A DNA stretch of 54,949 bases from Candidatus Binatia bacterium (GTDB lineage: Bacteria; Desulfobacterota; Binatia; UBA12015): positions 1 to 54,949 of the forward strand of contig JAIEPK010000625.1 of NCBI GenBank assembly GCA_019749875.1. Direction: 5' to 3'. Below are positions 1-54,949 of this stretch, in pieces (position 1 is the first letter of the stretch; the number at the start of each line of letters is the position of its first letter). A model generated the notes under the pieces. The model worked only from the letters and a program-made list of their open reading frames with translations, did not search any database and was not told the origin of the DNA. The translations under genes and the position numbers were made by a program.

Positions 1-191
1 AGGCTTAGTGCCGTTGCGGCCCCGCGGTCAACGGGTGCGCGCGTCGCGCGAGCCGCGCGACACCGAGACCCGGGGGTGCTCGCGCGCGCAACACGGGCGT
101 CGGCCACGTCCGGTCGGCGCGCCGGAGGCGGCGGCCGTTGCGGTGCCCGCGCACGCGTGCGAGACCGGGCGGCGAGCGAGACGGAGGACGC

Positions 192-980
192 ATGAGCGAC
201 GACCACACCAGCAGCGCGGACCTCGTCCTGCCGCGCTCCGACGAGCCGCCCGACTTTCGTCGTCAGGCCCGCGCCTATACGCGCTTCCGCCGCGACTACT
301 CGGGCCCGCTGTACGACGCGATCGCGGCCGCGACCGGACCGGCGGCCGGCCGGCGCGCGCTCGACCTGGGCTGCGGCACGGGCTTCGTCAGCGGGTCGCT
401 GCGCGAGCGCGGCTGGCGCGTCGTCGGCAGCGACTTCTCGCAGCCCATGCTCGCCGAGGCGCAGGCGTTTCTCGCGCCGTCGTCGCAGCTGGTGCGCGCC
501 CGCGCCGAAGCGCTCGCCCTGCGCGACGCGAGCGTCGCTCTCGTGACCTGCGGCACGGCCTTCCACTGGTTCGCGCCGCGGCCCGCGCTCGACGAGATCG
601 CCCGCGTGCTCGCACCGGGCGGCATCGCGGCGCTGTTCTGGCGGTATCCCGCCGCGGACGCGCCCACGCCGGCGCTGATCCGCGACGTGCTGCGCCGCTT
701 CGGACCCGACATCCCCGGCCAGCAGGTCTTCGTCCATCCGCCCGAGCCCTTTCTGAAGTCGACGCTGCAGCCGCTTGCGGCGCCGGTGCTGCACGGGACG
801 CTGCACTACACGCCGGCCGAGTTCCACGGCTACGCGGCCACCACCGAGTTTCTGCGCCGCTTCGCAGGCGAGCACCATGCGGCCTTCCTGGACGCGCTGC
901 GCGAGGAGCTGGTCCAGCGATACCCAAACGGCATCGACGAGCCGAGCGACGAGCACCTGTTCCTGGCACGGCGTCCGTGA
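192..980 (+). CDS. class I SAM-dependent methyltransferase
   Basis: Motif I-like ALDLGCGTGFVSGSLRERG and downstream GGIAALFWRYP; ATG at 192 preceded by GGAGG. Confidence 0.9.
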   Translation: MSDDHTSSADLVLPRSDEPPDFRRQARAYTRFRRDYSGPLYDAIAAATGPAAGRRALDLGCGTGFVSGSLRERGWRVVGSDFSQPMLAEAQAFLAPSSQLVRARAEALALRDASVALVTCGTAFHWFAPRPALDEIARVLAPGGIAALFWRYPAADAPTPALIRDVLRRFGPDIPGQQVFVHPPEPFLKSTLQPLAAPVLHGTLHYTPAEFHGYAATTEFLRRFAGEHHAAFLDALREELVQRYPNGIDEPSDEHLFLARRP

Positions 981-1052
981 CGGCGCGGCGCCGATGACGC
1001 AGGTTGTCGGGCGTCGAGGCGATCGCTAGCGTTGCCGGCGCCGGTTTCCGCC

Positions 1053-1496
1053 ATGCGACGCCAGATCTGGTTCGACGACGACCGCAACGGTCGCTGCTTC
1101 GGCTGCGGGGCGGACAATCCGTCCGGCCTGCGACTCTCGTTCTTCGAGACCGACGAGGGCGCCGAGGTGGAGTACGCGGTGCCGTCCGACCTCGAAGGCG
1201 CCCCGGGCATCGTGCACGGCGGCATCCAGGCGACGCTGCTCGACGAGGCCATGTGCATGACGGCGTATGCCAAGGCGGGTACGCCGGTCGTCACCGGCGA
1301 GCTCACCGTGCGCTATCTGCGGACCGTGCCGACCGCGACCCCGCTGCGGATCGCCGGGCGGATCACCGAGACGCGCGGGCGGAGCTTCTTCATCGAGGGA
1401 ACCATCCGTCTCGCCGCGACCGGCGAAGAGCTGACCCGCGCCCGCGGCCGCTTCTTCGCAGCCGCTGCGGATCAGCCGCAGGAGACCTCAGCGTGA
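1053..1496 (+). CDS. PaaI-like hotdog-fold thioesterase
   Basis: GRCFGCGADNPSGLRL and GIVHGGIQATLLDEAM hotdog motifs. Confidence 0.85.
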   Translation: MRRQIWFDDDRNGRCFGCGADNPSGLRLSFFETDEGAEVEYAVPSDLEGAPGIVHGGIQATLLDEAMCMTAYAKAGTPVVTGELTVRYLRTVPTATPLRIAGRITETRGRSFFIEGTIRLAATGEELTRARGRFFAAAADQPQETSA

Positions 1497-2827
1497 CATC
1501 CGTCCTCTTTCTCGTCGCGAGCCTCGTCGGGGCGTGGTTCACCTTCAACGCCTTCAACCCGATGATCGTGCAGCGCCGGCGCTCGGTGATCAGCTTCTTC
1601 GCGGGCTGGCTCACCGCCGAGCTCGCGCTGCACCACGTCGCTTGGCAGGTCGCGGCGGCGATCGTGTTCATCGCGCTGGGCGCCCTCCATGCCTGGCCCG
1701 GCAAGCTCGCCCTGCTGATCTCGCTCGTGTCGTGGGCCGGGCTGATCCTGCTGTTCCGCCGCGCGAGCCAGGCCGAGCGCGTGTGCACCGAGGCGCTGCG
1801 CAACGGTCTCGGTGTCGATTACGAGGAGCGCATCCTGCCGGAGCTGCGGCCGCTCTTGAGCCACGGCATCAACTGGCGCGAGATCGCGCTGCCGTTCGCG
1901 ATGCGCGACCCGCGCGTCGAGCGCATCCGTGACGTGGTGTACGCCGACGGCGGCCGGCGTGGCGCGTCGCGCGGCCTGAAGCTCGATCTGTACCGGGCAC
2001 GCGAGGGCGCGCCGGGCGAGGTCGCCGGGACGCGCCGGCCGCGACCGATCCTGCTGCAGGTGCACGGCGGCGCGTGGATCCTCGGCAGCAAGAACGAGCA
2101 GGGCATCCCGCTCATGCAGCGCATGGCGTCGCACGGCTGGCTGTGCGCCGCGATCGACTACCGCCTGAGCCCGCACGCGACGTTCCCGGACCACGTGGTG
2201 GACGTCAAGCGCGCGATTCGCTGGCTGAAGGAGCACGCGGCCGAGCATGGCGCCGATCCGGACTTCATCGTCGTCACGGGCGGCTCGGCCGGCGGGCACC
2301 TGTCGTCGCTCGCGGCGCTGACACCGAACGCACCCGAGTTCCAGCCGGGCTTCGAGGACGTGGACACGCGCGTCCAGGGCTGCGTCGCGTTCTACGGCGT
2401 CTACGACTTCACCAACCGCGACGGCGTCTATCGCCACGACGGGCTGCAGCGCGTGCTGACGCAGCACGTGATGAAGAGGCGGCTCGAGGACGCTCGCCCG
2501 CTCTACGAGCAGGCGTCGCCGCTCTACCGCGTGAACGCGGAGGCGCCGCCATTCTTCCTCGTGCACGGCGACTTCGACTCGCTGGTGCCGGTCGCCGAGG
2601 CGCGCGGCATGTATGCGGCGTTGCGCGCGGTGTCGCGTGCGCCGGTCGCGTATGCGGAGATCCCCGGCGCGCAGCACGCCTTCGAGATCTTCCCGTCGCT
2701 GCGCAGCGCGCTCGCGATCGATGGCGTCGAGCGCTTTCTGTTCCTGGTGTACAGCGAGCACCTGCGCCGGCGTGCAGCAGCGTCCGCCGCGCACGAGGGC
2801 AGCGAGCCCGACCGCCGCGCGTCCTGA
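1493..2827 (+). CDS. alpha/beta hydrolase (esterase/lipase, HSL-like) with N-terminal membrane segments
   Basis: GTG start overlapping the upstream stop (GTGA); HGGAWILGSKNEQG oxyanion motif, GGSAGGHLSSL nucleophile elbow. Confidence 0.85.
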   Translation: MTSVLFLVASLVGAWFTFNAFNPMIVQRRRSVISFFAGWLTAELALHHVAWQVAAAIVFIALGALHAWPGKLALLISLVSWAGLILLFRRASQAERVCTEALRNGLGVDYEERILPELRPLLSHGINWREIALPFAMRDPRVERIRDVVYADGGRRGASRGLKLDLYRAREGAPGEVAGTRRPRPILLQVHGGAWILGSKNEQGIPLMQRMASHGWLCAAIDYRLSPHATFPDHVVDVKRAIRWLKEHAAEHGADPDFIVVTGGSAGGHLSSLAALTPNAPEFQPGFEDVDTRVQGCVAFYGVYDFTNRDGVYRHDGLQRVLTQHVMKRRLEDARPLYEQASPLYRVNAEAPPFFLVHGDFDSLVPVAEARGMYAALRAVSRAPVAYAEIPGAQHAFEIFPSLRSALAIDGVERFLFLVYSEHLRRRAAASAAHEGSEPDRRAS

Positions 2828-2860
2828 CGGGGCGCCGCGGCGCAACGGCGTCGCACGGGG

Positions 2861-3487
2861 TCATGCCGCGGCGAAGCGCTGCACCTCGGCACGCAGCTCG
2901 TCGAGCTGGCTCTCGAAGAAGTGCCCGGCGCCGCGCACCACGTGCACGTCCGCCTGCGCGACGCCGAGCCGCTCGAGCTTGTCGCGCAGGAGCGAGAGCG
3001 GTGCGACGTCGTCGCGATCGCCGTGCACGAAGAGCTTGGGCTTCGCGCAGCTCGCGAGAAAGCCGAAGTCGTACATGCCCGCCGGCGCCGCGATCGCGAC
3101 CATGCGGTGCACGCGCGCATCGCTGCAGCCGAGCTTCAGCGCGACCGCCGAGCCGAACGAGAAGCCCGCCACCAGCACCTGCTTCGCGGCCGGCTGCTGG
3201 GCGAGCAGGAAGTCGAGCGCCTCGCGCGCGTCGTCGACCTCGCCGACGCCGCGATCGTGCGCGCCCGAGCTGCCGCCGACGCCGCGGAAGTTGATGCGCA
3301 GCGTCTCGTAGCCCGCGTCGTGCAGGGCGCGCGCGGTGTGGAAGACGACCGGGTTGTGCATGGTGCCGCCGTAGAGCGGGTGCGGGTGGAGGACGAGGGC
3401 CACACGCTCCGCGAGCTCGCTGGTCGGGCGGTAGATCGCCTCGAGCTGGCCGTGGCTGCAGGGGATGGAGGTTTTGCCGGCGAACAT
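2861..3487 (-). CDS. alpha/beta hydrolase (KANL3/Tex30-like, dienelactone hydrolase type)
   Basis: LHPHPLYGGTMHNPVV, NFRGVGGSSG, GFSFGSAVAL motifs. Confidence 0.85.
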   Translation of the reverse strand: MFAGKTSIPCSHGQLEAIYRPTSELAERVALVLHPHPLYGGTMHNPVVFHTARALHDAGYETLRINFRGVGGSSGAHDRGVGEVDDAREALDFLLAQQPAAKQVLVAGFSFGSAVALKLGCSDARVHRMVAIAAPAGMYDFGFLASCAKPKLFVHGDRDDVAPLSLLRDKLERLGVAQADVHVVRGAGHFFESQLDELRAEVQRFAAA

Positions 3488-3590
3488 GACTTCAGATTAC
3501 ATGCCCCGGCACCGCAGTGAAGCGGCGCAGTGCGCGACGTTCGGCGCACGCGACCTCGTCGTCGCGGCGCTCCAGGCAGCGGAGGACGAC

Positions 3591-3947
3591 ATGCCGAATC
3601 TGTGGATCACGGGCCTCGACCGCGAGCAGGCCAAGACCTTCAGCAGTCTCGCGTCCGACCTCTTCGAGCGCGAGCTCGGCACGCGGCGCGACGCGATCTA
3701 CGTCTACCTGCGCGACGCCGAGCTGTTCCGCGACGGCAACCCGGCGGAGCTGCCGACCATCATCGAGATCAGCTGGATCCGCCGCCCGCGCGAGCACTTC
3801 GAGAAGGCCGCGGCGGGCCTCACCCGAATCGTCAAGCAAGAACTGGGACGCACCGGATCCGTGCAGGTCGAGCTGCACGAGAAGTGGGACGACGCGACGA
3901 TCGACGGCGAGACCTGCGCCGCCTGGGCGGCGCGCAATCGGCGTTGA
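3591..3947 (+). CDS. DUF1904 / tautomerase-like small protein
   Basis: 118-aa ORF; length and overall pattern resemble DUF1904 proteins (PTIIEISWIRRPREHFEKAA). Confidence 0.6.
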   Translation: MPNLWITGLDREQAKTFSSLASDLFERELGTRRDAIYVYLRDAELFRDGNPAELPTIIEISWIRRPREHFEKAAAGLTRIVKQELGRTGSVQVELHEKWDDATIDGETCAAWAARNRR

Positions 3948-3950
3948 CGA

Positions 3951-3968
3951 CGGCCTCGCGCGAGGCCG
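3951..3968. terminator. palindrome after the DUF1904-like gene
   Basis: CGGCCTCGCGCGAGGCCG, perfect 18-nt palindrome 3 nt after the stop. Confidence 0.4.
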
Positions 3969-3976
3969 ATGTTGCC

Positions 3977-4092
3977 CACCGGCAGCGGCTCGTGCACGCG
4001 AGCCGCTGGCGAGCGCGGAGCGCCAGCCACCGCAGGGATTGGGGCCCCGTCAAGCTCAGATTGAAGGGGCGAGGGGGCGCGTGCCCCCTAGT
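3977..4092. repeat. copy A of dispersed intergenic hairpin repeat
   Basis: Shares TCGTGCACGCGAGC, CGAGCGCGGAGCG and CGAGGGGGCGCGTGCCCCCT with copy B. Confidence 0.7.
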
Positions 4093-4097
4093 TTCGA

Positions 4098-4919
4098 TCA
4101 GCGTGCCTTGTAGAGCGGGATCCAGCGCTTGATGGTGCGGTCGACGAAGCCGTCGGCCTTCCAGTTGGCGAGCGAGGCATTGGCGGCGGCGCGCAGATCG
4201 TCGTCCTGCGGGCGGAAGCCCCAGCCGATCTGCTCCTGCGTGAGCAGCGGGCGGATCAGCGGGCGCAGCGTGCCGTCGTGCACCGATGCGTACCAGGCGA
4301 CCGTCGGCGCATCGGTCACGAAGGCGTCGATGCGCGACTGCACGAGGTCGGCGACGCCGTCGGAGTTGCTCAGGTAGGGGAAGACCTGGCCGCCGCGGTA
4401 GTTCTGCGTGACGTAGGTGTCGGCCGTCGTGCCGCGCGTGACGCCGACGCGCAGCGAGCCGCCGAGCGCCTGCGCCGGCGTCTGGTAGGCGTCGCCGAGG
4501 TTGTTGCGGATCAGGACCGAGAGGCCGGAATCCATGTACGGCTCGCTGAACGCGACGCGCATGCTGCGCAGCCGCGTGATCGTCATGCCGGACATGATGA
4601 TGTCGATCTGACCGTTGACCAGCGCGGGGATGAGCTCGTTCCAGGTGAGCGCGATCACGCGCAGCGGCCGCTTCAAGTCGAAGGACAGTCGCTTCGCGAA
4701 GTCCACCTCGATACCGACCGCGCTGATCTGCTGGCCCTCCTGCATGACGAACGGCGGCGAGTCGAGCGTGATGCCGACGCGGATCTCGGGCGCCTGCGGC
4801 ACGGGCGGCGGGGGCGGCGGCTGGCTCGGCCGCGACGAGGCGCAGCCGGCCAACAGCACCGTCAGCGCGAGAAGCGCGGCCGTGCCGTGCGCCCAGAGCG
4901 TCCGTCGTGTCGTCGTCAT
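4098..4919 (-). CDS. ABC-type amino-acid-like substrate-binding lipoprotein (SBP_bac_3 fold)
   Basis: Lipobox LLAGCASS; RVGITLDSPPFV, VDFAKRL, GQIDIIMSGMTITRLR, RVGVTRGTTAD motifs. Confidence 0.85.
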   Translation of the reverse strand: MTTTRRTLWAHGTAALLALTVLLAGCASSRPSQPPPPPPVPQAPEIRVGITLDSPPFVMQEGQQISAVGIEVDFAKRLSFDLKRPLRVIALTWNELIPALVNGQIDIIMSGMTITRLRSMRVAFSEPYMDSGLSVLIRNNLGDAYQTPAQALGGSLRVGVTRGTTADTYVTQNYRGGQVFPYLSNSDGVADLVQSRIDAFVTDAPTVAWYASVHDGTLRPLIRPLLTQEQIGWGFRPQDDDLRAAANASLANWKADGFVDRTIKRWIPLYKAR

Positions 4920-4965
4920 CCACAACCCCCTTCGCGATGCGCCTGCGCATCGCCCGCTGCGCCGC

Positions 4966-5268
4966 TTACTGCTGTGCGCCCTTCTGGTAGCCGGCCGAGT
5001 AACCCTGCTGGTAGGAGCTCTGCTTCGACTTCTCGTACTGATCGTAGGCGTAACCGCCGATCAAGCCGGCGCCCGCACCGGCCGCGGCGCCGAGGCCGGC
5101 GTTGCCGGCGATCGCGCCGATGATCGCACCACCGGCCGCGCCCATCGCGCCACCGCTCAGCGTGCGCTGCTGCGTCGTGGTCATGTTCGAGCAGCCGCTT
5201 CCCACCGTCGCGCAGGCGCCGAGCAGGGTCACGGCGAGCACGCACGTGGTCGTCCGGTGGCGGTTCAT
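4966..5268 (-). CDS. glycine-zipper domain outer-envelope protein
   Basis: LSGGAMGAAGGAIIGAIAGNAGLGAAAGAGAGLIGGYAYDQYEKSK; signal peptide with ACATVGSGC. Confidence 0.75.
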   Translation of the reverse strand: MNRHRTTTCVLAVTLLGACATVGSGCSNMTTTQQRTLSGGAMGAAGGAIIGAIAGNAGLGAAAGAGAGLIGGYAYDQYEKSKQSSYQQGYSAGYQKGAQQ

Positions 5269-5681
5269 TTCTTCTTCCCTCCCGTCTGCGCCGGCTTCTC
5301 GGGCGCCTTGCACGGGTACGTCTCGACCAGATAGCGCGTGATCGCGTCGGGAGCCTTGTCCTTCAGGTACTGCGGGTTGGCCTTCAGCCAGGCGATGAAC
5401 TTCTCGACCGCCTGCGTGCGGGTCGGCACCGGCTCGGGAAGGCAGACCACCGGGTGCGACTTGCCGTGGCCGAAGATCGCCAGGTGGTACTGGTAGGCGC
5501 CGACCAGATAGCCGTGGCAGAACGCGATCGACGCCGCATACAGCGCGTCGCTCTCGGGCACGGTGCAGACGTCGACGACGTCCTGCGCGTCGACGATCAA
5601 GAAGTCGTCGCGCTCGACGGCCGCACCGGACGACGGCCACAGCCAGAAGCTCGCAAGCGCGAGCAGGATCCATCTGCGCAT
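5265..5681 (-). CDS. Rap1a/Tai-like domain secreted protein
   Basis: Signal peptide; CTVPESDALYAASIAFCHGYLVGAYQ...VCLPEPVPTRTQAVEKFIAWLKANP...TYPC cysteine pattern; ATGA overlap with the downstream gene. Confidence 0.65.
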   Translation of the reverse strand: MRRWILLALASFWLWPSSGAAVERDDFLIVDAQDVVDVCTVPESDALYAASIAFCHGYLVGAYQYHLAIFGHGKSHPVVCLPEPVPTRTQAVEKFIAWLKANPQYLKDKAPDAITRYLVETYPCKAPEKPAQTGGKKK

Positions 5682-5740
5682 CCGCACTCCTCCTCTTGCT
5701 CGACCACGGCGCACGCGCGCGCCGGCGTCGTGCGGCGAGC

Positions 5741-7236
5741 TCATGGGAACATCACCCAGGGCGTGGTTCCTTCGGGAACGGGCGCGGCATCGGGCGCCGC
5801 GGGGCCGGTCCAGTCGGCATCGGGAAGCTTCCAGCCGCCGCCGAGCGCCCGATACAGATCGACCACCACGAGCAGCTGGTCGCGCTGCGACTGGGCGAGC
5901 GCGTTCTCCGCCGGGAACAGCAGCTGCTGAGCCTCGAGGACCTCGTAGTAGTTGGCGAGGCCTTGATTGTAGCGCAGGAGGGCGAGCCGCACGGACTCGC
6001 TGTACGCCTGCACGGTCTTCGCTCGTGCGGCCGTGACGTCGACCAGCTTGTCCTGCGCGACCAGCGTCGTGGACACCTCGGAGAACGCCGTCACCAGCGT
6101 CTGCTCCCATTGCAGCTTCGCCTGCTCCCACTGCGCGACCTGCGCGTAGTACTGCTCGAGCAGCTGTCCGCCGGTGAAGATCGGGCCCCCGATCGAGCCG
6201 ACCAGGTTCCAGATGTTGGCGCTGCCCTTCACGACGTCGGACAGCTCGGTGCTCTGACCACCGTAGAGGCTGGTGAGGCCGATGCGCGGGAAGAAGTTCG
6301 CGACCGCCACACCGACCTGCGCGTTCGCGCTGCGGATGGTCTGCTCGGCCTGCTGCACGTCGGGACGACGCTCGAGCAGCTCGGCCGGCAGGCCGGGCGG
6401 GGTCTGCGGCGGCGTCGTCTGCTGGACGAGCGGCTTGCCACGCGGGACCGGGCCCGGGTTGCGCCCGAGGAGGACGTTGATCTGGTTCTCCTTCGCCACG
6501 ATCTGCGCCTGCAGGCTCGGGATGGACGCCTCGGCTTCATACAGCGCCGCGGCCGCGCGCTCGGTCTGCAGCTTGGAGCCGACCCCGCCCTCGTAGCGGC
6601 GGGTGAAGAGCTGCAGGGTGTCGCGGAACGACTGCACGCTGTCGTAGGCGATCTCGAGCTCGCGATCGAGCTCGATGAGCTCGAAGTAGCGCAGCGCGAC
6701 GGTGCTCACGAGCGTCAGCATGACGCCGCGCCGGAACGCGTCGGTGGCGAGCATCTCGGCCTGCGCGGCTTCGGTCGCACGGCGGATGCGGCCCCAGACG
6801 TCGATCTCCCAGGCGAGGTTGAAGGCACCGGCGAACAGGTCGTAGGTCGCATTGGGCTGCCCGGGGAAGACCAGCGCGCGCTGCCGCGACGCCGTGCCCT
6901 GGTAGCCGATCTGCGGCAGGAGCGGAGCGCGGGCGACGCCGACTAGAGCGTTCGCCTGCTCGACGCGCGCGACCGCGGTGCGCAGGTCGTAGTTGTTCTG
7001 CACCGCCTCGGTCACCAGCCGCTGCAGGACGGGGTCGGAGAAGACGTCCCACCAGGGCAGGTCGGCGAGCGACGCGATCTCGACCGGCTGCGGCTGCCCG
7101 TAGTAGTCGGGCGGCGGATCGGACTTCGGCCGCACGTAGTTCGGTCCGACCGGACAGCCGGCCGCGAACGTCAGCAGGCAGAGCAGGGCGGCGACGGATG
7201 CGAGGCCGCGCTTCCTCGATGCGCGCGCGGTGCTCA
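5741..7236 (-). CDS. RND efflux outer-membrane lipoprotein, NodT/OprM family
   Basis: FAAGCPVGPNYVRPKSDPP lipobox and N-term; LPAELLERRPDVQQAEQTIRSANAQVGVAVANFFPRI signature; GTG start overlapping the RND stop. Confidence 0.93.
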
Positions 7237-10200
7237 CTCGTGGCTCCCCGCCGGCTTCGTGCCCGGCGTCGTGGTCGTGGGCGTCGCGCCGCCGTCCTTG
7301 CCGTGCGCCTCGTCGCCGCCGGCGAGGCTCTCGACGACGTAGAACGAGAGCGGGACGACGAAGATCGCGATCAGCGACGCGGCGATCATGCCGCTCATGA
7401 CCGCGGTGCCCATGATCCGCCGCGACACCGCGCCGGCGCCCTGCGCGGTCACCAGCGGCACCACGCCGAGGATGAACGCGAACGCGGTCATGAGGATCGG
7501 GCGCAGGCGGAGCTTCGCACCGGCGAGTGCCGCCTCGATCAGCGGCGTGCCCTTGTTGTCGTACTCGTCCTTGCAGAACTCGACGATCAGGATCGCGTTC
7601 TTCGCCGTCAGACCGATCAGCATGACGAGGCCGATCTGCGCGTAGACATTGTTCACCATCTCGCGCACGAAGAGTCCGAGGAAGGCGCCGAACACCGCGA
7701 TCGGGATGCCGAGCAGCACGCTGAACGGCAGCGACCAGCTCTCGTACTGCGCGGCGAGGATCAGGAACACCATCAGCAGCGAGAAGCCGAAGATCACCAT
7801 CGGCGAAACGCCCTGCGCGGCGACCTGCTCCTGGAACGACATGCCCATGTAGTCGTAGCCCATGCCGTCGGGCATGGTTTGCGCGAACACTTCTTCCAGC
7901 GCCTTCATGCCCTGCGACGAGCTGTAGCCGGGCTTGAGCGCCGCCTGGATCTGTGCCGCGCGGTGCTCGTTGAAGCGGATGGTGAACTCCGGGCCGTAGA
8001 ACGGCTTCACGTCGACCACGGCGTCGAGCGGGACCATCTCGCCCTTGTCGTTGCGGACGTAGAACTGGCCCATCTGCTTGACGTCGGTGCGGTAGTCGCC
8101 CTCCGCCTGGACGTAGACCTGCCAGACGCGGCCGAAGCGGTTGAAGTAGTTGATGAAGACACCGCCCATGAACGCCTGCAGCGTCTTGTAGACGTCCGCG
8201 AGCTGCACGCCTTGCTTCAGGACCTTCTCGCGATCGACGTGCGCGAACACCTGCGGCACGGCGGGCACGAAGGTCGTGAAGATCGACGAGAACTCCGGCC
8301 GCTTCATCGCCTCGGCGATGAAGCGCTGCGTGTTCTCGGCGAGGAACTTGACGTCGCCCCCCGAGCGGTCCTCGAGCATGAACGTGACGCCGCCCGACGT
8401 GCCGACGCCGGGGATGGCCGGCGGCGGGAACGCGAACGCGAGCGCCTCGGGAAGCTCGTGCAGCTTCATGTTGAGCTCTCGCATGATCACGTCGGCGGTG
8501 CGGCCCGACGGATCGCGCTCCTTCCACGGCTTCAGCGTGACGAAGTAGAAGCCGGCGTAGGTCATGTTGGTGCCGCTCAGAAGGGAGAAGCCGACCACCG
8601 TGTTGAACGTCTGCACGCCGTCGGTCTTCTCGAGGATGCCCTCGATCTGCTTGCAGACCTCGTTGGTGCGCTGCAGCGACGCGGCCGGGGGCAGCTGGAC
8701 GTTCATGTAGAAGTAGCCCTGGTCCTCGTCGGGGACGAAGCCGGTGGGCAGACGCGAGCCGAGATAGACGGCGACGACGGCCAGCGCGGCGAGCAGGCCG
8801 AGGCCCAGCACCGGGTGCTTGATGAGGTGGTGGCACCAGTTCACGTAGCCGTCGGTCGCCTTGCCGAACCACTTGTTGAACCAGCGGAAGAACGCGCCCA
8901 GCGGACCGCGGGCCTCCTTCTTCCGCTTGAGGATCAGCGCCGACAGCGCCGGGCTCAGCGTGAGCGCGTTGAACGCCGAGAACACGACGGACACCGCGAT
9001 GGTCACGGCGAACTGCTGGTACAGGCGTCCCGTGATGCCCGGAATGAAGGCCGTCGGCACGAACACGGCGACGAGGATCAGTGCGATCGCGATGACCGGC
9101 GCCGACACCTCGCTCATCGCCTTGAGGGTCGCGTCGACCGGCGAGAGGCCTTCCTCGATGTGGTGCTCGACGGCCTCGACGACGACGATCGCGTCGTCGA
9201 CGACGAGACCGATCGCCAGCACGAGCCCGAACAACGACAACGTGTTGATGGAGAATCCGAGCAGCGGGAACAGCGCGAACGTGCCCACCAGCGACACCGG
9301 CACCGCGAGCAGCGGGATCAGCGTCGCACGGAAGCCCTGCAGGAAGACGAACACGACGATGATGACGAGGATCAGCGCCTCGAAGAGCGTCTTGACGATT
9401 TCGTCGATGCCCTCGGTGACGGCCTCGGTGGTGTCGAGCGAGACCACGTAGTCGAGGTCGTTCGGGAAGTTCTTCTTCGCCTTCTCCATGAGCGCGCGCG
9501 CCGCGTGCATGGTGTCGATCGCGTTGGTGCCGGCGAGCTGGTAGATCGCGACGATCGCGGCGGGCTTGCCGTTCAGGCGGCCCATCATGTTGTAGACCTG
9601 CGCGCCCAGCTCGACGCGCGCGACGTCGCGCACGCGGATCATCGAGCCGTCCGGGTTCGCGCGGATGATGACGTTCTCGAACTCCTCCGCGGACTGGAGT
9701 CGGCCCTGCGCGCGGACGGTCCAGGTGAACTCCTGCCCCGGCGGCACGGGCTCGCCGCCGACCTGGCCGGCGGGATTGACCGTGTTCTGCTGCTTGATGG
9801 CCTCGAGGATCTCGGTGACGGTGACGCCGAGCTTCGCGAGCGTGTCGGGGCTCACCCACATGCGCATCGCGTACTGGCCGGCGCCGAAGATCTGCACCTG
9901 GCCGACGCCCGGGACGCGCGTCATCGGGTCGTTGATGTTGATGTAGGCGTAGTTGGTGAGGAAGAGGGCGTCGTAGGTGCCGTTCGGCGAGTAGAGCGAG
10001 AACAGCGCGAGCGGTGCGGTCGTCGACTGCTTGATGGTGACGCCGTACTGCTGAACGTCGAACGGCAGCTGCGACTGCGCCTGGCCGTAGCGCATCTGGG
10101 CCAGGATCTGGTCGGTGTTGATGTTGGTCCCGACCTCGAAGTCGACGCGCAACGTCATGGTGCCGTTGTTCGCGTTGATCGAGTACATGTAGATCGAGTC

Positions 10201-10419
10201 GGTGACGCCGCTCATCTGCTGCTCGATCGGCGTCGCGACCGACTGCTCGATGGTGAGCGCGTCGGCTCCCGTGTAGGTCGCGGACAGCTGCACTTCCGGC
10301 GGCGCGATGTCGGGGAACTGCGCGATCGGCAGCTGCACCATCGCGACCGCACCGACGATGGTCATCACGATCGCGATGACCATGGCCACGATGGGCCGGC
10401 GGACGAAGAATGCTGCCAT
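7234..10419 (-). CDS. RND multidrug efflux transporter, HAE1 (AcrB/MexB) type
   Basis: 1061 aa; MAAFFVRRPIVAMVIAIVMTIVGAVAMVQLPIAQFPDIAPPEV, VVDDAIVVVEAVEHH, GLTAKNAILIVEF. Confidence 0.97.
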   Translation of the reverse strand: MAAFFVRRPIVAMVIAIVMTIVGAVAMVQLPIAQFPDIAPPEVQLSATYTGADALTIEQSVATPIEQQMSGVTDSIYMYSINANNGTMTLRVDFEVGTNINTDQILAQMRYGQAQSQLPFDVQQYGVTIKQSTTAPLALFSLYSPNGTYDALFLTNYAYININDPMTRVPGVGQVQIFGAGQYAMRMWVSPDTLAKLGVTVTEILEAIKQQNTVNPAGQVGGEPVPPGQEFTWTVRAQGRLQSAEEFENVIIRANPDGSMIRVRDVARVELGAQVYNMMGRLNGKPAAIVAIYQLAGTNAIDTMHAARALMEKAKKNFPNDLDYVVSLDTTEAVTEGIDEIVKTLFEALILVIIVVFVFLQGFRATLIPLLAVPVSLVGTFALFPLLGFSINTLSLFGLVLAIGLVVDDAIVVVEAVEHHIEEGLSPVDATLKAMSEVSAPVIAIALILVAVFVPTAFIPGITGRLYQQFAVTIAVSVVFSAFNALTLSPALSALILKRKKEARGPLGAFFRWFNKWFGKATDGYVNWCHHLIKHPVLGLGLLAALAVVAVYLGSRLPTGFVPDEDQGYFYMNVQLPPAASLQRTNEVCKQIEGILEKTDGVQTFNTVVGFSLLSGTNMTYAGFYFVTLKPWKERDPSGRTADVIMRELNMKLHELPEALAFAFPPPAIPGVGTSGGVTFMLEDRSGGDVKFLAENTQRFIAEAMKRPEFSSIFTTFVPAVPQVFAHVDREKVLKQGVQLADVYKTLQAFMGGVFINYFNRFGRVWQVYVQAEGDYRTDVKQMGQFYVRNDKGEMVPLDAVVDVKPFYGPEFTIRFNEHRAAQIQAALKPGYSSSQGMKALEEVFAQTMPDGMGYDYMGMSFQEQVAAQGVSPMVIFGFSLLMVFLILAAQYESWSLPFSVLLGIPIAVFGAFLGLFVREMVNNVYAQIGLVMLIGLTAKNAILIVEFCKDEYDNKGTPLIEAALAGAKLRLRPILMTAFAFILGVVPLVTAQGAGAVSRRIMGTAVMSGMIAASLIAIFVVPLSFYVVESLAGGDEAHGKDGGATPTTTTPGTKPAGSHE

Positions 10420-10421
10420 CG

Positions 10422-11657
10422 TCAGCTCGGCTTCGCGGACTTCGCGGCGGCGCCGGCCGCAGGAGCCGCGGGCTTCGCGGCGGGCTCGACGCCCGGTGCA
10501 TCGCTCGGCGGAGCGGGCTTCGCGACGACCTTGGCGCCGCTGCGGATCTTCTGCAGCCCCTCGACGACGATCTTCTCGCCGGGGCTGAGTCCGTTGGTGA
10601 TCACCCAGTCGCTCCCGCTGCGCGGGCCGGGGGTGACGTCACGCACGGAGACGGTGTCGTCCGCGCCGAGCACGTACACCTGGTAGGTCCCCTGCAGATC
10701 GAGCACGGCACGCTGCGGGATCAGCAGCGCACCATCGGCGACCTCCGTCGCGGCGCGGACCTTCGCGTAGCCGCCGGGCCGCAGGACGTTGTCCGGATTC
10801 GGGAACAGCGCCTGCACGAGCAGCGTGCCGGTGCGCTGATCGACCTGCCGGTTCACCGCGAAGAAGCGGCCCTGGTGTTCGTAGGTCTTGCCGTCGGCGA
10901 GGATCACCTCGAGCTTCGGTGCGTCGGGATCTTCCTTGCCGGTCTCGGAGACCTTGTTGATCGCCTGCGCGAAGCGAAGGTACTCCTGCTCGCTGATCGG
11001 GAACTCGACCTTGATCGGGTCCACGGTGGACACGGTCGTGAGCACCGTGGTCGGACCCACCAGATCACCGATCTGCGCCTGGTTGATGCCGGCGATGCCC
11101 TTGATCGGCGAGTTGACCTTGGTCCAGTCGAGGTTGAGGCGCGCCTGCTCGACGTTCGCCTGCGCCTGGAAGACCGCGGCCTTGTTGGCCTCGTTCTGCT
11201 GGATCGCGTTGTCGAGCTCTTCCTGGCTGACCGCGCCTTCCTTGGCGAGCGGGCGATAGCGATTGACATCGAGCTGGGTCTTGACCTGCAGCGCCTTGGC
11301 GCTCTCGAGCTGGCCGATCGCCTGGTCGAGTGCCGCCTTGAACTGGCGCGGGTCGATCTGGAACAGAAGCTCGCCCGCGGCGACGACCTTGCCGTTCGGG
11401 TAGTTCTGGGTCAGCAGGTAGCCCTGAACCTTGGGCCGGATCTCGGCATTGACGTAGCCCTCGATCGTCCCGACCCAATCCGAGTAGACCGGCACGTTGC
11501 GCTGCACCACCGGTGCGACGAGCACCTCGGGGGGCGGCATCTGCGGCGCTTCCTTCTTCGCGCACCCGGCAGCAGCGACGACGGCGAGAACCGTCAGGGC
11601 CAGAAACGGCGCACGCACGGAGCGCGTGCACGGCCTCCGTCGGTCAGTCCTCGTCAT
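10422..11657 (-). CDS. RND efflux periplasmic adaptor (HlyD/MFP family)
   Basis: Lipobox AAAGCAKK; ELLFQIDPRQFKAALDQAIGQLESAKA; NWVITNGLSPGEKIVVEGLQKI-type C-term. Confidence 0.95.
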   Translation of the reverse strand: MTRTDRRRPCTRSVRAPFLALTVLAVVAAAGCAKKEAPQMPPPEVLVAPVVQRNVPVYSDWVGTIEGYVNAEIRPKVQGYLLTQNYPNGKVVAAGELLFQIDPRQFKAALDQAIGQLESAKALQVKTQLDVNRYRPLAKEGAVSQEELDNAIQQNEANKAAVFQAQANVEQARLNLDWTKVNSPIKGIAGINQAQIGDLVGPTTVLTTVSTVDPIKVEFPISEQEYLRFAQAINKVSETGKEDPDAPKLEVILADGKTYEHQGRFFAVNRQVDQRTGTLLVQALFPNPDNVLRPGGYAKVRAATEVADGALLIPQRAVLDLQGTYQVYVLGADDTVSVRDVTPGPRSGSDWVITNGLSPGEKIVVEGLQKIRSGAKVVAKPAPPSDAPGVEPAAKPAAPAAGAAAKSAKPS

Positions 11658-11877
11658 GAAACCACCCCATGTTCCACCATCCCCGCGGGTCGCTCGCGAC
11701 CGGGGCGGGTGCCGCCGGGCCACGTCGGCGGCTTGTTTTGGCGCGAAAATCGCGTACCCGCAAGGTTCGCCGCCGCCGGGGCGTCACGAAATGGCCATCG
11801 CGGCGTCGGTCGCGCCGCGTGCCTCGGGGCATTGGCGCCGCGGCCGTGCCGTATCGTCGTTCACCGGAGCCGCTTCG

Positions 11878-12792
11878 CTACTTCGACGCGAGGAGCATGC
11901 GGCGCGCCTCGGCGAGCTCCTTCTGCCGCGACTTCTCGACCTTCGGATAGTGCAGATCGAGCTTGGCGAGCGTGTCGATCACGGCCGCCGCGACGACCAC
12001 GCGGGTGAACCACTTGTTGTCCGCCGGAACGACGTACCAGGGCGCATCCTTGGTCGCGGTGTTCCGGATCGCGTCCTCGTAGGCGTCCATGTAGGCGTCC
12101 CAGTGCTGCCGCTCGGCGGCGTCGTTGACCGAGAACTTCCAGTTCTTCTCGGGGTCGTCGAGGCGCTCGAGAAAGCGCTTCTTCTGCTCGTCCTTCGAGA
12201 CGTTGAGAAAGAACTTGCAGACCACGATGCCGTTGCGCGCGAGGTACTCCTCGAAGCTGCGGATGTCGGCCATGCGGTCCTTCCAGATCGACTTGCCGAC
12301 GACCTGCGGCGGCAGCTTCTGGCGCGCGAGCATCTCCTCGTGCACGCGCACGACCAGCACCTCCTCGTAGTAGCTGCGGTTGAAGATGCCGATGCGGCCG
12401 CGCTCGGGGAGCGCCTTCATGCAGCGCCACAGGTAGTCGTGGTCGAGATCTTCGCTGGTCGGCGCCTTGAACGAGTAGACCTGGCAGCCCTGCGGATTGA
12501 CGCCCGACATGACGTGCTTGATCGCGCCGTCCTTGCCCGCCGCGTCCATCGCCTGGAAGACCAGCAGCACCGCCCAGCGGTCCTGCGCGTAGAGCATGTC
12601 CTGCATCTCGGTCAGCGCCTCGATGCCGACCTGCAGGGCCTCCTTCGCGCGCGGCTTGTCCTCCGAGGTGAACTGCAGGGTGTCCTTGGGGTCGGCCTTC
12701 GCGAGCTTGAACTTCCGACCGTCGGTGACGCGGAACGGCTTCGCCAGGTCGCCGGCGATCTGCAGGATGTCGTCGAGCTTCATGCGGGGCAC
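11878..12792 (-). CDS. ppk2: polyphosphate kinase 2 family
   Basis: LVFQAMDAAGKDGAIKHVMSGVNPQGCQVYSFKAPT Walker A region; FNRSYYEEVLVVRVH. Confidence 0.93.
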   Translation of the reverse strand: MPRMKLDDILQIAGDLAKPFRVTDGRKFKLAKADPKDTLQFTSEDKPRAKEALQVGIEALTEMQDMLYAQDRWAVLLVFQAMDAAGKDGAIKHVMSGVNPQGCQVYSFKAPTSEDLDHDYLWRCMKALPERGRIGIFNRSYYEEVLVVRVHEEMLARQKLPPQVVGKSIWKDRMADIRSFEEYLARNGIVVCKFFLNVSKDEQKKRFLERLDDPEKNWKFSVNDAAERQHWDAYMDAYEDAIRNTATKDAPWYVVPADNKWFTRVVVAAAVIDTLAKLDLHYPKVEKSRQKELAEARRMLLASK

Positions 12793-12806
12793 CTCCGGTG
12801 CGGGGA

Positions 12807-14246
12807 TCAGAGCCAGCGCGCGACGTGGCGCGCCCGGCGGATCACGGCGAAGCGCACGACGACGCTCTCGCGCTGGTCGGTGAGACCGAGGCTCACGAGG
12901 TCGTTCAGGCCACCGTAGCGGACGTCCCCGCCCGCGAGTGCGCGCAACGTACCGTCACGCAGCACCTGGTACCCGTCGAAGTGCGTCCACTGCTGGCGCT
13001 CACCCCAGCCGTGCTCGCGGCCGTAGCGGGCGTAGAGATCCTGCGGGATGCAGACCAGGCGGAACTCGCGCGGGTCGAGCCCCAGGTCGCGCTCGACGAT
13101 GGCGTTGCCGTGCGCCAGCAGCGCGTCGTCCACCTGCAGGCGCGCGAGGCCGCGCCGTGCCGGAAGTCCGAGCGCGTGCAGCAGCCCGCCGCTCGGCGGC
13201 TCGGCGCTCTCGGCGAAGTCTTCGAGCAGCACCGTCTCCGCGGAGAAGCGCGGGAAGAAGCGCGCGCCGCCCGAGTTGACGAACGGGTTGGTGAGGAACT
13301 GTGCCACGAGGACCTTGATGTTCTGCGCGACGTCCGCCGGCAGACCGAGCTCGTCGACGGCGGCGTTCGCGCGCAGCGTGCCCTCGTTCTGTGTGTGCTC
13401 GGCGATGTCGGGCTGCCAGATGCGCGCCGCCACGAAGTCGAACAGCGATGCCGCCTCCGCCGCGGGCTCTGTACGGGCGACGGCGAGACCCATCGCGGCG
13501 CCGCGCTTCACCGCATCCGTGGGCAGATCGGCAGCGAGGTCGACAGGGCACCGGTACGCGGCCGCGCCGACGGTGCTCTTCGTCTCGAGCCTTTCCGCCG
13601 CGGCGGGTGGCGCGGCCTTGGCGAGCTCCAGGATCTCCTGCGCGTACTGCCGGAGCTGCGCGATGTCGCCGCGCTGCGCCGCCTGCGCGGCGAGCTGCTC
13701 GACCTCGGCGACGCCGCGCTTCTTCTCGGGCTTGCCGGTCTCGCCCTTGCGCGACTCGATGGCGAGGCCGGCGAAGTACGTCCGGCGCGCGTCGTAGAAC
13801 GCGGCCAGCGGGGCATCGGCGGCCGAGAGCGCCTTCAGGTTCGCGACGACCTCGGCGCGCAGGTCGGCACGATCGCGGCCGGCGCCCGGCAGAAAATCGA
13901 AGCCCGGTGAGAAGGGGTCGATCGATACGCCCACCGGGTCGTAGACCAGCCCGCCGAGATCGCGCAGCGGCGCACCTTCCTGCGCCTCTTGCCGGAGACG
14001 CTCCACCTGCGCCGCGAGCTGGTCCACCTGCGTCCACTCCTGCAGCATGGTGGCCGTCCGGCATTGCTTGACGGCGCGGTCGATCTCGTGCTGGATGCCG
14101 CGCAGCGCGTGGTACCGGCTGCGCGGCAGAACGTCCGCGAGCACGTCGCGCGCGCGCGACAGGTACACGTCGGCATAGACGGTGTCGTTCTCCGCGGCGG
14201 CGGCGAGGCGCCGTGCGGCTTCGGTCGGACCGGCTGGATCGGCCAT
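12807..14246 (-). CDS. hypothetical protein, no recognised domain
   Basis: Long ORF with AGGGAGA ribosome-binding site before ATG; 14 bp from ppk2, same strand. Confidence 0.75.
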   Translation of the reverse strand: MADPAGPTEAARRLAAAAENDTVYADVYLSRARDVLADVLPRSRYHALRGIQHEIDRAVKQCRTATMLQEWTQVDQLAAQVERLRQEAQEGAPLRDLGGLVYDPVGVSIDPFSPGFDFLPGAGRDRADLRAEVVANLKALSAADAPLAAFYDARRTYFAGLAIESRKGETGKPEKKRGVAEVEQLAAQAAQRGDIAQLRQYAQEILELAKAAPPAAAERLETKSTVGAAAYRCPVDLAADLPTDAVKRGAAMGLAVARTEPAAEAASLFDFVAARIWQPDIAEHTQNEGTLRANAAVDELGLPADVAQNIKVLVAQFLTNPFVNSGGARFFPRFSAETVLLEDFAESAEPPSGGLLHALGLPARRGLARLQVDDALLAHGNAIVERDLGLDPREFRLVCIPQDLYARYGREHGWGERQQWTHFDGYQVLRDGTLRALAGGDVRYGGLNDLVSLGLTDQRESVVVRFAVIRRARHVARWL

Positions 14247-14374
14247 GATGATCTCCCTCTGCCTCTCGTTCACGTGCGGCCGCGCGGGCGCTGCGCCCTC
14301 CGCGGCGGACACGTTTGACTCGACGAACGAATGCGATAGGCGGGCTGCTCGGCCTCACACGAAGGAGGGACGAC

Positions 14375-14713
14375 ATGAGGTTGAAGCCCCTGTTGCTCGG
14401 AATGTCGGCCGGCGCGCTGCTGCTCGGCTCCACCGTGCCTGCGCGTGCGCAGGGCGGCTGCCAGTCGGAGGTCGAGCGCTTCTGCTCCGGCGAGAAGCAG
14501 GTCCTCGCCTGCCTGAAGAAGAACCGGACGGATCTGTCGCCGGGCTGCGCCACGTACGTCGCGCTGTTCGATCAGATCCCGTCCTGCCTGCAGGAAGCAC
14601 GGCAGCTGTGCCCGACCGACGTGCCGTCCGTGCAGAGCGTCACCGGCTGCCTCCGCGGCCACGCGGACAAGCTGTCCGCGGAGTGCAAGGCGGAGATCGA
14701 CAAGATCCGCTGA
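14375..14713 (+). CDS. secreted cysteine-rich repeat (GLG1-type) protein
   Basis: Signal peptide; CQSEVERFCSGEKQVLACLKKNRTDLSPGC repeats; AAGGAGGG upstream of ATG. Confidence 0.8.
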   Translation: MRLKPLLLGMSAGALLLGSTVPARAQGGCQSEVERFCSGEKQVLACLKKNRTDLSPGCATYVALFDQIPSCLQEARQLCPTDVPSVQSVTGCLRGHADKLSAECKAEIDKIR

Positions 14714-14739
14714 GCGCCCCTGGGCCGCGGCCGGGGCGC

Positions 14740-15476
14740 TCATGGGGGTGCTCCGGCCGCGAGCCACTGCGCGCGGCTCGAGCGGATCAGCGCGACCGTC
14801 TCGTCGACCGTGCGCACGCAGCGCGGGATCGCGAAATCTGGTGCGTCCGCGAGCCGCGCGTCGTCGCGAAGCATCGCCTCGCGCGCCCAGGCGACGAGCC
14901 CCGTCCACATGTCGCCGACGAGAATCAGCGGCACGTTGTAGAGCTTCCGCACCTGCAGCAGCTGCCACGCGAGCGCCAGCTCGAGCAGCGTGCCGATGCC
15001 GCCGGGCACCACGACGAAGGCGTCGGACACGATCATGAAGTGGTGCAGGCGAGAGAAGAACGCGCGGTGCTCGTAGACGGCGCCGACGAACGGATTCACC
15101 TCCTGCTCGAACGGCAGCGCGACCCGGACGCCGACCGAGCGTCCCGCAGTCGCCGGAGCGGCCGCTGCGGCGCCTTCGTTCGCCGCTCGCATGAGCCCGG
15201 GGCCGCCGCCGGTCACGATGTCGCAGCCCATCGCCGTGAGCTCGGCGGCGAGCTGCTTGACGGCCTCATAGGGCAGCGTGCCGGGCGCCAAGCGTGCCGA
15301 GCCGAAGATCGTCACGCGGTAGTTGTCGCGTGTGGTGCGGCGGAGCCGCGTCAGCTGGTTCACCACTTCCCAGAGGCCCTGGATGGCCCCCGTGACGAGG
15401 CGGTGACGGCGTCCTCGTCGGCGAGTCGTACGACGTCGGCCTGGCCGAATGCGGTTCTCCTCTCCTTGGTGGTCAC
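14740..15476 (-). pseudogene. LOG family (TIGR00730-like) protein, apparently frameshifted at a C5/G5 run near 15387-15391
   Basis: C-terminal part VTIFGSARLAPG...CDIVTGGGPGLMRAANEG...VVPGGIGTLLEL in one frame; plausible N-term VTTKERRTAFGQADVVRLADEDAVTA in the adjacent frame; one extra G rejoins them. Confidence 0.7.
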
Positions 15477-15869
15477 GCTCGATTTCTCTCTTTCCCGGCT
15501 CACCACCGAGGATGTGCGCCGCTCGGGCCGAGGTTGCAAGCCGCGCGCCGTGCTGCCGCCGGGCTCGGGAAGCAAGCGACGTCCGTCGTCCATGCCAAAT
15601 TGCCTCACGCGTCGTGCGTGCCGTCCGAGGCCACGCGGGCGGCTCGCCAGCATGGGAATGCGGATTCCGACGCCTGACGATTGATGACGGACCGACGGCG
15701 CCGGGGCGCGGCAGTTCCGCCGCTCCGTCCCGCGTCGGGGTGGCGTCCCGTTTGCGACGTGGGCGATGGTGCGTCATGAGCACCGCCGGGGCCGCATCGC
15801 GACGCTCCGGACGGCGGTCCGCCGTAGACGATCGACGTGCCCACGACGGGGCAAGAGAGAGGGAGAACG

Positions 15870-16412
15870 ATGAACCGGATTCTGGTGTTCCTGGCCGCGG
15901 CGCTGCTCGCGCTTGCAGCCGCGGCGCCGCCAGCGGGTGCCGTCGACGCGAGCCTGTCGCGCGATGCGCGGCGCGCCCTCGACAGCCTCACGGCGACCAA
16001 CTCGGCGGCGCGCGAGCTGCGCCAGAAGGCAAAGGCGGTCCTCGTCTTTCCGAGGATGATCAAGGCCGGTTTTCTGTTCGGGGGACAGATCGGCGACGGC
16101 GTTCTCTTCGAGGGCGGCAAGGCCACGGGCTACTACAACTCCGTTGCCGCTTCGTACGGTCTCCAGGTCGGTGGCCAGACCTTCGGCTACGCGCTGTTCT
16201 TCATGAACAGCGGCGCGCTCGACTACTTGAAGAAGAGCAGCGGCTGGGAGATCGGCAGCGGGCCGAGCGTCGTGGTGTGGGATCAGGGCATGGGCAAGTC
16301 GTTCAGCAGCACGACGCTCACGCAGGACGTCTACGCCTTCATCTTCAACCAGAAGGGCCTGATGGCCGGGGTGGGCATCCAGGGCTCGAAGATCACCCGG
16401 ATCGACGAGTGA
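15870..16412 (+). CDS. SYLF (YSC84/Bvp-like) lipid-binding domain secreted protein
   Basis: Signal peptide; AKAVLVFPRMIKAGFLFGGQIGDGVLF, LMAGVGIQGSKITRI. Confidence 0.88.
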   Translation: MNRILVFLAAALLALAAAAPPAGAVDASLSRDARRALDSLTATNSAARELRQKAKAVLVFPRMIKAGFLFGGQIGDGVLFEGGKATGYYNSVAASYGLQVGGQTFGYALFFMNSGALDYLKKSSGWEIGSGPSVVVWDQGMGKSFSSTTLTQDVYAFIFNQKGLMAGVGIQGSKITRIDE

Positions 16413-16453
16413 CCGCCATGCGTGCACCGAACAGGAAAGAGAGAAGCACCGTC

Positions 16454-16975
16454 ATGTCCGCCACCAGCATCTTGCGCGTCGCAGTGCTCGCGCTGACCAT
16501 CGCTGCCGCCACCGTCGCACCGGCCGCGGAGCCGCCTCCACCATCCCTCGACGGCAGCGCCGCGGAGGCGACCTCTGCGGTGCTGCTGTCGACCCTGCGC
16601 GCCAACCGCAAGGCATTCGTCGCGGTGAACCTGCAGCTCAGCGACGAGCAAGCGAAGGCGTTCTGGCCGCTGTACGATCGCTACGCGCAGGAGATCGGCG
16701 CCATCGGCGACCGCGTCGCGGGCCTCGTTCAGGAATACGAGAAGAGCTATGCCGAGCTGTCGAACGAGAAGGCCTTGCAGCTCATCACCGGCTACCTCGA
16801 TGCCGAGGCCGAGCGGGCGAAGGTCCGGCGCACGTATCTCGACGAGTTCGCGAAGATCCTGCCCGGTCGCACGGTCGCACGCTTCTTCCAGCTCGAGAAC
16901 AAGATCGACGCCGTGCTGCGCTACGACCTCGCGCGGACCATCCCGGTCGTCGAGCAGAACGCGCCCGCGCGCTGA
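16454..16975 (+). CDS. periplasmic alpha-helical protein of unknown function, downstream of SYLF gene
   Basis: Signal peptide; NLQLSDEQAKAFWPLYDRYAQEIG helical repeats. Confidence 0.7.
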   Translation: MSATSILRVAVLALTIAAATVAPAAEPPPPSLDGSAAEATSAVLLSTLRANRKAFVAVNLQLSDEQAKAFWPLYDRYAQEIGAIGDRVAGLVQEYEKSYAELSNEKALQLITGYLDAEAERAKVRRTYLDEFAKILPGRTVARFFQLENKIDAVLRYDLARTIPVVEQNAPAR

Positions 16976-16987
16976 CGGTCGCGGCGA

Positions 16988-18256
16988 TCACGGCGTCGTG
17001 CCGCAGAGCGTGCCGTTCACGTCGCACTGGGGCGTGATGCCGCGATCGCGTTGCGCCGCGACCAGCGCCCCGATGGCGGCATTGGTCGCGGCGCTCGGCG
17101 TGCAGCCGCAGAGCTGGCTCGCACAGCAGCTGCAGCCGACCTGCGACTCGAGCGCGATGATCGCGGCGGAGCCGTCCGCCGGGCACTGCGACAGGTCGCC
17201 GCACGCCTCGGCGACGAGGTTGCGGTCGTTGCACTGTCCGGTGCAGAGCGTCGCATCGCAGGTATACCCGGGCTCGGTGACGCCGTTCGGCGCGCACGCG
17301 TAGGCGGCGCAGATGGTGTCGCAGTCGGTGCCCGGCGGCAGCACCGTCGAGCTCGAGTACAGCGGGCAGCCGTTGGTTCCGGGCGCATCGGGGATGCAGC
17401 TCGGCGGCTGCGGGAACGGCGGGCCGTTCTCGGCGTAGGCCGCGGACCAGACGAGGTCATCGCCGGGGTCGCACGAGACGTCGCTCTGCCCGACCTGGTA
17501 GGGCCCGTCGAACAGCGGGCACGAGCATTCGACGATCCCCTGTTTGTCGGTGCGCTGGCAGGGCGCGGTCATGCAGCCGGCGTACGGCGGGTCCTGCGGC
17601 GGCGAGCAGCTGGTCGAGCCGAGGCCGTCCGTCGGCACGCAGTCGAACGAGAACGTCGAGATCAGGTCCGCGCCCGGGATGAACCGGTTCTCGTTGATGT
17701 ACCCGCAGACCGGTGCGGAGTTGGTCGCCCTGCAGCCGCTGCCGTCGGCGCCGCACTTGTCGAGCGTCTCGAGGTAGATCGGGTAGTTCAGGATCGCCGT
17801 GTTGAGCACGAAGTACGCGCCATACGGGATCTCGTAGCAGCGGCAGTTGGCGAAGCGTCCGTCGGGCGTGACCTCGCACGACAGGTCCTCGGAGGCCGGC
17901 GAGCCGTTCGGGCCCGAGTAGTAGCAGAGCGCGAACGGACCACCCTGGCAGGGCAGGAATCCCGACGGGTCCTGCACGACGTCTGCATAGGCCGGCTTCG
18001 GCGGGTTCGTCGTGGTCGCGAAGCGCGGGTCGTCCCAGAAGCGGAAGCTGTTGGGGACGAAGTGGACCTCGGGTGCGGCCGCGTACGGGACGATGGGCAG
18101 CCGTGCGTCGGGCCGGATCGGGAAGATCGGGCCCGACTGGACCCCCGCGACCGGATTCGCGCCGCGCGCCGCGCCGGGCAGCGCGAGCGCCGCAGCGACC
18201 AGAAGTATCGCGAGCGTTCCTCTCGCGGTCAGACCGTCGAGCCTCGAGCGGTTCAT
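16988..18256 (-). CDS. secreted cysteine-rich hypothetical protein
   Basis: Signal peptide LLVAAALALPGAARGA; many Cys (CGCTPSAATNAAIGAL, CNDRNLVAEACGDLSQC). Confidence 0.8.
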   Translation of the reverse strand: MNRSRLDGLTARGTLAILLVAAALALPGAARGANPVAGVQSGPIFPIRPDARLPIVPYAAAPEVHFVPNSFRFWDDPRFATTTNPPKPAYADVVQDPSGFLPCQGGPFALCYYSGPNGSPASEDLSCEVTPDGRFANCRCYEIPYGAYFVLNTAILNYPIYLETLDKCGADGSGCRATNSAPVCGYINENRFIPGADLISTFSFDCVPTDGLGSTSCSPPQDPPYAGCMTAPCQRTDKQGIVECSCPLFDGPYQVGQSDVSCDPGDDLVWSAAYAENGPPFPQPPSCIPDAPGTNGCPLYSSSTVLPPGTDCDTICAAYACAPNGVTEPGYTCDATLCTGQCNDRNLVAEACGDLSQCPADGSAAIIALESQVGCSCCASQLCGCTPSAATNAAIGALVAAQRDRGITPQCDVNGTLCGTTP

Positions 18257-18354
18257 TTCCACGCCGATCCTCCTCGGGTGCCAGTGCGGCGGCACCTCGC
18301 GGCAGTATCGGCCGATCGCCCCGGAAACTGCAGGTCCGATCGTTCGCGCCCGTG

Positions 18355-19866
18355 CTACCCCAGCAGCGGGCGCGTCCCGCCCGGCGTCTCGCCGCGCAGC
18401 TTGTACTTCTCGACCCGCTGGGTCGGCGTCTTGGGCAGCGAGTCGCGGAACTCCCACAGCGTCGGGACCTGGAACTTCGCCAGGTGGGCCGCGACGAAGG
18501 CCTTCAGGTCGTCGGCGCTCACCGGCTCCCGCGTCACGACGAAGGCCTTGACCTCCTGCCCGAGCACGTCGTGACGGATGCCGACCACGGCGACGTCGGT
18601 CACCAGCGGGTGCTCGCGGATCGCCTTCTCGACCAGCACCGACGAGATGTTCTCGCCGCCGCGCCGGATGACGTCGCGCTTGCGGTCCACGAAGTAGAGC
18701 CAGCCGTCCTCGTCGAGGTAGCCCAGGTCGCCGCTGAGAAACCAGTCGCCGTGCAGCGCCTGCCGGGTCTGCTCCTCGTCGCGGAAGTACGCCGCCATGC
18801 GGTACGGCGACTCGACGGCGATCTCGCCGACCTGGCGCACCGGCAGCTCGTGCTTGTCGTCGTCGAGGATGTGCAGCGTCACGCCGGGCACGGCCGGCCC
18901 CGCCGAGCCCGGACGCGGCTTCTCGCCGAGCGGCTCGAGCGTGACCACACCGGCGTCCGTCGAGCCGAAGCACTCGACGACGTTCGCGATACCGAAGCGC
19001 TCGCGGATGCGGTCGCGGATCGGCGCGCTGCCGAGGCCGAGGATCACGCGGATGTCGCTGGTGCGCTCGAGCTCGTTCGGCTCCTGCGCGAGCAGGATCG
19101 CGAGGATCGTCCCCAGCGTGAAGAAGATGCTCGCGTGCGTACGGTGCGCGAGCGGCCAGAACTCGGACGCCGAGAACGCGCGCGGGAAGGCGAACGTGCA
19201 GCCGGCCTGCTGGCCGAGCGCCGCACACGACCAGGAGTTGCCGTGGAAGAGCGGCCCGACCGAGAGGATCGTGTCGTCGCAGGTGATGCCGAGTCCGGGG
19301 ATGAAGAACGCGCTGCTGCCGCCGGTGCGTCCGTGCGTGAACAGCACGCCCTTCGGCTTGCCGGTGGTGCCGGACGTGTAGAGCAGCGTCGAGCCGTCGG
19401 ACGGGCCGACCGACACCGCCGGCGTCTCGTCGGGTGCCTGCGCGATCAGCACGTCGAGCTTCTCGGCGCCGGGGACGTCGCCGAACGCCGCCAGCCGCGT
19501 TCCTGCCGGACGCTTCAGCTCGGGCGAGGTCACGTTGCCGGAGGATCCTGCAGCGGTGACCAGTACGCGCGGCTCGGCGTGGCCGATGACGTACGAGAGC
19601 TCACCCGCACCGAGGTTCGGGTTCACCGGGTTCAGGACGGCACCCATCTTGAGCGCCGCGAACGCCGCGACCACGTATTCGACCGAGTTGCCGAGGCCGA
19701 TGGTCACGCGGTCGCCCTTGACGACGCCGAGCGTGCCGAGCGCGTGCGCCATCTGATTCGTCAGCCGGTCGAACTCCTCGAACGTGACCGTGCGGCCCTC
19801 GTGCACGAGGTACGGCTTCTGGCCGCGCTCGCGACGGTTCTTCGCCAGGTTGTCGATCAGCAGCAT
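18355..19866 (-). CDS. class I adenylate-forming acyl-CoA synthetase
   Basis: LLYTSGTTGKPKGVLFTHG AMP-binding motif; GDLGYLDEDGWLYFVDRKRDVIRRGGENIS. Confidence 0.95.
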   Translation of the reverse strand: MLLIDNLAKNRRERGQKPYLVHEGRTVTFEEFDRLTNQMAHALGTLGVVKGDRVTIGLGNSVEYVVAAFAALKMGAVLNPVNPNLGAGELSYVIGHAEPRVLVTAAGSSGNVTSPELKRPAGTRLAAFGDVPGAEKLDVLIAQAPDETPAVSVGPSDGSTLLYTSGTTGKPKGVLFTHGRTGGSSAFFIPGLGITCDDTILSVGPLFHGNSWSCAALGQQAGCTFAFPRAFSASEFWPLAHRTHASIFFTLGTILAILLAQEPNELERTSDIRVILGLGSAPIRDRIRERFGIANVVECFGSTDAGVVTLEPLGEKPRPGSAGPAVPGVTLHILDDDKHELPVRQVGEIAVESPYRMAAYFRDEEQTRQALHGDWFLSGDLGYLDEDGWLYFVDRKRDVIRRGGENISSVLVEKAIREHPLVTDVAVVGIRHDVLGQEVKAFVVTREPVSADDLKAFVAAHLAKFQVPTLWEFRDSLPKTPTQRVEKYKLRGETPGGTRPLLG

Positions 19867-19879
19867 CGGCGTGCCTCCG

Positions 19880-21070
19880 TCAGCGCGGCAGGCCGAGCGC
19901 GCGCTGCGCGATGATGTTGCGCTGCACCTCGGACGTGCCGGAGATCAGGGTCGAGGAGCGCCGCGTCAAGTACTGGTGCGCGGCGATGCCGTGGTCGGGC
20001 GAGAAGTGCTCCCGACCGGCGAGCTGTGCGAACGGCCCCTGCAGCTCCATCGCGAGCCCGGCGACCTGCTGCGCGAGCTCGCTGCCGAAGACCTTGTGGC
20101 GGGACGCGTCGAGGGCGTCGCCCCGGCCGCGCAGCGCGTTGGTCACGCTGCGGAGCCCGTTCAAGCGCAGCAGCTCGAGCTCGATCCAGGCCTGCGCGAG
20201 CGACTGGCGCTGGCTCGGCGGGTGATGTCCGGGCTCCTCACGCGTCGCGACGCGCTTCGCGTACGCGAGCGCCCGGCGGAGCGCGGTGCGCAGCTCGCCC
20301 GACATCTCGAAGACCCAGAGGTCGCGCTCGGCGGCGAGCGCACCATTGACGATCGTCCAGCCGTCGCCGGGCGCACCCACCAAGCACTCGCGCGGCACGC
20401 GTACGTCGTTCAGGAAGAGCTGCGCGAAGTGCGGCTCGCCGACGAGATTGTGGATCGGCCGGACCTCGACACCCGGCAGCGACATCTCCATCAGGAACAC
20501 GCCGAGCCCATGATGACGCTTCGAGCCGGCCTCCGTGCGTGCGAGGACGAAGCACCACTGCGCCATCGGTGCGTGGCTGGTCCAGATCTTCGAGCCCGAG
20601 AGGACGAAGTGGTCGCCGTCGACCAGTGCCGTCGTGCGCAGCGACGCGAGGTCGGATCCCGAACCCGGCTCGGAGAAGCCGAGACACCACACGTCGTCGA
20701 CGCCGAGGATGCGCGGCAGGAAGCGCTTCTTCTGCGCCTCGGATCCGTAGCGCAGCAGCGTCGGCCCGACGACGCCGAGGCTGACCATCTGGCCGAGCTG
20801 CGGCGGATCGAGCGGTGCGGTCTCGTCGTAGAAGATCATCTGCTCGACGAGGCCGAGCCCGCGCCCGCCGTACTCCTTCGGCCACGCGAGGCCGAGCCAG
20901 CGGCCGCTTGCGAGCCGCTTCGCCCACGCGACCATCGCGTCGGCGCCGGGGTGGTCTTCGCAGCGGCCGAGCGCATCGAGGATCGCGGGGTGTGGCGGAG
21001 GATTGCCGGCGAGCCATGCGCGCAGCTCGTCACGGAAGCGCAGCTCGTCGGGCGACAGCGAGAAGTCCAT
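19880..21070 (-). CDS. acyl-CoA dehydrogenase
   Basis: GFSEPGSGSDLASLRTTA; ISGTSEVQRNIIAQRALGLPR. Confidence 0.95.
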   Translation of the reverse strand: MDFSLSPDELRFRDELRAWLAGNPPPHPAILDALGRCEDHPGADAMVAWAKRLASGRWLGLAWPKEYGGRGLGLVEQMIFYDETAPLDPPQLGQMVSLGVVGPTLLRYGSEAQKKRFLPRILGVDDVWCLGFSEPGSGSDLASLRTTALVDGDHFVLSGSKIWTSHAPMAQWCFVLARTEAGSKRHHGLGVFLMEMSLPGVEVRPIHNLVGEPHFAQLFLNDVRVPRECLVGAPGDGWTIVNGALAAERDLWVFEMSGELRTALRRALAYAKRVATREEPGHHPPSQRQSLAQAWIELELLRLNGLRSVTNALRGRGDALDASRHKVFGSELAQQVAGLAMELQGPFAQLAGREHFSPDHGIAAHQYLTRRSSTLISGTSEVQRNIIAQRALGLPR

Positions 21071-21316
21071 CGTGCGACGGTTCTGGCGAACCGGATCGCG
21101 GGAGTAAAGGTGCGCGCGACGTTGAGATCGCGCGGGTCGCATGTCACCGGCGCCGCGGCACGCGGGGCGCAGCGCGCGGCGCGTCGTTGACAATCGTCGC
21201 GGGCCGCAAGTACCACGGCGGCAGCCCGGTGGACCCGCCGGGTGAATGCGCCCGCGACTTCCCGACCACGAGCCGCGGCAAGCGCGGCAACGGCACGGCA
21301 CAGGAGGAAGCAGCGC

Positions 21317-22282
21317 ATGGCGGACGTCGCAGAGACCGTCCAGATCGTTCCCGCGGGGCGCCTCGTCTACGGGATGCAGCTGCCGATCCAGGCGCAGAGC
21401 ACGGTCTTCGCGGCACCGTGGGAACGCGAGGCCGGGCCGGCGGAGCTGCTGCGGATCGCGCAGGCCTGCGATCGCAACGGCTTCTTCTACGTCGCGGCCT
21501 GCGACCACGTCTGCGTGCCGCGCGAGCGCGCCGCGGCGATGGGCACGACCTGGTACGACACCGTCGCGACGCTCGGCTATCTGGCCGCCGCCACGCAGAG
21601 CGTCCGGCTGCTGTCGCACGTCTTCATCTTGCCGTACCGGCATCCGCTGCTGTCGGCGAAGGCGTTCGCGACGCTCGATGCGCTGTCGGGCGGTCGCGTG
21701 ATCCTCGGCGTCGGCGCCGGTCACCTCGAAGGCGAGTTCGCGACGCTCGGGGTGGACTTCAAGCGACGCGGCAAGCTGCTCGACGAGGCCATCGATCTCG
21801 TCAAGAAAGCGTTCCTCCACGAGTACCCCGCGCACGACGGTCCCACGTTTCCCGTGCACGAGGTGGGGCTCGCGCCCCGTCCGGCGCAGCGCCCACGCCC
21901 GCCCATCTGGATCGGCGGCTCGACCCCGGCCGCGCTGAAGCGAGCGGCCGAGCGCGGCGACGGATGGCTGCCGCAGGGGACGCCGCGTGCCGAGCTGCCG
22001 CAGGCGATCGCGGTGATTCGAGAGCACCGCAAGCAGAAGCTCGGCGACGTGCCCATCGAAATCGGCACCATGAGCGAGTGGCTCTACGTCGGGACGCCGT
22101 CGTTCGACGTCGGTGCCAACGCGCGTACCGGCAAGCCCGAAGAGCTGGCCGCGCACCTGCGCGGCTTGAAGGATCTCGGCGTCAATCATTTCGGCGTTCG
22201 CTTCCGCGCGCGCTCCGCCGCGGAGCTGATCGACCAGATCGAGGCCTTCGGCAGCGGCGTCGCGCCGCTGCTTGACGACTGA
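21317..22282 (+). CDS. LLM-class F420-dependent oxidoreductase (TIGR03619-like)
   Basis: VILGVGAGHLEGEFATLGVDFKRRGKLLDEAI; PPIWIGGSTPAALKRAAERGDGW. Confidence 0.9.
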   Translation: MADVAETVQIVPAGRLVYGMQLPIQAQSTVFAAPWEREAGPAELLRIAQACDRNGFFYVAACDHVCVPRERAAAMGTTWYDTVATLGYLAAATQSVRLLSHVFILPYRHPLLSAKAFATLDALSGGRVILGVGAGHLEGEFATLGVDFKRRGKLLDEAIDLVKKAFLHEYPAHDGPTFPVHEVGLAPRPAQRPRPPIWIGGSTPAALKRAAERGDGWLPQGTPRAELPQAIAVIREHRKQKLGDVPIEIGTMSEWLYVGTPSFDVGANARTGKPEELAAHLRGLKDLGVNHFGVRFRARSAAELIDQIEAFGSGVAPLLDD

Positions 22283-22357
22283 AGCCCGCACCGGCGCCAT
22301 GCACCCACGAGGCGCCGGTCGGCGACCCCACTCACCCGACTGCACGAGGAATCGAAC

Positions 22358-23137
22358 ATGCTGCTCGAGAACCGCATCGCGATCGTCTCCGGAATCGGCC
22401 CCGGCATGGGCCGCGACATCTCGCTGGCCTTCGCTCGCGAGGGCGCGCACGTCGTGCTCGCCGCGCGTGGCGCCGACAAGCTGGAAGAAGTCGCGGCCGA
22501 GATCCGCAAGGCCGGACGGCGCGCGCTGTGCGTGCCGACCGACATCGGCAAGAAGGACGACTGCGTCAAGCTGGTCGAGGCCGCGAAGAAGGAGTTCGGG
22601 CGCGTCGACGTGCTGGTGAACAACGCGTTCAAGGGCCCCAGCTTCAAGACATTCGAGAACGACGACCTCGACGGCTGGCGCGGCATCTTCGACGTCAACG
22701 TCTTCGGCGCGCTGCAGCTCACGAAAGAGGTGGTGCCGCTCATGAAGGACCAGGGCGGCGGCTCGATCGTGTTCATCAACTCGATGTCGATGCGCATCAT
22801 CGAGCCCACCCACGGTGGCTACGCGGCCTCGAAGGGCGCCCTCATGACCGCGGCGCAGGTACTGGCGCGCGAGCTCGGGCAGTACAAGATCCGCGTCAAC
22901 TCGGTCGTGCCGGGCTACATCTGGGGCGCGTCGCTGGAGGGCTACTTCAAGATCCTCGCGAAGCAGCAGGGGGTCACGCCGGAGGACGTGTACGCGAGCG
23001 TCGCGAAGCACACGGCGCTGAACCACATCCCGCACTCGCAGGAGATCGCGGATTCGGTGGTCTTCTTCGCGTCGGACCTGTCACGCGTGGTGACGGGGCA
23101 GGCGCTCGACGTGAACGGGGGACACTTTTTTCACTAG
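22358..23137 (+). CDS. SDR-family oxidoreductase
   Basis: IVSGIGPGMGRDISLAFAREGA; NNAFKG; YAASKGALMTAAQVLARELG; LDVNGGHFF. Confidence 0.93.
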   Translation: MLLENRIAIVSGIGPGMGRDISLAFAREGAHVVLAARGADKLEEVAAEIRKAGRRALCVPTDIGKKDDCVKLVEAAKKEFGRVDVLVNNAFKGPSFKTFENDDLDGWRGIFDVNVFGALQLTKEVVPLMKDQGGGSIVFINSMSMRIIEPTHGGYAASKGALMTAAQVLARELGQYKIRVNSVVPGYIWGASLEGYFKILAKQQGVTPEDVYASVAKHTALNHIPHSQEIADSVVFFASDLSRVVTGQALDVNGGHFFH

Positions 23138-23183
23138 AAAGGGGGCGCCGCCCCTTTCCTCCAGCGGGCGAAGTTCGCTGGAG
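23137..23183. terminator. two tandem hairpins between convergent SDR and P450 genes
   Basis: GAAAGGGG/CCCCTTTC then CTCCAGCG/CGCTGGAG, followed by CCTCCTTTTCC. Confidence 0.6.
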
Positions 23184-23304
23184 CCTCCTTTTCCCCGCTC
23201 GCCTCACGGCTCGGCCGCTCGGCTTCGCCTTCGCAGAGGGGGCGGTGCCGGGCGGGCGGACACGTCACGAACTTCTTCGCGTCCGCCCGCGCCGTCTCAA
23301 CCCT

Positions 23305-24573
23305 TCAGGCCGCGCGCGCGCCGCCCGGCGTGAACTCGACCGGCAGGCGCTTGATGCCGTTGATGAAAGCCGAGCGCAGCTGCGCCGGCTCGCCGGTGAT
23401 GTGGATGTCCGGGATGCGCTTGAAGAGCTCGCGGAACATCACCGTGATCTCGCGGCGCGCGAGGTGCGCGCCCATGCAGAAGTGCGGTCCGGGCCCGCCG
23501 TAGCCGACGTGCGGGTTCGGCGCGCGGCGCAGGTCGAACCGATACGGGTCCTCGAACACCGCCTCGTCGCGGTTCGCCGAGTTGTAGAACAGGATGGTCT
23601 TGTCGCCCTCGTGGAACTGATGTCCCGAGAGCACGGTGTCGCGCGTGACGGTGCGGCGCATGAAGATCACCGGCGTCGCCCAGCGCACGATCTCCTCGAC
23701 CGCCGTGGGTGCGATCGTTTCGAAGTCGTTGCGCCACAGGCGCGCTTGATCCGGGTGCTGCTCGAGGGCGACCATGCCGTGGCTGATCGCGGTGCGCGTG
23801 GTCTCGTTGCCGGCGACCGCGAGCAGGATGAAGAACGACGCGATCTCCTCGTCGGTGAGGCGCTCGCCGTCGAGCTCGGTGTTGACGAGTGCGGAGACGA
23901 GGTCGTCGCTCGGGTGCTTGAGGCGATGCTGCGCGAGGTCGCGCAGGAGCGCCGCCAGCGAGGCGCCGGCCTCCATGAAGACCATGATCGGGTTCTCCGT
24001 GTCGGGCGGCAGGAAGTCCGGATCACCGCCGGAGAGGATGATGTTCGACTTGTCGAACACGAGCTGGTGCTGGCTCTCGGGGATGCCCATCAGGTTGCAG
24101 ATCACGATCAGCGGCATCGGCGCCGCGACCTCGCTCACGAACTCCGCGCTGCCCTTGTCGATCACGCGGTTGATGACGTCGATGGTGATCTTCTCGACGT
24201 CGTCCATGAACGCCTGGATCATCTTCGGCGTGAAGCGGCGCGACACGATGCCCCGCAGGCGCTGGTGGCGCGGGTCGTCCATGTTGATCATCGAGCCGTA
24301 GAAATCGAGCATCTCGGTCGGCATGTCGGGGATCGAGGTCGCGCCCTTGCCCGAGCAGAAGAGCTCGGGCGAGCGGCTGATCTCGAGGATGTCGGCGTGG
24401 CGCGTGATCGCGAAGTAGCCGGGCCCCTTGGGCAGGAACGGCAGCTCGAGCTCCTCGAAGAAGGCGATCGGGCGCTCGCGGCGCAGCACCGCGAAGGCGG
24501 CCTCGCGGTCGGCCCAGGGCAGACCCCAGAACTCGATGTCGGAGAGATTGATCGAATCGGCAGCGTTGCTCAC
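23305..24573 (-). CDS. cytochrome P450
   Basis: I-helix VAGNETTRTAISHG; heme loop GYGGPGPHFCMGAHLARRE; start uncertain (GTG 24573 or upstream 24633). Confidence 0.95.
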   Translation of the reverse strand: MSNAADSINLSDIEFWGLPWADREAAFAVLRRERPIAFFEELELPFLPKGPGYFAITRHADILEISRSPELFCSGKGATSIPDMPTEMLDFYGSMINMDDPRHQRLRGIVSRRFTPKMIQAFMDDVEKITIDVINRVIDKGSAEFVSEVAAPMPLIVICNLMGIPESQHQLVFDKSNIILSGGDPDFLPPDTENPIMVFMEAGASLAALLRDLAQHRLKHPSDDLVSALVNTELDGERLTDEEIASFFILLAVAGNETTRTAISHGMVALEQHPDQARLWRNDFETIAPTAVEEIVRWATPVIFMRRTVTRDTVLSGHQFHEGDKTILFYNSANRDEAVFEDPYRFDLRRAPNPHVGYGGPGPHFCMGAHLARREITVMFRELFKRIPDIHITGEPAQLRSAFINGIKRLPVEFTPGGARAA

Positions 24574-24664
24574 GGAAACCTCGACGGAACGGGAAGGGCG
24601 CTGGGGCGAGGAAGACGCCCGGACCGTCTTCATCGCTTCGTGGTCGGCGAAGGCCGACGCTCGG

Positions 24665-25894
24665 TCAAACCGGCAGGTTGCCGGTGGCGGCGCGCGTGCT
24701 CTTGTCCTTCTGGTAGGCAGCGATGGTCCGCTGTGCGATGCGCATCTGATGGACCTCGTCCGCGCCGTCGGCGAAGCGCGCCCAGCGCGCGTGCTGGTAC
24801 ATGTGGGCGAGCGGGGTGTCGGTCGAGTAGCCGAGCGCGCCGTGGACTTGAATCGCGCGATCGATGATGCGGTTCAGGGAGTTGGCGACGAAGTGCTTCG
24901 CCATCGAGACTTCGGACACGAAGTCTTCGCCCTTGTCGATCTTGTAGGCGGCGTGCAGGACCATCAGCTTCGCTTGATACAGCTCCATCGCTGAGTCGGC
25001 GATCATCCACTGGATTCCTTGCTTGTCGGCGAGCAGCGAGCCGTGCGCGAAGCGGTTCAGCGAGCGGTCGACCATCATGTCGAGCGCCGTCTCGGCCTGC
25101 GCGATCCAGCGCATGCAGTGCGCGAGGCGGGCGGGCCCGAGGCGGTACTGGCCGAGGCGATGTCCCTGACCGCGGCCGCCGAGGATGTTCTTCGAGGGGA
25201 TGCGGAGGTTGTCGATGCGGATCTCGGAGTGTCCGGTCGCGCCGTGCATGGTCTCGACCTCGCGCACGCGCTCCCAGCCCTCGGACGGGATGTCGACGAG
25301 GAAGCCGGTGTTGCCGGCCTGCGGCGGGTCGGGGTTCTCCTCGGTGCGCGCGATCAGGATCGCGAAGCTCGCGCGGCGCGCGTTCGAGATGAACCACTTG
25401 TGGCCGTTCACCACCCAGTCGTCGCCGTCGCGCACGGCGCGCGTCTGGATGAGCGTCGGGTCGGAGCCCGCGACCTCGGGCTCGGTCATCGCGAAGCAGC
25501 TCATGACGCGGCCCTCGCACAGCGGCCGCAGGTACTTCTCCTTCTGCTCGTCGGTCGCCCAGTGGAGGAGGGTGTGCATGTTGCCCTCGTCCGGCGCCTG
25601 GCAGTTCAGCACCCACGGGCCGTAGGAGGCCTTCGCAGCCTCCGCCTGGACCATCGCGAGCTGCACGTGGCCGAGGCCCATGCCGCCCCATTCCTTCGGC
25701 ATGTGCGGCAGCCACAGGCCCGCGTTCTGCGCCTCCTGGCGCATGTGGATCAGGACCTTGACGTACTCGGCACGCTCGATGTCGTCGCGGTTGCCGATCT
25801 TCGCCTCGCCCGGCTTGACCACGCGCTCGATGAAGTCGCGCACGCGGAGGCGAAGCTGCTCGAGCTCGGGGCTGAGCGTGAAGTCGATGGCCAT
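24665..25894 (-). CDS. acyl-CoA dehydrogenase
   Basis: FAMTEPEVAGSDPTLIQTRA; RIIDRAIQVHGALGYSTDTPLAHMYQHAR. Confidence 0.95.
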   Translation of the reverse strand: MAIDFTLSPELEQLRLRVRDFIERVVKPGEAKIGNRDDIERAEYVKVLIHMRQEAQNAGLWLPHMPKEWGGMGLGHVQLAMVQAEAAKASYGPWVLNCQAPDEGNMHTLLHWATDEQKEKYLRPLCEGRVMSCFAMTEPEVAGSDPTLIQTRAVRDGDDWVVNGHKWFISNARRASFAILIARTEENPDPPQAGNTGFLVDIPSEGWERVREVETMHGATGHSEIRIDNLRIPSKNILGGRGQGHRLGQYRLGPARLAHCMRWIAQAETALDMMVDRSLNRFAHGSLLADKQGIQWMIADSAMELYQAKLMVLHAAYKIDKGEDFVSEVSMAKHFVANSLNRIIDRAIQVHGALGYSTDTPLAHMYQHARWARFADGADEVHQMRIAQRTIAAYQKDKSTRAATGNLPV

Positions 25895-25948
25895 CGGAAG
25901 GTTCTCCCTGCTGGGTTGGAGCGATCGGATCGACCGGCACGCACGAGG

Positions 25949-25962
25949 CGACCGGCCGGTCG
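25949..25962. promoter_or_regulatory. candidate operator upstream of acyl-CoA dehydrogenase
   Basis: CGACCGGCCGGTCG perfect 14-nt palindrome 55 bp upstream of the start at 25894. Confidence 0.4.
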
Positions 25963-26031
25963 GACGGTAGGCCATCACGGCCGAGGAGCCGGAGTCAAGG
26001 ACGCGCGGCGAGGGATCCGCGCGAGGCGAGG

Positions 26032-26637
26032 TCAGCGGGCCGGAAACGTCGCGACCAGCTCGTCGAGCCGGTCGTGCGCGTCGCGCAGGATCGGCGCGCC
26101 GTCGCCGGTCAGCAAAACGTCGAAGTCGAGCGCCAGCAGCGCCTCGACGCTCGCCCGCAGCGCCGCCGGATCGTCCATGACCTTCTCCCGCAGCAGCGAG
26201 CAGTGGCCGGGCGGGTTGCCGATGACGGCGTCGCCGACCACGAGGATCCTGCGCTCGGGCCAGTGCAGCGCGACCTCGCCGGGCGACTTGCCCGCGGCGG
26301 CGACCACGACCAGCGGCCCGACGCGCTGACCGCCGTGGATCTCGCCGTCGATCTCCGCGCCCTGGCCGCGTGCGTACGCGGCGTCGCCGGGGTGGATCAG
26401 GACGCGAGCTCCCGTCGCGGCGCGCACGGCATTGCTCGCGCGTACGTGGTTCCGGTTGGTGAGCACGATGCTCGCGACGCCGATTCGCGCGAGCTCCGCG
26501 AGATCTTCCGCCTCGGGCTCCACCGGATCGATGCACACGTTCCCGGTGGCCGCGCGCACCAGGTAGCCGTTGAAGTCGTAGCCGTGCGGCTCCGAGAGCC
26601 GCGACCAGGTGAAGACGTCGCTCAGGATCTCGCGCAT
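26032..26637 (-). CDS. MBL-fold metallo-hydrolase-like protein
   Basis: VLTNRNHVRASNAVRAATGARVLIHPGDA; ILVVGDAVIGNPPG; degenerate metal motif. Confidence 0.7.
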   Translation of the reverse strand: MREILSDVFTWSRLSEPHGYDFNGYLVRAATGNVCIDPVEPEAEDLAELARIGVASIVLTNRNHVRASNAVRAATGARVLIHPGDAAYARGQGAEIDGEIHGGQRVGPLVVVAAAGKSPGEVALHWPERRILVVGDAVIGNPPGHCSLLREKVMDDPAALRASVEALLALDFDVLLTGDGAPILRDAHDRLDELVATFPAR

Positions 26638-26754
26638 CGTCCCTCCATCGTTCGACGCCAGATCACCAGAGCGGACGCGGTGGCGCAATGGAACGGCCGA
26701 CGTCTCGCGGTTTGCGCGGCTCGGTGCACGAGCCGTATACGACCGCGCTTGGCA

Positions 26755-28029
26755 GTGCAGACCAGACCGCAGACGCACGAGGTCGTGACGCCGCCCGGCG
26801 GCTTTCTCGGCGAGTCTCTTCGCGCGTGGCTCGCGCTGGGCATCGGCGTCCTGGCCGTCAGCGCGCACTCGGCGCTGTCCTTCGGCATGTCGCCGCTCTT
26901 GAAGCCGATCACCGACGAGCTGGGCTGGACGCGCTCGCAGTACGCGGCAGCGATGAACTTTCGTCTCCTGCTGCTCATGATCGTGGCACCGTTCGCGGGT
27001 CAGCTCGTCGATCGCTTCGGTGCCCGCGTGGTGCTCGCCGCGGGTGCGGTCGCGATGGGTGTCGGGACGTGCGCGCTGTCGGGGGTGAACGCGCTGTCGC
27101 AGCTCTACGCGGTCAACCTGCTCATCGGACCGGGGCAGGCGTGCATTGGCTCGGTCGCGGGATCGGCACTGGTGCTGCGGCTCTTCCGGCGCCGTCGCGG
27201 GCTCGCGATCGGCGTGCTCAACGGCGGCGACAACCTGATCACCAGCGGCGTGCACGTCGGTGCGGCGGCGCTCCTGGTGAGCGTCGGCTGGCGCGGCACC
27301 CTGAGCACGCTCGGTGCCGCGTACCTGGCGCTGGGCCTGTTGATCTACGTTGTGCTGCGCGCCGACGAGGGGGCGGGGCACGCAGCACCCGACGACGGAT
27401 CGACCGAGCGAGCTGCGCGCGGGCGGGCGCGACTCCGCCATCTGCCGTGGCGCGAGCCGACCCTGTGGCTGCTGATCGCGACGTACGTCCTGGTGTACGC
27501 CTTCATCACCTCGGTCGGGATCCATTTCCCGGCGTTCCAGCGCGATCTCGGCCGCAGCGCGGACGAGGCGTCGTACATCTACGGGCTCAGCACGCTGATC
27601 GGCGCCTTCGGCTCGGTCGCGATCGGGCAGCTCAGCGAGCGGACGTCCGCGCGCGCCGCGCTGGTGTCGATCGTGATCGGCCTCGCGCTGACGTCCGTGA
27701 TCCTCTGGTTGCCGGGCGTCACCACCATGGGCTTCTACGCGTGGGCGGTGGTCTACGGCGTCGTCAACGCCGGAGCGGTGGCGCTGCTCGCGCTGGTGCT
27801 GAACGAGCTGTTCGGCGCCGGGCAGATGGGACGCCTCATGGGTGTCGCCATGGTGTTCTGCATGGCCGGCACGATCGCGGGCAACTACCTGTCGGCCGCG
27901 ATCTTCGATCACTACGGCAGCTACGTGCGGGTGTGGGAAGGCTACACGGTCCTCATGGTGGTCGCGCTGCTGCCGGCGCTGATGCTGAGCCGGCTCGCGC
28001 TGCCGGGCACTCGCGCCGACCGCGCGTGA
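26755..28029 (+). CDS. MFS transporter
   Basis: 12-TM-like hydrophobic pattern; DRFGARVVLAAGAVAMGVG; RRRRGLAIGVLNGGDN; GTG start chosen. Confidence 0.88.
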   Translation: MQTRPQTHEVVTPPGGFLGESLRAWLALGIGVLAVSAHSALSFGMSPLLKPITDELGWTRSQYAAAMNFRLLLLMIVAPFAGQLVDRFGARVVLAAGAVAMGVGTCALSGVNALSQLYAVNLLIGPGQACIGSVAGSALVLRLFRRRRGLAIGVLNGGDNLITSGVHVGAAALLVSVGWRGTLSTLGAAYLALGLLIYVVLRADEGAGHAAPDDGSTERAARGRARLRHLPWREPTLWLLIATYVLVYAFITSVGIHFPAFQRDLGRSADEASYIYGLSTLIGAFGSVAIGQLSERTSARAALVSIVIGLALTSVILWLPGVTTMGFYAWAVVYGVVNAGAVALLALVLNELFGAGQMGRLMGVAMVFCMAGTIAGNYLSAAIFDHYGSYVRVWEGYTVLMVVALLPALMLSRLALPGTRADRA

Positions 28030-28080
28030 ATCCGCCGCTCGCGCGTTGCATCGCTGCGGAGGAATTGCTTCTGTGCCGCC

Positions 28081-28764
28081 ATGTCGAAGGTGGTGCAGCT
28101 CGGCGGTGCCTCGCTCGACGACGCCGTTCTGGATGAGGTCCGCGCCGAGCGTGCGGACAGCCTGAGCGGCCCCGACAGCCCCGAGGGCCGTGAGATGGGC
28201 CGCGCCGTCGGCGCGAACGTCGCGGCGCTCCGCTCCGAGCGCGGCATCGACCTTCCGACCATGGCCGAGCGCAGCGGCATCCGCGAGGATCTGCTGGTCG
28301 CGCTCGAGCACGGCGGCGCGGTGCCGAGCCTGCGCGCCGTCTGGCACCTCGCGACCGCGCTGCGCGTGCCGTTCGGCTCGCTGCTCGCGAACAGCATGTT
28401 CTCGACCGTCGTCGATCCGGATTTCCGCGTGCAGCCGGCGAGTCGCGGCCGCGTGATCGCGTCGGCGGACAACAAGTTCCGCTCGCGCGTGCTCTTCCAC
28501 GAGGGCGACGCACGCGCGCCCGAGGTCTACGAGCTGACCCTCGAGCCGGGCTGCTTCGAGGAGGCCCACGCGCACGCGCCCGACGTCTACGAGCACCTGA
28601 CGGTCATCGCGGGTGATCTGGTGGTCAAATCGGGCGACGCCGAGGCCAAGCTCGGCCCTGGCGACACGCTCTTCTTCCGCGCCGATCAGGCGCACAGCTA
28701 CCTCAATCCCGGCCACGAACGCACCGTCGCTCACCTCGTCATGAGCTACGCCCACCACCGCTGA
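28081..28764 (+). CDS. XRE-family HTH + cupin regulator
   Basis: N-term HTH (VAALRSERGIDLPTMAERSGIREDLLVALEHGG); C-term cupin (EHLTVIAGDLVVKSGDAEAKLGPGDTLFFRADQAHSYLN). Confidence 0.88.
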   Translation: MSKVVQLGGASLDDAVLDEVRAERADSLSGPDSPEGREMGRAVGANVAALRSERGIDLPTMAERSGIREDLLVALEHGGAVPSLRAVWHLATALRVPFGSLLANSMFSTVVDPDFRVQPASRGRVIASADNKFRSRVLFHEGDARAPEVYELTLEPGCFEEAHAHAPDVYEHLTVIAGDLVVKSGDAEAKLGPGDTLFFRADQAHSYLNPGHERTVAHLVMSYAHHR

Positions 28765-28828
28765 CGCCGCGCGCGCGGCGTGGAAACGACCCGGCCGCGC
28801 TCGCGCGCGCCGCGGCAGAGGATCTCCG

Positions 28829-29473
28829 ATGGATCTCGCGACCACCGATCATCTGCTCACCACCACGCGCTCGGTCCGCAAGCGTCTCGACTTCACGCGC
28901 CCCGTGCCGCGTGACGTGATCGAGAAGTGCCTCGAGATCGCGCTGCAGGCGCCGACCGGCAGCAACTCGCAGAACTGGCACTTCGTCGTCGTGACGGATG
29001 CCGCGAAGCGGAAGGCGCTCGCCGACCTCTACCGCCAGGGCTGGTCGTTCTACACGCAGATGCCGCGTCCGGAGATCCCCGCCGACGACCCGCGCGCGAG
29101 CCAGCTGCCGCGCGTGGTGGACTCGGCGCAGTACTTGACCGATCACTTCCACGAGGCGCCAGTGATGATCGTGCCGTGCATCGAGGGACGCGTCGAGAAC
29201 ATGCCGCAATTCGCGCAGGCGTCGGTGTACGGATCGATCCTGCCCGCGGTGTGGTCGCTGATGCTCGCGCTGCGCAGCCGCGGGCTCGGCAGCGCGTGGA
29301 CGACGATCCACCTGATGTACGAGAAGGAAGCCGCCGCGATCCTCGGCATCCCGGAAACCGTCACGCAGGCGGCGCTGCTGCCGGTCGCGTACTTCACCGG
29401 TGAGGACTTCAAGCCGGCGAAGCGTCTGCCGCTCGCCAAGGTCGTGTCGTGGAACGCGTGGGGCAGCCGCTAG
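28829..29473 (+). CDS. nitroreductase family protein
   Basis: TTTRSVRKRLDF; LQAPTGSNSQNWHFVVVTD; GLGSAWTTIHLMYEKEAA. Confidence 0.92.
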   Translation: MDLATTDHLLTTTRSVRKRLDFTRPVPRDVIEKCLEIALQAPTGSNSQNWHFVVVTDAAKRKALADLYRQGWSFYTQMPRPEIPADDPRASQLPRVVDSAQYLTDHFHEAPVMIVPCIEGRVENMPQFAQASVYGSILPAVWSLMLALRSRGLGSAWTTIHLMYEKEAAAILGIPETVTQAALLPVAYFTGEDFKPAKRLPLAKVVSWNAWGSR

Positions 29474-29844
29474 CCGATCACGACGTGCTCGCGCCCGAGC
29501 CACAGCGGTGAGCGCGCGAGATCGATGAAGCGGCGCTCGTCCTCGAGGAGTGCGAGCGAAGCCGCGCGGCCCGCCTCGCTCGCCGTGGCCGCCGCCAGGT
29601 CGTCGAGATCGTCCCACCAGAGCTCGGCGACGCCGTCGTAGTCCTGCGGAGCGCCGCGCGACGCGCGCAGCCCGCCGTTCACCGGGTCGCCCTCGGGCAG
29701 CGAGTGCATCTGCACGTAGCGCCGGATGCGCAGCGTGGACGCGTGCCGCGCGACCAGCGGCGCGTGCTGCTCGCGCCAGTAGCGCTGAAATGCGTCGCGC
29801 GACAGCGACGGCAGGCGATGCAGGCAGAACGTGAGCTTGATCAT
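29470..29844 (-). CDS. EthD domain-containing protein
   Basis: MIKLTFCLHRLPSLSRDAFQRYWREQHAPLV; YDGVAELWWDDLDDLAAA. Confidence 0.85.
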   Translation of the reverse strand: MIKLTFCLHRLPSLSRDAFQRYWREQHAPLVARHASTLRIRRYVQMHSLPEGDPVNGGLRASRGAPQDYDGVAELWWDDLDDLAAATASEAGRAASLALLEDERRFIDLARSPLWLGREHVVIG

Positions 29845-29865
29845 CGGGCCTCCTCGCGCGCGTGC

Positions 29866-35197
<5,332 letters not shown>

Positions 35198-35282
35198 TCT
35201 GACGTGACGTGCAGGGCGCCGACACGCGACTCGCGGATGCTGGTTGCGAGGTGCGCGGCCGAGGGTTAGAGGTCGGCGGCCC

Positions 35283-35372
35283 GGAGAGGTGGCCGAGTCC
35301 GGTTGAAGGCGCACGACTCGAAATCGTGTGTGCCCTAAAAAGGCACCGTGGGTTCGAATCCCACCCTCTCCG
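35283..35372 (+). tRNA. tRNA-Ser(CGA)
   Basis: GGAGAGG/CCTCTCC acceptor, loop CTCGAAA, long variable arm, GGTTCGAATCC T-arm. Confidence 0.95.
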
Positions 35373-35655
35373 TTTCCTCCGTTCGTCGCGAGCCGCTCCA
35401 CAACGCCGGAGCGCCGCGTTAGAACGGGAACCAGTTCGTCCCCCGCGGCCGTCGTCGGGCCGCACGGGGTCATGCAGAGAAAGTTTCGGACAACCGCCGG
35501 CCGCTACTACGGAGGCGAACGGCGAGAACGGCCCCACAAGAGGAGGCGACAACGACCGCGAGGAGGTGCGGCTCCGCCGCACCGACGAGGCCCATCGGAG
35601 GACCGCAGTCAGTCGCGCAGCGACTGGCGAGGACCGCGCGGGGGCTAGATCAATA

Positions 35656-35743
35656 GGAGAGGTGCCGGAGTGGTCGAACGGGCACGACTGGAAATCGTGT
35701 GTACCCCAAAAGGGTACCGTGGGTTCGAATCCCACTCTCTCCG
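35656..35743 (+). tRNA. tRNA-Ser(GGA)
   Basis: GGAGAGG acceptor, loop CTGGAAA, long variable arm, GGTTCGAATCC. Confidence 0.95.
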
Positions 35744-35821
35744 CTTTTCAGAAATCTCGCGCCGGCAATTGCTCCCTCGGCAATCGTCCATTATCTACAG
35801 CGCACGACGGAAACGGCTCTC

Positions 35822-35895
35822 GCGGGTGTAGCTCAGTTGGCTAGAGCGCAACCTTGCCAAGGTTGAGGTCGCCGGTTCGACCCCGGTCACCCGCT
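35822..35895 (+). tRNA. tRNA-Gly(GCC)
   Basis: GCGGGTG/CACCCGC acceptor, loop TTGCCAA, GGTTCGACCCC. Confidence 0.95.
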
Positions 35896-35969
35896 CTCCC
35901 GTCCCCCCTCGGGGACGTCGGAGAACTTTTCGATTCCCTGCCGCAGGACGACCGTGTTAGGCGTCCGCC

Positions 35970-36440
35970 ATGGCGTCGAACACGTTATTCGTCAGCAACT
36001 TCCCGTTTACGACGACCGAAGACGAGCTACGCGGCACGTTTGAAGCCATGGGCGCGATCCAGAGCGTCCGCATCATCGTCGACCGGGACACCGGTCGCAG
36101 CCGGGGCTTCGCCTTCATCGAATTCTCCGACTCGCAGGCACTCGACCTCGCCATCGAGCAGCTGAACGAGACCGAGTTTCGGGGCCGCCGGCTCGTGGTC
36201 AGCAAGGCGCGCGGTCGTGACGGAGCGTCACCTCCGCCGCCACGCGCCGCGGCGAGCGGGGGGGACGGCACGTCGCCGTTCCGGCATCGCATCGTCATCG
36301 ACTGGAGCGACGAGGCGCACGCCTACACCGCGACGATTCCCGACCTCGGCGTCTCGGTGAACGGCGCCACCATCGAAGCCGCGCTCCGTCAAGCGCAAAC
36401 GCGCGCGCGCGGCTCGGCGTTCGGCAGCAGCCAGGCCTGA
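35970..36440 (+). CDS. RRM RNA-binding domain fused to HicB-like (UPF0150) C-terminal domain
   Basis: RNP2 LFVSNF, RNP1 RGFAFIEF; C-term IVIDWSDEAHAYTATIPDLGVSVNGATIEAALRQAQTRA. Confidence 0.85.
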   Translation: MASNTLFVSNFPFTTTEDELRGTFEAMGAIQSVRIIVDRDTGRSRGFAFIEFSDSQALDLAIEQLNETEFRGRRLVVSKARGRDGASPPPPRAAASGGDGTSPFRHRIVIDWSDEAHAYTATIPDLGVSVNGATIEAALRQAQTRARGSAFGSSQA

Positions 36441-36473
36441 TCGCGGCGCGTCACGACGCGGGCGTGATTTGAC

Positions 36474-37637
36474 ATGCCCGCAAATTTGCGCGAAGCGACC
36501 ATCGACCGCGCGCGCGTCGCGTGCGAACGAGGCCTGGCGATCCCCAGCCGCAGCCGAGGTGGTTGTGTGGAAGAGGTGCAGCGTTCTCCACTGACGGGCA
36601 AGCGAATCGGATTCACGGGGCGTTTGCTGTCCTGTGATCGACGTCTCGCGCATGAGCTCGTGCAGAGCGTCGGCGGTCTCGTCGCGCGCGGCCCCGCACT
36701 CGATTATCTGGTGCTCGGCAACGGCGGCCGCGCGGCGAACGACGTTGCAGGACGCACGCTCACCGAAGCGCAGTTTCTGAACCTCGTCTGCGCGGTGACG
36801 ACCGACACGCTGCCCGACCCGCCGGAGCTCACCGATCTCGTCCCGGCCCGGCATGCGGCGCGCCTCTATCCGCGCGTGACCTGGGCGCGGCGGCGCAGCC
36901 TCGCCAAGCACGGGCTCGTCAAGCCGGTCGCGCTGCCCAACGGGGTGGGATACCGCTTCGGCGATCTCCGCGTGCTGCGGCAGGTGGACGACATGCTCGG
37001 CGCGGGGATGTCGCTCGCACAGGTGATCCAGCGTCTTTCGCCAGCGGTGAAGGGGCAGCTCGAGTTCCGCTTCCCGATGGCCGCGATCAAGCCGAAGCCG
37101 CGACGGATCGCGGTGCGGCCCGAATCGGAGTCCGCGGACGCCTGGTTCGACGTCGGCTTCTGGGCCGACCGCGATCGCTCGAGCTACCCGACCGCGATCG
37201 CGGCCTATCAGCGTGCGCTGAAGATCGATCCCGGGCACGTTCCGTCGCTGATCAACCTCGGCAACATCTACTACGAGCTCGGCGAGTTCACGCGCGCGAG
37301 AGAGATGTACGCCCGCGCGACGTCGCTCGACGCCGAGAATCCCCGCACGCACTTCAACCTGGGCAATGCCTGCGACGAGATCGGCGACCTGCTCGGCGCC
37401 GCGCGGGCGTATCGCCGCGCCATCGCCCTCTGGCCAGGATATGCCGACGCGCACTTCAATCTCGCACTGGTCGCCGAGAAGCTGTCGAGCTGGTCGCTGG
37501 CGAGACGCCACTGGGAACGATTCCTCGATCTCGAGCCCGGCAGCGAATGGGCCGCTGTCGCACGCTCGCACCTCGCCGATGCAAAGCGCGCGGAGGCTGC
37601 GCGCGGCAAGCCGCAGCACGAGCGCACGCCGAGTTGA
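36474..37637 (+). CDS. BRCT-like + MerR-like HTH + TPR repeat protein
   Basis: LTGKRIGFTGRLLSCDRRLAHELVQSVGGLVARGPALDYLVLG; GVGYRFGDLRVLRQVDDMLGAGMSLAQVIQRL; four TPR-like repeats; start may be GTG 36567. Confidence 0.8.
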   Translation: MPANLREATIDRARVACERGLAIPSRSRGGCVEEVQRSPLTGKRIGFTGRLLSCDRRLAHELVQSVGGLVARGPALDYLVLGNGGRAANDVAGRTLTEAQFLNLVCAVTTDTLPDPPELTDLVPARHAARLYPRVTWARRRSLAKHGLVKPVALPNGVGYRFGDLRVLRQVDDMLGAGMSLAQVIQRLSPAVKGQLEFRFPMAAIKPKPRRIAVRPESESADAWFDVGFWADRDRSSYPTAIAAYQRALKIDPGHVPSLINLGNIYYELGEFTRAREMYARATSLDAENPRTHFNLGNACDEIGDLLGAARAYRRAIALWPGYADAHFNLALVAEKLSSWSLARRHWERFLDLEPGSEWAAVARSHLADAKRAEAARGKPQHERTPS

Positions 37638-37764
37638 TCGCCGGTCGTAGGGGGACGGTGCGCCATTCGTTTCGGCGCCGTGCGTCCGTTTGCGCGAGGA
37701 TCTTCTGGCGCGACGTGAGCCCGCGTGTTAGTCGGGCGAGGCGCTTTTAGCGCATCCCGGCCCG

Positions 37765-37837
37765 GGCGGCGTACCCAAGTGGCTAAGGGGAAGGTCTGCA
37801 AAACCTTTATTCGTGAGTTCGATTCTCACCGCCGCCT
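37765..37837 (+). tRNA. tRNA-Cys(GCA)
   Basis: GGCGGCG/CGCCGCC acceptor, loop TCTGCAAAA, U discriminator. Confidence 0.93.
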
Positions 37838-38105
37838 CTCGCCGCATCGCGCGCGCCAGCCGAGCGCGGTCCGGCCCCGCGAGCCACGCGGACCCCAGGG
37901 AAGACCGCAAACTCTCTTGACCACACCGTGACCGGTCGGATAGGTCGGCGGTCGCTTTGTACGGTGCTTCCGCACGCGACATGGAGGTCTCGCTCGGCTC
38001 CAGCCGACGCCGCTACCTGCTGCAGCATCATCCACACCGCGCCCCGGGCGCCCCAGACACGCCGCGACGGGATCCGATCGCTTCGTCCGGCGAGCGAGAG
38101 TCGCG

Positions 38106-40904
38106 ATGAGAAGATCGATCGTTCTGCTTTGTGGTCTCTTCCTCGCGGTTGCGACCGCACCGGCGTCGGCGCAGGTGCAGGATGCGGCGCAGCAGTCGTG
38201 CAGCGCGACGGCGGACCTCAACGCCGACGCGGTCGCCTGGGCGCAAGCCGGCGTGATCAGCGGCTGCATCAAGGATGCTGCCAAGGGCGCGCTCGGCAGC
38301 CCGGCCGCGGCGCTCGCCTGCTTCAACGCCGACGCGAAGGGCAAGGTCGCGAAGAAGCAGCTGGTGTCGGTCATCAAGGAGCTCAAGAGCTGCACGTCGG
38401 CCGACCTGCCGGCGTTCGCGGTGCCGGAGCTCGCCGGCCCGTACACGACGCCTCCGAGCCCGCTCGAGTACGACGCGGCGCTGCACGAGATGTACGCCGA
38501 GACGACCAGTGCGAGTGCCGTCAAGGCGGAGAACACCCTGCTCATCGACGTGCTCGGCAACCCGCTCGACGATGCCGTGCTGCTCGGAACCGCCAACGCG
38601 ACGGGCGCGAAGTGCCAAGCGGCGATCACCAAGCAGCTCCTCAAGTGCGAGCGCACCAAGCGCAAGGAATACAACAAGTGCGAGAAGGCGAGCCTCAAGA
38701 ATGGGCTCGCGAGCGAAGGGCTGCTCGAGTCGACCTGCCTCACGACCGCGGGCGATCCGGCGACCGGCCAGCCCGATCCCAAGGGTCTGATCGACAAGCA
38801 GTGCGAGGCGAAGCTCACCTCCGTGCTCACCAAGTCGTGCTTCGGACAGAATCTCGCAGCGGTCTTCCCCGGCGAGTGCTCCGGGGCCGGCAGCGGCTTC
38901 GCGGGCTGCCTCGTGGATCGCATCGACTGCCGGCTCTGCCAGCAGCTCAACGAGATGAACGGTCTGTCGCGCGACTGTGACCTGTTCGACGACGGCAGCG
39001 CCAACGACAGCTGCCGAGAGGCGTTGCCGGTCTGCGGCGACGACATCCTCGACCAGCCGTCCGAGCAGTGCGACGACGGCAACAGCGAGGGCGGCGACTG
39101 CTGCAGCTCGACCTGCCAGTTCGAGACCACCGCCGCCGCCTGCGAGCTGCCGCGCGTGGTCATCACCACCCCGGTGAACGGCGTCTTCTCGCTCGCGGCC
39201 ACGGCGAACGTCACCGGTTACGTCGAGAACGTCAATCTCAATAACGCCACGCTGTCGATCAACGGCTCGCCGGTCACGATCCAGCCGGACAAGACGTTCT
39301 CGACCACGGTCAACCTCAGCCAGCCGGCAGTGTTCAACCCGATCCTCGCGACGCTGACGCGGATCAACGACGGCGAGAAGGTGCACGATCGCGTGGTCGT
39401 CATCGCCGGGCCCTCGATCGCCGAGGGCAGCTACTCGCCGAACGGCATCGGCATGCGCTTCAACGACAGCGGGCTGAATGCGATCGAGCCGGCGGTCGAA
39501 GATCTGGTCGACATCAACCCGGCCGAGCTGATCCCGCCCAACACGGTGGTGATCAGCAACTACTGCTACCAGGACACGATCTTCGGCTGCCTGGGGCGGG
39601 TCGACGTCTCGATCAGCGGCACGCCGCCGCCGTCGATCGGCGGGTTCAGCATCGACATGGACTCGCAGACGAACTTCGTCGCGGCCGACATCACGCTGAA
39701 CAATCTTTACGTCCGCGCGAACGTGAACAGCGTGAGCGGCATCTCGTTCAGCTGCACGATCGACATCACGTCCAACACCGTGAACATCTTCGGCGACTAC
39801 GGCCTGTCGCCGCAGGTCGGCCAGCCGACGCAGATCGACGTCGATCAGATCGGCGCGAACGACGTCGTGCTCGGTGGCTTCAACGACAACACGAACTGTG
39901 CGGGCTTCCTCGGCGGCGTCGTCGAGCTGCTCATCGACCTCTTCATCGGGGACATCAAGGGGATGTTCGAGACCGCCCTCGAAGACTTCCTCAACGCCGA
40001 GGACGGCAACGGCAACACGCCGATCGCCGGCGCCATCGAGACCGCTCTCGAGGGCATCGAGATCGCCGGCCCGATCGGTGACGGCCTCGGCGTCGTGCTC
40101 GACACGCCGATGACGGCGGCCCTCGAGGACCCGGTCGGGATCACGTTCAAGATCAACGCGGCCGCGACCGCGTCGACGCCCGACCCGGAGGCGCCCAACC
40201 TCACCGCCTCGTACGACGTCCCGGAGACCTTCCCGACGTTCGGCGCCAACACCCCGCACGGGCTGCCGTACGGCCTCGGCATCACGCTCTCGACGTCGTC
40301 GTTCAACCAGCTGCTGCGCGCGCAGATCGAGAGCGGCCTGCTGCGCACGGAGCTCACGCAGATCGACCTCGGCGGCGGTCCGATCAGCCTCACGACCGGC
40401 CTGCTCGCGGGCTTCTTCCCCGAGTTCGCGATCCTGCCGCCGGCGACGCCGATCGCGGTGCGGCTCGCGCCGTCGATCGCTCCGGTGCTGACCGGGAACG
40501 CCGGTCCGCTCGGGGAGATCGCAGAGCTGAAGATGGCGCAGCTCATGGCCGACATCGTCGCCGATCCCAACACGTCCGGGGAGACGGTGCTGGCGACCAT
40601 CGCCGTGGACGCGCGCCTCGGCTTCAACATGGCGTTCAGCTCGGGCGCGATCACGCTCGCGATCACGCCGCCGGGCCCCGCCGACCTCACCATCGCGCTG
40701 ATCGAGAATCCGCTCAGCGTCGACGAGGCCGCGGTTCAGTCGGTGGTGCCGGCGATCCTCGGACCGCTGCTGCCGAGCCTGGCCGACGCGCTGGGCAGCA
40801 TTCCGCTGCCGCAGTTCTTCGGTCTGCAGCTGCAAGGTGTCGAGGTGTCGCGCCTCAGCGGCGGACACATGGGCATCTTCGCGAACCTCACGCCGACACC
40901 GTGA
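38106..40904 (+). CDS. large secreted protein: Cys-rich N-term, Myxo-type Cys-rich repeat, Ig-like segment, BPI/LBP (TULIP)-like C-terminal region
   Basis: Signal peptide; CGDDILDQPSEQCDDGNSEGGDCCSSTC; BPI-like helix/strand pattern from about residue 440 to the C-term. Confidence 0.8.
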   Translation: MRRSIVLLCGLFLAVATAPASAQVQDAAQQSCSATADLNADAVAWAQAGVISGCIKDAAKGALGSPAAALACFNADAKGKVAKKQLVSVIKELKSCTSADLPAFAVPELAGPYTTPPSPLEYDAALHEMYAETTSASAVKAENTLLIDVLGNPLDDAVLLGTANATGAKCQAAITKQLLKCERTKRKEYNKCEKASLKNGLASEGLLESTCLTTAGDPATGQPDPKGLIDKQCEAKLTSVLTKSCFGQNLAAVFPGECSGAGSGFAGCLVDRIDCRLCQQLNEMNGLSRDCDLFDDGSANDSCREALPVCGDDILDQPSEQCDDGNSEGGDCCSSTCQFETTAAACELPRVVITTPVNGVFSLAATANVTGYVENVNLNNATLSINGSPVTIQPDKTFSTTVNLSQPAVFNPILATLTRINDGEKVHDRVVVIAGPSIAEGSYSPNGIGMRFNDSGLNAIEPAVEDLVDINPAELIPPNTVVISNYCYQDTIFGCLGRVDVSISGTPPPSIGGFSIDMDSQTNFVAADITLNNLYVRANVNSVSGISFSCTIDITSNTVNIFGDYGLSPQVGQPTQIDVDQIGANDVVLGGFNDNTNCAGFLGGVVELLIDLFIGDIKGMFETALEDFLNAEDGNGNTPIAGAIETALEGIEIAGPIGDGLGVVLDTPMTAALEDPVGITFKINAAATASTPDPEAPNLTASYDVPETFPTFGANTPHGLPYGLGITLSTSSFNQLLRAQIESGLLRTELTQIDLGGGPISLTTGLLAGFFPEFAILPPATPIAVRLAPSIAPVLTGNAGPLGEIAELKMAQLMADIVADPNTSGETVLATIAVDARLGFNMAFSSGAITLAITPPGPADLTIALIENPLSVDEAAVQSVVPAILGPLLPSLADALGSIPLPQFFGLQLQGVEVSRLSGGHMGIFANLTPTP

Positions 40905-40909
40905 GAGCA

Positions 40910-40955
40910 GAGCGACGCCCCCCCGGCCGTACGGTGTGCCGGGGGGGCGTCGCTC
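40910..40955 (+). terminator. strong hairpin after the BPI-like gene
   Basis: GAGCGACGCCCCCCCGGC-10 nt-GCCGGGGGGGCGTCGCTC, 18-bp perfect stem; no U tract. Confidence 0.75.
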
Positions 40956-40998
40956 CGCACGGTGGCGCGGCCGGCTCGGCCGCACGTATAGTGCGCGC

Positions 40999-42186
40999 GT
41001 GCACACGCCGACCTGGATCGATCACCGCGCGGGGCTCGACGAGCTGATCGCGCGCCTTCGCGACGAGCCCGTCTACGGGCTCGATACCGAGTTCCACCGC
41101 GAGCGGACGTACTTCCCGCATCTCGCGCTCGTCCAGGTGTCCTGGTCGGACGGACTCGCCGTGATCGACCCGATCGCGGTCGACATCGCACCGCTCGCCG
41201 AGATTCTCGAGGGCCCCGGCCTCATGATCTGCCACGCGGCGGAGCAGGATCTCGAGGTCCTGCAGCTTGCCTGCGGGACCCGTCCGGGGCGGCTCTTCGA
41301 TACCCAGATCGCAGCGGCGTTCATCGGTCTCGGATTCGCGGCGTTGAGCAGGCTCGTGACGTCGATCGTCGGGACCACGCTCGCGAAGGGTGACCGTCTC
41401 ACCGACTGGACCAAGCGCCCGCTCGACCCGAGCCAGATCTCGTACGCCGCAGCCGACGTCGAGCACCTGCTGGTCCTCCATCATCGCCTGTGCGAGCGCG
41501 CCCGCGAGAGCGGCACGCTCGACTGGATCGAGCAGGAGTGCGAGCAGCTGCGCACGCGGGCGCTCGGCGCATCCGAAGCCGAGACCGCGTGGTGGCGGAT
41601 CAAAGGAAGCCGCACGCTCCGGGGCAAGTCGCGCGGTGTCGCGCAGGAGGTCGCCGCCTGGCGCGAGCGCCTGGCGATGAACCGCGACATCCCGCCGCGC
41701 TTCATCCTGCCCGACCTGGCGCTCGCCGGGATCGTCCAGCGGCCACCGCGCAGCAAGGAGCAGATGGCGAGCATCCGCGGCCTCGAGCCGCGACACCTGC
41801 GCGGCGGCACGGCCGACGAGATCCTCGCCGCCGTCGAGCGCGGCCTCAGCCTCGATGCGCGCGACGTCCGCATGCCGGCACGCGGCGAGCCGCCGCTCGA
41901 CGACGACGCCGGACCGAGCGTCGCGCTCGGCATCGCGCTGGTCGCGCACATCGCGGCGCAGCGCCAGATGGAGCCGTCGCTGCTCGCGACGCGCGCGGAC
42001 GTGCAGGCGTTGGCGGCCGGCAGGACGTCGGGACGCCTGTCGTCGGGCTGGCGTGCCGAGATCGCGGGCGACGCTCTGCGACGCCTGTTTTCGGGGGAGG
42101 CCGCCCTGACGGGCGACGGTCGGGGCGGGGTGCGTCTGCTGGACGTCCCGCGCGCAGCGGGCTCGGCGGGCGGCGAAGAGGACTGA
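40999..42186 (+). CDS. rnd: ribonuclease D
   Basis: GLDTEFHRERTYFPHLALVQVSW DEDD exonuclease; HRDC-like C-term; GTG start. Confidence 0.93.
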   Translation: MHTPTWIDHRAGLDELIARLRDEPVYGLDTEFHRERTYFPHLALVQVSWSDGLAVIDPIAVDIAPLAEILEGPGLMICHAAEQDLEVLQLACGTRPGRLFDTQIAAAFIGLGFAALSRLVTSIVGTTLAKGDRLTDWTKRPLDPSQISYAAADVEHLLVLHHRLCERARESGTLDWIEQECEQLRTRALGASEAETAWWRIKGSRTLRGKSRGVAQEVAAWRERLAMNRDIPPRFILPDLALAGIVQRPPRSKEQMASIRGLEPRHLRGGTADEILAAVERGLSLDARDVRMPARGEPPLDDDAGPSVALGIALVAHIAAQRQMEPSLLATRADVQALAAGRTSGRLSSGWRAEIAGDALRRLFSGEAALTGDGRGGVRLLDVPRAAGSAGGEED

Positions 42187-42199
42187 GAGGGCGCGGCGC

Positions 42200-42285
42200 G
42201 CCGGGGTGGTGAAACTGGCAGACACAGGGGACTTAAAATCCCCTGGCCGGCAACGGCCGTGCGGGTTCGAGCCCCGCCCCCGGCA
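42200..42285 (+). tRNA. tRNA-Leu(TAA)
   Basis: GCCGGGG/CCCCGGC acceptor, loop CTTAAAA, long variable arm, GGTTCGAGCCC. Confidence 0.95.
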
Positions 42286-42573
42286 TCACGCAGAGCCCGC
42301 CCGAGAATCGATCAGGCCCGTTTCACGGATCGATCTGCCGCGCTGATCATGACTTGAGCAACTCGATCCGGTGTGTTCGGATACGGGTCGGCGGCGAGAC
42401 AGCCGCCCCAGCCAGCCGCGACCGCCAAGCGAGTCCGTGACCGGCGCCCTGCCGTGGGCCACCCGCCCCGGGGCACCGATGTCCGCCTTTAGGGCACCTC
42501 ATTCGAGGCATGAGACTTTCTGGCCGCCCCCGTTCTTGTGGGGCTGACGCGTCGCGTTACGCTCATAGGAACG

Positions 42574-43353
42574 ATGCTCATGAAGGAAGCCCTGCTACCG
42601 GAAGGACTGGCCGCGCCCAGCGCAGCCGACACCGCCGATGCCTTGGCGTCGGCGCGCGCTGCGCTGCGCGGCATGAGCCGGCGCGCCCGGCGCGCCGTCG
42701 TGGCGGCGACCCTCGGCGGGTCGCTCGCCGTGCTCCTGTCGCCCGTCCTGATCTCGAAGCAGGGCTCGACCCTCCCGAAGGCGAAGCCGGCGAAGCCGCT
42801 GCCCGCGCCGCAGGCAGCCGCCGCGGCGCCGGTCGAGCGCCCGGACGTGGTGGACCAGATCCTCGAGTCCGCCGAGACGCGTGCCAAGCTCTTCACCGCG
42901 ATCTCGCAATGCCGGCCGTCGCTCGGCGAGCGCCAGCGCTGGCGCATCGTCGACGCGATCCGCGAGGAGGCCGAGCGCCATGGTTACGACCCGCTGTTCG
43001 TCATGGCGATCATCGAGGTCGAGAGCACCTGCTCGCCGACCGCCAACTCGCCCCGCGGTGCGGTCGGGCTGACGCAGATCAAGCCGTCCACCGCCCGCGA
43101 GGTGGCGAAGGACCTCGGTCTGCCGTGGGGCGGCGCCAACGCCCTCGTGCAGCCCAACCTGAACATCCGCCTCGGGCTCGGGTACCTCGCGCAGCTCGAG
43201 GAGAAGTTCGGCGATCCGTACGTCGCCATGGCCGCCTACAACCTCGGGCCCGAGAAGGCCTCACGGATGTCACGCCAGCATGCGAAGCGCGCGCGCTACG
43301 TGAAGAAAGTCCTGGCGCGGTACGAGGGACTGCTGGTCGAGCACGCTGCCTGA
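42574..43353 (+). CDS. lytic transglycosylase (SLT domain), membrane anchored
   Basis: MAIIEVESTCSPTANSPRGAVGLTQIKPSTAREVA; MAAYNLGPEKAS. Confidence 0.9.
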   Translation: MLMKEALLPEGLAAPSAADTADALASARAALRGMSRRARRAVVAATLGGSLAVLLSPVLISKQGSTLPKAKPAKPLPAPQAAAAAPVERPDVVDQILESAETRAKLFTAISQCRPSLGERQRWRIVDAIREEAERHGYDPLFVMAIIEVESTCSPTANSPRGAVGLTQIKPSTAREVAKDLGLPWGGANALVQPNLNIRLGLGYLAQLEEKFGDPYVAMAAYNLGPEKASRMSRQHAKRARYVKKVLARYEGLLVEHAA

Positions 43354-43366
43354 CGCGAGCCGCTCA

Positions 43367-44227
43367 TCAGAGCAGCTCCGCCGCGTCGCCCAGGCGCACG
43401 ACGCCCGGCTCGACCACCCGGGCGTAAGCCCCGAGGCACTGCTTGGTCTCGCGCACCATGGTGCGCATGATCCGCGGATCCTTCGGCAGCTCGTCGACCG
43501 GCAGCGTCGTCATCACGCAGCGCATGCACGGGATGGTCACCTCGGCCGTCATGCTTCCGAGGCGAATGCGACGTCCCGCCCACGCAGCCTCGGGGAATCC
43601 GGTCGGGCCGTCGGGAAGGTCGAGCACGAAGTTCGGCCGGAAGCGGCGCACGTCGATCCTGGACTCGGGTGCGAGACGCGCGAGCGCGTCGAGCGACGTC
43701 GCCGTGAGCAGCAGCAACGGAAACGCGTCGAAGTACGTTCCTGGCGGCGATTCGTACTCGAGCAGCTCGGGCGGCAGCCCGGACAGGTCCGGCAACGGCT
43801 CGTTGGGCTCGAGCGCGAAGATCGAGCGCATCTCCTGCTCGAGGTCCGCATGGGTCGGGGCACCGCGACGGAAGTGCTCGAGCCGATCGGCGGGCTGCAG
43901 CGGCCAGAGCGTGACGCGTGTGCCGAGCACGCGGCTCAGATGCGCTGCGGCCTCGGGATCGTCGGTGCGAACGACGGTCCCGTCGGCGAGACGCATCTCC
44001 GCATCACCCGCGCGCTCGGCCCTCGGCTCTTCCAGGTAGCGCGCTGCGCAACGCATCAGCTCGGGGAGCTTCTTCGCGCCACGGATCCCGCCACGCTCCT
44101 CGTCGCGCACCGCCCACGCGCGGTCACCGGGAAGCCCCGCCACATCGACCGGTGTCGACGTCAGGCGTTCGCCCGCCATGGACTTCACCGGGTACCGCCA
44201 GATCTGCGCGACGCGACCGATGTGCAT
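43367..44227 (-). CDS. MOSC domain protein (with N-terminal MOSC beta-barrel)
   Basis: IWRYPVKSMAGERL; FRPNFVLDLPD; IPCMRCVMTTLPVD. Confidence 0.9.
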   Translation of the reverse strand: MHIGRVAQIWRYPVKSMAGERLTSTPVDVAGLPGDRAWAVRDEERGGIRGAKKLPELMRCAARYLEEPRAERAGDAEMRLADGTVVRTDDPEAAAHLSRVLGTRVTLWPLQPADRLEHFRRGAPTHADLEQEMRSIFALEPNEPLPDLSGLPPELLEYESPPGTYFDAFPLLLLTATSLDALARLAPESRIDVRRFRPNFVLDLPDGPTGFPEAAWAGRRIRLGSMTAEVTIPCMRCVMTTLPVDELPKDPRIMRTMVRETKQCLGAYARVVEPGVVRLGDAAELL

Positions 44228-44372
44228 CTCGCTCCTCCTTCGATCGTCTCGACTCGATCGTCGCGACGCCCGACGCTTGCGCGTTGACCGCGCCGGGAAG
44301 CGCCCCTACCATGCCGGTCTCGGCTCCGTCACTCGTGTGCGCTGACGATGCCCGCTTCCGGGCAAACCTCCC

Positions 44373-46334
44373 ATGTCCGGACGGCTTCTGAACACGACGC
44401 TCCTGCTGACCCTGTCGGCATTTCCCGCGTTGGGACTCCTGCTCACGGCGATGCTCGGTGCGTTCGGTGGTCGGGGCTGGGAGTGGGTGCTGCTGATCAG
44501 CCTGGCCGGATCCGGCGGTGCCATCCTGCTCGCGCGCCGCCGCGGCTGGTCGGCGATCCTCGACGAGCCGGCCGTCACCTGGACGGGGGCCGGGCGCCTC
44601 GGCTGGCTCGCGCTCGCGCTCGCGGCGCTCGCATTCGTGCCGACGGTGTGGGCGGTTCTCGGCGGGCCGCGCGTCCAGATCTCGCACCACGGGTTCTTCC
44701 ATTCGGCGTACGTCTATCAGGTCGTCGCCGGCCACGTGCCGCCAGAGAACGTCACGCTGCCGGGCCACCCGTCGAACACGTACTGGCCGTATCACGCGCT
44801 GCTCGCGGCGATGATCGAGCTGCTCACGGTTCCGGCGCCGCTCGCGTCGGCGTTGCTGAACTTCGCCGTGCTCGCCGGAAGCCTCGCCTGGACCGCAGAG
44901 ATCGCGCGCGAGCTGTACGGTCCGGTCCGGGCCGGACTCGGTGCGCTGCGCGCGGTGTTCGGGTTGTTCGGCGGCAACCTGTTCGGCGGGCTCTACTGGC
45001 TGCTCTTTGCCGCGGCAGGCGGTGCGCTGGCCCCGCGCACGATGGTGATCGCCGGAGACGTCCGTCTGACGACGCTGCTCGCGAAGTTCGCGAACTACAC
45101 CGGCGCCTCGCTCGGCGTGTACTTCTACGTATTCGGGCTGCTCGTGGTGCTTCGCGCGCTGCGCGGTCGCGCGCGCGGCTTCGACGTGGCGCTGGGGATC
45201 ATGGCGCTGCTCGGTGCGTTCGCGCTGCACGCCATCACCGGCGGCTTCATGCTCGCGGGATTCGCCGGCGCGGTCGCGGGCGCCGTGATCATCGCCGCGG
45301 CGCTCGATCGACGGCTCGGCGAGGTGCTGTCCCCGCGTCGGCTCACGACGTGGCTGCGCACCAAGCTCGCCGGTGCGTCCGGTCGCGCGATCGCGGTCGG
45401 CTGCGCGGCGCTGCTCGTGCTCTCGCTGCCGGTGCTGAGCTTCATGGCGAACGCCACCAGCGAGTTCCCCGAGCCACCACGCATCGGCTGGCCCGACGCG
45501 TATGCATGGTCCGTCGTCGCGATCAGCTGGCCGTTGCTGCCGTTCTTCGTCGCCGGCACCGCGCGCGCGCTGCGCGAGCGCGATTCGCGCGTGCTCTTTC
45601 TCGCCCTGATGTGCCTCGGCGGCTACGCTCTCGCGAGCGTGGTCTCGATCTCGGGTCGGAACGAATACAAGTTCATCTACCTCGGTACGCAGGCCCTCTG
45701 TCTGGTCGCGCTCGGACCGATCACGCGTCTCGTCACCGCGCCCGCATCGGGCGCTCGACGGCTCGGACGCGCGGCCGCGGCGGGCGCGTTGCTGCTCGCG
45801 TGCTGGAACGTCGCGCTGTTCGGCGTCGGCGTGCTGCGCGGCCCCCTGTTCGCCGACCGCACGTTCTCGTACCAGGGCCGCCACGTCGTCGCGTCACCGG
45901 GCAAGCCCGGCAGCTTCGCGCCGGGCACGGGGATCGAGTACGCGGACCTGTTCGGCTGGATCCGCGCCAACACGCCGCCGGACACGGTGGTCGTGGTACC
46001 GCTCATCCTGCGCGATCGCAGTGTGCTCTACGTCCTCTCCGAGCGCGTCCCCTACGTGGTCGACGGCATCCACTACAACCGCGGGTTGCCCGACTTCTCG
46101 GTGCGCGCCGGACAGGTCGAAACGTTGTATCGACGCGCCACCAAGCCCGAGGCCCGGGCCGCTGCGCTGCGCGCGATCGCGGCGACGCTGCCGGACCGTC
46201 CGAAGGTGCTCGTGTATCCGCGGGACCTGACCACGCAGCTCGATCCCGCGCACAACGGTCTCACGCGCGTGCACGCAGGGAAGATCGCCGACCTCTACGC
46301 GTTTCCTGCTCCCCCGGCCGGAGACGCATCGTGA
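44373..46334 (+). CDS. polytopic membrane protein, possible GT-C type glycosyltransferase or DUF2298-like
   Basis: More than 10 hydrophobic segments; large extracytoplasmic-like C-term; adjacent to sugar genes. Confidence 0.75.
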   Translation: MSGRLLNTTLLLTLSAFPALGLLLTAMLGAFGGRGWEWVLLISLAGSGGAILLARRRGWSAILDEPAVTWTGAGRLGWLALALAALAFVPTVWAVLGGPRVQISHHGFFHSAYVYQVVAGHVPPENVTLPGHPSNTYWPYHALLAAMIELLTVPAPLASALLNFAVLAGSLAWTAEIARELYGPVRAGLGALRAVFGLFGGNLFGGLYWLLFAAAGGALAPRTMVIAGDVRLTTLLAKFANYTGASLGVYFYVFGLLVVLRALRGRARGFDVALGIMALLGAFALHAITGGFMLAGFAGAVAGAVIIAAALDRRLGEVLSPRRLTTWLRTKLAGASGRAIAVGCAALLVLSLPVLSFMANATSEFPEPPRIGWPDAYAWSVVAISWPLLPFFVAGTARALRERDSRVLFLALMCLGGYALASVVSISGRNEYKFIYLGTQALCLVALGPITRLVTAPASGARRLGRAAAAGALLLACWNVALFGVGVLRGPLFADRTFSYQGRHVVASPGKPGSFAPGTGIEYADLFGWIRANTPPDTVVVVPLILRDRSVLYVLSERVPYVVDGIHYNRGLPDFSVRAGQVETLYRRATKPEARAAALRAIAATLPDRPKVLVYPRDLTTQLDPAHNGLTRVHAGKIADLYAFPAPPAGDAS

Positions 46335-47503
46335 GCGTCGATCTGCTGCGACACGGGGCTTCGGGCGGATACCGCATCCCGTTCAATCGCTCGACGCTCG
46401 TCGGACGCGAGCTCGAGTACATCGCGCAGGCGATGCGCATCGGGCAGATCGCGGGCGACCAGACGTTCACGCGCCGCTGCCACGACCTGCTCGAGACGAC
46501 GCTCGGCGTGCGGCGCGCGCTGCTCACGACGTCGTGCACGCACGCGCTCGAGCTCGCGGCCTTGCTGCTCGAGATCGAGCCCGGCGACGAGGTCGTCGTG
46601 CCGTCGTTCACCTTCGTCTCGACGGTGAACGCCTTCGTGCTGCGCGGCGCGACGCCGCGCATCGTCGACGTGCGCCCGGACACGCTGAACCTCGACGAGA
46701 GCAAGCTCGAGGCGGTCGTCGGCCCGCGCACCCGGGCGATCGTTCCAGTGCACTACGCGGGCGTCGGCTGCGCGATGGAGCCGATCCTCGAGATCGCGCA
46801 CGCGCACGGCGCCGCAGTGGTCGAGGACAACGCGCACGGCCTGTTCGGCAAGTACCGCGGGCAGTGGCTCGGCACGTTCGGCACGCTCGCCACGCAGAGC
46901 TTCCACGAGACCAAGAACGTCACCTGCGGCGAGGGCGGGGCGCTGCTGATCAACGACGCGCGCTGGATCGAGCGGGCCGAGATCCTGCGCGAGAAGGGCA
47001 CCGATCGCAGCCGCTTCTTCCGCGGCGAGGTCGACCGCTACGGCTGGGTCGACGTCGGCTCCAGCTACCTGATGTCCGACGTGCTGGCGGCGTTCCTGTT
47101 CGGGCAGCTGATCGAGTGGCCCGCGATCCAGAAGCGCCGCGAGCACCTCTGGACGCGCTACGACGGCGCGCTCGCCGCGTGGGCCGACGCCCACGACGTC
47201 CGCCGCCCGATCGTGCCGGAGGACTGCGAGCAGGCGTACCACATGTACTACCTGCTGCTGCCGTCCGAGCCGGCGCGCGCCCGCCTGGTCGCGCATCTGA
47301 AGGCCCGCGGCATCCTGGCGGTCTTCCACTACCTGCCGCTCAACACCTCGGCGATGGGTCGCAAGCTCGGCGGCCGGCCGGGCGACTGTCCGGTCGCCGA
47401 GGACGTGAGCGAGCGCTTGCTCCGCCTGCCTCTGTATGTCGGTCTCGACGACCGGGAGCAGGACGAAGTGATCACGGCGCTGATGGAGTTCTCGGGATGG
47501 TGA
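46331..47503 (+). CDS. wecE: dTDP-4-amino-4,6-dideoxygalactose transaminase
   Basis: Close to E. coli WecE across its length: GDEVVVPSFTFVSTVNAFVLRGA, SFHETKN (PLP Lys), EILREKGTDRSRFFRGEVDRYGWVDVGSSYLMSD. Confidence 0.93.
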   Translation: MSVDLLRHGASGGYRIPFNRSTLVGRELEYIAQAMRIGQIAGDQTFTRRCHDLLETTLGVRRALLTTSCTHALELAALLLEIEPGDEVVVPSFTFVSTVNAFVLRGATPRIVDVRPDTLNLDESKLEAVVGPRTRAIVPVHYAGVGCAMEPILEIAHAHGAAVVEDNAHGLFGKYRGQWLGTFGTLATQSFHETKNVTCGEGGALLINDARWIERAEILREKGTDRSRFFRGEVDRYGWVDVGSSYLMSDVLAAFLFGQLIEWPAIQKRREHLWTRYDGALAAWADAHDVRRPIVPEDCEQAYHMYYLLLPSEPARARLVAHLKARGILAVFHYLPLNTSAMGRKLGGRPGDCPVAEDVSERLLRLPLYVGLDDREQDEVITALMEFSGW

Positions 47504-48246
47504 CGTCGTCGACGCCGCTGGTCGAGCGTCTCGACTGGGACTCGCAGTTCTTCGGTCGCGAGATCGGCCGCGCCCGGGTCGGTCGGCTGGACGCGACTAC
47601 CGCGGACCGCCTCGCCTACGATGCGCGCGCCGCGGGTCTCGCCTGCGTGTACTTCGCGGCCGGGATCGACGACTTCGAGACCGTGCTCGCAGCCGAGCGT
47701 CTCGGCTGTCACCTGGTCGACGTGCGCGTGGTCCTGGAGCGCCCCGAGCTCACGACGATCCCGTCCGGCGCGAGCGACACCGACTTTCGCATCGAGCCGG
47801 CGCGCGACGGCGATCTGCCGCAGCTCGAGCGCATCGCGACCGAGGTCGCGCGCCTGAGCCGATACGCGGCCGACCCGCGCTTCCGCGGCGAGGAAACCGA
47901 GCGCCTCTACCGGACCTGGATTCAGAACGCCTGGAACGGCTACGTCGACAAGGTGCTGGTCGCGCGCGACGCTGGCGGCGACGTGCTCGGCTTCGCGTGC
48001 CCCAAGATGCACGGCGAGCTGTGCGACCTGCAGCTGCTCGGCGTCGCCGGCGCGCAGCGTCAGCGGAAGCTCGGCCGGGCGCTGGTGCTGGCGGCGATGA
48101 CCTGGGGCCGCGAGCAGGGCGCGACGCGCATGCAGGCCGTGACGCAGGCGCGCAACCTGCCGGCGCAGCGGCTCTTCCAGCAGCTCGGCTTCCTCACCGC
48201 CGAGGTCAAGCTGTACTACCACCTGTGGTTGACGCCGGACCGCTGA
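47497..48246 (+). CDS. wecD: GNAT N-acetyltransferase, WecD/RffC-like
   Basis: LDWDSQFFGREIGRARV N-term; QRQRKLGRALVLAAMTWGREQG acetyl-CoA loop; overlaps wecE. Confidence 0.8.
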   Translation: MVTSSTPLVERLDWDSQFFGREIGRARVGRLDATTADRLAYDARAAGLACVYFAAGIDDFETVLAAERLGCHLVDVRVVLERPELTTIPSGASDTDFRIEPARDGDLPQLERIATEVARLSRYAADPRFRGEETERLYRTWIQNAWNGYVDKVLVARDAGGDVLGFACPKMHGELCDLQLLGVAGAQRQRKLGRALVLAAMTWGREQGATRMQAVTQARNLPAQRLFQQLGFLTAEVKLYYHLWLTPDR

Positions 48247-49255
48247 GCGCACGCACGGAGTAGGGCGGGCGGTTCATCGTCCGGAAGTGCACGCGCGCCA
48301 GATATTCGCCGATGATGCCGAGCGCGAACAGCTGCGCGCCGGAGAAGATCGCGATCACCGACGCGAGGAACGGGAAGCCCGGCACGACGCTGCCGTGCAG
48401 GATCCAGCGTCCCAGCACCCACGCGAGCACGGCGAAGCCGAACAGCGTGAAGCCGAAGCCGACCAGGCTCGCGATCTGCAACGGGAACGTGCTGAAGCCC
48501 GTCATCATGTTCATCGCGTGATTGACGAGCTTGCGGAAGGTGTAGTTGGAGACGCCTTCGGCGCGCTGCTCGTGGCGCACCGGGATCGCCGCGAAGCGCG
48601 TCGTTCCCCAGGTCAGGAGTACGTCGATCGACACGTAGTACCCGTCGTAGGACGCGAACGCGTCGCGCACCGACGTACGGAGCGCGCGGAACGCGCTCAC
48701 CTGGCGCGCGATCGGTGCGCCCATCGCCTGCGACAGCGCGAGCTTGGTGACGCGCGACGCCAGGTCGCGCAGGAACCCGTGCTGCTCGGCGACGGGTGCC
48801 CCGTAGACGACGTCGTGCCCTCGCGCGAGCTCCGCGAGGAGTGTCGGGATCTCCTCGGGCGGATGCTGGAGATCGTCGTCGATGGTGACGACGATCGCGT
48901 GATGAGCTGCGCGGAGACCGCACAGGAGCGCGTTGTGCTGGCCATAGTTGCGCATCAGGTCGATGCCGCGCACCCAGTCGTGCCGGGCCGACTGCTGCTC
49001 GATGACGCGCCAGCTGTCGTCGCGGCTGCCGTCGTTGACCAGGACGAGCTCGAAGGGAACGGCCAGGTCGCGCAGCACGGGCTCGAGTCGATCGACCAGG
49101 CGGGGCAGGATGGTCGCGCTGTTGTGCACCGGTACGACGACCGAGATCGAGCCGGGGGCCGGCTGCGGTGCCTGCCGGACGGCAGCCTCCGGCTGCGTGT
49201 CGCGCACGTGCGAGGCCTCGAACGGGTGCGGAGAAAGCGCCATCGAGCACGGCAT
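48206..49255 (-). CDS. GT2 family, polyprenyl-phosphate glycosyltransferase (ArnC/GtrB-like)
   Basis: SVVVPVHNSATILPRLVDRL, LVNDGSRDDSW, TIDDDLQHPPEEIP, C-term two TM segments. Confidence 0.9.
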   Translation of the reverse strand: MPCSMALSPHPFEASHVRDTQPEAAVRQAPQPAPGSISVVVPVHNSATILPRLVDRLEPVLRDLAVPFELVLVNDGSRDDSWRVIEQQSARHDWVRGIDLMRNYGQHNALLCGLRAAHHAIVVTIDDDLQHPPEEIPTLLAELARGHDVVYGAPVAEQHGFLRDLASRVTKLALSQAMGAPIARQVSAFRALRTSVRDAFASYDGYYVSIDVLLTWGTTRFAAIPVRHEQRAEGVSNYTFRKLVNHAMNMMTGFSTFPLQIASLVGFGFTLFGFAVLAWVLGRWILHGSVVPGFPFLASVIAIFSGAQLFALGIIGEYLARVHFRTMNRPPYSVRALSGPASTTGGSTA

Positions 49256-49376
49256 CCTGACACCCCGGTCGGAGCCCGCGCAAGCGAGCCGACCGCATGC
49301 GGCTTGCTCCCGCGGCGGTGCGCCGCTACGTGAGCGAGACCATGAACGACGCGCCGCGAGCGGCCGGAAGGGCGCG

Positions 49377-51950
49377 ATGAGCGCCATCGCGCACGTGGTT
49401 CCGGGAGACGCGCCGTCCACCGGGCTCGCGCTGCCGCGGCCCCGCGTTTCGGGAAAGTTCTTCTTCGCCGGCGACGAGAAGCTCTACGTCAAGGCGGTGT
49501 CGTACGGGCCGTTCAAGCCCGGCGCCGATGGTGCGCCGTTCCCGCCGCGGGAGCGCGCCCGCCGTGACTTCGAGCTGATGCGCGCGCTGGGTGCGAACAC
49601 CTTCCGGACGTTCACGCCGCCGCCGACGTGGCTCCTCGATCTCGCTGCCGAGCACGGTCTGCGCGCGATCGTCGGCGTGCCGTGGGCGCAGCAGGTCTGC
49701 TTCCTCGACGATCCCACCATCGTCAGGGACAGCCGCAAGCGCATCGGCGATGCGGCACGCGCGATCGGCAACCACCCGGCCGTGCTCGCGATCTTCGTCG
49801 GCAACGAGACGCCGCCGGACATCGTGCGCTGGCACGGCCCGGACGCGGTGCAGAAGTTCCTCAAGTCGCTGTATCTGTCGGCGAAGGAGCAGGCTCCGGA
49901 GACGCTGGTCAGCTACGCGAACTATCCGCCGACCGAATACCTCGACCTCGACTTTCTCGATTTTCTGTCGTTCAACGTCTACCTGCACCGCGAGCCGGAC
50001 TTCCGTCGCTACTTGATGCGCCTGCAGAACCTCGCCGAGGACCGGCCGCTCTTCCTGTCCGAGTTCGGCATGGACTCGATCCGCGAGGGCGCCGAGCACC
50101 AGGCCGAGACGCTCGGCTGGCAGGTGCGCGTGGCCTTCGAGCTCGGCGTCGCGGGCGTCTCCGTGTTCGCGTGGACCGACGACTGGTTCGCGCTGGCGTG
50201 GCAGACCGGCGGCGGCTTCCAGGTCGAGGACTGGGCGTTCGGGCTGGTCGATCTCGAGCGCCGTCCGAAGCCCTCGTACCACGCGGTACAGAAGACGTTC
50301 GGCGCGCCGCTGCCGCCGTTGCCGCCCGATCCGCCGATGATCTCGGTCGTGGTGTGCGCGTACAACGCGGAGCGCACGATGGAGCCGTGTCTCCAGTCGC
50401 TGGTCGACTGCCCGTACCCGAACTACGAGGTCATCGTCGTCAACGACGGCTCGACCGACAAGACCGGCGAGATCTCGCACCGCTACGAGGGCGGCCGCAT
50501 CCGCGTGATCGACCAGCCGAACATGGGCCTGTCGGCCGCGCGCAACGTCGGCATCGAGGCCGCGAAGGGCGAGATCGTCGCCTACACGGACTCCGACTGT
50601 GTCGTCGATCCCGACTGGCTCACGTACCTCGCGTACAAGTTCAAGGAAGGCTTCGTCGCGGTCGGCGGTCCGAATTTCCCGCCGCCCGAGGACACGCTCG
50701 TTCCGTCCGCGGTCGCGGTCTCGCCGGGCGGCCCGACGCACGTGCTCGTCAACGACGACGTCGCCGAGCACATCCCGGGCTGCAACATGGCCTTCCTCAA
50801 GTCGAAGCTGCAGGAGATCAATGGCTTCGACGTCGCCTATACCGCCGCCGGCGACGACGTGGACCTCTGCTGGCGCTTGCAGAACGCCGGCTACACGATC
50901 GGCTTCAGCCCGGCCGCGATGGTCTGGCACTTCCGGCGCAACACCGTGCGCGCGTACCTGAAGCAGCAGATGGGCTACGGCAAGGCCGAGGCGCTGTTGT
51001 TCTTCAAGCACCCGCTGCACTTCAACCTGCTCGGACAGTCGCGCTGGCTGGGCCGCATCTACGGCGATCTGACGACCTCGTTCTTCTCGCGCCGACCGGT
51101 GATCTACTACGGCGCGTTCGGCGAGGGTCTGTTCCAGACGCTCTACGAGCGGCCGGCGTCGTTCTTCACCTACCTGCCGTTCACGCTGGAGTGGAACCTG
51201 GTCGCGGCAGTCCTGCTGCTCACGGCGCTCTTGTCCGGCGAGTACCTGGTGGTCTCGTCGATCCCGTTCCTCATCTCGGTGGTGTCGGCAGCGAACACGG
51301 CCGCGCGCGCGAAGCTCGACCCGCGCTTCGGCGGCCTGCGCGCGCGCCTGCTGGTGATGGCGCTGCTCTACCTCGGACCGCTGCTGCGCAGCTTCGAGCG
51401 CTACCTCTGGCGGCTGCGCGGCACGCGCGACGTCGAGCCGTTGGAGCAGAAGCGCCTGCGCGCCACCGAGGTGTCGTGGGTCAAGCGCAGCTTCGAGCTC
51501 GCGCTGTGGGGCGAGAGCGGCCAGGAGAAGAGCCAGCTGCTGCACGAGCTGATGTCGTTTCTCGCCATCCGCAAGTACCGGCTGTCGGTCGACTCGGGCT
51601 GGAACGACTGGGACATCGAGGTGTCGCGCGGCTTCTGGACCTCGGCGCGCATCGAGGTCGCGGTCGAGAACCACACCGGGATGAAGCGCCTGCTGCGCGT
51701 CCGGACCTCGCTGCACACCGCGCAGACGGGCCTCTGGGCCTTCCTCGCGTGCGTCGCCGTGGCCGTGATCGGCGTCGCCATCGACAACCCCGACCTGACG
51801 CGGCTCGGCGCGATCCTGGCGCTGCTCGACGTCGGCATGATCGCCTACCAGAACTTTCGCCTCGGCCGCGTGCTGCTGCGCGTGTTCGGGGCGGTGGCGA
51901 GCCGCCTCGAGCTGACGCGGGTCGGAAACGGACGCGAGCGCAAGGCGTGA
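49377..51950 (+). CDS. glycoside hydrolase (GH2-like TIM barrel) - GT2 glycosyltransferase fusion with C-terminal membrane segments
   Basis: GH: IFVGNETPPD and LFLSEFGMDS; GT2: ISVVVCAYNAERTMEPCLQSL, YTDSDCVVDPDWL, GDDVDLCWRLQNAGYTIGF. Confidence 0.9.
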   Translation: MSAIAHVVPGDAPSTGLALPRPRVSGKFFFAGDEKLYVKAVSYGPFKPGADGAPFPPRERARRDFELMRALGANTFRTFTPPPTWLLDLAAEHGLRAIVGVPWAQQVCFLDDPTIVRDSRKRIGDAARAIGNHPAVLAIFVGNETPPDIVRWHGPDAVQKFLKSLYLSAKEQAPETLVSYANYPPTEYLDLDFLDFLSFNVYLHREPDFRRYLMRLQNLAEDRPLFLSEFGMDSIREGAEHQAETLGWQVRVAFELGVAGVSVFAWTDDWFALAWQTGGGFQVEDWAFGLVDLERRPKPSYHAVQKTFGAPLPPLPPDPPMISVVVCAYNAERTMEPCLQSLVDCPYPNYEVIVVNDGSTDKTGEISHRYEGGRIRVIDQPNMGLSAARNVGIEAAKGEIVAYTDSDCVVDPDWLTYLAYKFKEGFVAVGGPNFPPPEDTLVPSAVAVSPGGPTHVLVNDDVAEHIPGCNMAFLKSKLQEINGFDVAYTAAGDDVDLCWRLQNAGYTIGFSPAAMVWHFRRNTVRAYLKQQMGYGKAEALLFFKHPLHFNLLGQSRWLGRIYGDLTTSFFSRRPVIYYGAFGEGLFQTLYERPASFFTYLPFTLEWNLVAAVLLLTALLSGEYLVVSSIPFLISVVSAANTAARAKLDPRFGGLRARLLVMALLYLGPLLRSFERYLWRLRGTRDVEPLEQKRLRATEVSWVKRSFELALWGESGQEKSQLLHELMSFLAIRKYRLSVDSGWNDWDIEVSRGFWTSARIEVAVENHTGMKRLLRVRTSLHTAQTGLWAFLACVAVAVIGVAIDNPDLTRLGAILALLDVGMIAYQNFRLGRVLLRVFGAVASRLELTRVGNGRERKA

Positions 51951-53743
51951 GCGAGCTGCTCGCCCACCTCCGCCGCATCTCGCCGTATCTCCGTCCCTAT
52001 CGCCTGCGTCTCGCGGGTGCGGTCGGGTTGGTCTTCTTGATCTCGATGGCGGAGGTCGCGAAGCCGTGGCCGCTGAAGATCGTCGTCGACAACGTGCTGG
52101 GCGGCAAGCCGCTCGCGCTCGCCGACTATCCGGCGTCGATGTCGCCGAGTACGCTGCTGGGCTTCGCCGCGGCGGGGCTCGTCTTCCTCTACGTGCTGAT
52201 CGGGCTCCTGCAGGTGGTCAGCAACTACGTCACGATCGACATCGGCCAGCGCATGGTCGACGACTTCCGCAGCGAGCTCTACCAGCACCTGCAGCGCCTG
52301 TCGCTGCGCTTCCACAACGTCCGCAGCGCGGGCGACCTGATGTACCGGCTCGCCGCCGACACGTTCGCGATCCAGACGCTGACGATGAACGGCTTCTTCC
52401 CGACCATCTCGGCGCTCGCGATGCTGGTCGGGATGCTGATCGTGATGGCGCAGCTCGACGCCTACTTGACGCTGATCGCGCTGCTGGTCTGCCCGCTGCT
52501 CGCGATCGTGATTCGCGTGATGAGCGCGCGCATCACGCGCGTCGCGACGCACGCGCGCGAGCGCGAGAGCGAGCTCTACTCGGCGGCCGAACGCTCGATG
52601 TCGGCGATCAAGGTGATCCAGGCGTTCACGCGCGAGGAAGAGGAGCACAAGCGCTTCATCGGCGTGAGCCGCGCGAGCCTGTCGGCGAACCTGCGACTCT
52701 ACACGTACCAGACCGGCTATTCGATGCTGGTCAACGTCGTCGGTGCGGTCGGCACCGCGGCGGTGATCTGGGTCGGCGCGCGCGCGGTCCTCGCCGGCGA
52801 GCTGAGCGTCGGCGACCTGCTGATCTTCTCGAGCTACCTCGCGTCGCTGTACGCGCCGATCAACAGCATCAGCAACAGCTACGGGCTGGTGCAGGGCGCC
52901 AAGGTCGGCGTGGGACGCGTGTACGAGATCCTCGAGATGGCGCCGGACGTGCCGGACGGCCCGCGCAAGCTCGCACGCGGCGACGTGCGTGGCGGTTTCG
53001 CGATCGAGCACGTCACCTTCGGCTACGCACCGGGGCAGACGGTGCTGCGCGACGTGTCGCTCGAGATCGCGCCGGGCGAGATGATCGCGCTGGTCGGGCC
53101 GACCGGTGCGGGCAAGACCACGCTCGTGAGCCTGCTCGCCCGCTTCTACGATCCGACCGAGGGACGTATCCTGCTCGACGGCGCCGACCTGAAGACGATG
53201 AACGTCCGCTCGCTGCGCGAGCAGTTCGCGATGGTCCTGCAGCCGTCGATCGTGTTCCCGACCACGCTACGCGACAACATCTCCTACGGACGGCGCGAGG
53301 CGACGGCCGCCGAGATCGACGCCGCCGCGCGCGCGGCGCAGCTCGGACCGCTGCTCGCCCGGCTGCCCGACGGGCTCGATACCCACATCGGCGAGCGCGG
53401 CGCGACGCTCTCCGAGGGCGAGCGCCAGCGGCTCACGATCGCCCGCGCGATCCTGCGCGACGCGCCGATCCTCATCCTCGACGAGCCGACGTCGGCGCTC
53501 GACGCCGAGACCGAGTCGCTGCTGATGCAGTCGCTCGAGACGCTGCTCGCCGGACGGACGTCGTTCGTGATCGCGCACCGGCTGTCGACGATCCGCAGCG
53601 CGAGCCGGATCGTCGTGCTGCGCGACGGCGGCATCGCGGAGATCGGCACGTACGACGAGCTGGTCGCGAGCGGCGGCTACTTCGCGCGACTGCACGGAAC
53701 GCAGTTCGGGCTCGCCGTCGATCGGAGGGAGACCGTTGGCTGA
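51947..53743 (+). CDS. type I ABC exporter, fused permease/ATPase (MsbA-like)
   Basis: 6 TM region; GPTGAGKTT Walker A, LSEGERQRLTIARAIL signature, ILILDEPTSALD Walker B; GTGA overlap with the upstream gene. Confidence 0.95.
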   Translation: MSELLAHLRRISPYLRPYRLRLAGAVGLVFLISMAEVAKPWPLKIVVDNVLGGKPLALADYPASMSPSTLLGFAAAGLVFLYVLIGLLQVVSNYVTIDIGQRMVDDFRSELYQHLQRLSLRFHNVRSAGDLMYRLAADTFAIQTLTMNGFFPTISALAMLVGMLIVMAQLDAYLTLIALLVCPLLAIVIRVMSARITRVATHARERESELYSAAERSMSAIKVIQAFTREEEEHKRFIGVSRASLSANLRLYTYQTGYSMLVNVVGAVGTAAVIWVGARAVLAGELSVGDLLIFSSYLASLYAPINSISNSYGLVQGAKVGVGRVYEILEMAPDVPDGPRKLARGDVRGGFAIEHVTFGYAPGQTVLRDVSLEIAPGEMIALVGPTGAGKTTLVSLLARFYDPTEGRILLDGADLKTMNVRSLREQFAMVLQPSIVFPTTLRDNISYGRREATAAEIDAAARAAQLGPLLARLPDGLDTHIGERGATLSEGERQRLTIARAILRDAPILILDEPTSALDAETESLLMQSLETLLAGRTSFVIAHRLSTIRSASRIVVLRDGGIAEIGTYDELVASGGYFARLHGTQFGLAVDRRETVG

Positions 53744-54905
53744 TCCGCGACGCATCCTGGTGCTCGGCCTGATGGGCCGCTACCCGATGGCCGGCGTCGG
53801 CTGGCAGGCGCTGCAGTACCTGCTCGGCCTGTCGCGTCTCGGCTACGAGGTCTACTACGCGGAGGACTCAGGCGCGCCGCCGTACAACCCGGTGGAGATG
53901 ACGGTCACCGACGACGCGTCGTACAACGTCGCGTTCCTTCGCGGCGGCATGGAGCTGATCGGGCTCCGCGACCGCTGGATCTACTGGGACGAGCGCACCG
54001 ACACCTACCACGGTCACGGCCGGGACACCCTGCTCGAGCTCTACCGCACCGCGGGATCGATCTGGAACCTGTGCGGCGCGAGCCCGCCGAAGCCCGAGCA
54101 CCGCAGCGGTGCGGCAAAGCTGGTCTACGTCGAGACCGATCCGGTGTACGAGCAGTTCCGCGCGGCAAAAGGCGACCTGGGCGTACGCGCGATGCTCGAC
54201 GCGCACGACGTGCTGTTCACCTACGGCGAGAACCTGGGTGCGCCCGATTGCCCGGTCCCGCTCTCGGGCTACACGTGGCACGCGACGCGTCCGCCGGTCG
54301 TCGTCGATCTCTGGGAGGCGGCGCTGCCCGCGGACGGCGGCGCATACTCGACGATCGCGACCTGGGAGAACAAGGGCAAGGACGTCGAGTTCGGCGGCGA
54401 GACCTACCGCTGGTCGAAGCACCTGAACTTCCTCCACTACCTGCCGGTCGCGAAGCGCTGCGGCCTCGAGTTCGAGGTCGCGATCCAGCCGCCCGGCGAG
54501 AACGAGGCGTCGCTCCTGCGCGACAGTGGCTGGCGCACGGTCGACCCGCTCGCGGCCTCGTGCGACCTCGACGTGTACCGGCGCTTCATCCAGGGGTCGC
54601 GTGGCGAGTTCACCGTGGCGAAGGACATCTACGTCCGGCCGCGCTCCGGCTGGTCGAGCGATCGCAGCGTCTGCTACCTCGCCGCGGGTCGGCCGGTGAT
54701 CACGCAGGAGACGGCGGTCAGCAAGTTCATTCCCACCGGCGAGGGGATGCTGACGTTCTCGACCCTCGACGAAGCGATCGCGGCCGTGCAGGCAGTCGAG
54801 GCCGACTACGAGCGGCACGCACGCGCGGCGCTGCGGATTGCGCGCGAGCACTACGCGGCCGAGCGCGTGCTCGCCGACATGGCGCGCGTCGTCGGGATTG
54901 CTTGA
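53736..54905 (+). CDS. glycosyltransferase-like protein (GT-B fold likely)
   Basis: N-term VLGLMGRYPMAGVGWQALQYLLGLSRLGYEVYYAED; C-term YLAAGRPVITQETAVSKFIPTGEGMLTF; TTG start with CGGAGGGA RBS, overlaps the ABC gene. Confidence 0.8.
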   Translation: MADPRRILVLGLMGRYPMAGVGWQALQYLLGLSRLGYEVYYAEDSGAPPYNPVEMTVTDDASYNVAFLRGGMELIGLRDRWIYWDERTDTYHGHGRDTLLELYRTAGSIWNLCGASPPKPEHRSGAAKLVYVETDPVYEQFRAAKGDLGVRAMLDAHDVLFTYGENLGAPDCPVPLSGYTWHATRPPVVVDLWEAALPADGGAYSTIATWENKGKDVEFGGETYRWSKHLNFLHYLPVAKRCGLEFEVAIQPPGENEASLLRDSGWRTVDPLAASCDLDVYRRFIQGSRGEFTVAKDIYVRPRSGWSSDRSVCYLAAGRPVITQETAVSKFIPTGEGMLTFSTLDEAIAAVQAVEADYERHARAALRIAREHYAAERVLADMARVVGIA

Positions 54906-54949
54906 CGGCGTCGGTCGTCGCCCGGGTCGAGCGCGCGCGTGACGCGGCC

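Follow-up and report, generated by a model that had tools for sequence, protein, structure and literature searches.

An RRM protein with a HicB/UPF0150-like C-terminal domain, conserved within one uncultured family of Binatia

To our knowledge, almost all that is known of HicB-fold domains concerns their role as antitoxins of HicA; fusions to DNA-binding or HicA domains are frequent. The locus analyzed here poses the question of what such a domain does when it is carried behind an RRM. An initial annotation of the window (the whole stretch of DNA under study, 54.9 kb in length) read one short ORF as an RRM fused to a HicB-like domain and proposed that the antitoxin fold may here serve in an RNA-targeted regulator. 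We found no co-mention of HicB and RRM in the open-access papers searched. In order to determine whether the fusion is real and what it may be for, we examined the domain identity, distribution, selection and genomic neighborhood of this gene, here called rrm-hicB.

The rrm-hicB gene and the identity of its two domains

The ORF at 35970-36440 is a genuine gene. It lies within a group of tRNA genes and has a TPR gene as its next neighbor; the relevant features of the window are the following.

35282-35373, forward strand: tRNA-Ser(cga), part of the conserved cluster
35656-35744, forward strand: tRNA-Ser(gga), part of the conserved cluster
35822-35896, forward strand: tRNA-Gly(gcc), directly upstream of rrm-hicB
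35953-35959, forward strand: CGTGnTA element, 17 nt before the rrm-hicB ATG, invariant and ungapped in seven orthologue leaders
35970-36440, forward strand: rrm-hicB ORF of 156 amino acids, with orthologues in eight other genomes of the family and dN/dS of at most 0.4 in both domains
35985-36194, forward strand: RRM domain, residues 6-75, RNP2 LFVSNF and RNP1 RGFAFIEF (Pfam RRM_1; AlphaFold model; Foldseek RRM matches)
36219-36278, forward strand: linker, residues 84-103, unconserved (15-45% amino acid identity between orthologues) and of low confidence (pLDDT mostly below 50)
36279-36419, forward strand: HicB/UPF0150-like beta-beta-beta-alpha domain, residues 104-150 (hhalign; PDB profile search; AlphaFold/Foldseek; HicB HMM)
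36474-37637, forward strand: TPR gene (Pfam/NCBIfam), next after rrm-hicB, candidate partner by synteny
37765-37838, forward strand: tRNA-Cys(gca), closing the cluster on its downstream side

The protein begins with MASNTLFVSNF, and its residues 6-75 match Pfam RRM_1 with an E-value of 5.2e-22; the RRM fold is also matched by Foldseek. Both RNP motifs are retained across the orthologues, RNP2 being unreadable only in one frameshifted copy (G001). The canonical N-terminal RRM claimed by the initial annotation is thus borne out, as are its ORF, coordinates, RNP motifs and C-terminal sequence. The tRNA-Gly(gcc) gene, which it had placed just upstream, ends at 35896, 73 nt before rrm-hicB.

The assignment of the C-terminus required stronger tests than the original match by eye, which is not decisive alone because single sequences match Pfam HicB_lk_antitox only below its curated cut-off (E=0.0016-0.014; at best 19 bits, for the window sequence, against a cut-off of 27). 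This sub-threshold match carries no weight in the identification that follows. When the C-terminal profile of the family was aligned by hhalign with 14 HicA-linked HicB proteins, picked independently by Pfam search and HicA adjacency, the probability of homology was 94.8% (E=5e-8), compared with a maximum of 17.6% among 40 column-shuffled controls. A second set of seven HicBs gave 98.3%, but this set is not independent because it was picked by likeness to the query profile. Against all PDB chains, the three top matches of the family profile were the UPF0150 protein TTHA1756 (8e-5) and the HicB structures 6g1c and 6g1n (0.07 and 0.14). An HMM built from HicBs only, including both sets, picked nothing except RRM fusions (best E about 1e-8) among 1527 ORFs of at least 35 amino acids in the window and seven orthologous neighborhoods, and did not report the divergent copy from G008. 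Matches to the RRM dominate a Foldseek search with the full-length AlphaFold model, and for this reason the C-terminal domain was folded alone. Modeled from family sequences only, it forms a confident beta-beta-beta-alpha unit (pLDDT 88.7) whose first-ranking Foldseek match is again TTHA1756 (2yzt; probability 1.00, TM 0.65, E=0.04); lower in the list stands the antitoxin 3k6q, with a TM of 0.60 and an rmsd of 1.4 but an E-value of 4. Profile and structure methods together secure the homology of this domain to HicB/UPF0150, in agreement with the partial RNase H fold that had been claimed for it. A match to TIGR02448 (NCBIfam, E=0.003) was dismissed as a chance match, since no other method backs it.

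Homology of fold does not make the domain a standard HicB antitoxin. In a joint alignment with HicBs the fused domain has no LPGC turn and ends after helix alpha-1. The helix itself is kept and carries Arg140, which is invariant and specific to the family; Arg107, at the start of strand beta-1, is invariant as well, and there are seven invariant columns in all, among them P124, L126, G127, A138 and R140. The closest HicB relative is a compact type of about 80 amino acids. This compact type (EIIIYWSxEDxAYIAEVPELPGCAADG...PEPKGRLLYA; L160-L178) is found repeatedly in the class, in many cases directly downstream of hicA.

The two invariant arginines, one of them on alpha-1, together with a flexible linker of the kind typical of tandem nucleic-acid modules, would suit a role of the domain in RNA contact, as a second module by which the footprint of the RRM is extended or gated. 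However, RNA binding by a HicB/UPF0150 domain is not described in the literature surveyed and other bacterial Rbps consist of an RRM without a second folded domain, so we regard such a role as unlikely.

Distribution of the fusion and selection on its parts

Full-length orthologues are present in nine of the 14 genomes of the uncultured family to which the window belongs (G000, G001, G003, G005, G006, G008, G009, G010 and G012), and identical loci also occur in records of the MAGs UBA12015 and OFTM293 (Deltaproteobacteria). Searches of 148 genomes of the class and 395 of the phylum, the latter at a strict cut-off that distant cases may escape, gave no full-length match outside the family. Among GTDB species contigs (scanned with peptide seeds, which may likewise miss distant cases), IMG/VR, plasmids and phages, matches outside the family were to the RRM only, with none spanning the HicB-like domain. 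Other bacterial RRM homologues align only as far as about residue 80-110. Conservation of the C-terminus among RRM homologues, on which the initial annotation had staked its reading, therefore holds within one family and not among other bacterial RRM proteins, and the survey of RRM-HicB co-occurrence that it suggested finds the combination in this family and in none of the other genomes and contigs searched. The parts are known; their joint architecture appears to be new, as judged from the searches made.

Within the family, the RRM and the HicB-like domain are both under purifying selection. Over eight genome pairs, dN/dS (Nei-Gojobori) ranges from 0.07 to 0.38 in the RRM and from 0.06 to 0.40 in the HicB-like domain, while the linker is far looser, with an amino acid identity of 15-45% and a dN/dS of up to about 1 where defined. 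Low dN/dS in the C-terminal domain next to a divergent linker indicates that the domain is translated and selected. The fusion is thus real and conserved: its C-terminus has the HicB fold, and the domain is conserved within the family. This bears directly on the idea of a gene-fusion relic, in which the C-terminal domain merely stabilizes the protein or prevents its degradation. Truncation of the domain, its Pfam score under the cut-off, its loss from (or failure to reach) one genus of the family, g2, and an apparent frameshift near the start of the G001 gene would all fit a relic, but purifying selection as strong as in the RRM, despite drift in the linker, and the seven invariant columns, argue against it and make it improbable.

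In the G001 copy (L010, 432-920), which comes from the sister species, the first residues are out of frame and the remainder is under purifying selection. The frameshift is likely either a sequencing or assembly error or the mark of a young pseudogene.

The HicA partner and the conserved gene cluster

The initial annotation had remarked that no hicA lies nearby. A HicA profile search of the ORFs in the window and in seven orthologous neighborhoods gave no match, which upholds the remark. Its suggested search for an unlinked hicA did find two such genes elsewhere in the host genome, one adjoined by a clear cognate hicB (C255) and one by a weaker HicB-like neighbor (C594); many HicAs of the family likewise have an adjoining HicB-like ORF. 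No HicA was found at E of 1e-3 or below anywhere in three fusion-bearing genomes that are 99% (G003), 98% (G005) and 96% (G010) complete. Since HicA is not detectable in these three genomes, its neutralization is unlikely as the conserved function of the fusion, with the proviso that divergent HicAs or assembly gaps could hide a partner. Of the features that define a HicAB system, an adjacent or fused hicA, the LPGC turn and the segment after alpha-1 are absent, and PADLOC returned no match for the protein.

These observations also weigh on the possibility of a trans-acting antitoxin, in which a HicA encoded elsewhere would still be the target of the HicB-like domain, to be bound and blocked by it, and the RRM would hold this complex on RNA or shield transcripts. 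In the HicB-HicA complex, helix alpha-1 of HicB packs on the beta-sheet of HicA (PMC10865869), and this HicA-facing helix is the part that was kept; the host genome has its two hicA genes, and the domain is closest in sequence to HicBs that frequently have a HicA partner. Nevertheless, the three nearly complete genomes with the fusion and no detected HicA, the existing HicB-like neighbors of many HicAs, and the loss of the LPGC turn and of everything after alpha-1 make a trans-acting antitoxin quite unlikely. A toxin-antitoxin remnant whose toxin was lost next door was rejected, rrm-hicB being inherited vertically as part of a tRNA/TPR cluster.

In seven genomes (G000, G001, G003, G005, G006, G010 and G012) this cluster has the order tRNA-Ser(gga), tRNA-Gly(gcc), rrm-hicB, TPR gene, tRNA-Cys(gca). 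It is led by tRNA-Ser(cga) in five of the seven; in the other two (G001 and G003) the contigs begin about 130 nt before tRNA-Ser(gga), and the contig of G008 ends before any upstream tRNA. The TPR gene adjoins rrm-hicB in all nine genomes that carry the latter. It is otherwise almost confined to the family, lies between tRNA-Gly (or rrm-hicB) and tRNA-Cys, and encodes TPR repeats, along with a weak MerR-type HTH and an N-terminal segment that weakly resembles BRCT. In the window, 34 nt separate rrm-hicB from the ATG of the TPR gene, and no terminator-like site was found between them. In genus g2 (G002 and G007) the cluster is present and the TPR gene follows straight after tRNA-Gly, without rrm-hicB; the contig of a third member (G011) starts too near the locus for absence to be judged. 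The partnership of the two genes is therefore not obligatory. A tree of the TPR proteins, built in order to distinguish gain from loss in g2, did not separate the deep forks.

The invariant CGTGnTA element before rrm-hicB recurs at the same 17-nt spacing before aceE (pyruvate dehydrogenase E1), at 32549 on the reverse strand of the window. Equal spacing before both genes suggests a leaderless promoter, and CGTGnTA may be the extended -10 element of leaderless mRNAs in this lineage.

Given this arrangement, the RRM might bind the TPR mRNA or neighboring tRNA precursors, with the HicB-like domain dimerizing the protein, so that rrm-hicB would regulate its own cluster. Consistent with this, rrm-hicB stands between tRNA-Gly and the TPR gene on every contig that extends far enough, always adjoins the TPR gene, and is followed in the window by a short gap without a terminator-like site. 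Conserved synteny, however, is equally expected of any gene inherited vertically next to tRNA genes, and the conserved promoter-like element before rrm-hicB suggests a separate start of transcription. We consider regulation of the cluster in this manner quite improbable.

Proposed role and comparison with known systems

The reading that we favor, at a probability of about 0.5, is that of a single-RRM Rbp with a HicB-derived tail for protein docking, the docking being argued from the fold only. The protein would belong with the ordinary bacterial Rbps, but with a short HicB/UPF0150-derived domain, joined through a flexible linker, in place of the Gly/Arg-rich tail that is usual there; this exchange is seen in one uncultured family. 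Single-stranded RNA would presumably be the ligand of the RRM, and the HicB-like domain would serve as a docking or self-association module through which that RNA reaches a partner protein. The fused domain keeps alpha-1, the helix of HicB that packs on the beta-sheet of the partner in HicAB complexes. The adjacent TPR protein would be the first candidate partner. In a cyanobacterial RRM protein the C-terminal region can direct or redirect function (PMC9333190).

The original proposal, an antitoxin fold turned into an RNA-targeted regulator, is compatible with all results, the regulatory activity being putative. The more specific proposal that the antitoxin-derived domain lets the RRM protein bring a partner to selected transcripts, be it the TPR protein or one with a dsRBD fold such as a HicA-like protein, seems rather unlikely at present; if true, it would describe a bacterial RNA-targeting adaptor made of toxin-antitoxin parts. 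A selected, vertically inherited RRM fusion in genomes without detectable HicA suggests a use of the HicB fold beyond toxin neutralization. The fusion also adds a folded C-terminal module to the bacterial RRM proteins, a group in which cyanobacterial tails can direct function.

Three known systems invite comparison. TTHA1756 of Thermus thermophilus (UPF0150, PDB 2yzt) is the best match to the fused domain by both sequence profile and fold: the two share a beta-beta-beta-alpha core and lack the same single residue in the PDL-G turn (VPEL-HA versus VPDL-GV). Unlike rrm-hicB, TTHA1756 is a stand-alone protein of 67 amino acids without an RRM. HicB antitoxins (Pfam PF15919; B. pseudomallei HicB 6g1n; the compact EIIIYWSxEDxAYIAEVPELPGC type) have a homologous beta1-beta2-beta3-alpha1 unit and have the motif WSD..Y.A.VP.L..A.G.T.E.A in common with the fused domain. 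The fused domain differs from them in sitting behind an RRM and in having no LPGC turn, post-alpha-1 segment, recognizable DNA-binding domain or linked hicA. It has the beta-beta-beta-alpha partial RNase H core of the HicB/UPF0150 group, and a single sequence of it falls short of the curated Pfam cut-off. Lastly, single-RRM Rbps (cyanobacterial Rbp1, Rbp2 and Rbp3; NCBIfam NF058537) resemble rrm-hicB in having one N-terminal RRM followed by a short C-terminal region, and rrm-hicB matches NF058537 at 1.9e-26, with 92 bits against a cut-off of 100. The RRM fold and the aromatic residues of RNP1 and RNP2 are present in rrm-hicB. The difference lies in the C-terminal region, which is a Gly-rich tail or an Rbp3 type II tail in the cyanobacterial proteins and a folded HicB-like domain here.
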